In this document: positions 1 to 43,878 of the stretch, piece by piece
Position numbering within the stretch: the first letter of the stretch is position 1
How the letters are laid out: each line of letters starts with the position of its first letter
Origin: Bacillota bacterium
GTDB lineage: Bacteria; Bacillota; SHA-98; UBA4971
Reading direction: 5' to 3'
Assembly: GCA_030024085.1 (NCBI GenBank)
Contig: JASEJE010000025.1
Coordinates: 1-43,878 of the forward strand
Length of the DNA: 43,878 nt
Position numbers and translations under genes: made by a program
The notes under the pieces: generated by a model
What the model was told of the DNA's origin: nothing
The model's database searches: none
Seen by the model: only the letters and a program-made list of their open reading frames with translations

Positions 1-55
1 GGCAACCCGGAATCCTCTCCCAAACCGGCATGGATTTCTGAACTCACACTTAGCA
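1..55. repeat. Palindromic repeat, copy 1 (one arm, cut by window edge)
   Basis: Read on the minus strand, this is an arm of the repeat family that starts at the nrdJ stop codon (TAA-GTGTGAG) and runs through CAGAAATCC and TTTGGGAG to the core GGGTTGCC at the window edge. It aligns, with mismatches, to the left arm of the copy at 16706-16905 (GAGTGAGGGTGCAGAAATGC, then TTTTGGGAGGGGGTTGCC). The rest of the copy lies outside the window. It is more diverged than the other copies. Confidence 0.6.
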
Positions 56-2896
56 CTCACTATACCCGCACGCCATGCACTTGAGGCAGCCTTCCATGTG
101 CACCAGGTTCCACGTGCCGCACGACGGGCACAGGCTGAAGAGCTTGGCCGAGGCAGCCTCGTCGCCGGCAGAGGCGGCTGCCTCGCCTGTCGGCCCGCCC
201 AGCTCGTGCCGATCCCCTGCCTCGCCGCGCAGCTCTCGCAGGTAGCCGTCGAGGAACCGCCCGATGGCGTCTGGGACCGACCGGACCCTGTTGGGGCCGA
301 ACCCGATGCTTCGCGAACCCCCGATGCCCACGAGCTGGTCGGCGACCTCCTGCGGGTCGACCCCGGAGCGCAGCGCGATGGACACGAGCCTCGCTATGGC
401 CTCGGTAAACGCCGCGACATCGCTGCCCGCCTTCCCTATCTGCGCAAACAGCTCGATGGGGTGGCATTTCACGGTATTGAGCGTGAGGAAGAGCTTCCCG
501 AGGGGCGTCGCCTTGACGTCGGTGAATCCCTCCAGCCTGTCGGGCCTGTCTATCGGGCGAATCTTCCCCCATACGCCGTTGATGCGCTGGCCTGCGGCCC
601 CCCTGTCCTTCTCTACAGCGCCTGTCCGCGCGGCCTCGACCGCCCCGGGGCCCGGCCGGAGGCCGCTGGCGCCGCCTTCGCCTTGGGTCGCGCCCTTCTT
701 CGCCCCGACGGTGAGCACCTGCTCCTCGCGGCTCCCGTCCCGGTAAACGGTCACCCCCTTACAGCCCAGCTCGTACGCGAGGCGGAAGACCTCCTCGACG
801 TCTTCGCGTGTGGTATCGTGGGGGAAGTTGACGGTCTTGGAGACGGCGTTGTCCGTGTATCTCTGGAACGCGGCCTGCATCCTCACGTGCCACTCCGGTT
901 CGATCTCGTGGGCGGTCACAAAGGCGCGCCGAAACTCGTCCGGGATGCCCGCGATGCCTGCCAGCGTGCCACGGGAGGCTATCTCCTCCATCAGCTCGGG
1001 CGTGTAGACCCCAAGCTCCTTCGCCCGGGCTTCGAGCACGGGGTTCACCTCGACAAGCTCCTTGCGGTCCAGGACGTGCCTTGTGAACGCGAGGCTGAAG
1101 AACGGCTCTATGCCCGACGACGCCCCTGCGATGATGCTGATGGTCCCCGTCGGCGCGATGGTGGTGGTGGTGGCATTGCGCACTCGAAGACCCTGCTCCT
1201 CGCGCCTGCTCCCCTTCCAGTTCGGAAACACGCCGCGATGCCGCGCCAACTCGACGGAAGCCTTGCGGCTTTCTTCCAGGATGAAGCTCATAACCTCCTC
1301 AGCCAGAGCGACCGCCTCGTCAGAATCGTACGGGACGCCCATCTTCGCGAGGAAATCCGCCCAGCCCATCACTCCGAGCCCGACCTTGCGGTTGCCCTTG
1401 TGCATGGCCTCGATCTCGGGCAGGGGATAGCGGCTTGCGTCGATCATGTTATCCAGGAAGTGCATGGCTGTGTGGACCGTCTCGCGTAACCCTTCCCAGT
1501 CGATGGACGAACCTGAGTCGATGGACGAACCACCACACCCACGCTTCGTGCCGCTGTCGCCGCCATCAGCGTCAGGATCGACGGCGGCGCCATAGTGGGC
1601 GTTGACATCAGCATCAACACTGGCCTCAGCGCCGGGTTCAGTGCCGGGCTCGACTTCGGCCCCGCCCCCAGCTTCCCCGTAGCCATCGCGCTTTGTAACG
1701 AACTTGGCCACATTGATGGAGCCGAGGTTACACGCCTCGTAAGGAAGCAACATCTGCTCCCCGCAGGGATTGGTGGCCTCGTACATCCCCACATTCGGGG
1801 TGGGATTGAACTCGTTGAGCCGGTCGATGAAGATGATGCCCGGCTCGCCCGTGCGCCACGCGCACTCGACAATGAGGTCGAAGACCTCCCGCGCCCTGAG
1901 ACGCCCCGTGACCTCGCCGCTGCGCGGGTTCACAAGCTCATACTCGTCATCGTGTTCGAGAGCCTCCATGAACTTGCTGGTGAGCGCTACCGAGATGTTG
2001 AAGTTCGTGACCTGGCCGGGGTCGTTCTTCACAGTGATGAACTCCAGGATGTCAGGGTGGTCGACCCGGAGGATGCCCATGTTGGCCCCGCGCCTCACGC
2101 CGCCCTGCTTCACGGCCTCGGTGGCGGCGTTGAAGACCTTCATGAACGACACCGGCCCGGACGCGACCCCGCCCGTGGTCCTCACCACGTCATTCTTCGG
2201 GCGCAGCCTGCTGAAGGAAAAGCCGGTGCCGCCGCCCGACTGGTGGATAAGCGCTGCGTGCTTGAGCGTATCGAATATGCTCACCATGGAGTCCTCGATG
2301 GGAAGCACGAAACACGCTGAAAGCTGCTGAAGCTCCTGCCCGGCGTTGCTGAGCGCAGGCGAGTTGGGCATGAACCTGCCCTCGGCCATGAGGTTGTAGA
2401 ACGCCACCGCCGTCCTGACCAGCGACTGCGAGGAGCGTGCCACGACCCGCTCGATCTCACCCCAGGACACAGCGATAAGGCCCCGTGCAACCATGTCCTC
2501 GAATGCATGCCTGAGCGCCGCCCAGTCCCACCGCGTCAGGTCCGACAAGAAGGCGGGGCCCTCAGCATCCTTCGTGACCTCGTGGCCCGTAGCGGCGCTC
2601 TCGGCCGGCGCCCCCCACTCCCACTCCTCGGAGCTGCGCCGTCCCGCCTCTTCCTGCCCAGCCCCCAAACCCACGGCGCTCCTTGGCGACCCCGCGAGTT
2701 CGTCCTCGGGCCGCCTGTAGACCTGCGGATCATAGAGGGCGTCCATGAGCGCGATGTTCTTCGCAACGCGCCAGAACATCTCCTTCGGAGTCTCAACCGC
2801 CCTGCCCGTCTCGTCCTTTTTGAGATACCGGCTCTCAAGGACGGCCATCGCGTTGTTGGATAGCCGCGGCTCCGGCAAAGCCAAACACAAGCTCAC
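50..2896 (-). CDS. nrdJ: Vitamin B12-dependent (class II) ribonucleoside-diphosphate reductase
   Basis: Adenosylcobalamin-dependent ribonucleotide reductase that makes deoxyribonucleotides without oxygen; cytosolic. The 948-residue protein shows the NSPALSNAG and SACFVLPIEDSM segments near residues 180-200, GGTGFSFSRLRP, the active-site stretch NPCGEQMLLPYEACNLGSIN near residues 375-395, and a C-terminal zinc-ribbon-like tail with CPSC, CLKC and a final cysteine that fits redox exchange. The chosen start is GTG with GGGAGGGG six bases upstream. Three stretches look inserted relative to the family: about residues 65-118 (Gly/Ala/Glu-rich), about 402-465 (acidic, Gly-rich, with an imperfectly duplicated SSIDSG segment) and about 745-790. 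The upstream region carries two NrdR-like boxes and DnaA-box iterons. The stop codon coincides with the edge of a palindromic repeat. The family assignment is secure; the role of the inserts is unknown. Confidence 0.96.
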   Translation of the reverse strand: MSLCLALPEPRLSNNAMAVLESRYLKKDETGRAVETPKEMFWRVAKNIALMDALYDPQVYRRPEDELAGSPRSAVGLGAGQEEAGRRSSEEWEWGAPAESAATGHEVTKDAEGPAFLSDLTRWDWAALRHAFEDMVARGLIAVSWGEIERVVARSSQSLVRTAVAFYNLMAEGRFMPNSPALSNAGQELQQLSACFVLPIEDSMVSIFDTLKHAALIHQSGGGTGFSFSRLRPKNDVVRTTGGVASGPVSFMKVFNAATEAVKQGGVRRGANMGILRVDHPDILEFITVKNDPGQVTNFNISVALTSKFMEALEHDDEYELVNPRSGEVTGRLRAREVFDLIVECAWRTGEPGIIFIDRLNEFNPTPNVGMYEATNPCGEQMLLPYEACNLGSINVAKFVTKRDGYGEAGGGAEVEPGTEPGAEASVDADVNAHYGAAVDPDADGGDSGTKRGCGGSSIDSGSSIDWEGLRETVHTAMHFLDNMIDASRYPLPEIEAMHKGNRKVGLGVMGWADFLAKMGVPYDSDEAVALAEEVMSFILEESRKASVELARHRGVFPNWKGSRREEQGLRVRNATTTTIAPTGTISIIAGASSGIEPFFSLAFTRHVLDRKELVEVNPVLEARAKELGVYTPELMEEIASRGTLAGIAGIPDEFRRAFVTAHEIEPEWHVRMQAAFQRYTDNAVSKTVNFPHDTTREDVEEVFRLAYELGCKGVTVYRDGSREEQVLTVGAKKGATQGEGGASGLRPGPGAVEAARTGAVEKDRGAAGQRINGVWGKIRPIDRPDRLEGFTDVKATPLGKLFLTLNTVKCHPIELFAQIGKAGSDVAAFTEAIARLVSIALRSGVDPQEVADQLVGIGGSRSIGFGPNRVRSVPDAIGRFLDGYLRELRGEAGDRHELGGPTGEAAASAGDEAASAKLFSLCPSCGTWNLVHMEGCLKCMACGYSEC

Positions 2897-3072
2897 GCCA
2901 ACCCCTCCCGCAAAGCCTACCGTCCAGCAACCACCACATGGCTCATGGTGACACGTTGCCGTCTGTCACCGCGAGATGGCTCCCGGTCCACATGGACGGC
3001 AACAGGAACCCAAACCAGCGGCGGGTTTCCTATGTGCCGCATGGTTGATTGTCCTGTCGATTGATGGCAGCG

Positions 3073-3088
3073 AATCGATATATAGTGG
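3073..3088 (-). promoter_or_regulatory. NrdR box 1 (putative)
   Basis: Plus-strand AATCGATATATAGTGG matches the palindromic NrdR consensus ACACWATATATWGTGT at 12 of 16 positions, with an intact ATATATAGTG half. NrdR is the dNTP/ATP-sensing repressor of ribonucleotide reductase genes and normally binds a pair of such boxes. The minus-strand TATATA within it could also serve as the -10 element of the nrdJ promoter. Confidence 0.72.
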
Positions 3089-3104
3089 GCAGATCTAGCA
3101 TTCC

Positions 3105-3120
3105 ACACAACATGTAGGTT
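3105..3120 (-). promoter_or_regulatory. NrdR box 2 (putative)
   Basis: ACACAACATGTAGGTT matches the NrdR consensus at 12 of 16 positions. Its centre is 32 bp from that of box 1, the three-helical-turn spacing known for NrdR box pairs. Matching sequence, spacing and position ahead of nrdJ support each other. Confidence 0.7.
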
Positions 3121-3123
3121 TCC

Positions 3124-3171
3124 TTGTGGATAACTCACATTGTGGATGACTCGCATTGTGGGAGACTCCCG
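3124..3171. repeat. Three tandem 16-bp iterons, first carrying a perfect DnaA box
   Basis: Units start at 3124, 3140 and 3156: TTGTGGATAACTCACA, TTGTGGATGACTCGCA and TTGTGGGAGACTCCCG. The first contains TGTGGATAA (3125-3133), the exact complement of the DnaA box TTATCCACA. The second differs from it at one position and the third at three. The block sits 4 bp beyond NrdR box 2, on the side away from nrdJ, so the array may couple nrdJ expression to DnaA. That role is an inference; DnaA control of nrd genes is known in Escherichia coli. Confidence 0.68.
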
Positions 3172-3360
3172 CTTTCAACGGGCACTGGGGCCTGTGAAAG
3201 ATTGTGCGACTACCCCCTCCTCGCGCACGTGTTCCAGGAGCGAGGCGCACGCGTCCTCGACACACACGATACCCAACTGAAACGGGCCTGCCAGCCTATC
3301 CGCCCGTGAATACATCTCCCAGAATGGTCCGTTCTTCCTTTTATGGAAGGACATTGCCAC

Positions 3361-3684
3361 TCAAGGATTCCTGTCTTTCTGTTTCTTCGAGAGCTGTTTT
3401 GAGCGCTTTTTGAGCTTTTTCAAGTTCTTCTCCAGCGCCTTCGGGGCTTCTATCTTTTCTCCGGTCGAGAGAACGGCGAAGTGAACGAGCCCCCTATCCA
3501 AACCGACCGGTTCACCGCTTACCGGAACGGGGTCGGGTATCTCCTCCACCACCGCCAGGCTCACGTACCACCGGTCAGCTTCCCTGTTCACGGTGGCGGA
3601 GAGTATCCTGCCGTTTACTTTGGTCTCTTCCTTTTGAGTCACCGGCAACCCCTCACAAAAGTCGGGAGCGTTTTTCCCCCTCAC
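3361..3684 (-). pseudogene. tnpB: Truncated IS200/IS605-family TnpB relic
   Basis: The 107-codon frame contains a TnpB middle segment: GRILSATVNREADRWYVSLA, then EIPDPVPVSGEPVGLDRGL, which holds the first RuvC aspartate, then STGEKIEAPKALEKNLKKLK and the basic helix. A complete TnpB is about 370-400 residues; here the N-terminal domain, the RuvC II glutamate, the zinc finger and the last aspartate are missing, so the nuclease must be dead. The first 15 or so codons come from a palindromic repeat rather than from tnpB, and the frame overlaps the upstream B12-protein stop by 4 bases (GTGA). No matching tnpA is visible. Confidence 0.82.
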
Positions 3685-3689
3685 TTAGA
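3636..3689 (-). repeat. Palindromic repeat, copy 2 (one arm fused to the tnpB relic)
   Basis: On the minus strand it reads TAAGTGAGGG, then CGCTCCCGACTTTTGTGAGG, then the core GGGTTGCCGGTG, closely matching the left arm of the 16706-16905 copy. It starts at the 3' end of the B12-binding gene and supplies that gene's TGA stop. Immediately after the core comes the tnpB relic, in place of the usual palindromic centre. Confidence 0.82.
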
Positions 3690-5396
3690 ATAGCCGCCCA
3701 CGGCAACGCCATTCGCCGCCTCCGCAAGCAGTCTACGGACTCTATCTTTCTCGTCGAGCACGGTGTCGGAGCCCGGGTCCCATGCCCTGCACGCGCCGTC
3801 GACCATCCTCGTGACCACCTTGCCGCGCCCAACAGCGTTGCCGGCAAGGTGCGGCGCGTCGAGAAGCCCGACCCTTACTGCCCTGCCGAGGGCGACCGGG
3901 TCGAGCCACGGGTCGTCGCTCCCCGGCCTTGCGATCTCGCGGATGGCATCCAGGACGAGCCGCGCCTCAGCCACAAGCTCGTCCTTGCGCGCCGCAACCT
4001 TCGGGTCGCTCGCCATGTCGGGCAGCCCGAGAAGGCCCTGCCGGATCGCGCCGCGCGCGATTTTGACCGCCTCCACGATGTCCGCAGGTGTGGCTGCATG
4101 GTCAGCCTCCACGAACGACACCACGTGCACGATATGGGGCCTTAGGGCCATCTGCACAAGCACCGACGTCCCGAGCTGGCCCTTGGCCACGTCGAGATCC
4201 GTGGGATAGCTCAGAAGCCCGGTCCGCGTCTGGCGCCAGATCCGGAAGCCTTCGTCCTCGAGGGAGGACATAAGCTCGAGCTTGGCTAGCATCTTCGCCA
4301 CGTCCATGGGGGGCGAGGTGGACGGAGGGGTGTTGAACATGAATTGCGCCACGTAGTCATGCACCCCGGCCGCCTTTGCGTTGTATGCGGCGAGGTACGC
4401 CGCGGCCACGGCGACGCTATCGGGAGCGTCCCTCAGGCTCCAGTGGTGAGCCTCGTTCACCTCCACCGGGATGCCGTTCCTCGCATGCCAGGCCATGGCT
4501 CGCTGGGCCTCGGCTATCGAGTCTTCGAGCATCCTCGAGCTGCGACCGTCAAGCACGTTGTACCAGAAAAGGGGCACCGCACCCCAGGCGAGGTTGATGG
4601 TCTCCTTCAGCATCTTTGCCATGCGGATCTGGTCCCGCGTCCCGCTGTACGAGCGCAGAAGCGGGTAATTGCCCGTCCGCGAGGCCTCATATAGCCGCCT
4701 GAAATCGTCGGCGCTCCTCACAGGCACCCCGCCCGCGCCGTCCTGGCTGTGGTCCATTTCTTTGGGCCTGAAGAAGCTCTCCTGGGCGTTCTGGTCCGGG
4801 CCGATGGATATCACATCCAGAAGCCTTGACTCGGCAAGCTCCCTCACGCCCTCGGTGGTCGCCGCAAGCGAGGGCAGGCCGAAGTGGTGACGGATAAGCG
4901 GGTAAGGGTGCTTTGTCATAATGCGCTCGACGAGGCTGTCAGGCCAGAGCCCGCCGGCGCCGGTCGCGGACGCTGCCCCGCTCGTGGACGCTCCCGTGGC
5001 CCCCGCACCGCTGCTGCGGAGGTAGCCGATGGTGGCCTCATCGTCTTCGCTGCCGTCGAAGACGCGCTCGAAAAGGCCCGTGGCCTCAGCCACTCGCGCC
5101 ACAGGCGGAGTGCCCCCGAAGACGAACCTGCGCCCGAGAAGCCCCTCCCGCGATAGCATCTCTTTGAGCTCCGAAAACAGCCTCTCGGCGGCCTCGGGCG
5201 TCAGCCTGTAACTCACCCCCACGATGAGCGGGTCCTCTTGCTTTATCGCGTCGACGAGCCTCTCAACGGACACCGCCGGCCCGAGAAACACAGTCTCGTA
5301 GCCCTGGGACTCAGCAAGCCTGAGGAAGTTGTACACGCCTGCAACGTGAACGCAGTCGCCGATCGCTGCACCGATGATCTTTCTCTTGCGCGTCAT
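3681..5396 (-). CDS. B12-binding mutase-like protein (function unknown)
   Basis: The 571-residue protein starts with a Rossmann-like cobalamin-binding region: IGDCVHVAGVYNFLRLAE resembles the histidine-loop motif of B12 proteins (DxHxxG), but with one extra residue between Asp and His, followed by the usual YETVFLGPAV and IVGVSYRLTP strands. An Ala/Gly/Ser linker near residues 130-150 joins it to a large domain of about 400 residues that could be a TIM barrel like those of glutamate mutase E or methylmalonyl-CoA mutase; this is inferred from size and arrangement. The ATG overlaps the preceding gene's TGA by 4 bases, so the two are translationally coupled. The substrate is unknown. Base-off B12 binding through the shifted histidine is not certain. 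Confidence 0.72.
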   Translation of the reverse strand: MTRKRKIIGAAIGDCVHVAGVYNFLRLAESQGYETVFLGPAVSVERLVDAIKQEDPLIVGVSYRLTPEAAERLFSELKEMLSREGLLGRRFVFGGTPPVARVAEATGLFERVFDGSEDDEATIGYLRSSGAGATGASTSGAASATGAGGLWPDSLVERIMTKHPYPLIRHHFGLPSLAATTEGVRELAESRLLDVISIGPDQNAQESFFRPKEMDHSQDGAGGVPVRSADDFRRLYEASRTGNYPLLRSYSGTRDQIRMAKMLKETINLAWGAVPLFWYNVLDGRSSRMLEDSIAEAQRAMAWHARNGIPVEVNEAHHWSLRDAPDSVAVAAAYLAAYNAKAAGVHDYVAQFMFNTPPSTSPPMDVAKMLAKLELMSSLEDEGFRIWRQTRTGLLSYPTDLDVAKGQLGTSVLVQMALRPHIVHVVSFVEADHAATPADIVEAVKIARGAIRQGLLGLPDMASDPKVAARKDELVAEARLVLDAIREIARPGSDDPWLDPVALGRAVRVGLLDAPHLAGNAVGRGKVVTRMVDGACRAWDPGSDTVLDEKDRVRRLLAEAANGVAVGGYSK

Positions 5397-6493
5397 GCCA
5401 CCGCCTCCCTTCCTTCGAGGATGAACCTGTGGAGGTCCCCAACGTCCATCCCGTCAAGCCCGAGGTTCCGAAGGGAACGCCCGGATGCCCGGAAATCCTG
5501 CCCCGTGATGGCCGAAGCGAGCTCGATCACAGCGTCCATCGTGGGAGTGGGAACGTCGACCATCTCTCCCAGGGACGATATCGGGACGAGCCCTGTCGGA
5601 ACGTCCTCCAGGATATAGCGGGTGTTCACCTCGGCAGGCGCCCTGATCCCTTCGTACGCCCTGGTGTTCCTGATGGCCTCGTGGAGGTCGCGCCCGGACG
5701 AGCCGTACACCTCGGCGAGCCACTCTCTGGCGGTCCTTGCGGCCACTCCGAGCGCGCGGGCCACCTTGAGGCGCTCCTCATCTATTCGGGTTAGCACTCT
5801 CGCGACTGCCGGGCTAATCCCTTCGTGGTAGTAATCAAAGGACTCGTCCTGCTCTATCCTGGCGAGATTGAGGATGGTCGGGGTCGGATGGAAGACCGCC
5901 CCGATGTTGTCGAGCCCGGTCTCGAGAAGGTCAGACGCCGCAACAAACTGCGGAAACGCCCGCCTCAGCCTGCGTGCGACCTCTACCGTACGCCACGCGG
6001 GGAGGGCGGCAACCGGCACCGACATCTTGACGCTGAAGACCCGGATCTTGCCCGGTGCCAGAACCCTGCACGCATAGAGGAGCGACTGTGCCTCCGCGAC
6101 CACGACCTGCGCCAGGCAGCCGTGTTGTCTCAGGGTGTGGTCAAACTCGATGGCCCCCAGCGTGCGGCCGGGGTTCAGCACCACGGTGTGCCCTTCGTGC
6201 AGATGCGGCGCGAGGATTCGGGCGATGTCCCTGTGCGCGAAGGCAGGCACCACAACCATGAGCACGTCCGCGAAGGCAGCGGCCACCCGGGGCGAACCCG
6301 TCAAGTTGACGTCACGCGTGATCCCTTGGATCTGTCCCTCGAGTTCCAGCCCGCCGGCCTGCTCGATGTCGGATAGCTTGGCGCTGTTCCCGCTGTAGAG
6401 GGTGACGGGAAACCCCATGACCCCGAGGTGCGCGGCCATCGCCTGGCCGCCGTTTCCAGCGCCCAGCACCGAGAACCTGGTTTCAACCCTCAT
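5393..6493 (-). CDS. NAD(P)-dependent opine (octopine/nopaline) dehydrogenase family protein
   Basis: The 366-residue protein has an N-terminal Rossmann fold (VLGAGNGGQAMAAHLGVMGF, residues 9-28) and the opine-dehydrogenase C-terminal domain. The segment NIGAVFHPTPTILN, followed by FDYYHEGISPAVARVLTRID, carries the conserved histidines of that family. Family members reductively condense an amino acid with a 2-oxo acid, or act on related substrates. The start is ATG with GGGAGGG at good distance. It is the first gene of a pair with the B12-binding protein, which suggests a joint pathway on an amino- or keto-acid substrate. A c-di-AMP-type riboswitch lies about 410 bases upstream on the same strand. 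Substrate not assignable. Confidence 0.85.
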   Translation of the reverse strand: MRVETRFSVLGAGNGGQAMAAHLGVMGFPVTLYSGNSAKLSDIEQAGGLELEGQIQGITRDVNLTGSPRVAAAFADVLMVVVPAFAHRDIARILAPHLHEGHTVVLNPGRTLGAIEFDHTLRQHGCLAQVVVAEAQSLLYACRVLAPGKIRVFSVKMSVPVAALPAWRTVEVARRLRRAFPQFVAASDLLETGLDNIGAVFHPTPTILNLARIEQDESFDYYHEGISPAVARVLTRIDEERLKVARALGVAARTAREWLAEVYGSSGRDLHEAIRNTRAYEGIRAPAEVNTRYILEDVPTGLVPISSLGEMVDVPTPTMDAVIELASAITGQDFRASGRSLRNLGLDGMDVGDLHRFILEGREAVA

Positions 6494-6718
6494 TTCGTTC
6501 CCTCCCTGTTCTCTCGCTGAGGACCAGACGCCGCTTCGTTGCGGGATTTCGCCTCCCTGGCGGAACCGCCGCGGTGCGCACCGGCACCGCCCCTGGCGGC
6601 GCTTCGGGTAATGCGATGCCCGACGACATGAGCGGGTCGACAGGCGCTTCGGATCGCGCGCCCGCCGGCCGCGCGCCAGGCTCTGCGGCTATTGCGCATG
6701 TTGCGCCCGTGCGCCGCG

Positions 6719-6883
6719 TCACCTGCGTCTTGCCCTGATTGCGGCCGCATCGAGCCATCCGCGGAGGGAGGACAACGAAGTGGCAGAGGGAGGTAGAAGC
6801 AAATCACCCAGGGTGGGTACTCCCTGGGTGAAGTCACAGTCGACTGACATGGCAAGACCATGCCCCGGTCGCAGGACTTCCAC
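6719..6883 (-). CDS. Possible 54-residue protein or leader peptide downstream of the riboswitch
   Basis: A GTG codon at 6883 lies eight bases after a very strong AGAGGAGG ribosome site that directly follows the riboswitch. The frame reads MEVLRPGHGLAMSV, continues through DFTQGVPTLGDLLLPPSA, and ends IRARRR before TGA. Its coding sequence overlaps the 6804-6831 hairpin, so translation and hairpin formation would compete. No known family is recognised. It may be a genuine small protein, a leader peptide, or the start of a decayed gene that the riboswitch once controlled. Confidence 0.35.
   Translation of the reverse strand: MEVLRPGHGLAMSVDCDFTQGVPTLGDLLLPPSATSLSSLRGWLDAAAIRARRR
6804..6831 (-). 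terminator. Hairpin after the riboswitch, possible terminator
   Basis: On the minus strand TCACCCAGGG and CCCTGGGTGA form a perfect 10-bp stem with an 8-base loop, followed by TTTGCTTCT. It sits about 75 bases past the riboswitch core, a place typical for an expression platform. The tail is only partly U-rich. Confidence 0.5.
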
Positions 6884-6904
6884 CCAACCCACCTCCTCTT
6901 CCCA

Positions 6905-7114
6905 CGCTTACGAGGTTAGCTGACGGGCTCGGATCGAAAGAGTGTGACCCGTCCCGGGTGGAGCGCTGTGGTGCCGTCGCGTATCAGCCGGAGAGACGTT
7001 GCAAGAATCGTCCACGTCCCGCCGACGCACGGCCCGCAGGCACCGACCGCCGGGATTAGCCCCAAAAAGTTGGGTCCCCCGCTTCCCATAAGAGGGAACT
7101 CAGCGTTCAAGCGG
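6905..7114 (-). ncRNA. Cyclic di-AMP riboswitch (ydaO/yuaA type)
   Basis: The minus strand shows the hallmark blocks of the ydaO leader in order: CCGCTTGAACGCTGA at the 5' side (from 7114), then AAGCGGGGGACCCAA with a TTGGGGCTAATCCC partner, a variable GC-rich stem, and the 3' block CCGTCAGCTAACCTCGTAAG followed by CG. The closing stem pairs CGCTT near 7112 with AAGCG at 6905-6909. These riboswitches sense c-di-AMP and usually turn off genes for cell-wall hydrolases, potassium uptake or osmolyte handling. Here the next clear genes on the strand are the opine-dehydrogenase/B12 pair about 410 bases on, an unusual target. Confidence 0.9.
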
Positions 7115-7201
7115 ATCGGCTGGTCCTCATCGGCCGTTTTGGTTTTGGTTCAATTGCATTGTATCATTCCGGAGGCGCCGCGTCAAATCCTGCGAGCAAC
7201 C

Positions 7202-7242
7202 GTACGTGTCAAGAAGACTGCCCCAGTCTTCTTGACACGTAC
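7202..7242. repeat. 41-bp perfect palindrome with 3-base loop
   Basis: Arms GTACGTGTCAAGAAGACTG (7202-7220) and CAGTCTTCTTGACACGTAC (7224-7242) are exact complements around CCC. No U-tract follows on either strand, so it does not look like a standard intrinsic terminator. It sits at the broken upstream edge of the acetyltransferase-like remnant. Confidence 0.85.
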
Positions 7243-7244
7243 CC

Positions 7245-7356
7245 GGGGGCAAGGGTTGCATACGTGGATCCCTATGGGGAATGGAGATGCAGATTCTACG
7301 CGGCCATTGGCTTCGTTCCGTATGACACGTATCGCGCGTGGGTGAAGGACTTCTAG
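7245..7356 (+). pseudogene. Possible C-terminal remnant of a GNAT-type acetyltransferase
   Basis: The last 37 codons before the stop at 7354-7356 read GARVAYVDPYGEWRCRFYAA followed by IGFVPYDTYRAWVKDF. The segment RFYAAIGFVPYDTY resembles the final helix and strand of GNAT acetyltransferases, where a pattern like fYeklGF is conserved. Nothing upstream in this frame looks like the rest of the fold; it runs into the palindrome at 7202-7242. A relic is likely, a very small gene less so. Confidence 0.4.
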
Positions 7357-7368
7357 AAAGGGTGGTCG

Positions 7369-8739
7369 TCAGTGCACCCTGACCTCCTGCCACCTGCCCG
7401 CGCGGAAGTGCCGGGCGGCGAGGGCGGAGCGGACGGCCCAGTCGAGGCAGGTTATGACCCAGACGGCCGGAAGGCCCAGGTGAAAGACGTAGATGGCGAG
7501 CACGACGAGGGGCATGCGCACGAGCCACGTGCCCGTGGCCGTTATGCGGAGCGCGGTGCGCGTGTCCCCGGCTCCCCGGAGGGAGCCGCAAAGGGTGTCG
7601 GTTATGCCGATGAACACCTGCTCGAAGGCGGCTATCCGCAGGCACACCGACGCGATCCGGACGACCTCGGCGTCGTTCGTGAACACCCTGATGATGAGGT
7701 GCGGGACCAGCAAGAACGCAAGACCAACGCTTCCCATGACCGCCACGGAGTAGCGCAGGGACCTGTAGCCCACCTGCACAGCCCGGTCCGCCCTCCTGGC
7801 TCCAAGGCTCTGTCCCACCAGGATGCCGGCGGCCACGGCGAAGCCATATCCCGGCATGAACGAAAGCGACTCCGCGGCCACCGTAACCTGGTTCGCCGCG
7901 AACGCTGTCGTCCCGAGCGCGGCGATGATGAACGATGAGACGAGCCGGGAGCCGTTCATGAGGGCCTCTTCAGCCCCCGCAGGCACGCCAAGCCTGACCA
8001 GGCTGCGCAGTATCGGCACGTCAAGCCGCACAACGTCACCTGCACGGATGTGCACCGCGCCGTTCCTGCGGAAAACGGCCCCGAGCATCAACAGGCCGCC
8101 TGCGACGTGGGCGACAAGCGTGGCAATGGCCGCGCCCCGCACGCCAAGCACGGGGAAGCCCAGCACGCCGAAGATGAGCACGTAGTCCCCGACCAGGTTT
8201 ATGGAGTTCGTCACTATCGTGATGTACATCGGGGTGCGCGTGTCGCCGGACCCGCGGAGGATCGCCGAACCGACCTGCAATGGTATGAAAAGAAGCGCCC
8301 CCGACCCCACGATCCGCATGTACTCGACGCCCGGCAAGCTTACGTCTTGCGCGAAACCGGCCAGGCGGTAGACCCACGGAGCGGCCACGATGGCGCCGCC
8401 GGCGAGGGCCGCGCCCAGCGCGAACCCTGCGAGGAGGCCCTGGCCCGCAGAGACCGCCGCTTTCCTTGCATCCCTCGCGCCGACGGCGTGCGCCACCATA
8501 GCCTGGGTGCCTATTCCGACGGCCGCGAAGATCCACGTGCACGTCCAGTACACGCTTCCGCCGAGGCCCACGGCGCTCAAGGCCTGCGCGCCGAGACGGC
8601 CCACCATCGCAGTGTCCACGATCCACACGAACATGTGGAGGACCATCTCCGCGATAGCCGGCCAGGCGAGTCTACGGATCTCGCGGTCGAGCTCAGCTCT
8701 TTCAGCCGGCAGATGCAAGGCTCCAGCGGATCCTGTCAT
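7369..8739 (-). CDS. MATE family multidrug/toxin efflux transporter (second of a tandem pair)
   Basis: Twelve-helix cation-coupled exporter of the multidrug and toxic compound extrusion family, in the cytoplasmic membrane. The 456 residues begin with a first helix, IAEMVLHMFVWIVDTAMVGR, that bears the family DTAMVGRLG motif. The two pseudo-symmetric halves each show a GAGDTRT/GSGDTRTPM loop, as in DinF/NorM-like proteins. The ATG is preceded by GGAGGAACGAAG. A promoter lies just upstream at 8774-8802, so it can be transcribed apart from the MATE gene before it. Substrate unknown. Confidence 0.92.
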   Translation of the reverse strand: MTGSAGALHLPAERAELDREIRRLAWPAIAEMVLHMFVWIVDTAMVGRLGAQALSAVGLGGSVYWTCTWIFAAVGIGTQAMVAHAVGARDARKAAVSAGQGLLAGFALGAALAGGAIVAAPWVYRLAGFAQDVSLPGVEYMRIVGSGALLFIPLQVGSAILRGSGDTRTPMYITIVTNSINLVGDYVLIFGVLGFPVLGVRGAAIATLVAHVAGGLLMLGAVFRRNGAVHIRAGDVVRLDVPILRSLVRLGVPAGAEEALMNGSRLVSSFIIAALGTTAFAANQVTVAAESLSFMPGYGFAVAAGILVGQSLGARRADRAVQVGYRSLRYSVAVMGSVGLAFLLVPHLIIRVFTNDAEVVRIASVCLRIAAFEQVFIGITDTLCGSLRGAGDTRTALRITATGTWLVRMPLVVLAIYVFHLGLPAVWVITCLDWAVRSALAARHFRAGRWQEVRVH

Positions 8740-8773
8740 CTTCGTTCCTCCGTGTTCCTCCGTCGCAGCGTCC

Positions 8774-8802
8774 AGTATACACGATCACGCGTGGCTGGTC
8801 CA
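8774..8802 (-). promoter_or_regulatory. Sigma-A-type promoter of the downstream MATE gene
   Basis: Minus-strand TGGACC (8797-8802), a 17-base spacer, then TATACT (8774-8779). The predicted transcript begins about 28 bases before the ATG at 8739. Confidence 0.6.
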
Positions 8803-8957
8803 GGTAGGCGGGAAGGCGGTCGTGGCGCGGGGCCGGCAGGTCAGCGGGAGCCGCGCAGTATGGCCCGACACCGGGCGAGCGCGATCGCCTGAATCCGCCG
8901 GAAGACGCGGTCCGGCCCGTATCCGGCAGCGGGCAATGGCCTGCCGGCACCGCTGGG

Positions 8958-10364
8958 TCACACCTGCAACTGCTTCCACCGACCGGCCCTGAACCTGTGC
9001 CACACGTAACCTCCACGCACGAGCCAGTCTGCGACCATGGCGAGCCAGGCGCCGAAGAGACCGAGCCCAGCCATCACCACGAGCAAATAGGTGGCGCTGA
9101 GCCTGACCACCCATACCGCGAAGGTGGTGACGTAGAGCACTGACCGGGTGTCGCCCGCCCCGCGCAGGGCACCGGAGAAGATGAACGCCGTGCCCATCGG
9201 CACCTGTCCGAAGGAGATCACACGGAGGGCGATCGACCCCAGCCTGATTATCTCGGGGTCGGACGTGTAAATCATCATGAGATACTCTGGCACCGCAAGG
9301 AACACCAGCGCCATCGTACCCATCACGGCAAGCCCCAGCTTCAGCGCCTCGCTGGCGCTTCGCTCAGCGACATCGGGCCTTCCGGCGCCCAGGCCCTGGC
9401 CGACCAGGGCGGTGGCGGCCGTGGCGAATGCAAGGCCCGGCATGAAAGACAGCGACTCGGCGTTGTTGGCTATGCTGTGAGCAGCGTATACGACCGTTCC
9501 CAGGCCTGCCACGGCCCTGATGTATACGAGCATCCCGGAGCTTATGACGAGCCTCTCGAGGATCGCCGGCACTCCTATCCTGAGCACCCGCGCAACGAGA
9601 GCGGTGTCAATCCTGAAGTAGGCCGCCAGGCGAAGCCGTGGCAGCGCGACGGGGGATGCGCGGCGACACGCCGCCCACAGGAAGAGGGCGCCTCCGATCA
9701 TCCTCGATACGGTCGTGGCGATTGCAGCCCCATCGACCCCGAGCGCCGGAAACCCGAAATGCCCGAAGATCAGCATGTAGTTGCCGACAACGTTGACGAG
9801 GTTCACCAGCACGTTGATCTTCATGGGCGTGGTCGTGTCGCCGGCCCCCCGCAGCGCCCCTCCGACGGTCATCGTGGCGAGGAGCATCGCGAACCCCGGC
9901 ACGAGATACCTGAGGTATGACGTGCCCAGCGCGATCACGTCCGGCTCTGCCCCCATCAGGGTCACGATGTCGCGGGCGTATACATAGGCCGCGGCGCACG
10001 TCACCAGCGCCAGGACCGTCGATACCAGGAGAGACTGGTGGTTCGTGCGTCCGGCCATCCGCCGCTCCCCTGCCCCGGTAAACCTCGCCACGAGGGCGGT
10101 CGTCCCCACGGAAAGCCCCATGAACACGCCCTGGCCCAGGAAGAGCGGCTGCATGCTCAGGCCCACCGCCGCAATGGCGCTCGCTCCCAGCCGCCCGACC
10201 ATGGCCATGTCCACGACCTGGGTCAGCGTCTGCAGCACGACTTCCGCGAAGACCGGCAGTGACAGCTGGATGACCCTTCGCCTTATAGCAACAGCGTCCC
10301 CCGACGCCGCATCCGGCGTCGGGGGAGCCTTGCGCAGCCCCATGCTCGTGGCCTGCTCAGCCAA
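8958..10364 (-). CDS. MATE family multidrug/toxin efflux transporter (first of a tandem pair)
   Basis: A 468-residue twelve-helix MATE exporter. The first helix reads FAEVVLQTLTQVVDMAMVGR and the two half-repeats carry GALRGAGDTTTPMKI and GALRGAGDTRSVLY. The start is TTG at 10364 with GGAGGGAG six bases upstream. It is separated by 218 bases from the second MATE gene on the same strand. The two proteins are clearly related but different, so this is an old duplication or a tandem acquisition rather than a recent copy. Confidence 0.92.
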   Translation of the reverse strand: MAEQATSMGLRKAPPTPDAASGDAVAIRRRVIQLSLPVFAEVVLQTLTQVVDMAMVGRLGASAIAAVGLSMQPLFLGQGVFMGLSVGTTALVARFTGAGERRMAGRTNHQSLLVSTVLALVTCAAAYVYARDIVTLMGAEPDVIALGTSYLRYLVPGFAMLLATMTVGGALRGAGDTTTPMKINVLVNLVNVVGNYMLIFGHFGFPALGVDGAAIATTVSRMIGGALFLWAACRRASPVALPRLRLAAYFRIDTALVARVLRIGVPAILERLVISSGMLVYIRAVAGLGTVVYAAHSIANNAESLSFMPGLAFATAATALVGQGLGAGRPDVAERSASEALKLGLAVMGTMALVFLAVPEYLMMIYTSDPEIIRLGSIALRVISFGQVPMGTAFIFSGALRGAGDTRSVLYVTTFAVWVVRLSATYLLVVMAGLGLFGAWLAMVADWLVRGGYVWHRFRAGRWKQLQV

Positions 10365-10429
10365 GCAACTCCCTCCAGCCCAAGCCCGTGATGTGTCCTC
10401 TTATGCCCGGTCGTCGCCAGGGACCGCGA

Positions 10430-13400
10430 TTACCACGCCGAGGAGGCAACGGCGTGCACCGGCCTGTAATAATCCTCGGATACCAGCTCTTTCGTGGTTT
10501 CGCCGCCTGAGCAGAAACTCCTCCACACTGCGACGCGGATGCCGCTCTCGCCTCCGTAGGCTGGACCCCCCGGCTCGGCCACAGCGCCCGAAGCCCCGGC
10601 GCCTGCCCCGCCGACGAGCCTGGGCCTCTCCGTCTCCTGGACCTCGGTGATCACGCGGACCTGCGGGGTCTCCACCAGGGGTGCGCACGCCTCCATCACC
10701 AGCCTGTTCCCGTCGACCCGCGCGCTCAAGGCGACCGGCACCCCGAGCGTGTTCCGGAACCTGAGGTCGTACTGGCCCTCGGCCACTGTCGCATCGAGCC
10801 CGGGCGGGACGTAGCCCACGGGTCTCGAGTGCGGGTGGCGCTCGACGATCTCGAACCCGGCAAGTAGCGCCACGTTGTAGAGGGTCGTCGAGACCTGGCA
10901 TATCCCCCCGCCTACCCCAGGTGCGCTCCTCCCCCCGGAGAGGACCCGCGCTTCCCTGTAACCGGCCTCCGCGAGCCTCGGCCCCACAGTCCGGTCGAAC
11001 GAGAACTCGTCGCCCGGCTGGAGCACGGCCCCGTCGATAGCGGCCGCAGCCAGCGCAACGTTGTGGTTGCGACTCTCCTCCGGGTCCTTGAGCGTTGTGG
11101 AAAAGCTGGCGAGGACCGGCTCCGCGCAGGAGATCTTCGAGCTTGCCGACCGGCCGGAGACGTCAGGCGAGTACATGCCCCACACCCGCGTCGGCATGAC
11201 CCGGTAATCTCCAGGCCGCTCGGCTCGTATGGGGTACACGATCTCGTTTTCGCCTTCTTTCAGGTAGCCGCTGAAGAAGGCCACCTTCTCGTCGCGGACC
11301 TCTTTCCTGCCGTACCAGAAGTTCCAGCTATAGACGTCTATCGGCTCATCGGATGCCTCGAAGCCCGACGGTAGCGGATCCTCGATGATCATGTAGGTGT
11401 GCGGGCTATCGGCCTTGATGCTGATGCGGACGTATATCTCCTCGCCCGGCTTCACAGCGCCGGTCACGGGTTCGTACACGTACTCCGGCTTCTCCTCACC
11501 ACCGCCAGCCTTGCCGCCTCGGCTTCCCTCGCCCCCTGCGGCAGCAGCCGGCGCCGCGGCCCTCCGGTAGTAGCCCCGGATCACCGCAAGGCCCTGCCCT
11601 CCAGGCGCCACGGAGTCCGCAGCCGTGTAGTACTCACAAGAGAACGTGTAGTACAGCCTGCCCTTCCCGCCGTCCTTCGCGATGGTGATCTCGTTCTGCC
11701 CGCGCGCAAGGTCGCGCGCGTCTACGCTGACCTCGATCTCCTTCTCGAAGACGTCCTTTCTGCTGAAGTGCACCCTCTTGACGTCCTTTCCGTTGATGCT
11801 GACGGAAGCGGTGTAGTTCGGCGCGACCTCGTCGCGTAGCTTCAAGTATTCGGCCAGCGCAAACACGGCTATGGCTGTGTCCTTGGTGGAGAACCACGCC
11901 TCGCCGCGCCGCGCGTCCGCAATCCATCTCACCGCTCCCGGGACCTTCTCGTTCGCGGGATCCACGGCGAGCATCGCCATGAGCGCGTACGCGGTGGTCT
12001 CCACGCGGTTGTCCGCCCAGTACCGCTCGCCCTCCGGCGCGTCCCAGTAGGTGAGCATGTCGTCGCCTCGCGCCGACGCGAGGAGGTCCTGAAGCACCTC
12101 CCTGGCATCATCGGCCCGGCCCACGTTGTCGAGAGTAAGCACGAGGAGCGCAAGCGAGTATTCGGAAAGCTCGAGCCGCCTCGCCACCATCTCGTCGAGC
12201 CTCGCAAGGCTCCTCTCTCCCACCTCGGACATGACGTAGAGCTTGTATACGAGGTCGTCCACGTCGCGCGGCCTGCCAGCAAGCTCGACAAGCGCTCTCT
12301 TCCCTCGCGCGAGCACCTGGCCGTCCACCTCGAACCCCGCCTTCCGCGCAAGGTCGAGGCCGTATACCACGTAGGCGGTCATCCTCGGGTCCGTCTGGTC
12401 GTACTCCCACCAGCCCCATCCTCCGTCGTAGTGCTGGTAGCGGTAGAGCCTCGCGAGGCCCGCCGAGACCATCCTCGGCAGGTCCTGCTCGACTTCAGGC
12501 GGCGCCTGCACCCCGAGATCCTTTAGCGTCTGGGCCACGACCACGTCGGGCAGGAAGGAGTCCATGGTCTGCTCGACGCACCCGTACGGGAACGATGCCA
12601 GGTATTCGAGAGCCCCCAGGGCCGCGGCCGCAACCGACGGCGCGAGCCGCACCTTCACGCTCACAGTCCCTGGCAGCGCGTCCGCCGGCACGTCGAACCT
12701 CACCGCCGCCCTGGCGCGGCCCACGTTGTCGCCAGCCCCTGCCCCGGCAACGCCGCTGGCCCCACCGTCGCCGACCTCGCCCGCCTCATGCTGCTCGTGC
12801 CGCACACCGAAGGGCAGCACCGGCACGCCTATTTCAAGCGCGTCCCGCGCCCGTCTGATGTCAGCCTGGGCCGACGCCACGAAGCGTGCGACCCCGACCT
12901 CGCCGCACTCGACCTTCCAGTCGAGCGAGGCCTGGCCCATGGGGCCAAGCTCCACCTCGCGCTCGCCCGCATCTTGCAGCGCGACACCCTCGGCCTTGAG
13001 AGCGATCTTCGCCCTAATCTTGCGCCCTGTGTAGTTGTGGACGATCGTCGACACCGCCGTCCGGTCGCCCAGCGTGAAGAAGCGCGGCGTCGCAAGCCTC
13101 ACGACGAGGTCCTTCGTGGTCACGACGTCCCGGGTCGCCGACCCCACCTGAGTCCTCAAGGTGTGCGCCCGCGCGGTCGCCCGCCAGGTCGTGAGGTTAT
13201 CCGGCATGATGAACTCGATCTTCCCTGTGCCGTTTCTGTCCGTCACGATCGTGGGGTTCCAGAAGGCCGTGTCCTCGAACTTCCTTCGCACGTCGGCTGA
13301 CCCGCCGTCTTTGTCGGCGCCCCCGTAATACCACTCGGGGAACGAGTAGTTCGTGACCACCCTGTTCCAGATGGACCCATAGAACGCCTTCTTTATGTCG

Positions 13401-15580
13401 GGCGCCATCTCCGGCTGGATCGCGTATATGGACGCGTCCACGACCCCCAGTGACACCTCCGACTGCACCGGGCGGCCCGCCGCGTCCGTGGTCTTCACCA
13501 CATAGGTAGCCTTGTCGCCCGGACTGTAGGTCTCCTTGTTCGGAATGATCGCCACGTTCAGGTAGTTGTCCTTCGTCGACACATAGATGGTCCTCTCCCT
13601 GGAGAAGAGCCTCTTCCCGCGGACCATCGTCACGGTGAAGAACGCGTTCGGCATGTGCTCCCGCGTCACCGGGACCTCGAACAGCCTGGTATGCCCGGTG
13701 ATGTGGACCGCCTCATGAGAGGCGAGGTCGCGCCCCTCGATGGTCACCACCGCCCACGCGTCGTCGAACGTGGTGTTCACCAGGATCTTCGCCGTGTCCC
13801 CGACCTCGTACACGTCCTTGTCGGCCACGATCTCTATCTCGGTGCCGCCGTAACTCGCCCAGCGGCTCGCTCCGCTCGTGACCCAGAGGTACGCTTCGGA
13901 GACGATCCGGTTGCCCCGTCCGTCGGTCCCGACGACCTCCACCACGTAGGACCCTTCCTCGAGCGGCGTAAACTTGAAGCTTCCCTTGCCGTCCGCAGCC
14001 GTGCCGAGGGAACCCGACGCCTCTTTCCACCGCCTCGCTTTCTTGTCCTCCCAGGTTTGGCGCATGGCCTGCCATTCGAGCCGCACGGCAAGCGGCTTGC
14101 CCTCTATGGTTTCAGCCTTCACCCGCACTGTGGCAGGCTTGCCCGGCTCCGCCACGTAGGCCGCCGGCTGCACGCTCACGTCGAATAGGCCGCGCGCCAC
14201 GATGACCGAGGCCCTGCCCGTAACCTCGCGTCTGCTCTCGTCGGTCACGACCGCTTCGATGAACACTTTCCTCGTCATGTCCGCCTTTTGCGTCTTGATG
14301 GCGAACGACATGCGCCCGCTCGAGTCCGTCACGCCTTCGCCAGACGCCACAAGCTCGCCGTAGTACCCGAAATCATCGTCGCCGACCGGATAGTAACCAA
14401 GGTCCTCGAAGGAGTAGTACGAAAAGTAGTGCGGCTGGGAGTACGCTGCGTATTTGACCTTTGCACCCGGGACTGGCGCGCCGAAGTAGTAGGTGGCCTT
14501 CACGGCGACCGGGACCTTGTCGCCCGCCACGCACGTGGTCTTCGGCACTTCCACCTGCACCTGGTACTCGGGCTTGCGGTACTCCGCCACCTTGAACGCG
14601 CTCGAGTGCGTGCTCCCCCTCACCGTGGCGAGCACCCGGTAAACGCCGAGCGCCGGCTCGTCCCCGAGCACGAGGTCGCCGGCGAATGAGCCGAAGCTGT
14701 TCGTCGTGGCCTCGGTCTTGTAGATGCACGCGTCACGCGCGTCACGCACCTCCACACGGACGGGCTCGCCCGCGAGCACCCTGTAGTCTCCGCCGTCCTC
14801 CTCGCGGAGGATGCCCTTGAAGAACACCCGCTGGCCCGGCCGGTACACGGGCCTGTCGGTGTAGATGTACGCCTTGTAGCGGGAGTCCTCCCAGTAGTAG
14901 GACGAGGTCACCTGGGCGAAGCTCTCGCCCGCCGTCCCGACCACCGAAAGACCCTTTCCAAGGCTCGGGACGTTCAGCACCCACAGGCCATCGCCCCCTG
15001 TGGTTCCGCTTGCGACCTCCTTGCCCTCGCTGTACACGGCGACCTTTGCGCCCGCGCACGGCGCGTCCTTGCTGAAGGTGTGGGCGTACACGAGGAGCTT
15101 ATCCTGGGCCTGCTTCGTCACGAGGCCGAGGTCTGTCACGAGGATCCACGTGGTGTCCTCGCGGCCGTGGCTGTCGCGCGCCTTCACGACGTAGCCCGCG
15201 ACCCTGTCGGCAGGCACGGGCACCCTCAAAGTGTAGTCCCCACCCCGATTCTTCGGGCGCGGATACTCCGTGAGCCTCTTCACCAGCACCGCCCCGCCCT
15301 GAGGCAGGGCCTCCTCGGCCGAGTGCAGCGACCCACGCGCCTGGAACTGCGTGATGGGGTCGAACCTCCACATCGCGAGGTCGATCCGCGTCGCACCGCG
15401 GCCCCGCACTATCACGGACGGGTGCTCGGAAGGTGCCCATACCCTTTCCTCCGTATACATGTAAAGGTAACCCTTATCGGCGCTGTCTGCGGAAAGCGGC
15501 CTTACGAGAAACGCGAGCGCCGCGACAGCCGCGAGCGCCGCAACCGCGTAAGGTATCCATCGCGCGATACGAGGTTTCAC
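10430..15580 (-). CDS. Alpha-2-macroglobulin-like protease trap fused to a C-terminal VanW domain
   Basis: A 1716-residue secreted or membrane-anchored protein. Residues 9-29 form a signal/anchor helix. Macroglobulin-type beta domains follow, including the MG2 segment YIYTDRPVYRPGQRVFFKG near residue 240. The A2M core begins near residue 790 with FWNPTIVTDRNGTGKIEF and MPDNLTTWRATARAHTLRT. The thioester motif PYGCVEQTMDSF has its cysteine at about residue 1001, followed by the helical thioester domain (YDGGWGWWEYDQTDPRMTAY). Around residues 1485-1620 lies a full VanW domain (PGDEFSFDRTVGPR, GGGICQVSTTLYN, HSRPVGYVPPGLDATV). Such proteins trap proteases covalently; VanW domains occur in vancomycin-resistance and surface proteins of unknown action. 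The GTG start follows AAGGAGG. It is 19 bases after the AMMECR1-like gene, so the two form one operon. Confidence 0.93.
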   Translation of the reverse strand: MKPRIARWIPYAVAALAAVAALAFLVRPLSADSADKGYLYMYTEERVWAPSEHPSVIVRGRGATRIDLAMWRFDPITQFQARGSLHSAEEALPQGGAVLVKRLTEYPRPKNRGGDYTLRVPVPADRVAGYVVKARDSHGREDTTWILVTDLGLVTKQAQDKLLVYAHTFSKDAPCAGAKVAVYSEGKEVASGTTGGDGLWVLNVPSLGKGLSVVGTAGESFAQVTSSYYWEDSRYKAYIYTDRPVYRPGQRVFFKGILREEDGGDYRVLAGEPVRVEVRDARDACIYKTEATTNSFGSFAGDLVLGDEPALGVYRVLATVRGSTHSSAFKVAEYRKPEYQVQVEVPKTTCVAGDKVPVAVKATYYFGAPVPGAKVKYAAYSQPHYFSYYSFEDLGYYPVGDDDFGYYGELVASGEGVTDSSGRMSFAIKTQKADMTRKVFIEAVVTDESRREVTGRASVIVARGLFDVSVQPAAYVAEPGKPATVRVKAETIEGKPLAVRLEWQAMRQTWEDKKARRWKEASGSLGTAADGKGSFKFTPLEEGSYVVEVVGTDGRGNRIVSEAYLWVTSGASRWASYGGTEIEIVADKDVYEVGDTAKILVNTTFDDAWAVVTIEGRDLASHEAVHITGHTRLFEVPVTREHMPNAFFTVTMVRGKRLFSRERTIYVSTKDNYLNVAIIPNKETYSPGDKATYVVKTTDAAGRPVQSEVSLGVVDASIYAIQPEMAPDIKKAFYGSIWNRVVTNYSFPEWYYGGADKDGGSADVRRKFEDTAFWNPTIVTDRNGTGKIEFIMPDNLTTWRATARAHTLRTQVGSATRDVVTTKDLVVRLATPRFFTLGDRTAVSTIVHNYTGRKIRAKIALKAEGVALQDAGEREVELGPMGQASLDWKVECGEVGVARFVASAQADIRRARDALEIGVPVLPFGVRHEQHEAGEVGDGGASGVAGAGAGDNVGRARAAVRFDVPADALPGTVSVKVRLAPSVAAAALGALEYLASFPYGCVEQTMDSFLPDVVVAQTLKDLGVQAPPEVEQDLPRMVSAGLARLYRYQHYDGGWGWWEYDQTDPRMTAYVVYGLDLARKAGFEVDGQVLARGKRALVELAGRPRDVDDLVYKLYVMSEVGERSLARLDEMVARRLELSEYSLALLVLTLDNVGRADDAREVLQDLLASARGDDMLTYWDAPEGERYWADNRVETTAYALMAMLAVDPANEKVPGAVRWIADARRGEAWFSTKDTAIAVFALAEYLKLRDEVAPNYTASVSINGKDVKRVHFSRKDVFEKEIEVSVDARDLARGQNEITIAKDGGKGRLYYTFSCEYYTAADSVAPGGQGLAVIRGYYRRAAAPAAAAGGEGSRGGKAGGGEEKPEYVYEPVTGAVKPGEEIYVRISIKADSPHTYMIIEDPLPSGFEASDEPIDVYSWNFWYGRKEVRDEKVAFFSGYLKEGENEIVYPIRAERPGDYRVMPTRVWGMYSPDVSGRSASSKISCAEPVLASFSTTLKDPEESRNHNVALAAAAIDGAVLQPGDEFSFDRTVGPRLAEAGYREARVLSGGRSAPGVGGGICQVSTTLYNVALLAGFEIVERHPHSRPVGYVPPGLDATVAEGQYDLRFRNTLGVPVALSARVDGNRLVMEACAPLVETPQVRVITEVQETERPRLVGGAGAGASGAVAEPGGPAYGGESGIRVAVWRSFCSGGETTKELVSEDYYRPVHAVASSAW

Positions 15581-15599
15581 AGCCGCCTACCTCCTTCGC

Positions 15600-16568
15600 C
15601 TACCTTCTCAAAGGCAGGGCCTTCCCGAATCGCTCCGTCTCGAAGACGTATAGCTCATAGTGCTCACCTGGACCCACGCCGGCCTCGCGCTTCGCCCAGG
15701 CCATCTCGTATGCGCCCGTCCTGGCCTCGCCGGGCAGGATCACGCCAGCCCTCCCGTTCGCCCTTACAATGACGCCCTGGATTCGCGGGTTCACCGGCAC
15801 CGCGGGGTCGTGCCGCCTCACCCTGCCGACCACCGACACGCAGTACTCGAGCCGAGCCACTTCCTCCGGTCGCACGGGCAGGCGACGCGGGTCCGACGTA
15901 GCCGCCATCCGCGCCGCGCTTGCGATCTCCTCGGCGAGCGACGCCTCCATCGGATAGACGGTGCCCATGCACCCCCTCACCCTGCCATCGAGGATGAGCG
16001 CGACGAACACTCCAGCGGGTGCCGCGAGGATGGCGTCGGCCTGGCGGCTGTCCGGGGGACGGCCACCCGGCGCCCGCGCCTGCGGGCCCGCCGCGTGGCA
16101 CCGCTCCTCTGCACCGTACCCGGCAACCGCAGCGGCTATGGAGGAACGTGCGATCTCGAGAATCTCTTGCTCAAGAGCCGGGGTCCTGGCCGCGCGGATA
16201 CGATCCAGGACATCGCCGGAGGCAGTTGCCGGAACAGCAGCCTGTGCTGGTGCCGGCGCTGGCGCTGGTGCCGGTGCTGATACTGACGGAAGAGATCCTT
16301 GCTCGAGCCCCCGCAGCGTCCCGGGTGCCGGTGGTGGCGCCGACGCAAGTGCGGCCGGCCGCGCTCCCAGTGCGTCCACGATCGCCGGCGTCCGGTCCCG
16401 GGGACCGCCCCCCGTTTGCGCGAGGCGGGTGCCCATATGGAGACGGACTTCCCCCTTGAGATCTCCGGCAACAGCCGAGAGCGCGAGACACACCGCCCCC
16501 GTCCCCATGAGAAGCACGGCGGCGCGCACGGGTCCCGGGAGCTTTCGCAATCTCTCGAACAAGGGCAC
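15600..16568 (-). CDS. Membrane-anchored or exported AMMECR1-domain protein
   Basis: The 322-residue protein has an N-terminal hydrophobic segment at residues 13-34 (VRAAVLLMGTGAVCLALSAV), a Pro/Ala-rich linker near residues 75-115 with PA repeats, and a C-terminal AMMECR1 domain. The domain carries the family signature as DGRVRGCMGTVYP, with the preceding PAGVFVALIL strand. AMMECR1 domains are normally cytosolic and in bacteria often accompany Memo and a radical SAM protein; neither is visible here. The anchor puts this one outside the cell. GTG start with GGAGG five bases upstream. It is the first gene of an operon with the alpha-2-macroglobulin/VanW protein, which suggests a shared surface function. 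Confidence 0.85.
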   Translation of the reverse strand: MPLFERLRKLPGPVRAAVLLMGTGAVCLALSAVAGDLKGEVRLHMGTRLAQTGGGPRDRTPAIVDALGARPAALASAPPPAPGTLRGLEQGSLPSVSAPAPAPAPAPAQAAVPATASGDVLDRIRAARTPALEQEILEIARSSIAAAVAGYGAEERCHAAGPQARAPGGRPPDSRQADAILAAPAGVFVALILDGRVRGCMGTVYPMEASLAEEIASAARMAATSDPRRLPVRPEEVARLEYCVSVVGRVRRHDPAVPVNPRIQGVIVRANGRAGVILPGEARTGAYEMAWAKREAGVGPGEHYELYVFETERFGKALPLRR

Positions 16569-17240
16569 GCGCTGCCTCCTTTGAGCACAACCCCAGGGAG
16601 CGCTGACGCATCTCCAGAGGTAGCTGGCACTGGACTACGGGCTCGCAACTGCGAGGGGTCCCACGCTCTCAATGGGTCTTGTTCCAGGCGCACGCATCAG
16701 GCACCCCGAGTGAGGGTGCAGAAATGCTCCCGACTTTTGGGAGGGGGTTGCCGGTGATTGCACGAGGGGTGTCAAAATCCGGCCACTGTCCCGATGGGCC
16801 GGATTTTGGCGAAGCGCGCCCCGCTTGGGGCGCCGTCCCCGAGTGCAACACCGGCAACCCGGCAACTACTGGAAAAGGGACGGGGACTAATGCACCCTCA
16901 CTCGGCGGGCGCAACCCCGCATTCCCTCACCCTGGGGCGGGTTCGGCGATGCGGTCACGGTACGGTCGCGGCGGAGCGCCTCGACGACATCCGGCGCGCA
17001 GCCAAACCGACCATACTCCGGTCTATGCGTGTTGCGCCCGGGTGATGTCGGGTTCCTCCAGACTCTTTGTTCGACTCTCCTGCCTTTATTCCTTTAAGGG
17101 GACATCAGGTCGGTTTCCCGCTCTCTGGAGTGGCAACAGGCAACACCGGGCTGCACATAGAATAACATGTTGTGAGAAATCGTCGGCCCTCGCACCGGGT
17201 GATCCCGGTTCAGGGCATATGACGCCGGGAGGGAATTGCC
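16569..17240. other. 672-base gap between divergent genes, containing a full palindromic repeat
   Basis: The gap separates the AMMECR1 operon from the LysM gene. It holds the 200-bp repeat copy at 16706-16905, a longer-range inverted pair GGGCGCAAC (16907-16915) and GTTGCGCCC (17031-17039), and, ahead of the LysM gene, CATAGAATA (17156-17164), which fits the -10 pattern of sporulation sigma-K promoters. The short plus-strand frames here derive from the repeat and do not look like genes. Confidence 0.6.
16706..16905. repeat. Palindromic repeat, copy 3 (complete, 200 bp, 15-bp terminal inverted repeats)
   Basis: The ends are perfect inverted repeats: CCGAGTGAGGGTGCA (16706-16720) and TGCACCCTCACTCGG (16891-16905). 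Inside lie the family cores GGGTTGCCGGTG (from 16746) and CACCGGCAACCC (ending 16860). At the centre is a hairpin with an 11-bp perfect stem, AAAATCCGGCC (16774-16784) and GGCCGGATTTT (16797-16807), then GCGCCCCGCTTGGGGCGCC. Size, terminal inverted repeats and lack of coding content fit a miniature, non-autonomous mobile element. No target duplication was identified. Confidence 0.88.
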
Positions 17241-18164
17241 ATGATCACGTACATAGTCCAGCCTGGCGACACCCTTGCTCTCATCGCGGAGAGGTTCGGC
17301 ACCACGGTCGAGGCCGTTGTCGATGCTAACAACATCGCGAATCCCGACGTGATCTTCGTCGGACAGGTGCTCCAGATTCCCGTGCCGGCGGCGCCGCCGG
17401 TGACCCCGCCTCCACCGCCCATCGCGGTGCCGGTTGGTTTTCGGCTGTACATCGTCCAGCCCGGGGACACCCTCGCGGAGATCGCCGCGAGGTTCGGGAC
17501 CACCGTGCAAGTGCTTGCGGCCATAAACCGCATTCCGAACCCGGACTTCATCGTCGTCGGCCAGGTGCTGCTCGTGCCGGTAAGGCCGACGATCGTGGTC
17601 CCAACGCCGTTGCCACCGCCTCCACCACCCACGGTGCCGCCCGGGCCGCCAGTCACGCCGCCTCCCGTGCCGTCTCCGCCGCCTCCGCCAGCGCCGCCGG
17701 TGCCGACGCCGCCCGTGCCGCCCGGGCCTCCAGTGCCACCCGGGCCTCCACCGACGCCGCCGGCACCTGTGACCGGGGTGAACCAGGTCTCCGTGGTGCA
17801 AGACGGCCTGCGGCACACGTTCATGGTGAACAAGGTCAGCTATGCCCGGGGCGAGCCTGTGCGCATGAGCCTGACGAAGACCAACGTCACCACCGGCCCC
17901 GTGACGATCACGTACCGGTCCAGCCAGAGGTTTGATTTCATCGTCACCCGCGACACGAGGGAGATATGGCGCTGGTCGGCGGGGAAGTTCTTCACGTTCG
18001 CAATAGAGCGGGTCACGCTGCCGCCCCGCGAAAACCTCGTCTTCATGCAGACCTGGAACCAGACCACGAACGAAGGAGTGCCGGTCGGGCCAGGCGTGTA
18101 CACGATCACGGCGGTCAACACCGGGACGGGCGTCAGGCTGAGCCTGCAGATCGAGATAAGGTGA
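17241..18164 (+). CDS. LysM-repeat protein with C-terminal BsuPI-like protease-inhibitor domain
   Basis: The 307-residue protein has two LysM peptidoglycan-binding repeats (residues 3-48, YIVQPGDTLALIAERFGT; residues 69-112, YIVQPGDTLAEIAARFGT), an almost pure proline/valine linker (about 115-180) and a C-terminal beta domain. In the last domain, MVNKVSYARGEPVRMSL and FDFIVTRDTREIWRWS, with FFTFAIERVTLPPRENLVF, match the BsuPI (intracellular proteinase inhibitor) family. There is no signal peptide; it begins directly with LysM, like several spore-coat or cortex proteins. ATG with GGGAGGG upstream. A sigma-K-like -10 pattern lies about 80 bases upstream. A spore-envelope role is an inference. 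Confidence 0.85.
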   Translation: MITYIVQPGDTLALIAERFGTTVEAVVDANNIANPDVIFVGQVLQIPVPAAPPVTPPPPPIAVPVGFRLYIVQPGDTLAEIAARFGTTVQVLAAINRIPNPDFIVVGQVLLVPVRPTIVVPTPLPPPPPPTVPPGPPVTPPPVPSPPPPPAPPVPTPPVPPGPPVPPGPPPTPPAPVTGVNQVSVVQDGLRHTFMVNKVSYARGEPVRMSLTKTNVTTGPVTITYRSSQRFDFIVTRDTREIWRWSAGKFFTFAIERVTLPPRENLVFMQTWNQTTNEGVPVGPGVYTITAVNTGTGVRLSLQIEIR

Positions 18165-18193
18165 CCTGAACCACGCCGCCTGAATTGCGCTGC

Positions 18194-18223
18194 TCGACTC
18201 CCGCCATACTTAGGGTGTATAAT
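18194..18223 (+). promoter_or_regulatory. Sigma-A-type promoter of the NifU-like gene
   Basis: TCGACT (18194-18199), 18-base spacer, TATAAT (18218-18223). The start codon is about 48 bases further on. Confidence 0.6.
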
Positions 18224-18270
18224 CAGTCGGAAGGCACGATGCCGCAACTTCAGCCGGGGAGGCGCTAGCA

Positions 18271-18489
18271 TTGCAGGAGAAGATTGAGAAGGCTCTCGAG
18301 AAGATCAGGTTCGCTCTGCAGGCACACGGTGGCGATGTCCAACTGGTCAGCGTCGACGAAGGTGTGGTCAAGGTGAGGCTCACCGGCGCCTGCGTGGGGT
18401 GCCCGATGTCCATGATGACGCTGAAGAACGGCGTGGAGCGGGCTCTCAAGGAGGAGGTGCCCGAGGTCAAGCGGGTGGAGGCCGTCTAG
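18271..18489 (+). CDS. NifU C-terminal-domain (Nfu-type) iron-sulfur cluster carrier
   Basis: A 72-residue protein consisting only of the NifU C-terminal domain: IRFALQAHGGDVQLVSVDEG, then VRLTGACVGCPMSMMTLKNG, where CVGC is the CxxC pair that holds a bridging [4Fe-4S] cluster in a dimer. It delivers or stores clusters for Fe-S proteins. The TTG start at 18271 has GGGGAGG at eight bases, and a strong -10 lies just upstream. Its neighbours include the AOR/ferredoxin cluster, rich in Fe-S centres, although that is on the opposite strand. Confidence 0.93.
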   Translation: MQEKIEKALEKIRFALQAHGGDVQLVSVDEGVVKVRLTGACVGCPMSMMTLKNGVERALKEEVPEVKRVEAV

Positions 18490-18610
18490 ATTCCGTAGAA
18501 TTCGTCCACAGCCTCGTCGGACACGTGGAAATCTGTCCTCGACTCGGCGATTCGGAGCAGGATCCGGAAGACGCAGACACCTGTCGTGTCCGTGTTCGAA
18601 GATGAGGAGA

Positions 18611-18631
18611 GGGCGGCGACATTCGCCGCCC
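18611..18631. terminator. Hairpin between convergent genes, likely bidirectional terminator
   Basis: GGGCGGCGA (18611-18619) and TCGCCGCCC (18623-18631) form a perfect 9-bp stem with a 3-base loop. On the minus strand it is followed by TCTCCTCATCTT, moderately U-rich. It lies between the 3' ends of the NifU-like and oxidoreductase genes. Confidence 0.55.
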
Positions 18632-18687
18632 TGGAACTATGGGACGAAACCGGTCTCGACTCTCAGGTTCCGGATGGCGCAGGATCA

Positions 18688-19959
18688 TCAGCAAGCTACC
18701 ACCGGTGTGCACAGGCCCACAACGTCCCTCACTATGCCGGCATAGGACATCCTGCCGCGCAGTAGCTCGCCTTTGATCCGAGCGACGCTGGACCGACGCG
18801 CAATGAGGCTGCGAAGCACCCCCGCCGTCTGCACCGCCCGGCCGATCAACACAGCCCCCACCAGGTGGTCATCCCGGAACACGAGCCGCGCGTAGTCGCC
18901 GCTATCGCTGCCCCTGCCGGCCAGCGTGTGGACCTCGTCGCCGTCCTCAGGCCGGGTCTTCCCGAGCGTTGCGACGCACCCGCCGAAGAACGTGACAGAA
19001 TTCAGGCCAACATCTCCGGGATAGGTCACATCCCGCCCGGCCATGTTACAGCCTGCCACTCTACCCTGCCAAACCGCGCTCGACCACAGGGCGTTCACCG
19101 CAGCCCTTCCCCGGGCTATGTCGAAGCCCTCGGCGAGGTCGCCTGCTGCATATATCCCGGGGACGCTGGTCTGCATCCTATCATCGACGATGACGCCGCG
19201 CCCTGTACGTATGCCCGTGCCGCGCGTGCAGAGGAGGTTCGGCGTGACGCCCTTGCCGACCACGACAATGTCGCACTCAATGCGCTGCCCGGCGCTGAGG
19301 TGGGCCCTCTCGACCCGCCCCCTGCCCTCGACCTCGGTGACATCGCAGTTCGGGAGGATGTGTAGCCTCGAGGTCCCCTCGAAGATCCTCAGAACCGGCG
19401 CAGCGTCTTCGGGCGCCGTGATCTGCGAGAGCAGCCTCTCCGAGGACACGACGACCCACACCTCGAGGCCCCGGCCGAGAAGGCCCTCGGCAGCCTTCAG
19501 GCTCACGAGGCCCCCTCCTATCACGACGGCCCGCTGCGCGGAGGACGCCGCCTGAGCGATCCTCTCCGCGTCGTCGAACGTCCTCAGGTAGTGGACGCCT
19601 GGAAGCCTTATGCCGCACACGTCAGGCACCTGGGGAGAGCTTCCCATGGCCAGAAGCAGCCTGTCGTAGCCGAGCCTCTGCCTGTTGGATAGCTCGACAA
19701 CCCTCCTGCCGGGGTCAATGCGGGTCGCCGCCGCGCCGAAGACGGTCTTTACGTCGTTCCGCTCGTAGAAGCCCTCATCCACCAGGAAGAGGCTCGGGAA
19801 CCTCACCTTTCCGGCGATCCAGCGGGTCAGGAGTATCTTCGAGTAGTACCGCCAGGTCTCGGGCGACACTACCGTGATCTCACCAGTCGGGTCCACCTTC
19901 CGGATGGCCGCGAGCGCGCTCACCCCCGCCGGGCCGTTTCCGAGGATCACGTACTTCAT
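18688..19959 (-). CDS. FAD/NAD(P)-dependent oxidoreductase (NirB/rubredoxin-reductase-like)
   Basis: The 423-residue pyridine-nucleotide-disulfide-oxidoreductase-fold flavoprotein has an N-terminal FAD motif YVILGNGPAGVSALAAIR, the second dinucleotide motif AVVIGGGLVSLKAAEGLLGR near residue 145, and the FAD-binding SVPGIYAAGDLAEG near residue 275. The same fold occurs in nitrite reductase NirB and in rubredoxin and ferredoxin reductases. No redox CxxC is seen, so electrons probably pass to a partner protein. An ATG with GGGGGG seven bases upstream was chosen at 19959 rather than the earlier GTG-type extension. It lies downstream of the AOR, ferredoxin and MoaD genes on the same strand, so it may link NAD(P)H to that system. 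Confidence 0.85.
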   Translation of the reverse strand: MKYVILGNGPAGVSALAAIRKVDPTGEITVVSPETWRYYSKILLTRWIAGKVRFPSLFLVDEGFYERNDVKTVFGAAATRIDPGRRVVELSNRQRLGYDRLLLAMGSSPQVPDVCGIRLPGVHYLRTFDDAERIAQAASSAQRAVVIGGGLVSLKAAEGLLGRGLEVWVVVSSERLLSQITAPEDAAPVLRIFEGTSRLHILPNCDVTEVEGRGRVERAHLSAGQRIECDIVVVGKGVTPNLLCTRGTGIRTGRGVIVDDRMQTSVPGIYAAGDLAEGFDIARGRAAVNALWSSAVWQGRVAGCNMAGRDVTYPGDVGLNSVTFFGGCVATLGKTRPEDGDEVHTLAGRGSDSGDYARLVFRDDHLVGAVLIGRAVQTAGVLRSLIARRSSVARIKGELLRGRMSYAGIVRDVVGLCTPVVAC

Positions 19960-20039
19960 AGGGCTTCCCCCCATACCATATCCGCAGCTCCGCGTCTACC
20001 TTTTCTCAGGGCAGGCGTCCTTCCCAACTCGGTCGTCCA

Positions 20040-20110
20040 GGATTCGTGCCGCGGCGTTTTAGATCGGCGTTCTACGCCGGGTCGCCGGTGTTTGCAAGGC
20101 CGGGCGTCTC
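20040..20110. repeat. Probable degenerate palindromic-repeat arm, copy 4
   Basis: GATTCGTGCC, then GCGTTTTAGATC, then GGGTCGCCGGTGTTTGCA resembles the arm that ends the 42131 and 43821 copies (GATTCGCGCTACTTTTCAGC, then GGGTTGCCGGTG). The core has one mismatch, the same C as in the 42131 copy. No matching second half was found. It lies in the 294-base gap between the oxidoreductase and MoaD genes; the rest of that gap shows nothing recognisable. Confidence 0.4.
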
Positions 20111-20253
20111 TACAGGGCCGGGCGTCAGAACGCAGGCACTTGCGAGCCGGCCGGTCTTCGCGGAGGCGTCCTGCCTGGGAAGCACCCGCGCCCCATCGCT
20201 AAACCCATCCCGACATGGAGAGCGGAGACCCTACGCCCCCGTCACCCGCCCTG

Positions 20254-20532
20254 TTATCCTCCGGCAACCGCAGAAAGGAAGCTCACCGTGTCCTCATCGC
20301 TCAGCCTCGTGTCGGCCCCCGACAGGAACTGAACGTTGCGGCCGTTAACGAGGATGTTGATGTCGCGCCGGATCTCCCCATCCGCAGTGAGCAACTGCCG
20401 TGCGAGACGCTCGCCGAACCGGCCCACGAGCACCCGAACGAGCGTGCTGATGTCGGGGGCCGATTCGGCAGGTACCGTCACCTCATCCTGGCCTGCAGCC
20501 TGACTCACAAAGAAGAAGAACCGAACGCGCAA
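20254..20532 (-). CDS. MoaD/ThiS-family sulfur carrier protein of the AOR cluster
   Basis: A 92-residue ubiquitin-fold protein that ends in AVAGG; the C-terminal GlyGly is the site of thiocarboxylation in MoaD, which supplies sulfur for molybdopterin, the pterin that also holds tungsten in AOR enzymes. RRDINILVNGRNVQFLSG and LSDEDTVSFLSAVAGG are typical of the family. The TTG start at 20532 was chosen because GGGAGGGG precedes it; the frame upstream runs into a palindromic repeat. It is downstream of AOR on the same strand, a familiar arrangement for tungsten-enzyme operons. Confidence 0.88.
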   Translation of the reverse strand: MRVRFFFFVSQAAGQDEVTVPAESAPDISTLVRVLVGRFGERLARQLLTADGEIRRDINILVNGRNVQFLSGADTRLSDEDTVSFLSAVAGG

Positions 20533-20625
20533 GGCGCGCCCCTCCCTGGCCGCCGTCCAGGTGCCGGCTCGGACATAACCGCCCCTTTTCCGCCGGCAGA
20601 CTGGCCTGCGCACGAATCCACGCCT

Positions 20626-20826
20626 AGGTGTGGCGCCATGAGTTTGCGCCATCTTCCCTGACGGCGTCGGGGTTGCCGGTGATTGCACGACGGGGCGCCT
20701 GGAATTTGGCTAGCCCGCGCGCCAAATTCGAACGCATCTCACCGCACGCGCCGTCCCCGGAGGGCAACACCGGCAACCCTGGACAGGACTCACCCGCTGA
20801 AAAGTAGCGCGAACTTGTGGCGATGT
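20626..20826. repeat. Palindromic repeat, copy 5 (about 200 bp, two different arms)
   Basis: From left: an arm TGTGGCGCCATGAGTTTGCG ending CTGACGGCGTCG, the core GGGTTGCCGGTG (near 20668), a centre with TGCACGACGGGGCGCC and CGCGCCGTCCCCGGAGGGCA, the core CACCGGCAACCC, and a second arm GCTGAAAAGTAGCGCGAAC ending GTGGCGATG. The left arm matches that near 42340-42388; the right arm matches the complement of 43821-43878. The outer end touches the AOR stop codon (20829-20831). The copy fills almost the whole gap between the AOR and MoaD genes. Confidence 0.85.
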
Positions 20827-20828
20827 AC

Positions 20829-22634
20829 CTAGACAGCGATCCCGAGCCGGTCCAGGGTCTCGGCCGAAGGCTTGCCATCCTCGCTCCAGCCTCTGGCTGC
20901 GTAGTAATCGGCCAGCATGTCGGCAAGCTCCACCACCTGTCCGGCTGCGGGGCCTTCCGGCATGGGCTCATTGAGCAGCCTTGGAGCCAGGGTGTCGTCC
21001 TCCTTCGTGAGCCCCTCTCTCAGATTGAAGAGACGCTCCAGGTTCCAGATGCGCTCGCCGGCCAGCGTTGCCTTCTCCGTGGAGAACGGCATGCCTGTCG
21101 CAGGCTCGAGCATGCTCACGACATCCGACGCGCCCAGCGCAAACGTGGTGAACAGGCACATTCCGACCGAATCCACGAGCGCGGTCACGTCCTGGAACGC
21201 CTTGACCCAGGCGGCCTTCCCGTCCTTGGAGAGGGGATCTATCTTCTCCGGGACCCCAAGGATCTCGGGAGAGATGGTGTAGCCCCTCACGTGGCAGCCG
21301 CCCCTGTTCGAGGTGGCGTAGTTGAGCCCGATGCCCTTGACGCCGCGCGGATCGTACGCCGGATACTCCTGTTTCTTCGCGCTCATCGAGAGCTCCGGGT
21401 GGCCGAATTCCGCAGCGAGACGATAGGACCCCTTCGCAAGCAGGTCGCCGATGCCCTCCCGGTACCCGGTCCTGCGCGTCGCCTCGACCACGGCATCGGC
21501 GTCGCCGAACACGAGCGGGATGTCGGTCGCGTTCTTCGGGAGATACCCCTTCTCGTAGAGCTCCATGGCGCACGCTATGGTCGATCCCATGGTTATTGGA
21601 TCAAGACCAAGCTCGTTGCACAGGTAGTTGGCCTTTGTCACGGCTTCGAGGTTGTCAACGCCACAGGTCGCACCGAGCGCCCAGATGGTCTCATACTCGG
21701 GACCTTCGCCTTCACCCTTGTACTTCCCGCTCTTCACGACGCTCGGCCGCCCGCACGCGATGGGGCACCCGAAGCAGGCCCGCTTCCTCACGAGGAGCGT
21801 CGCGGCCAGCGTTTCACCGGATATCTTCTCGGCACCCTCGAACACGCCCGTCTGGAAGTTGCGCGTCGGGAAGGCCCCGTGCTGGTTGATGACGTTCACG
21901 AGGACGGCCGTCCCGTACGTGGGAAGGCCCTGCGATGTGACCGGGGCCTCTTTGATCTTCTTGAAGGCAGCGAGCACAGCCTCTCTGAACTTCGCCGGGT
22001 CGGCTACCTTCACGTCGCCCGTGCCCCTCACCACGATGGCCTTCAGGTTCTTGGAGCCCATGACCGCGCCGACCCCCGAGCGCCCAGCGGCGCGGCCCTT
22101 GTCGTTCACGACGCACGCGAAAAGCACGAGCTTCTCGCCGGCGGGCCCGATGCACGCGACTTTGGCGTCAGGGTCGGTCTCCGAGACAAGGATATCCGTG
22201 GTCTCGGCGGTGTTCTTGCCCCAGACGTGTTTTGCAGAGCGGATCTCGGCTTTGCCGTTGTGTACCCAGATGTATACTGGCTCCTCCGCAACGCCTTCCA
22301 CGATGATGGCGTCAAAGCCGGCATACTTCATCTCTGCAGGAAAATACCCGCCGGAGTTCGACGCAGCGATAAACCCCGTGAGCGGCGACTTCGTGACGAC
22401 GTTGTAGCGGCCGGCCGACGTAGCCGCAGTGCCGGTGAGAGGCCCGGTGGCGAAGATGATCTTGTTGTCCGGGCCGAGCGGATCCACGCCGGGCTCCAGC
22501 TCGTCATAAAGGATCTTCGTGCCAAGGCCTCTCGCCCCAAGGTACTTCTCGGCGATCTCGGGGCACAGGTCTTCCACGGACACCGACCTTGCACTGAGGT
22601 TAACCCGAAGGATCTTTCCCGTCCACCCGTACAT
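20829..22634 (-). CDS. aor: Tungsten-type aldehyde:ferredoxin oxidoreductase
   Basis: A 601-residue member of the AOR family, which oxidises aldehydes to acids (or runs in reverse) with ferredoxin, using a tungsto-bispterin and one [4Fe-4S] cluster. It starts [20 protein letters not shown], contains [20 protein letters not shown] and the cluster cysteines in [12 protein letters not shown] (C-x2-C-x3-C, with a fourth in [10 protein letters not shown]), and [12 protein letters not shown] of the pterin region. The ATG overlaps the upstream ferredoxin stop as TGATG, so translation is coupled. Partner genes on the strand are ferredoxin, MoaD and a flavoprotein reductase. Physiological substrate unknown. 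Confidence 0.93.
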
Positions 22635-23116
22635 CACAGCTTCACCTCCTGCAGGGCCTTCTTGAGCTTCTCGCCCACAGCTTTGCGCCTGCGCAGCGCG
22701 GCGTCGTCTGCCTGCACATACTTGATCGCGTCCCACGGGCAGAACAACACGCACTCCGGCTCGCCGCCGCAAAGGTCGCATTTTACGACCTTATCCTCGG
22801 ACGGGGAGTAGGCGATCGCCCCGAATGGGCATGCGGCCTGGCACATTCTGCACCCTATGCACTTCGCATCATCGATGACCACTGCCGCCGTTTCCGGGTG
22901 CCGCGATATGGCACCGGTGGGGCAGACGTCCTGACAGAGAGGTTCCTCGCAATGCTGGCATGTCAGCGGAAAGAAGAAGTTGTCCTCGAGAAACGTAGCC
23001 ACGGTGATCCGCGCTTTCGCCGGGTTGAACGACCCTGCATGTTTGGCCGAACACACAAGCTCACAGATACGGCACGCCGTGCACTTCTCGTGCTCCACTA
23101 GCAGGACCTTCTCCAA
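22634..23116 (-). CDS. Four-cluster [4Fe-4S] ferredoxin subunit of the AOR system
   Basis: A 160-residue polyferredoxin with cysteine sets [35 protein letters not shown] and [14 protein letters not shown], enough for four [4Fe-4S] clusters as in HycB/DmsB-type electron-transfer subunits. It would carry electrons from AOR. The TTG start at 23116 has GGAGG eight bases upstream. A longer in-frame reading exists upstream but lacks similarity and overlaps the GGDEF gene. It begins 62 bases after the GGDEF stop, so it could be co-transcribed with that gene; a weak -10-like TATAAC lies in the gap. Confidence 0.92.
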
Positions 23117-23178
23117 GGCACCGTCCCTCCTTCTTCTCATTTTGTTATACAATTTCTTTAAGTCGCGCTGAAATCCTC

Positions 23179-24306
23179 CTATGTCGTGGAAAGTGGTTGG
23201 GAGCGCGAGTCTAGAGTCGAGGCTGCTTCGAGAGCCATCTCCGCAAGAGATGGATGGTATAACTGCACGCGGTTGCCACCGGAGTTCTTCGCCGCGTACA
23301 TGGCCCGGTCGGCCCTGTCGAGGAGAGTGAGGGCGTCCTCGCCGTGGTCGGGGAAGACAGCGACCCCGGCGCTTATCGTGACCCGCAGGCTCTGGCCGTT
23401 CGGCCCCGAAAAGCTGGCCCTCGCAACCGCATCCCTGGCCCTTTCCAGCGCAGCGAGAGCCTCGTGCTGTCCGGCCTTTGGCATCACGACGGCTATCTCG
23501 TCGCCACCGTATCGTGCCAGGCAATCGGTGGCCCGGAATGTCCTTTTCAGCGTATCCACAAGCTCAGTGAGGATCTTGTCCCCCGCAAGGTGCCCGAAGG
23601 TATCATTCACGCTTTTGAAGAGGTCGAGGTCTATCATGCTGACCGCCAGCGGCTCGTCATACCGCGCGGCCCTCTTGAGCTCATTCCGAAGGACGTCGAG
23701 CAGGTAGCGATGGTTGTAGATCCCGGTGAGGGGGTCAGTCCTCGAAAGGGCAAGGATCTCCTGCCTCAGCTTCTTTTCCTCCTCCGTCAGAGTGCCGAAG
23801 AAGAAGCTGAAAAGCAGGAACATGGCGATCATGAACACGAACCTGGAGAGGTTCAGCCCTGATAGCCCGTCTGTGAACTTCCCCGTTGCCAGGACGGCAA
23901 GAGAGAGGCCGCACGCCGCGCAAGTTGCCGCAAGCCCGACCTTAAGCCCGAACCTCAGCGTGGCCGAGAGTATCGGCAACGCAAACATGGGCCAGAAAGG
24001 GCTTGAAGGCCCACCTGATACATATATCGCCGCCCCGACGAACACGATATCGGCACCGGTGAGGAGCAGCCTCAGCCAAACCCTGTTCCCCCGTGCAGTG
24101 GTCGCGAGGGCGTGCCTGATCCAACCGTAAGCAACGCTGCCCAGCGCGAGCACCGTAGGAAGGGAGCCGGGTTTCCAGCCGATCTCATCGAAGAATGCTG
24201 CGCCCAGCGCTATGCACACAATAACTGCCGACATCCAGAGCCTGTCGATGATCGGCGTGTCGCGCTCCGTAAGAACGCCTTCTGGCTGAAGTCTTTCTCG
24301 GGTCAC
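23179..24306 (-). CDS. Membrane-bound diguanylate cyclase (GGDEF domain)
   Basis: It makes c-di-GMP from GTP. About five hydrophobic segments (from LWMSAVIVCIALGAAFF to FVFMIAMFLLFSFFFGTL) form an N-terminal membrane sensor without a named domain. A C-terminal GGDEF domain begins at LSRTDPLTGIYNHRYLLDVL. The signature is RYGGDEIAVVMP, i.e. GGDEI rather than GGDEF, which is still compatible with activity. The start is uncertain: GTG at 24306 has a purine-rich site upstream, while in-frame ATGs at 24378 and 24396 are possible. A promoter lies at 24507-24535. The gene precedes the AOR cluster on the same strand. Confidence 0.85.
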   Translation of the reverse strand: MTRERLQPEGVLTERDTPIIDRLWMSAVIVCIALGAAFFDEIGWKPGSLPTVLALGSVAYGWIRHALATTARGNRVWLRLLLTGADIVFVGAAIYVSGGPSSPFWPMFALPILSATLRFGLKVGLAATCAACGLSLAVLATGKFTDGLSGLNLSRFVFMIAMFLLFSFFFGTLTEEEKKLRQEILALSRTDPLTGIYNHRYLLDVLRNELKRAARYDEPLAVSMIDLDLFKSVNDTFGHLAGDKILTELVDTLKRTFRATDCLARYGGDEIAVVMPKAGQHEALAALERARDAVARASFSGPNGQSLRVTISAGVAVFPDHGEDALTLLDRADRAMYAAKNSGGNRVQLYHPSLAEMALEAASTLDSRSQPLSTT

Positions 24307-24949
24307 ATCTCTGACCTCGCCCCACCGTAACTCCGGGGAGTCTCCTGGCGCCTGCGAAAACACGTACGCCAGATCCATGCTTGTGGCAGCACGCATACTG
24401 ATGCCTGATTCAACAACTTCGTTTAGAGATGCATGATCGCAGTTTTGTCGCTGTGTGCTTGCGAGGAACGACGCCAGAAATATGCCCAACTCCCCTGTGT
24501 GGCAAAATTGTACCATAGTATCTAGAGGAAAGCAATGGCAACCGTCACGGTGTGTCGTCACGGTGACCACCAGTACATAACACCTCCTGCCAATGACCAC
24601 AGCCAGCAGGGAGGCAGCTGCTACTCTGTTTGAGGTGCCCTGGTACCCCGTGCTCTCAGGGGTGCACGTGACGGCCGGGCATCGCACGTGTAAGCCGGCT
24701 TGATACTGCATGCGGTCCTGTGCAACGCCGTACTGGCTGCACCGGCGCCGAATGTTCAACCTCGCAGACACGCGCCTTGAGAAGGCTCGCGTCCCGCAGA
24801 GGATGTCAGGGATGCCCGGCCGCCCCTGGCAGGGTCTTTGGGAGGAAATCGGCGAATGACAGCGAATTTCCGTCGTGGATGTCGAACAATGGTCGCACAG
24901 GCAACGTACTCCAACTTCCGTTGCAGACTGCGCGCATGGAGGCGATCTG
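24307..24949. other. 643-base divergent region between the GGDEF and chemoreceptor genes
   Basis: It contains a minus-strand promoter (24507-24535) and, just upstream of that, two direct copies of GTCACGGTG at 24544-24552 and 24557-24565, the second inside the palindrome GTCACGGTGAC. The remaining 380 bases toward the chemoreceptor show no convincing gene. A 76-codon plus-strand frame ending at 24950 is Arg/Cys-rich and looks spurious. Confidence 0.55.
24507..24535 (-). promoter_or_regulatory. Sigma-A-type promoter of the GGDEF gene
   Basis: Minus-strand TTGCTT (24530-24535), 17-base spacer, TACAAT (24507-24512). Transcription would start near 24500, about 100-190 bases before the candidate start codons. 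Confidence 0.55.
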
Positions 24950-26872
24950 ATGAGTAGCAGACCTTTTTCCACCCGACGCCTGTCTAGACTCCGGCGACCG
25001 AGGATTGCGCTGAGGCCGGGCATAGGATCAAAGGTCATGGGCATGGTCGTGTTACTGTTACTTCTGATGGGTGGCGTAGCATATCTCGGCGTTCGGGGTA
25101 TGCAGGTGCAGGAGAGCATGTACTCGAAGATCCTCGAGTCCGGCGTACCTCTGCAGAGACATATTGACAGCCTGCAAATTGCCACCTGGAAGAAGGCTGC
25201 GACGATCCTTTCATACGCGCTCACCCAGGACGAACAGGTGCTCAAGGAGTTTGAAGCGGCTGATGAGGCCTCCAAGGCAGAGATCCGCAACATACTCACC
25301 GTGATGCCTGACGAGAGCAGCATGGCGGAGTACCTTCAGGAACTCGGCGACGCCAATACCAGCTTCGCGTCACGCGCGAATATCGCCAAAATGCTGGTCC
25401 AGGCCGGAGACTCCGAGAAAGCCCTCGAGTTCATCCGCACTGACGGACTGCCGCTGATCGCGAAGCTGAGCTCCATCGCTGATCAGTGGATCGCCTCCAC
25501 CAGCGAAGAGCACGCAAGGCAGGTATCGTCAGCGAGAAGCGAGAGCAGACGTGTGAAGATGATCCTCATCGGAGGAATGGCGATCGCTGCCCTCGCGGGC
25601 CTTGCCATAGGAATCACCCTCACATGGAACATCACTCGACCGGTTTCAAGGCTGATAAGAGCGGCATCGGAGGTTGCCAGGGGGAACCTCGCACAGCAGG
25701 TCCCCACGGTGAAAGGCCGCGACGAGATCGCCGCCCTGTCCAGGGCGTTTACAGACATGGTGCAAAGCCTGAGGACTCTCGTCTCGCGGATCGGGGAGTC
25801 CTCGCGCGAGCTCGCTTCAACAGGCGAGAGTCTGTCAAGGAGCGCCGCCAGCGCGAACGAAGCGACCACCCAGATCGGCGGGATCATGCAGAACGTGGCC
25901 ACAGGAGCAGCTGAGCAGACCCGCCGCGCCCACGATACGCACAGAACCATGAATCAACTGGGTGAGGCCATAAACCAGATAGCCAGGGGTGCCGAGGACC
26001 AGGTCGCGTCGGTGACAGAAGCAAGCAATACCGTCTCGCACATGGTGAGCGCCATCGACAGGGTGGCGAAGAGCGCGGATTCCCTTGTTCACGCGTTTGA
26101 CGGAATGCGGGCCACGGCCCTTTCCGGAAAAGAGGCTGTTGGCAAGGCGATAGGCAGCATGAGAAGGATCGCAGATCTTATCGCCGAGACGGCCAGGGCC
26201 ACAAAGCAGCTCGGGGAGGACTCCGCAAGGATCGGCAACATCGTTGAGGTCATCGATGAGATAGCCGAACAGACCAACCTTCTTGCCCTGAACGCTGCCA
26301 TAGAAGCCGCAAGGGCGGGCGAGCACGGCAGAGGGTTTGCCGTGGTCGCCGATGAGGTCGGCAAACTCGCGACTAGGTCCAGCGAGGCGACGAAGGAGAT
26401 CTCCGCCATAGTCGGCAAGATGCAGCAGAGCGTCGGAACGGCCGATAGGTCTATGGAGGTGACCGCCGCTGAGGCAGAAGGCGGTAACACGCTCGCCGGG
26501 GAGGCGGCTCGGGCACTCTCAGACATCATGGACGCGGTCGGGCTTGTGGCAGAAGAGGTCGAAAACATCGTGGCACTCGTTCAGGAGATGACAGACCACA
26601 GCTCGCAGGCGACGAAGGCCATAGAGAGCGCGGCCAGCATAACAGAGGAGAACACGGCCGCCACGGAAGAGATGGCTGCAGCCAGCGAAGAGGTGAGAAA
26701 GGCCGTGGAGACGGTAGCCTCGGTCTCAGCCCAGACGGCCGCCTCCGCGGAGCAGGTCTCCGCCTCCACCGAAGAGATGGCGGCAACAGTCGCCGAAATG
26801 GCCAGCTCTGCGCGTCGCCTCGCAGAGCTGGCAGCGGACCTCCGAAAGCTGGTGGGATCCTTTACAGCCTAA
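24950..26872 (+). CDS. Methyl-accepting chemotaxis protein
   Basis: A 640-residue transmembrane chemoreceptor. A first membrane helix (about residues 25-48, [20 protein letters not shown]), an extracellular helical sensor of about 150 residues, and a second helix [20 protein letters not shown] near residue 205 are followed by HAMP, then a long coiled-coil signalling domain. The tip contains [20 protein letters not shown] and [14 protein letters not shown], the highly conserved CheA/CheW contact region. The ATG has GGAGG seven bases upstream. A hairpin terminator follows. No other chemotaxis gene is in the window. Ligand unknown. Confidence 0.95.
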
Positions 26873-26885
26873 CGATCCAGCGTAA

Positions 26886-26922
26886 CGAGGCCGGGCGAAA
26901 TCGCGCTCTTCGTCCGGCCTCG
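26886..26922 (+). terminator. Intrinsic terminator after the chemoreceptor gene
   Basis: CGAGGCCGG (26886-26894) and CCGGCCTCG (26914-26922) form a 9-bp stem; a loosely T-rich CCCCTTGTTTT lies ten bases beyond. It sits between convergent genes and could serve both strands. Confidence 0.55.
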
Positions 26923-26994
26923 ACGTGGCCCCTTGTTTTCGCCACACCCAGCTTTCCCTTGCTTCGGGCGGGACGCGCCGATGTCAGGCGGGTG

Positions 26995-28656
26995 TCACGA
27001 TCGTCCCTCTGGGAGCATCGGTATCCTGATCCCGTGCTTACGCGCGGTCTCGATGGCCTTCTCGTATCCGGCATCGGCGTGGCGGACGACGCCCGAGCCG
27101 GGGTCGGTCGTGAGCACGCGCTCGAGCCGCCAGTCGGCCTCTTCACTGCCGTCGGCGACCACCACCATGCCGGCATGTATGGAGTATCCTATCCCTACCC
27201 CGCCGCCGTGGTGGACCGAGATCCACGACGCTCCGGAGACCGCATTCAGCAAGGCGTTCAGGATCGGCCAGTCGGCGATGGCATCGCTCCCGTCGCGCAT
27301 GCTCTCGGTCTCGCGGTTGGGCGAGGCCACGGATCCCGTGTCGAGGTGGTCGCGGCCAATCACGATAGGCGCCGAGATCTCGCCCCGCCGCACGAGTTCA
27401 TTTATGGCCCTGCCGAATCTCGCCCTCTCGCCATATCCGAGCCAGCATATCCTGGCGGGTAGCCCCTGGAACTGCACTTTCTCGCGGGCCATCCTGATCC
27501 ACCTGGCAAGGTGCTCGTTTCCGGGGAACTCCCGCAGCACCGCCTCGTCGGTCTTGTAGATGTCCTCGGGGTCGCCCGAAAGCGCTACCCACCGGAAGGG
27601 TCCCTTGCCTTCACAGAAAAGCGGCCGTATGTAGGCGGGCACGAATCCAGGATAGCTGAAGGCCTCTTTCACCCCGGCGTTGAAAGCCTGTTGCCTGAGG
27701 TTGTTACCGTAGTCGAACACCACCGCGCCGCGCCGCTTCATCTCGAGCATCGCCTCTACCTGAACGGCCATGGACTTCATGGCGCGGTCGATGTACTGCC
27801 TCGGGTCGCGCTTGCGAAGCTCCGCGGCCTCCTGCACAGACAGGCCGGCCGGGATGTACCCGCCCAGCGGGTCGTGGGCGGACGTCTGGTCGGTCACGAT
27901 GTCGGGTGTGATCCCGCGCCGGACGAACTCGGGGTGCGTCTCGGCAGCGTTGCCGAGGAGGGCGATGGAGAGAGCCTCCCGCTTCTCCAGGGCCTCGCGC
28001 GCCAGCGCCATCGCCTCGTCGATGCTTCGCGCCATTACGTCGCAGTACTTCGTCGCGAGCCGACGCCTGATGCGGTCCTCGTCCACTTCCACGGCAATGA
28101 GGACTCCGCCGTTCATGGTGACCGCGAGCGGCTGGGCACCGCCCATGCCGCCGAGCCCGGCCGTGAGGGCGAGCCTTCCGGCGAGGCTGCCGCCGAATTG
28201 CTGCCGGGCCGCCTCCCCGAACGTCTCGTAGGTGCCCTGAAGGATACCCTGGGTGCCTATGTAGATCCAGCTTCCGGCCGTCATCTGGCCATACATGGTG
28301 AGGCCTTTCGCCTCGAGCTCCCAGAACTTGTCCCAGGTAGCCCAGGCGGGCACGAGCATCGCGTTGGAGATGAGCACCCTCGGAGCGAGCCGATGCGTCC
28401 TGAACACCCCGACAGGCTTGCCCGACTGCACCAGGAGAGTCTCATCGTCATCGAGGCTCCTGAGCGAGTCAACTATGGCGTGGAACGCTTCCCAGTTACG
28501 TGCGGCCTTGCCGCGGCCGCCGTATACCACAAGCTCCTCCGGCCGCTCTGCCACTTCCGGGTCAAGGTTGTTCATGAGCATCCGCATGGCAGCCTCCTGC
28601 TGCCATCCCTTGCACGATAGCTCCCGCCCTCTCGGCGCACGAACCACCTCTGCCAC
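26995..28656 (-). CDS. hutU: Urocanate hydratase
   Basis: Cytosolic NAD+-dependent lyase that adds water to urocanate to give imidazolonepropionate, the second step of histidine degradation. The 553-residue length is standard. Visible family segments: [20 protein letters not shown], the NAD-binding [38 protein letters not shown] and the C-terminal [19 protein letters not shown]. The GTG start at 28656 follows GGGAGGGTGAGG. Neither hutH, hutI nor hutG is adjacent, so the rest of the pathway must be elsewhere or absent. It follows ftsH's terminator, so it is probably transcribed separately. Confidence 0.95.
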
Positions 28657-28680
28657 AGGTCCTCACCCTCCCATGAGATT

Positions 28681-28732
28681 GAAACGGGCCAGGCCCCCGC
28701 TTTCACGTCTTCGCGGGGAACGCCTGGCCCGG
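28681..28732 (-). terminator. Intrinsic terminator of ftsH
   Basis: Minus strand: CGGGCCAGGC pairs with GCCTGGCCCG (28722-28731 with 28685-28694), extended by CCCCGC/GCGGGG inside, followed by TTTCAATCTC. A strong, long stem seven bases after the ftsH stop. Confidence 0.85.
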
Positions 28733-28738
28733 TTGTCA

Positions 28739-30703
28739 CTAAGCCCTGCCCGGGCTTTCCGCCAGCTTCGGTGGCCTCGACGGGACACGCCCCTTGGCGC
28801 CGCCGGCCTGCTCCGATGCGCCGCCCTCGTCGCCCAGGGTCGTCGCCGCAGCAGCGGGCCGAACCGCCTCGCCGGCACCAGCCTCCGCGGACGGGGCCTC
28901 CTCCGACAGGATAGCGTCGAGATCTGCTCCCTCGATGGTTTCGCGTTCCTTGAGTGCGTTTGCAAGCCTCACCAGCTTATCCTTGTTGCCGGCGATGATC
29001 TCCTTCGCCCTCGCGTAACAGTCGTCAACGATCCGCCGTACCTCGCGGTCGATGGCGGCTGCCACCTCCTCGCTGTAGTCGCGGTCGTGGGCGAGGTCGC
29101 GGCCGAGGAACACGGTGTCCTCGTGCCTCCTGCCGAACGTAAGCGGGCCGAGCTCCTCGCTCATGCCGTATTCCGTCACCATCCTGCGGACGGCCTTGGT
29201 GATCCCGTTTAGGTCGTTCTCTGCCCCGGTGGATATCTCCCCCAGCATGATCTCCTCAGCCACGCGGCCAGAAAGGCCCACCACGACCTCGTCGAGGATC
29301 TCCGACTTCGTCAGGAAGTGCCGGTCCTCCTCGGGAAGCATCAGCGTATACCCGCCCATCCTGCCGCGCGGGATTATCGACACCTTCTGCACAGGGTTCG
29401 CGTGAGGCAGGAGTTTCGCCGCAAGCGCGTGCCCACCCTCATGGAACGCCACGAGGTTCTTCTCGCGCTCGCTCATAACCCGGCCCTTCTTCTGCGGACC
29501 CGCCACCACACGATCGATGGCCTCGTCGCACTCGGCCATCGTTACCTTGCGCTTGCCTCGACGCGCCGCCAGTATCGCGGCCTCGTTCAGGAGGTTTTCC
29601 AGGTCCGCGCCGGTGAACCCCGGCGTCCTCCGAGCAAGCACCTTCAGGTTGACATCGGGCGCGAGGGGCTTGTTCTTCGCGTGCACTCTCAGAATGGCTT
29701 CCCTGCCCAGAAGATCCGGCATGTCGACGACCACCTGCCGGTCGAACCTGCCCGGCCGCAAAAGCGCTGGGTCGAGCACGTCAGGCCTGTTGGTCGCAGC
29801 AAGCAGGATTATGCCGGAGTTGGGCTCGAACCCGTCCATCTCCACGAGGAGCTGGTTCAGGGTCTGCTCCCTCTCATCGTGCCCGCCGCCGAGACCTGCG
29901 CCGCGCTGCCTGCCCACCGCATCTATCTCGTCGATGAACACGATGCACGGGGCGTTCTTCTTCGCCTGATCGAAGAGGTCCCTCACCCTCGCGGCGCCGA
30001 CGCCCACGAACATCTCCACGAAGTCAGAGCCGCTGATGATGAAGAACGGCACGCCGGCCTCGCCCGCGATGGCACGCCCCAGAAGCGTCTTTCCGGTTCC
30101 AGGAGGTCCCACGAGCAATACGCCCTTGGGTATCTGGGCCCCGAGGTCAGCGAACTTCTTGGGGTGCTTGAGGAACTCCACTATCTCCGCAAGCTCCTCC
30201 TTGGCCTCGTCAACCCCGGCCACATCGGCAAACGTGGTCTTGCCCCGGTCCTCCACATGCAACCTGGCCCTGCTCTTTCCGAAGGAGAGCGCCTTGTTGC
30301 CGCCTCCCTGCATCTGGTTGAGGATGAAGAGCCACAGGCCCACGAAGAAGAGGATGGATATCACCTGGGGCAGAATCGTATACCACCACGGTGGCGCCGG
30401 TTTCGGGTCAGCGGTGACCTCGATCCGGGCAAGCGGCCCCCGGGCGTCTTTCAGCTTGTCGGTGACCAGGCTGATGTCAGGCACGTACGTCTCGAACTCG
30501 CTGCCGTCGGTAAACCTCCCCTCGATCTTGTCATCCCCGATGATATGAAGCTGCGACACATTGCCTGCGTCAAGCCTTTCCATAAACGTGCTCAGGCTGA
30601 CCTTCTTCGGCTCCTGTTTCTGGCCGTAGAAGCTGCTGGCGATGGATACGGTCATGAGGCCGAGCAGGAGCCATAGCCCGAGCGTGCGTAGCGCTTTGTT
30701 CAA
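28739..30703 (-). CDS. ftsH: ATP-dependent zinc metalloprotease FtsH
   Basis: A membrane-anchored AAA+ protease for quality control and regulatory proteolysis; in Bacillus it is needed for sporulation. The 654 residues hold a first membrane helix ([20 protein letters not shown]), an external domain, a second helix ([20 protein letters not shown]), Walker A GPPGTGKT, Walker [13 protein letters not shown] and the zinc site HEGGHA (HExxH, with Gly where Ala is usual). The TTG start at 30703 was chosen for its GGGAGGAG site; a GTG 15 bases earlier overlaps that site. It has its own promoter at 30822-30850 and a strong terminator. Confidence 0.96.
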
Positions 30704-30821
30704 TTGATCTCCTCCCACTGGTCATCACCACGCACCCGGTGCCGCACTCCCGCCGGCGCCGGGACCATATTGTCTCCTGGTGAAGACCCAGGATTCAGAA
30801 ATGCCCGTGATATGCAAGCAC

Positions 30822-30850
30822 ATTATAGCACAGGGACCCCCCAATCACAA
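30822..30850 (-). promoter_or_regulatory. Sigma-A-type promoter of ftsH
   Basis: Minus-strand TTGTGA (30845-30850), 17-base spacer, TATAAT (30822-30827) with an extended TGC just before it. It sits between the tilS stop and ftsH, giving a leader of about 110 bases. Confidence 0.78.
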
Positions 30851-30884
30851 CCGACGTGCCTCACCGCCTCACCGCCACGCCGCC

Positions 30885-32798
30885 TCACCGACGCGCCTCG
30901 TCGACACGCCTTACCACAAGGCGCAACACACGGCGGGTGGACGGAGTCACCCTGGCGAGGCTGCTCCGCCTGACCCCGACGACCCACACGATTTCACTCC
31001 CAGCTACTATAACGGGCACTCGATCCCGCATGTTCCTGGGGACCTTCTCGTCGATGAAAAGCTCCTTGAGCTTCTTGCGGCCGTCCATGCCGAACGGGGA
31101 GAGCCTGTCCCCCGCCCGCCTGTTCCGCACGACAAGGTCCGTTCCCAGCGCATCCAGGTCGAAGTAGGCCTCATCTGCGCCCGCGCGAGCGATGGCGGCG
31201 CTGGTGGCGTCGCCCTCCTCACCGCCGATCTCGAGCACCTCCGCTTCTACGATGACCCCAAGGTCCGGGACAGGCGTAACACCGGGCACGGCCAGCCTGC
31301 ATTCGATCGGCGCAGGCGGGCTTTCACCCTGCGCGGCCCGGCGGGCATCCGGCTCGCCACCGGGCCCACGTCCGAACTGGAGCCCAGGCCCGATTTCAAG
31401 AACAGACTCCGGGGCGGGCTCCCGGCCATGCCCAGGCGTCGAGCCGCCAGGTTCGTGCGCCGTGCTCGCGAACGCTGGACCAGCAGGCCTGGCCGACCAT
31501 CGGACCTTTCTCGCCCGGATCCCCCGGGGCAGGCTTGCGCTTGCCTCCAGGCGTCCGTTCCGCGCAAGCTCGAGCACCATCTCCACGTGCTCGAACTCGA
31601 TGTCCTCGGCGCCTCGCCCGACAATCCTGACGGCCTCGCGCACCACCCGACGCTGAATGGCGGAAGGTTCAGCCAGAAGGCGTTCGACGCTGAGGACGAC
31701 GCGCCCCGGGGACATTCCGCGCACGATCCCGTGCATCCTCCGCCGAACTTCATCAGAGATGAACCTGTCGTCATCCCTGACGAGCTCCGCGGTCCTCGCG
31801 ATGCTCTCAACTACACGCGCATTATAGTGGCGCTCGAGCATGGGGATGAGCTCGCGCCTCACCCTGTTTCTCGCATACACGGAAGTGAGGTTGGACGCGT
31901 CCACCCTGGGACGCAGGTCGTTGTCCCTGCAATAGTCCTCGATCTCCTGGCGGGTCACCTCGATGAGCGGGCGGATCACGACCGGGCAGCCGCGGCCATC
32001 GCAGTCATCCGCGGCGCCAGCCCCGCCTGGGCCGTCCGGAGACCCCGCACAGTCCGTAGTACCATCTGCACCATGGGCGCCGCCCGTGCGATCCACGCCG
32101 CGATCCGGGTCATCTTCGCTCCGTGAGCGAGGGCTCGCCACTTCCTCCACGTTTCCTGGCGGCTGCCGGGTTGCCGGTGTTGCACTCGGGGACGGCGCCC
32201 CAAGCTGGGGGCCTTGACAGAATGGAGTCGGGAACATTTCTGAATCCCCATCATCTAGCGGACGCACGGGAGGGATCCCTGCAAGCCCCGTGGTGCCCGT
32301 GCCCCGCACCAGCCTCAGCAAGACGGTCTCCGCCTGGTCACCAGCATGGTGGCCGAGCGCCACCTTGGCGGCGCCCGCAGCTCCCGCCACTCGACGGTAG
32401 AACGCGTAGCGGATCTCCCTGGCTGCAAGCTCCACCGACATCCGCTTCTCACGGGCGAGCGCCGCGACGTCGCTGCTCTCGATACTCACAGGCAGGCCGA
32501 GGCGCCGCGCGAGATCCTGCACGTACGCGGCGTCCTCATCGGCCGCCGCGCCGCGCAACATGTGGTTTAGATGTCCGACATGAAGAGAGATCTGAAGTTC
32601 CTGCGAGAGGGACCAAAGGACATGGAGAAGCGCGACCGAGTCCGGCCCGCCTGACACGCCGACCAGCACCCGGTCGCCCGGCTTCGTCATCTCGTGCCGC
32701 TTCATGGTGGACTTCACCTTCGCGATGAAGCCTGTTCCGCCGCCCACTGCGATACCAGCGGCCCCCGGTACGTCTTGCCCCTCGCCGCCCCGGCGCAC
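30885..32798 (-). CDS. tilS: tRNA(Ile)-lysidine synthetase carrying an in-frame palindromic-repeat insertion
   Basis: It converts the AUA-reading tRNA-Ile anticodon cytidine to lysidine, an essential step. The N-terminal PP-loop ATPase motif SGGPDS is near residue 50, followed by GHLNHMLRG, ALGHHAGDQAETVLLRLVRG and GTTGLAGIPPVRP. VIRPLIEVTRQEIEDYC near residue 273 resumes the family pattern, and C-terminal substrate-binding domains follow. The 637 residues exceed the usual 450-480. About 90 residues between IPPVRP and VIRPL are extra: residues 183-226 are encoded by a mobile repeat (32121-32251), then Gly/Asp-rich sequence. Another expansion lies near residues 440-500. The start is uncertain: GTG at 32798 has no close ribosome site, and later GTG/ATG codons before residue 32 are possible. 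Confidence 0.92.
   Translation of the reverse strand: MRRGGEGQDVPGAAGIAVGGGTGFIAKVKSTMKRHEMTKPGDRVLVGVSGGPDSVALLHVLWSLSQELQISLHVGHLNHMLRGAAADEDAAYVQDLARRLGLPVSIESSDVAALAREKRMSVELAAREIRYAFYRRVAGAAGAAKVALGHHAGDQAETVLLRLVRGTGTTGLAGIPPVRPLDDGDSEMFPTPFCQGPQLGAPSPSATPATRQPPGNVEEVASPRSRSEDDPDRGVDRTGGAHGADGTTDCAGSPDGPGGAGAADDCDGRGCPVVIRPLIEVTRQEIEDYCRDNDLRPRVDASNLTSVYARNRVRRELIPMLERHYNARVVESIARTAELVRDDDRFISDEVRRRMHGIVRGMSPGRVVLSVERLLAEPSAIQRRVVREAVRIVGRGAEDIEFEHVEMVLELARNGRLEASASLPRGIRARKVRWSARPAGPAFASTAHEPGGSTPGHGREPAPESVLEIGPGLQFGRGPGGEPDARRAAQGESPPAPIECRLAVPGVTPVPDLGVIVEAEVLEIGGEEGDATSAAIARAGADEAYFDLDALGTDLVVRNRRAGDRLSPFGMDGRKKLKELFIDEKVPRNMRDRVPVIVAGSEIVWVVGVRRSSLARVTPSTRRVLRLVVRRVDEARR
32121..32251 (-). 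repeat. Palindromic repeat, copy 6, inserted in frame within tilS
   Basis: On the minus strand it runs from GATGGGGATTCAGAAATG and TCCCGAC through CTTGGGGCGCCGTCCCCGAG and TGCAACACCGGCAACCCGGC to CCCTCGCTCACGG. The middle is identical to the right half of the 16706-16905 copy (about 40 bases), and both outer ends match that copy with some changes. The central AAAATCCGGCC hairpin is missing, leaving about 131 bp. It is translated as PTPFCQGPQLGAPSPSATPA followed by TRQPPGNVEE. Confidence 0.88.
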
Positions 32799-32852
32799 GA
32801 GCCACGGCGGCCTGACCTCCGTCTCCCGGACGAGCCCACTCCTTCCAGTGTC

Positions 32853-32858
32853 ATTATA
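32853..32858 (-). promoter_or_regulatory. Extended -10 element upstream of tilS
   Basis: Minus-strand TGGTATAAT gives a perfect TATAAT with the TGn extension; no good -35 is present, as is usual for extended -10 promoters. Transcription would start near 32846, about 50 bases before the first possible tilS start. Confidence 0.55.
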
Positions 32859-32907
32859 CCATGCGTTTCACGTCCCATCGCGAGTCCTGCGGAAAACGGG
32901 GCGCCAC

Positions 32908-35574
32908 TTACGCCCTGGCCCTTACCGGCGGCACCACTACGCGGCTGTCTCCCGGCGCCTCCCCCGCGACCCACCGGACAGCGCGATCAGGGGAACTCGA
33001 GTTGCCCACAGCCCTTTTCTCCGCGATTCGGCGATATACCCGGCCCACAAGGACCGTCATGTCGTCCGGCGTCCCCCCTCTGCCATACTGGCGGGCCCTT
33101 TCGAGGACGAGGCGGGCTATCTCATCCGGTTGCTCGGCTGACAGGCGCGAAAGCGCCGACGCAACCCACTCTTCCTTTCCCTCCGGGCGCTCCATGGCGT
33201 TCAGCACGCCATCGCTCACCATCACGAGGACGTCACCGTCACCCAGTTTCATGTGGGTCTTCTCCACCTCTATTGCGTCGAATATCCCGGCGGGCAGTGT
33301 CGACGACTCGACCACCTTCACGCCCCTTGCGGTCCTTATGAAACTCGGGGGCGAGCCGACTTTTATGAACTGAGCGTCGCCCGTGCCCAGGTCCACGGTG
33401 ACCACATCCAGGGTGGCAAACGTCTCCCCCGGCGACCTCAACAGGAGGATGAGGTTCACAGTCTTCACCGCAAACTCGTCGTCGAAGCCTGCCTCCAGGA
33501 GCCTTTCCAGCATGCTGACGGCTGTGGAACTCTCGACGGCCGCAGCCTCGCCCACGCCCATGCCATCGCTCAACACGAACACCATCCTGCCATCGGCCAG
33601 CTCGAGCACGGAATGGGTGTCCCCCGACACAGCCCCGCCATTCCTTGCAAGCATGCTGACGGCGGTAGCCACCCCATATACGCGGGCCTGCGAGAGAAGC
33701 ACCTCGCAAGTGGGGAATCCGCCCCTTGCCCCGCACCGGATCCTCGACGCCTCCATGTCCCGTCCGAGTAGCCGGGACACCAGGGGAGCCACGGCCTTCC
33801 GGCACTCTTCATCGCCGCAGCACGCACCCTTCTTTATGGTTACGTTCAACCGGCCCCTGTTCCCGGCGACCACGCTCACTTCGGAGACCCCGAGCCCGAA
33901 ACGTGCAAGCTCCCTTGTGATCCGCTCCTCGGACCATGTTTCGAACTCCACCCGCCTCCAGACGTCCTCTCCCAGCCCGCGCAAGATGGTGGACACTCCC
34001 TGCAACTGGCCGGAAAGCATCTGACGTCCCTCCGCAAGCTGCCTTGCGGATGTCAGGTTCTGCCTGAACGCCCCGGTGGTGCCGTTCACCGCGGCCACCA
34101 GGCCCGGGATATCGATGCATCTCCGCCTGAGCTGGCCTTTGACTTCCGACGGATCCACGCTCCCTTTGAGCTCGGCCAGGGCAACCAGGTTGAGCACGTC
34201 CCGAAACGTCCTGTGAAAAGCATCCTGCCAGCAAAACAGGTACGAACGGCATCGGCTGCACGACGACGACGCCACCCTGTGGAGGACGTACGCCACGTCG
34301 GCGCGCTCCACCAGATCAGGATCATGGGGGGTCTGCCTGAGCATGGAAGACAGGTCATCGAAGACCCTCGAGAAATCCCGGAGCTTTCGCGAGAGGAGAT
34401 CCTGCACACGGCGCGCATGTGCGTCTGCATCCGCCGATCTTGCAGGACTTGACGGAACAAGCGTCCTGACCCTGTACAGGTACTTTCGCGGGATACACAT
34501 GAACACGATGCCCGACGCCGCGAGCTGCCCCATGAATGCGGGCACGTCCGTGCTCGTCGTCACCTGGAATACGAGAAGGCTTGCGCCCGCGAAGAATCCG
34601 CCGGCGGCAGCGACCTTGCCATGGTTGCGGAACGCCCCCGCAGCGAACCCGCCGATCGCGTACGCCCCGACCACGGGTGTCCCTCCCTGCCCGGACATGG
34701 CACACGCAAGGCCCATCAAGGCCCCCGCCACCGCCCCAAGGGCCCCACCCCCCGCATACGCCAGGGAGATCGTCGCAACCCCGGCCGCCACCGCGCCCGC
34801 GGGCACCCCGCGAAACCCGATCCCCGCGAGGCCCATGGTTATGCCCGCGCACAGCAGGCCGAAAGAGGCGAGCTCCTCGAGGCCGATGGCTTCCTGCCTC
34901 GACGGCGCCGGGTTCCTGCGTCCAGCTCCAGCGCCCCACGCGAGCATTGCCGCGACAAGGGTGCCGATGAGAGCCTCGAGCATGGCCACAGGGAACGGGG
35001 ATGCCGGCATGCGCATGAGAGCCCTGGTTGCCCAGGGAACCGCAAACCCAAGCGAGAAGACGATGCCTGGAAGAAGGAGAGGCCGTTCCTTCATCCTGTC
35101 CGACAGCGAACGGCACGCCGCCACGACAAGGACCACCGGGAGCACCGGCCAGATGGTGCGCGCGTTCAGGACCGGCCCCGCCATGCCAAGAAAGACCCCG
35201 ATGGCGGTCAGCAGCACGGCGTCGCTTCGCGACGAAGCAACTTGCGCAAGGTATGCGATGCCAAAAGGTGAGGCTGCGCCCAGGAGGGTCGCCCTCCCGA
35301 GAAGAAAACCAACCAGGCTGGAGACCACCGATTCAGGCGAAAAGGCCCCCGTCCAGAAAGCGACGGCTCGTCCACCACCGCCGGCCCCGCCGCGAGTGCT
35401 GTCAGGGACGCCCTCCCGCGCAAGTTGCAGCCGGCGCCTTCGCGCTTGCGCTCGCGAAACGTACACTCTGCGTGCCGCGGGCTCGCCTGCCTCAGGGCGG
35501 CATGCCGTCCGCCCCGCTTCCCCCGACAGGTTCACAGGGCCGCCGGGTATCCGGTGCATGGTGCGTCCTGCCAT
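32908..35574 (-). CDS. spoIIE: Stage II sporulation protein E (SpoIIE), PP2C-type phosphatase
   Basis: At the asymmetric septum SpoIIE dephosphorylates SpoIIAA and so activates sigma-F in the forespore. The 888-residue protein has a basic N-terminal tail, about ten membrane helices (residues 80-330), a central regulatory region with four cysteines (SSSCSRCRSYLFCWQ) and a C-terminal PP2C domain (about 650-870) with metal-binding FVLSDGMGVGEAA, then TLDVVTVDLGTGDAQFIKVG and VLVMVSDGVLN. The length fits the family (about 800-830 plus a longer N-terminus). ATG with GGGGG seven bases upstream. spoIIE, tilS and ftsH are the conserved neighbourhood of endospore formers, strong evidence for the organism's type. 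Confidence 0.96.
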   Translation of the reverse strand: MAGRTMHRIPGGPVNLSGEAGRTACRPEAGEPAARRVYVSRAQARRRRLQLAREGVPDSTRGGAGGGGRAVAFWTGAFSPESVVSSLVGFLLGRATLLGAASPFGIAYLAQVASSRSDAVLLTAIGVFLGMAGPVLNARTIWPVLPVVLVVAACRSLSDRMKERPLLLPGIVFSLGFAVPWATRALMRMPASPFPVAMLEALIGTLVAAMLAWGAGAGRRNPAPSRQEAIGLEELASFGLLCAGITMGLAGIGFRGVPAGAVAAGVATISLAYAGGGALGAVAGALMGLACAMSGQGGTPVVGAYAIGGFAAGAFRNHGKVAAAGGFFAGASLLVFQVTTSTDVPAFMGQLAASGIVFMCIPRKYLYRVRTLVPSSPARSADADAHARRVQDLLSRKLRDFSRVFDDLSSMLRQTPHDPDLVERADVAYVLHRVASSSCSRCRSYLFCWQDAFHRTFRDVLNLVALAELKGSVDPSEVKGQLRRRCIDIPGLVAAVNGTTGAFRQNLTSARQLAEGRQMLSGQLQGVSTILRGLGEDVWRRVEFETWSEERITRELARFGLGVSEVSVVAGNRGRLNVTIKKGACCGDEECRKAVAPLVSRLLGRDMEASRIRCGARGGFPTCEVLLSQARVYGVATAVSMLARNGGAVSGDTHSVLELADGRMVFVLSDGMGVGEAAAVESSTAVSMLERLLEAGFDDEFAVKTVNLILLLRSPGETFATLDVVTVDLGTGDAQFIKVGSPPSFIRTARGVKVVESSTLPAGIFDAIEVEKTHMKLGDGDVLVMVSDGVLNAMERPEGKEEWVASALSRLSAEQPDEIARLVLERARQYGRGGTPDDMTVLVGRVYRRIAEKRAVGNSSSPDRAVRWVAGEAPGDSRVVVPPVRARA

Positions 35575-35745
35575 TGCTGTTCCCCCTTTTCGAGTCTCAC
35601 CGCTCTCGGCCGTTCCGCGAGGATGATATCACAGGGGGATGGGGGGAACCTGACGGAAATTGTACCCGCGTCGAGGGAATCGACCGACATGCCCGGCAAT
35701 GAATCGCCAGAACCTGCGACCGGTGGCGAGAATCCCCTCTGGTAT

Positions 35746-36942
35746 CTATTCGTACCGAAGTGCCTCGATAGGGTCGAGGTTCGCTGCTTTGTATGCAGGG
35801 TACACGCCGAAAACCACGCCCACGACGGTCGCGGAGAGGAATGCGACGGACACCGCAAGCGGCGACACGTACGTCGGCCATTTGGCGATCTTGGCCACGA
35901 GGGCGGCCCCACCGCTTCCAAGGAGTGTCCCGATTGCGCCTCCAACGAGGCAAAGGGCAACGGCCTCCACTATGAACTGTCTCAAGATGTCGCCCCTCTT
36001 GCCTCCCACCGCCTTTCTTATACCGATCTCACGTGTTCTCTCGGTCACCGACACCAGCATGATGTTCATCACGCCTATGCCGCCGACCAGCAGCGATATG
36101 CTGCCTATGCCGGCAAGTATTACAGTGAATATGCTCATGACGGTCTCTGCAGATTTCAGAATCGTTGAGCTGCTGATGACCATGAACGGCGGGTTTTCGC
36201 CGTACTTTCGCGCCAGGACGGCATTGATCTGGTCGGTCGCCTGCCTGACATGGGCCACGTCCACGGCCTCGGCCGTGAGCGCGGCAACGTCATCGTTCCC
36301 GGTCATTCGACGGGCGTGGCTTATCGGAAGGTATACCGACATGTCTGCGGTATTGTCCCCGAAGATCGTTCTCCCCTGCTCCTTCATCACACCAACCACG
36401 ACGAAGGAGATCCCGTTTATCTTGACCTTCTCGCCGACGCCGCTTCCTCCATCGAACAGCTTTCGGGCAAGTCCTCCGCCGAGCACGGCGACAGGGCGGC
36501 GGGCTCTGACATCAATTTCACTGAGGGTTCTTCCCTCTGCAATCGTCCCGCCCTGTGTCGAAGAAAGGCCGTCGTCGGTGAATGTGGCGTTGACGTTCTG
36601 ACGGGTCGTGCCGTATTTCACTGTGGCCGGCCCCACCTTGGTGACGCTGACATCGGTTACGGCAGAGCACGCTTTCCGTATGGCGTCGGCATCCTCGATC
36701 GTGAGCGGCTTCATGTGGCCCCAGATGACGTCCTGGCGGGTGTAGTCCTGCTGTACGAATATGAGGTTCGCGCCCATGCCCACGAACTCGCCTGTCACGA
36801 GCTTCCTTGCGCCCTCGCCCATGGACATCATCGTGATCACGGAGGCGATTCCGATGACGATGCCGAGCAGGGTCAGGGCCGACCGCATCTTGTTGGCGCG
36901 CAAGCTGCCCAGAGCCAGCCTGATACACTCGAAGAGGCTCAC
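35746..36942 (-). CDS. MacB-like ABC transporter permease (FtsX family)
   Basis: A 398-residue membrane protein: N-terminal helix near residues 18-40 ([20 protein letters not shown]), an extracytoplasmic MacB-type domain of about 200 residues, and three C-terminal helices ([20 protein letters not shown] lies between the first two, a typical FtsX loop). In MacB-type systems it transmits ATP-driven movement to the outside domain instead of forming a channel. Its GTG overlaps the ATPase stop as GTGA. Last gene of the three-gene exporter operon; ends 171 bases before the spoIIE start. Substrate unknown, possibly an antimicrobial peptide or lipid-linked compound. Confidence 0.93.
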
Positions 36943-37637
36943 TCTTCCTCAGCCTCCTTTTCCCCATCGGCGTCCCCGTCCACGACCCTGCCGTCACGTA
37001 TCCGGATCACTCGGTCGGTGTGAGCCGCAACATCGGGGTCGTGCGTGACAACCACGATCGTCATCCCCTGCCCGTTCAACCCCTCGAGCATGCGAATGAT
37101 CTCCTCCCCGGCCTTACTATCGAGGTTGCCCGTGGGCTCATCCGCCAGGATGATGGCAGGCCTGGTGACGAGCGCCCTGGCGATGGCAACACGCTGGGCC
37201 TGGCCTCCGGAGAGTTCGCTGGGCCTGTGTCGCGTGCGCTCGCCGAGGCCGACGGCCTCGAGAGCTTCAAGCGCCCTTCGCCTGCGCTCTCCGAGAGGAA
37301 CGCCCGCGTATATCAGGGGCAGTTCCACGTTTTCCAGGGCCGTTGCTCGCGGGAGCAGATTGAAAGTCTGGAATACGAAGCCTATCTTCTTATTTCTGAC
37401 CTCGGCAAGCTCATCGTCGGAGAGGTCGCTCACGAGATTCCGGTCCAGGCGATAGGTGCCGCGCGTCGGTTTGTCCAGGCACCCCAGGATGTTCATGAGG
37501 GTTGACTTTCCCGAGCCGGATGGGCCCATGATCGACACGAACTCGCCGTCCCGGACCTCGAGGGACACCCCGCGGAGCGCGACCACCTCCACGGCGCCCG
37601 TCCTGTAGACTTTCTCGACGTCCTGTACGACGATCAC
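36939..37637 (-). CDS. MacB/LolD-type ABC transporter ATPase
   Basis: A 232-residue nucleotide-binding subunit with Walker [11 protein letters not shown]-loop [15 protein letters not shown], signature [15 protein letters not shown], Walker [13 protein letters not shown] and H-loop VVVTHD. The GTG start overlaps the preceding adaptor gene's stop as GTGA, and its own stop overlaps the permease start in the same way, so all three genes are translationally coupled. Confidence 0.95.
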
Positions 37638-39085
37638 TTCTTTTCACCTTTTTTCTGTTCGCTGCGCTTCACCCGGTCGCCGTCCTTGAGTTTCTTGAGG
37701 ACCGTCGCGTCTCCGACCACCACCTCATCGCCTGCGCTGATCCCCTCCACGACTTCCGCATCCATGAGGCTTTCGCGTCGGATGACGACGTGCACCTCCT
37801 TTACAGTAGAGCTCTCTGGATCCACCGCGAACAGCGCCTTCTTCCCGTCCTTCTCGAGAACGGCCTGTAGAGGCACGACAAGAGCGTCCTTCTTCGAATA
37901 CGTGGCGATATCGACGTCGGCGCTCATTCCCGGAAGAAGTTGCGACGGCTCTCCGTCCACGTCGATTAGCACCTGGAACCTGGGGATCGTGCCGTCCGCC
38001 GCCGCAGTCGGGGAGATCTCGGCCACTTTGCCGCTGAACTCGGTGCCGGCCAGCGCGTCTGTCGTGAACGTGGCTCGCTGGCCCACCACGACCGCCGCAA
38101 TATCAGTTTCATCGACCCGCGCCCTGACCCTCATGCCGCCGGGCTGCGCCAGCGTCGCCACGGGCACGCCGTCGGTCACCACCGCACCCCTCTTGACGGG
38201 CACGCTTATCACGGTTCCGGCGCTGGGGACGGTGATGGAGGTCCTCTCAAGCTCCGCCTGGACGAGATCAAGATTCGCTCTGGCCTGCCTGAGGCGGGCC
38301 AGAGCGGCCTGCCTGCCCATCTGCCTGGATGCCTCGTGCTCGCGCGCCATTGCCAGGGCGATCTCAGCCTCTTTCAGCTGGGCCTGGGCCATCTCCAGCT
38401 GCTCGGGGGTGGGAGATGCGAGCAGAGCCTCGTATTGCCTCTTCGCCGAATCCAGGGCAGCCCTGGCGTTGACGAGCCTTGCCCTCGCCTCGTCAACCGC
38501 GGCTTTCGCGACGGCCCCCTCCTTGTAGAGAGCCTCCATCGCTTCGAGGTTCCTCTGTGCGTCTTCGAAGGCCGTATCAGCTTGCGTAAGCCCGGCCTGA
38601 GCCTGAGCTACCTGCGCCTCGGAGGAGCCACGCTTCGTCTCGGCAAGCCGGGCCCGGGCTGCGGCAAGTTGCGCCTCGGCCTGCTGCACCTCGAGAGGCT
38701 TTCCCACACCCTGGGACCCCGCCTCACCCAGCTGGGCGAGGTCTGCTTCGGCGGAAGCCACCGCCGCTCTTGCCTGCTGCAGCTGGGCCAGGAGAGCGGA
38801 CTGGTCGAGTCGAACGATCTCCTGCCCCGCCTGGACCACGTCGCCCTCCTTCACCAGGACCTCGGCCACGCGCCCAGCCACCTGCGCCCTCACCTCGAGC
38901 GTGGAGATGGGCTCGACCGTGCCCTGCGCAGATACGGTGACCTGGAATTCCCTCGGCTCGACCTTGACCGTGTCCACCGTGTATGTGGGCTTCTTCTCAC
39001 CCATCAGCTTGCCGCTCACTATGGTCGCGACCACAATGGCCACGAGGCCCACCGCAACCAGAATCGTTCTCCGCCTTTGTGACAA
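37634..39085 (-). CDS. Periplasmic-adaptor-type (MacA/HlyD) membrane fusion protein of the ABC exporter
   Basis: The protein (about 483 residues) has one N-terminal membrane helix ([19 protein letters not shown]), a barrel-sandwich half [20 protein letters not shown], a long alpha-helical hairpin rich in Ala, Gln and Glu (about residues 100-260), the second half [20 protein letters not shown], and a beta-barrel with [20 protein letters not shown]. It connects the permease to the outside. The TTG start near 39085 was chosen for AAGGGAG nine bases upstream; the in-frame reading extends further upstream without similarity. First gene of the operon. Confidence 0.92.
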
Positions 39086-39303
39086 CCCAGGACACTCCCT
39101 TCGCACAGCGCCGTGCACCCAACCTGTTTTGACGCCGCGCCTTTGGAACTTATTCACCTGGACGTCATTCGCCGCATGGATGCTCTTTGCCTTCACCGCG
39201 CCATTACCCTCCCCGGCCCCGCGCGGCGAAAGCCAGAGCAGAGGGAGCTTCCCTCGCGTCGAATGAATGATTTACGGATTGCGTCGAACATGGAGGAAAA
39301 GGT

Positions 39304-39331
39304 TTGCCGCGCAAGAAATACACTTCATAAT
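39304..39331 (+). promoter_or_regulatory. Sigma-A-type promoter of the Yip1-like gene
   Basis: TTGCCG (39304-39309), 16-base spacer, CATAAT (39326-39331); the start codon is about 50 bases downstream. Confidence 0.5.
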
Positions 39332-39384
39332 GTAAGGCCGCGTCCCCGTCCCGGCCAAGTAGAAGCAAAGGGGAGATGCCTGAA

Positions 39385-40071
39385 ATGACGGATGATAACA
39401 CGAAACCTCGGAAAGGACTCATCGCCCGCATGGTGGGTGTGCTCATCGACCCGGGTGCCACGTTTGAGGACATAGTCCGAAAGCCTGACGTCGGCGGGCC
39501 TATACTCTTCATCCTTATTAGTGGGGCCCTTTCGGCCGTGGCGATCGCTTCAACCCTGGATATGCTTCCGGAGATGACGCCCACGGGAGTCCCCATGCCT
39601 CCGCCCGCACTCACGGTGGCGAGCGGCATAATCGGGCTCATCATCGGCCTTCTCATCTGGTGGCCCATCCGTGCCCTGGTCTTCATGGGCGTGGGGTCGC
39701 TCATCGGCGGCAGAGCCACGTTCTCGCAGAGCCTGGCGATATCGGGCTATCTCAACGTGACCGAGGTGCTCGCCACCCTTGTCGCGGCCATCGCTGTTGC
39801 CACTACCGGTCGCACCGTCACGCTTGGCCTCGGAATGGCGCTTTCCCCGGAACAGGTCGCCACGCCGTGGGGAGTCGCACTCAACGCCATTAATGTGTTC
39901 GGCCTGATCTATGTCATCCTGAGCACCGTGGCCCTGGCCAGGCTATGGAAGGTCAGCACCTCGAAGTCTCTTGCAGCGACCATGGTCCTTTGGCTTGTGG
40001 TGGTGGCCATATCGGCAGGCGGAGCGCATCTCGGCCGCCAGTTCTCGGGGATGTTCCAGGTGCCGCAGTAG
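39385..40071 (+). CDS. Yip1-family integral membrane protein
   Basis: The 228-residue protein has about five membrane helices (ILFILISGALSAVAIASTL, IIGLIIGLLIWWPIRALVFM, NVTEVLATLVAAIAVATTG, NVFGLIYVILSTVALARLW, MVLWLVVVAISAGGAHLG). The N-terminal RKGLIARMVGVLIDPGATFE with DIVRKPDVGGP resembles bacterial Yip1-domain proteins, where an IxxPxxTFxxI motif precedes the first helix. Their function is not established. ATG at 39385 was preferred to ATG 39376 because GGGGAG lies nine bases before it and directly abuts the earlier codon. Divergent from the ABC exporter operon and convergent with adenine deaminase. Confidence 0.8.
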   Translation: MTDDNTKPRKGLIARMVGVLIDPGATFEDIVRKPDVGGPILFILISGALSAVAIASTLDMLPEMTPTGVPMPPPALTVASGIIGLIIGLLIWWPIRALVFMGVGSLIGGRATFSQSLAISGYLNVTEVLATLVAAIAVATTGRTVTLGLGMALSPEQVATPWGVALNAINVFGLIYVILSTVALARLWKVSTSKSLAATMVLWLVVVAISAGGAHLGRQFSGMFQVPQ

Positions 40072-40283
40072 CAGCGCGCAACGCGCGGCGCCCGGGAGGG
40101 CGCACGGTACCGCAGACTGGTGACGCGAATCACGGAGCCGGATGGCCAGCGGCCACCCGGCTGCATTGCTATGCGGACCAGCGCCGAGCACGAAGCGGAT
40201 GTCACGACGGCGTGCGCGCGGTCCACGTACACAAGGTGGTCGGCTTCGCCCCATCTGCCGCAGAAGACCCGATGAGAACCCGT

Positions 40284-42104
40284 CTACTTCAAGTCACCTG
40301 TAAAGAGGTCCACGAACCTGAACTCGAGCGTATCAACGATGCCCCTGTTCGTGATGCGAAGCTCCGGGATCACTGGGAGGGCAAGGAGCGCCATGGTCAT
40401 GAAAGGCGATGCCATGGTGCAGCCCAGCGCCCTCCAGGCTCGCGCAAGTTCCTCCACTCTGGCCTGGACCTTCTCCACCGGCTCGTCCGACACAAGGCCC
40501 GCGATGGGAAGCGGCAGCAGGGCGAGCACCTCGCCTCCCCGGACGACGATCATGCCGCCGCCCACGTCGGCGAGGGCGTTGGCGGCTACGGCCATGTCCT
40601 GGTCGTCCATGCCCACCACGAGAAGGTTGTGGCTGTCGTGAGCGACCGTGGACGCCACCGCCCCGCCCGCAAGTCCGAAGCCGCGCACGAAGCCCACGGC
40701 CATGCTCCCCGACGCCATGTGACGCTCTATCACCGCCACCTTTGCCACGTCGTGCTCGCTCGACGCCCGGACCTCGCCGTCGCCGGAGTCAACCGGGAGG
40801 TGGACGTCCACGTGCCTCGTCACGGCGCTTCCCTCGATGACTTCGATCACCCGCGCGCGCACCGCTCCGCGCCGCGCCGCCCCCGAGGCCGTCAAGCGGA
40901 AGTCGCCGGGTTCCACGCGCCTTGCAAGGTGCACGGAGCGCGTGGCGGATTCCGGATATCTGAAAGGCGGGATATCGACGATGAGTCGCCCTCCCTCGGC
41001 AACGATCTCGCCGTCGGCAATCACTGTCTCAGGACGCGGATCCGCAAGATCCCGGATGAACAGGATGTCAGCCGTCCTCCCCGGGGCGATGCTCCCGAGG
41101 TCATGGCTCATGCGGAAACATTCGGCCGCGTTTATGGTGGCCATCTGGATCGCCCGCACCGGCGGGACGCCCTCCTCGATGGCCCGCCTCACCACGTGGT
41201 TCACGTGTCCGAGGGTGATAAGCGTATCAGGGTGCACGTCGTCCGTCACGAGCACGATGTGCCTCGGGTCGATGCCCCTCTCGGTGTAGCTCTTCATGGT
41301 GGCCTTGATATCGCGCCACGCCGATCCCTCGCGCAGTTTCGCATACATGCCCAGGCGCAGCTTCGCAAGGGCGTCCTCCGGCCGGGTGGACTCGTGGTCG
41401 GAGGAGATCCCTGCAGCCACGTATGCCGAGAGGTCTGGCCCGGTGTCGGGGATTGAGTAATGCCCGGTGACGGTCTTGCCCGCCTTCAGCGTCTCTTCGA
41501 TCTCTCTATGGACCAGCTCGTCACCGGCCAGGACGCCCGGGAAGTTCATCATCTCGCCGAGGCCTGCCACCCCGTCCCATGCCATGGCCTCTCGGATGTC
41601 GTCAGCGCCGATGGCCGCACCAGCATCCTCGAACCCCGGCGCTGCGGGCACGCATGACGGCATCGTGGCGAATACCTTGAGGGGCAGGCCGCGCCCCTCC
41701 TCGAGCATGAGTCGCACGCCCTCCACGCCCAGCACGTTCGCGATCTCGTGCGGGTCCATGAATATGGCCGTCGTGCCGCAAGGCAGCACGGCCCTGGCAA
41801 ACTGCCCCACCGTCACCATACTACTCTCCACATGGACGTGTCCATCCAGGAACCCAGGAACCAGATAAAGGCCCTCGGCCTCGATGATGCGCGTGCTGTC
41901 CCCAGCACACCGCGAGGCGTCGCCCACCAGGGCCACGCGACCGGACCGCACCGCCACATCAATGCCGTCCTGGATCTCGGCGGTGTGTACGTTGACCAGC
42001 CTCGCGCCGCGGATGACCACGTCCGCCGGCTCCCGGCCCATGGCGGTCGCCACGAGTTCGCGTCCCACCTCGTGGAGAGGCCTGCGCCTGGCAGATCTCG
42101 ACAC
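40284..42104 (-). CDS. ade: Adenine deaminase
   Basis: A metal-dependent amidohydrolase converting adenine to hypoxanthine and ammonia, in purine salvage; cytosolic. The 606 residues show the first metal motif VPGFLDGHVHVESSMV, FMDPHEIANVLG, GHYSIPDTGPDLSAYVAAGI, LVTDDVHPDTLITLGHVNHV, and a C-terminal part VGFVRGFGLAGGAVASTVAH followed by DSHNLLVVG, typical of Ade rather than adenosine deaminases. GTG at 42104 was chosen for the AAAGGGGCGAGGG site just upstream; a GTG at 42140 lies in a palindromic repeat and lacks a good site. hpt is not seen between tilS and ftsH. Confidence 0.95.
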   Translation of the reverse strand: MSRSARRRPLHEVGRELVATAMGREPADVVIRGARLVNVHTAEIQDGIDVAVRSGRVALVGDASRCAGDSTRIIEAEGLYLVPGFLDGHVHVESSMVTVGQFARAVLPCGTTAIFMDPHEIANVLGVEGVRLMLEEGRGLPLKVFATMPSCVPAAPGFEDAGAAIGADDIREAMAWDGVAGLGEMMNFPGVLAGDELVHREIEETLKAGKTVTGHYSIPDTGPDLSAYVAAGISSDHESTRPEDALAKLRLGMYAKLREGSAWRDIKATMKSYTERGIDPRHIVLVTDDVHPDTLITLGHVNHVVRRAIEEGVPPVRAIQMATINAAECFRMSHDLGSIAPGRTADILFIRDLADPRPETVIADGEIVAEGGRLIVDIPPFRYPESATRSVHLARRVEPGDFRLTASGAARRGAVRARVIEVIEGSAVTRHVDVHLPVDSGDGEVRASSEHDVAKVAVIERHMASGSMAVGFVRGFGLAGGAVASTVAHDSHNLLVVGMDDQDMAVAANALADVGGGMIVVRGGEVLALLPLPIAGLVSDEPVEKVQARVEELARAWRALGCTMASPFMTMALLALPVIPELRITNRGIVDTLEFRFVDLFTGDLK

Positions 42105-42130
42105 CAGCCCTCGCCCCTTTCGCACTGAGT

Positions 42131-42388
42131 AGATCGCCACAGGTTCGCGCTGCTTCTCGCGCGCAGGTCCAGTCCAGGGTCGCCGGTGATTGCACGAGCT
42201 ATGTCAGAATCCGGCCACTCGCCCGACGGGCCGGATTATGGCGAAGCGCGCCCCGCCTGGGGCGCCGTCCCCGAGTGCGACACCGGCAACCCCTCCCGAA
42301 AGTTGCGAGCACTTCTGCGCCCTCACTTGGCTAGCACCGGCAACCCCGACACCGTCAGAAGAAGTGGCGCAGATTTATGGAGCCATAC
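42131..42388. repeat. Palindromic repeat, copy 7 (composite, three arms)
   Basis: From left: an arm GATCGCCACAGGTTCGCGCT ending CCAGGGTCGCC; a centre almost identical to copy 3 (ATCCGGCC and GGCCGGAT stem, GCGAAGCGCGCCCCGCCTGG, GCGCCGTCCCCGAGTG); the core CACCGGCAACCC (near 42280); an arm like copy 3's (GAGCACTTCTGCGCCCTCAC); a second core CACCGGCAACCC (near 42335); and an arm CTGCGCCAC/TATGGAGCC shared with copy 5. It fills the whole gap between the pycB-like stop codon and the adenine deaminase start, as if one element had been added to another. Confidence 0.85.
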
Positions 42389-43783
42389 TCAGACGGGACG
42401 CCCCACACCCTTCTCCGCGCGCCTCCGGAAGAAGTCCATCGCGACCTCCGGGAACATGATGTAGGTCAGGACGTCCTCGTCCTTTTCGATATAGTCTCTC
42501 ACCGTCTCGCGCGCTTTCTCGAGTTCCGGCTCGAGAAGATCCGCAGGCCTGGTCGTGATGACCTCCTCATCGCCGATGACCATCCTCCGGACCTCGTCCG
42601 AGATGGGAGCGGGGGGCCTGCCGTAAAGCCCCCGCACGTAGTCCTTGATCTCGCGGGACTTCACGCTGTACCGCCTGCCCGTTGCCACGTTCAGCACTGC
42701 CTGCGTGCCCACGATCTGGCTCATCGGGGTGACGAGCGGGGGGTAACCCATCTCCTCGCGCACCCTCGGCACTTCGGCGAGGACCTCGTCGAGCCTGCCG
42801 AGCATGCCCTGGCTCGAAAGCTGGGCGCGCAGGTTCGAGAGCATGCCCCCGGGAATCTGCCACCTGAGCGCTTCAGCGTTGACAGCGATCGGAGCAGCCG
42901 TCTTCTGATAATCGGGCTTGATGCGAACGAAATGGGCGTTTATCTCCGCAAGCGCCCGAAGGTCGAGCATCGTGTCGTACGGCGTCCCATGGAGGGCTGC
43001 CACAATCGATTCGGTCGGAGGCTGGCTCGAGCCGAGGGCCAGCGCCGATATGGCAGTGTCCACGCAGTCCACGTCGGCCTCGACGGCCTTGAGGTATGCC
43101 ATGGACGCCATCCCGCTGGTATAGTGGCTATGGAGCTGGACCGGCACGGAAAGAGTCTCCTTCAGCCGCCCGACAAGCTCGTATGCGGCGTATGGCGCGA
43201 TGAGCCCGGCCATGTCCTTGATACAGATGGAGTCGGCGCCCATGTCCTCCAGCGCTCTCGCGGTGGTGACATAGTGCTCGATGTCGTGAACAGGGCTCAG
43301 CGTGTAGACGACGCACGCCTGAACGTGCGCACCCTCCCTTTTCGCGACCTCCATGGGCTTGGCCATGTTCCGTAGGTCGTTGAGGGCGTCGAAGATACGC
43401 ATGATGTCGATTCCGCATCTGATGGCGTGCGTGACGAAAGCATCGACTACGTCGTCCGGGTAGTGGTGGTATCCCACCAGATTCTGGCCTCGCAGGAGCA
43501 TCTGGAGTGGTGTCTTCCTTATTCTCGTCTTCAGGGCGCGAAGCCGGTCCCAGGGATCCTCATCGAGGTAGCGCAGGCATGTGTCGAATGTCGCTCCGCC
43601 CCATACCTCCAGCGAGAAGTAGCCTATCTCGTCGATCTTCTCAGCTATGGCCAGCATGTCGTCGGTCTTCATCCTGGTCGCAAGGAGGGACTGATGAGCG
43701 TCGCGGAGCACCGTTTCCGTGATTCCGACACGCCTTCTTGCAGCCAGGTGGCTGCCTGCGTCCCCGCCGGGAACCTGGTGCAT
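42389..43783 (-). CDS. pycB: Carboxyltransferase subunit: pyruvate carboxylase subunit B / oxaloacetate decarboxylase alpha type
   Basis: The 464-residue protein belongs to the biotin-dependent carboxyltransferase TIM-barrel family: ITETVLRDAHQSLLATRMKT, FSLEVWGGATFDTCLRYLDE, DPWDRLRALKTRIRKTPLQM, LLRGQNLVGYHHYPDDVVD, the metal-binding SVPVQLHSHYTSGMA and the catalytic-lysine region ADSICIKDMAGLIAPY. It transfers carboxylate between biotin and pyruvate/oxaloacetate. The C-terminal biotinyl domain (M-K-M motif) found in many full-length forms (about 580-640 residues) is absent; the protein ends at the PYC/OADA domain, so a separate biotin carrier is needed. The second ATG (43783) was chosen because GGAGG is nine bases upstream. 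It is flanked by palindromic repeats on both sides. Confidence 0.92.
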   Translation of the reverse strand: MHQVPGGDAGSHLAARRRVGITETVLRDAHQSLLATRMKTDDMLAIAEKIDEIGYFSLEVWGGATFDTCLRYLDEDPWDRLRALKTRIRKTPLQMLLRGQNLVGYHHYPDDVVDAFVTHAIRCGIDIMRIFDALNDLRNMAKPMEVAKREGAHVQACVVYTLSPVHDIEHYVTTARALEDMGADSICIKDMAGLIAPYAAYELVGRLKETLSVPVQLHSHYTSGMASMAYLKAVEADVDCVDTAISALALGSSQPPTESIVAALHGTPYDTMLDLRALAEINAHFVRIKPDYQKTAAPIAVNAEALRWQIPGGMLSNLRAQLSSQGMLGRLDEVLAEVPRVREEMGYPPLVTPMSQIVGTQAVLNVATGRRYSVKSREIKDYVRGLYGRPPAPISDEVRRMVIGDEEVITTRPADLLEPELEKARETVRDYIEKDEDVLTYIMFPEVAMDFFRRRAEKGVGRPV

Positions 43784-43820
43784 GTCAACCATCCTCCTCA
43801 ATCCGTTCTGCCTCATCCAG

Positions 43821-43878
43821 GTGGATCGCCACAGATTCGCGCTACTTTTCAGCGCGCAGGTCCTCGCCAGGGTTGCCG
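43821..43878. repeat. Palindromic repeat, copy 8 (one arm, cut by window edge)
   Basis: GGATCGCCACAGATTCGCGC, then TACTTTTCAGCGCGCAGGTC, then GCCAGGGTTGCCG matches the arm at 42131-42186 nearly base for base, and the complement of the right arm of copy 5. The centre and other arm lie beyond the window. It sits 40 bases upstream of the pycB-like start. Confidence 0.85.

Follow-up and report, generated by a model that had tools for sequence, protein, structure and literature searches.

We found that the gene at positions 15,600 to 16,568 of the window (the whole stretch of 43,878 nucleotides of Bacillota DNA analysed here) encodes a membrane-anchored form of AMMECR1, a domain of unknown function usually located inside the cell. 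This form is an orthologous family, and its pairing with a macroglobulin gene is not a matter of chance. We propose that in diderm Bacillota it could belong to a periplasmic module for envelope protection, together with a thioester macroglobulin trap and a VanW LD-transpeptidase, a proposal that we believe and doubt in about equal measure. VanW, overlooked by the sequence-only reading of this DNA, is the third partner and a free-standing gene in other families. No extracytoplasmic AMMECR1 and no such operon is described among the matches listed for the PMC literature, in which subscription journals are mostly uncovered; Memo-AMMECR1 systems are the topic of a 2019 paper cited in the accessible part of PMC7159879.

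The AMMECR1 gene and its parts are as follows.

15600..16568, minus strand: membrane-anchored AMMECR1 protein, 322 amino acids (open reading frame with GTG start; Pfam)
16467..16523, minus strand: N-terminal hydrophobic helix, residues 16-34, with four K/R before it (present in 22/22 orthologues)
16215..16466, minus strand: variable linker, about residues 35-118, Pro/Ala rich in the window species (sequence, dN/dS)
15627..16064, minus strand: AMMECR1 domain, residues 169-314 (Pfam PF01871)
15963..15977, minus strand: RGCMG motif, residues 198-202 (alignment; Cys200 in 22/22 orthologues and 42/42 canonical domains)
15581..15599, minus strand: 19-nt gap with AGGAGGT, a strong ribosome-binding site for the macroglobulin gene (sequence)

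The presence of the domain, proposed earlier from the sequence alone, is borne out by the match of PF01871 to residues 169-314 (86.6 bits, E 1.7e-24, curated cut-off 25). With TIGR04335 (AmmeMemoRadiSam system protein A) the window protein scores 74.2, below the model cut-off of 99. The family profile also matches the structures 1zq7, 1vaj and 1wsc, 1zq7 being the closest solved one; an AlphaFold model of the domain, built from three near-identical rows, reached a mean pLDDT of 48.9 and was set aside. The suggested membrane anchor is likewise there: residues 16-34 have a mean Kyte-Doolittle value of 2.14, and of 500 shuffled versions of the first 90 residues, 7 reach this value. A false helix from a miscalled start codon was ruled out by the good ribosome-binding site, AAAGGAGG, six bases ahead of the GTG, and by the occurrence of the helix in every orthologue. 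The Pro/Ala linker of the sequence-only reading holds for the window species and its nearest relative, and elsewhere the linker has another sequence and length. A scan for promoters and terminators gave nothing useful, its one terminator-like match lying inside the macroglobulin gene and shuffled sequence giving 3.1 on average.

On another contig of the same genome, a 483-amino-acid open frame carries an ordinary AMMECR1 domain behind a long N-terminal part that we take to be Memo. Thus, the copy in the window is additional and specialised. It shares with canonical AMMECR1 (PF01871, TIGR04335) the domain and its core residues; unlike it, the window protein has a membrane helix and lacks the long N-terminal part of the 483-residue copy.

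With a search profile built from 14 orthologues, the membrane-anchored form was found in 22 genomes of four families (f1, to which the window belongs, f2, f63 and f73) in two classes. The window's class has it in 14 of 17 genomes (f1 12/13, f2 2/2, f3 0/2) and the second class in 8 of 12 (f63 7/8, f73 1/1, f38 0/3). These eight further carriers, all from f63 and f73, came from a profile search of a sample of 398 genomes of the phylum, where their copies score 190-220 bits vs at most 131 for canonical ones. Among the relatives, 'Firmicutes bacterium UBA6811' is 89% identical and another Bacillota MAG 60%. A Chloroflexi lead (L005) proved spurious, its open frame not being AMMECR1, and in 301 genomes of the phylum of that record, titled Chloroflexi, nothing exceeded 129.1 bits, which is the canonical range. 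Plasmids gave no match.

The AMMECR1 gene is followed by a large partner gene.

10430..15580, minus strand: macroglobulin-VanW fusion protein, 1716 amino acids (open reading frame, Pfam)
13421..13837, minus strand: bait-region domain A2M_BRD, residues 582-720 (Pfam)
12569..12580, minus strand: thioester motif CVEQ, residues 1001-1004, in the TED domain (sequence)
10691..11071, minus strand: VanW domain, residues 1504-1630, with candidate catalytic Cys1561 and His1584 (Pfam, alignment; triad in PMC12729407)

Pfam places MG2, bait-region, A2M, TED, bMG10 and VanW domains in this protein, which has what defines a type I bacterial alpha-2-macroglobulin, namely a CxEQ thioester motif, a bait region, and MG and TED domains. 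Of 17 macroglobulin ORFs, 16 contain the thioester motif and one is cut off before reaching it. In all 13 f1 genomes VanW is fused to the macroglobulin. Of 10 genomes outside f1, eight have it as a gene of its own directly after the macroglobulin gene, and in two the contig ends before that point. According to the accessible part of PMC12729407, VanW-family proteins of C. difficile were identified in 2024 as LD-transpeptidases, and some VanW proteins lack this activity. Since the family includes LD-transpeptidases, AMMECR1, macroglobulin and VanW form a trio with a likely cell-wall enzyme. The Cys and His are kept in 14/14 VanW domains, as expected from sequence for an LD-transpeptidase, and for the window VanW, which has both residues, the activity is only predicted. 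LdtCd4 and LdtCd5 of C. difficile are alike in having a VanW domain with the Cys and His of the described triad (PMC12729407, as far as available); unlike them, the VanW proteins studied here are fused or linked to a macroglobulin, and Pfam finds in them no PG-binding domain of the C. difficile kind.

The gene pair is conserved throughout the 22 genomes, where its absence would have spoken against the sequence-only reading. In 21 of them the macroglobulin gene lies directly downstream on the same strand, and in the remaining one (G013) both genes are at contig ends. The 19-base spacing given earlier for the window is exact, and in 15 loci measured the gap runs from -4 to 53 nt with start codons as called (L003 and L004 match the G002 and G003 contigs in length and are probably duplicates of them). 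Among the 398 phylum genomes, 20 have both genes, one has AMMECR1 only, on a contig that stops within the macroglobulin gene, and two have the macroglobulin only, with that gene touching the contig edge; G010 and G280 show this arrangement, macroglobulin at the edge and no AMMECR1 form. An A2M domain occurs in 67 of the 398; the top 22 (at least 66 bits) belong to the lineages with the module, and none of the 45 below them (58.4 bits or less) has the AMMECR1 form. That AMMECR1 works together with a protease trap, as suggested before, is thus well supported by linkage, while a physical or functional interaction between the two is something we infer.

The location called for a correction. A surface module had been envisaged, and surface display is rejected because Omp85 is present in 25 of 26 host genomes (24 at 1e-47 or better and one weak match at a contig edge; the miss is G010, an assembly of about 320 contigs). 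Consequently, the hosts are diderm, and the periplasm is the most likely site. Within Bacillota, a diderm envelope is known from Negativicutes, Halanaerobiia and Limnochordia, as stated in the part of PMC11448272 at hand. All 22 orthologues carry a net positive charge ahead of the helix, and K/R counts favour an N-inside orientation in 16, being equal or reversed in six. From these sequence features, the helix probably sits in the inner membrane with the AMMECR1 domain facing the periplasm. A hydrophobic segment is also found at the start of most macroglobulin ORFs and most free VanW proteins; none is seen in G280, which is truncated at the 5' end, in the G015 macroglobulin as called or in the two G127 fragments located after a gap in the assembly.

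The AMMECR1 domain is under strong purifying selection, with dN/dS of 0.05-0.14 in eight of nine pairs and 0.3-1.03 in the part before the domain; the ninth pair, G000 vs G002, gives no ratio, its domain dS being 0. The RGCxG and DxR core of PF01871 is conserved in the membrane-anchored form. Invariant in 22/22 orthologues and 42/42 canonical domains are Cys200, Gly202, Glu214, Asp226, Arg228, Gly265, Gly275, Leu278 and Pro279; Arg198 is kept in 21 of 22 (Ser in G002), and Gly199 is Ala in 8 of 22. The membrane-anchored form differs from canonical AMMECR1 by fixed switches, Ser245 for Asp, Glu281 for Gly, Trp291 for Ile, Glu295 for Lys and Thr311 for Val, and by the loss of two residues after position 280. 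As a separate observation, the two nearest species (L007 / L003 vs the window) show a dS of 0 in the AMMECR1 domain and 0.11 in the preceding part, which suggests recent recombination in the domain; the amino-acid change visible there, Arg198 to Ser, strikes the RGC motif.

The reading of a periplasmic module is based on gene order, co-inheritance, the VanW fusion, the membrane helix, the thioester, the VanW Cys and His, the AMMECR1 core, purifying selection and Omp85. The macroglobulin would trap proteases entering the periplasm, and the VanW domain, in some families a membrane protein in its own right, could cross-link peptidoglycan where the wall is attacked. AMMECR1, held by its helix in the inner membrane, would be the membrane-tethered partner. 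Its kept core (Arg198, Cys200, Glu214, Asp226 and Arg228), presumably a pocket, may bind a periplasmic ligand, for instance a peptide from the wall or the trap, and the changed C-terminal part (residues 280-297), presumably a face, may dock the macroglobulin. The kept core suggests that the type of ligand or the chemistry has stayed the same, and the altered C-terminal part that a new partner has been acquired. Against the module reading, both classes belong to one phylum, and part of their shared gene order may simply have been inherited.

PBP1C is encoded together with type I macroglobulins, and for this pair a joint task has been proposed in which proteases are trapped and damage to the wall is mended (PMC4498604 and PMC5764988, in the portions accessible). 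The best reading by analogy is that the trio may follow the same trap-and-repair plan as the E. coli macroglobulin with PBP1C, VanW standing in PBP1C's place. As with E. coli alpha-2-macroglobulin (YfhM/ECAM), a thioester (type I) macroglobulin goes with a peptidoglycan-building enzyme in a diderm; unlike there, the wall enzyme is VanW, fused in one family, and a membrane protein of the AMMECR1 type is added. The PBP1C-type domain BiPBP_C (PF06832) was found in 0 of 26 genomes and was detected in the E. coli control. Since such domains are missing also from the module-less relatives G014 and G016, a replacement of PBP1C by VanW is compatible with this result and no more than that. The trio suggests that bacteria have coupled a macroglobulin to a wall-building enzyme at least twice, the enzyme being VanW in one lineage and PBP1C in another.

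Alternatively, AMMECR1 could be mainly a structural anchor or stabiliser of the macroglobulin, with a core devoid of chemistry or ligand binding, as MagB is for MagD. We consider this rather unlikely, though it accounts for the helix in 22/22, the direct adjacency of the genes and the altered C-terminal part, and Ser in place of Arg198 in G002 speaks against a strict need for the motif. The precedent is the Pseudomonas mag operon (MagD with MagA, MagB and MagF), where a macroglobulin also has a membrane-anchored partner in the same operon (PMC5764988, in its accessible part); unlike the present protein, MagD lacks the thioester, and the same part of that source does not mention an AMMECR1 or VanW partner. 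However, a pure anchor need not retain Cys200, Glu214, Asp226 and Arg228, all invariant in the 22 orthologues; the domain is under strong purifying selection, and the macroglobulin has an N-terminal hydrophobic segment of its own.

The invariant Cys, in a motif common to the 22 orthologues and the 42 canonical domains, leaves some room for a periplasmic enzyme in which Cys200 would modify the macroglobulin (for example, the state of its thioester) or peptidoglycan stem peptides for VanW. Both partners are Cys-based too, through the thioester motif and the VanW Cys. However, this wholly conjectural role has no counterpart in the matches listed from the literature, whose accessible parts report no enzymatic activity of an AMMECR1 domain, and we regard it as improbable. 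It is tempting to go one step further and see AMMECR1 as a general Cys-dependent module for peptides or acyl groups, of which one copy moved to the periplasm in the service of the protease trap and the wall cross-linker, to act on the thioester of the trap or on peptidoglycan stem peptides; we hold this broader view to be equally doubtful. If true, it would reveal the chemistry of a domain common to archaea, bacteria and humans.

In archaea, AMMECR1 is counted among the uncharacterised proteins of top priority (PMC6393860), and in humans a point mutation of the gene leads to a developmental syndrome (PMC5502304), both according to the accessible parts of these papers. By tying a membrane-bound AMMECR1 to two better-understood proteins, our results would narrow its candidate substrates to extracytoplasmic ones and make the question of its function testable. 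As a side observation, PF01871 tops the anaerobic Pfam markers shown from an oxygen model, with about 3.38 for aerobes vs 50.66 for anaerobes in the available part of PMC13386939; this would agree with canonical AMMECR1 having a role that is sensitive to oxygen.

Returning to the proposed module, its history was followed in a tree in which one branch, with support 100/100, splits the 22 membrane-anchored rows from 46 canonical ones (rows dropped were L002, L080, L081 and L082, at the same places as others, and L127, a weak canonical match). With a midpoint root, the tree joins f1 with f63/f73 (97/78) and not with f2 of the same class, which misfits the class ranks. AMMECR1 and macroglobulin distances correlate with r 0.90, and with a partial correlation of 0.74 given canonical AMMECR1, a value as high being reached in 0 of 2000 permutations; the test used 20 of the 22 genomes, leaving out G006 (without a canonical row) and G257 (without the thioester region). 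That the AMMECR1 gene is a passenger with an unrelated function, tied to the others by shared transcription or inheritance only, would suit the restriction of known carriers to two classes of one phylum, but is very unlikely given this partial correlation, a trio that stays constant while the flanking genes vary between families, and the lack of the AMMECR1 form in relatives that lack the macroglobulin.

Among the six window proteins scanned against Pfam, the nearest neighbours are the macroglobulin, VanW, LysM-BsuPI and MatE. One gene lies divergently beside AMMECR1.

17241..18164, plus strand: divergent neighbour with two LysM domains and a BsuPI proteinase-inhibitor domain (Pfam)

It is found beside the AMMECR1 gene in all 12 f1 loci long enough to show it (in G010 the contig begins inside the macroglobulin gene), and a search of 10 loci from other families found no match to it. 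The LysM-BsuPI protein may thus be a functional partner, confined to the window's family. Its BsuPI domain is named for an 'intracellular proteinase inhibitor', so that it could be a second antiprotease beside the trap. For G004, the flank survey gave no tblastn match to AMMECR1, though another search found it there at 73% identity.

The f63 flanks hold Hsp70-like, cation-efflux and HAD-like genes, of which the first and the third were named by eye from sequence starts. In L109 and other f63 loci the trio lies near Hsp70-like and other heat-shock-like genes, also named by eye, which may hint at regulation by stress. Downstream of the window's macroglobulin gene, two tandem MatE-like transporter genes, 41% identical, occupy positions 7369-10364 of the minus strand; they form a pair in several f1 loci and are single in others (e.g. 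G001, G006, G009 and G011). An aldehyde ferredoxin oxidoreductase is encoded at 20829-22781 on the minus strand, with a ferredoxin-like ORF, recognised by eye, just upstream at 22634-23524 on the same strand.

Follow-up and report, generated by a model that had tools for sequence, protein, structure and literature searches.

A short-form MITE copy in frame within tilS of an uncultured Bacillota bacterium

A segment within the tilS gene of an uncultured Bacillota bacterium, on a 43,878 bp stretch of DNA (the window), is very probably a transposed copy of the short form of a lineage-specific MITE that entered a CTAG site, with duplication of TA, left the reading frame open and is carried as a passenger. 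The features of the gene and of the repeat copy are as follows.

30885–32798, minus strand: tilS coding region (tRNA-Ile lysidine synthetase), a GTG-started open reading frame of 637 aa (PF01171, PF09179, PF11734)
32123–32258, minus strand: short-form MITE copy, complete, lying in the tilS reading frame and adding 44 codons
32246–32258, minus strand: left end of this copy, CTAGATGATGGGG
32123–32131, minus strand: right end of this copy, CTCGCTCAC
32164–32212, minus strand: block common to other copies, containing CTTGGGGCGCCGTCCCCGAGTGCAACACCGGCAACCC and coding for LGAPSPSATPAT
31995–32122, minus strand: remainder of the TilS loop extension (including SEDDPDRGVDRTGGAHG), not repeat-derived; the linker length varies in congeners

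A repeat copy in tilS

When the segment from 32121 to 32251 was used to search its own genome (3.1 Mb in 65 contigs), 61 matches were found, and the best non-self matches had E values of 9.8e-27, 1.5e-21 and 3.3e-20. Values this low exclude a chance likeness and bear out the original prediction of a mobile repeat in frame in tilS. That prediction had placed the repeat at 32121–32251, with about 43 residues encoded and a middle identical to the copy at 16706 over about 40 bases. The repeat, the in-frame addition and the match all stand, with limits of 32123–32258 once the ends are compared, 44 codons, and 96% identity over 49 bp (32164–32212 against 16816–16864). The same block is 91% identical to a further copy at 42248–42292, and the tilS copy shares 82% DNA identity over 116 bp with a copy in an LpxB-like gene. 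It measures 136 bp, counted from the CTAG cytosine to its last base, with a gain of 132 bp, and the insert region of TilS includes the peptide stretch SEMFPTPFCQGPQLGAPSPSATPATR.

The repeat segment was absent from TilS in all five congeners examined, which are 60–83% identical by segment, and from the TilS of those more distant relatives that were aligned. Two of the congener sequences (L061 and L062) are from public Bacillota MAGs (JACIXY010000005 and JAAYXB010000078). The element enters at CTA-GAT, directly after GIPPVRP; at this point the relatives G003 and G004 code for Leu-Glu. The ends of the tilS copy (CTAG..CAC) are eroded, so its TA duplication is not directly readable, and the tilS of the nearest relative is too diverged for a base-by-base view of the empty site. 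A short-form MITE would have transposed into this CTAG (codons CTA-GAN just past GIPPVRP), with duplication of TA, and the added length, a multiple of three, would have given tilS about 44 codons with the frame left open.

The repeat family

The repeat is a MITE, a non-autonomous DNA transposon that carries no transposase gene. Its full form is 199 bp and its short form about 133 bp, with ends CTAAGTG...CACTTAG. The canonical 199 bp order is the terminal inverted repeat CTAAGTGAGGGTGC, left arm, inner stem GGGTTGCCGGTG, two hairpins, CACCGGCAACCC, right arm and the opposite terminal inverted repeat GCACCCTCACTTAG. Three further copies or fragments lie in the window.

16706–16904, plus strand: full-length copy of the tilS-type MITE, in no recognised gene
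42177–42330, plus strand: another MITE copy, core and one outer arm, in no recognised gene
3635–3685, minus strand: fragment of one MITE outer arm

A 20-base core was found at 54 sites in the genome with up to three mismatches, compared with none for the reversed control. There are at least 50 MITE copies in this genome and at least 150 in each of G003 and G004. The repeat is abundant across the genus, with at least 150 frame matches in each of G003 and G004, about 30–40 in G001 and G002 and fewer than 10 in G005. In a sister genus the inner core is about 88% conserved, with different outer arms and the same CTAAG/CTTAG ends. Copies reach 98% identity between species, which argues for recent movement.

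RNAalifold returned a nested palindrome with two hairpins. Among 28 cores drawn from three groups of repeats, 9 of the 28 base pairs were changed on both sides with pairing kept, and the fold appears from these alignments to be conserved despite differing hairpin sequences. The short form has lost the left inner arm and the first hairpin, and is found in tilS, in the LpxB-like gene, between LivG and LivF, at four further sites in this genome and once in G002. The palindromic character first proposed for the insert holds for the family, and is weaker in the tilS copy than in full-length repeats because this copy is a short form. Rfam covariance models gave no match to a full-length copy (L013) at E values up to 1. 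Elsewhere in the window, a c-di-AMP riboswitch (RF00379, 80 bits, E=3e-17) is found at 6891–7115 on the minus strand.

At least four outer-arm subfamilies, CTAAGTGAGGG, CTAAGTGTGGG, CTAAGTATGGC and CTAAGTATGAG, surround related cores, making modular mosaic elements. In three copies in this genome (L027, L028 and L097) the inner core runs in the opposite orientation to the outer arms, and in five (L026, L027, L030, L147 and L013) one element lies in the loop of another in a Russian-doll arrangement, at the same CTAG. One candidate copy (L157) was set aside as it looked like a chance core match.

Insertion site and mobilising enzyme

No flanking duplications above those of shuffled pairings were found outside the CTAAG/CTTAG ends. 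The target could be read from two nested copies, L027 and L147, each inserted at CTAG within the loop of a second copy of the repeat. The sequence in at least twelve empty host copies is CGCC-CTAG-CAAGCACC, and in the two filled ones it is CGCC-CTA[AGTG...CACT]TAG-CAAGCACC. This comparison shows that the target is CTAG and that TA is duplicated. Examination of the termini with the flanking base in 54 copies gave CTA..TAG in 29, TTA..TAG in four and CTA..TAC in three, and the constant TA with a varying outer base is as expected for target duplication. A CTAG target with TA duplication is the insertion signature of the IS630/Tc1-mariner group; the bacterial IS630 element ISY100 inserts at TA and duplicates it (PMC2170065). 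The family is probably moved in trans by an IS630/Tc1-mariner-like DDE transposase that recognises the CTAAGTG ends.

A profile search of the genome with PF13358 gave zero matches, and an intact IS630/Tc1 transposase (PF13358) was absent from all 13 genomes of the family; some other members of the class do have PF13358 matches. Loci with PF01609 and other transposase loci were retrieved, and none was bounded by MITE-type ends. TAAGTGTGGGTTCAGAAATC, present in many copies with several at contig ends, was considered as a parent IS and proved instead to be another non-coding subfamily of about 195 bp.

It is possible, though rather unlikely, that a different enzyme is responsible, such as an IS427-like IS5 transposase or a recombinase of unrecognised type acting on a folded single strand. 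The lack of an IS630 transposase in the 13 genomes favours this, and the compensatory stem and hairpin changes in a conserved core, together with the exchange of outer arms or inversion of cores in some copies (L027 and L028), suggest that the folded core matters. However, IS630/Tc1-mariner is the best match for symmetric ends and a TA duplicated at CTAG, a MITE may lose its autonomous parent, and the assemblies are incomplete. This raises the question of how hundreds of copies move when no transposase can be recognised.

Other genic copies and the reading frame

Two more short-form copies were found in frame in conserved genes, one in the gene for an LpxB-like glycosyltransferase and one in the LivG-LivF linker, which would have gained their copies in the same way as tilS. 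All three genic copies share a common strand and frame (..GAPSPSAT..). The added lengths are 132 bp in tilS and 129 bp in each of the others, all multiples of three, and the tilS copy differs from the LpxB copy by a 3-base indel. The LpxB-like insert is absent in five congeners, where a short linker runs straight into a PEPAYVIETDEG-like motif, and we infer an empty site of TTAG. The possibility that the MITE made the LivG-LivF fusion was ruled out, as the fusion in one ORF is found in all congeners.

LivM, LivG and LivF appear to be fused genus-wide in one ORF of about 950–1060 aa (L234–L238; G000, G001 and G003–G005). One LivF sequence in G002 (L240, contig C128, 16394–16882) has 100% amino acid identity to that of the window genome, where other G002 proteins share 64–86%, and represents either a misbinned contig or a recent transfer.

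The long ORFs over five other copies (L008, L148, L013, L081 and L172) were rejected as genic cases, since they had no Pfam support or the domain began downstream of the copy. Full-length copies near genes lie upstream and not inside, for example before a DUF4446 gene in this genome and at an ftsA-like start in G003. In G003 and G004, many full-length copies (L246–L258) lie directly 5' of gene starts, including those of ftsA-like and 6-phosphogluconate dehydrogenase-like genes, and such copies could influence expression.

The original prediction held that the element may be tolerated through a stop-free frame shared by its copies. This was not borne out, as only 6 of 21 full-length copies have the genic frame free of stops, compared with 21% per frame in a composition-matched simulation. 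Frame 0 of the other strand is open in 11 of the 21, and the intergenic short copies have stops or frame-breaking lengths. Neither the 21 full-length copies nor the intergenic short copies give any sign of the peptide frame being preserved outside genes. Survivorship, through selection acting once copies have inserted, is a likelier reason for tolerance of the genic frame than a frame specially kept open.

A more speculative reading, which we consider unlikely, takes the short form as a subtype of the MITE that has adapted to, or been sieved for, life within genes, a protein-coding selfish element outside the Rickettsiales moved by an unrecognised enzyme. This is based on loss of the inner arm and hairpin, which removes a strong palindrome, on a length that is a multiple of three and on the recurrence of one frame. 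Less probable still is that the in-frame copies were selected, either for a useful peptide or through maintenance of the frame for insertion into genes as protein-coding selfish DNA. The single strand and frame of the three copies would fit, as would the over-representation of short forms in genes (3 of 7 compared with none of about 40 others; Fisher p about 0.002, a post hoc test with approximate denominators). Against selection, the intergenic copies do not keep the frame open, and the genic copies occupy linkers that are variable, and in the TilS model disordered, with no cross-species conservation.

Effect on TilS

The PP-loop, TilS and TilS_C Pfam domains are all present in the 637-aa TilS, in agreement with the expectation that the protein is intact around the insert; the true start may be slightly inside the GTG-started ORF. 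An AlphaFold2 model built with 15 TilS sequences had a mean pLDDT of 73. Most of the PP-loop core was at 82–97, and residues 185–268, between strands 178–180 and 273–275, were below 50. The insert had been placed in a loop between conserved blocks, which accords with this prediction of disorder between two beta strands, and it probably forms a disordered loop with the enzyme intact around it.

Only part of the extra loop comes from the MITE (32123–32258). The remainder, 31995–32122, had no second place in its own genome (best other E=0.05) and is a TilS linker, native and variable in length. TilS in this genus has further low-complexity linkers that are disordered in the model, namely this non-repeat stretch and residues 437–493.

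TilS is required for AUA decoding and this is the only tilS found in the genome, so its function is presumably kept. The added peptide would lie where a beta-hairpin of the PP-loop domain turns, in a disordered surface loop, so activity is probably retained and the insert would be a neutral or mildly deleterious passenger.

An assembly or binning artefact is very improbable. The genome is a draft in 65 contigs and repeats break contigs, but here an intact ORF runs through the copy, the sequence on either side is conserved and the frame is kept. The copy is also unlike every other one found, where a collapse would yield a consensus copy. That the segment is an ordinary variable TilS linker, like the repeat only through convergent GC-rich low complexity, can be dismissed for 32123–32258 even though linker length varies among congeners at this point and non-repeat low-complexity sequence makes up half of the extra loop, as both element ends are present and the likeness extends to 82% over 116 bp with the LpxB copy and 96% over 49 bp with the intergenic copy, at E values down to 1e-26.

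Comparison with known elements

The best-known cases of selfish DNA lying in frame in conserved genes come from Rickettsia and Wolbachia, and enterobacteria supply scattered examples. The transposed short-form MITE in tilS represents a real but precedented route by which extra segments can be added to proteins. With a target rule that can be read, insert-free relatives and three genic cases, it offers a natural test of the gain of disordered segments from mobile DNA.

The REP, BIME and REPIN sequences are also extragenic palindromes at high copy number, and REPs are RAYT-associated. REPs are 20–40 bp long (PMC3733652), compared with 133–199 bp, terminal inverted repeats and TA duplication here.

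RUP of Streptococcus pneumoniae, which is mobilised by IS630, is of similar size (about 100–200 bp), with terminal inverted repeats, TA termini, insertion in other mobile sequences, high copy number and presumed mobilisation in trans (PMC2229807). RUP is intergenic, has no open frame and has a known partner, IS630-Spn1 (PMC2229807), whereas the present family has some in-frame genic copies and no partner was found for it. The enterobacterial MITEs ERIC and YPAL, likened here by description and found in other hosts, are palindromic, have TA termini (ERIC) and occasionally form in-frame gene fusions (PMC2229807).

Rickettsia palindromic elements (RPEs; Ogata et al. 2000, 2002) are palindromic, 105–150 bp long and found both between and within genes, with in-frame insertions in genes for conserved proteins (PMC2229807, PMC10969869). 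For gmk, the RPE insert was shown to be translated and the host protein to be functional (PMC2229807). A 2024 review regards in-frame MITE fusions as not unusual and RPEs as extreme in frequency (PMC10969869). The parallel with RPEs drawn at the outset proved apt, as the present repeat is palindromic, both intergenic and genic, and in frame in conserved genes, with the LpxB-like and LivG-LivF copies joining that in tilS in a single frame. The two differ, when compared by description, in size and architecture and in host, here a GC-rich uncultured Bacillota and not Rickettsia. Three genic copies were seen here compared with 19 or more for RPEs, and the CTAG target with TA duplication is clear here, a point that a 2007 review lists as unresolved for RPEs (PMC2229807). 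In behaviour RPEs are the closest elements, and as MITEs the closest are ERIC, YPAL and RUP. The element represents a new family of MITEs from uncultured Bacillota, RPE-like in behaviour and yet not an RPE.
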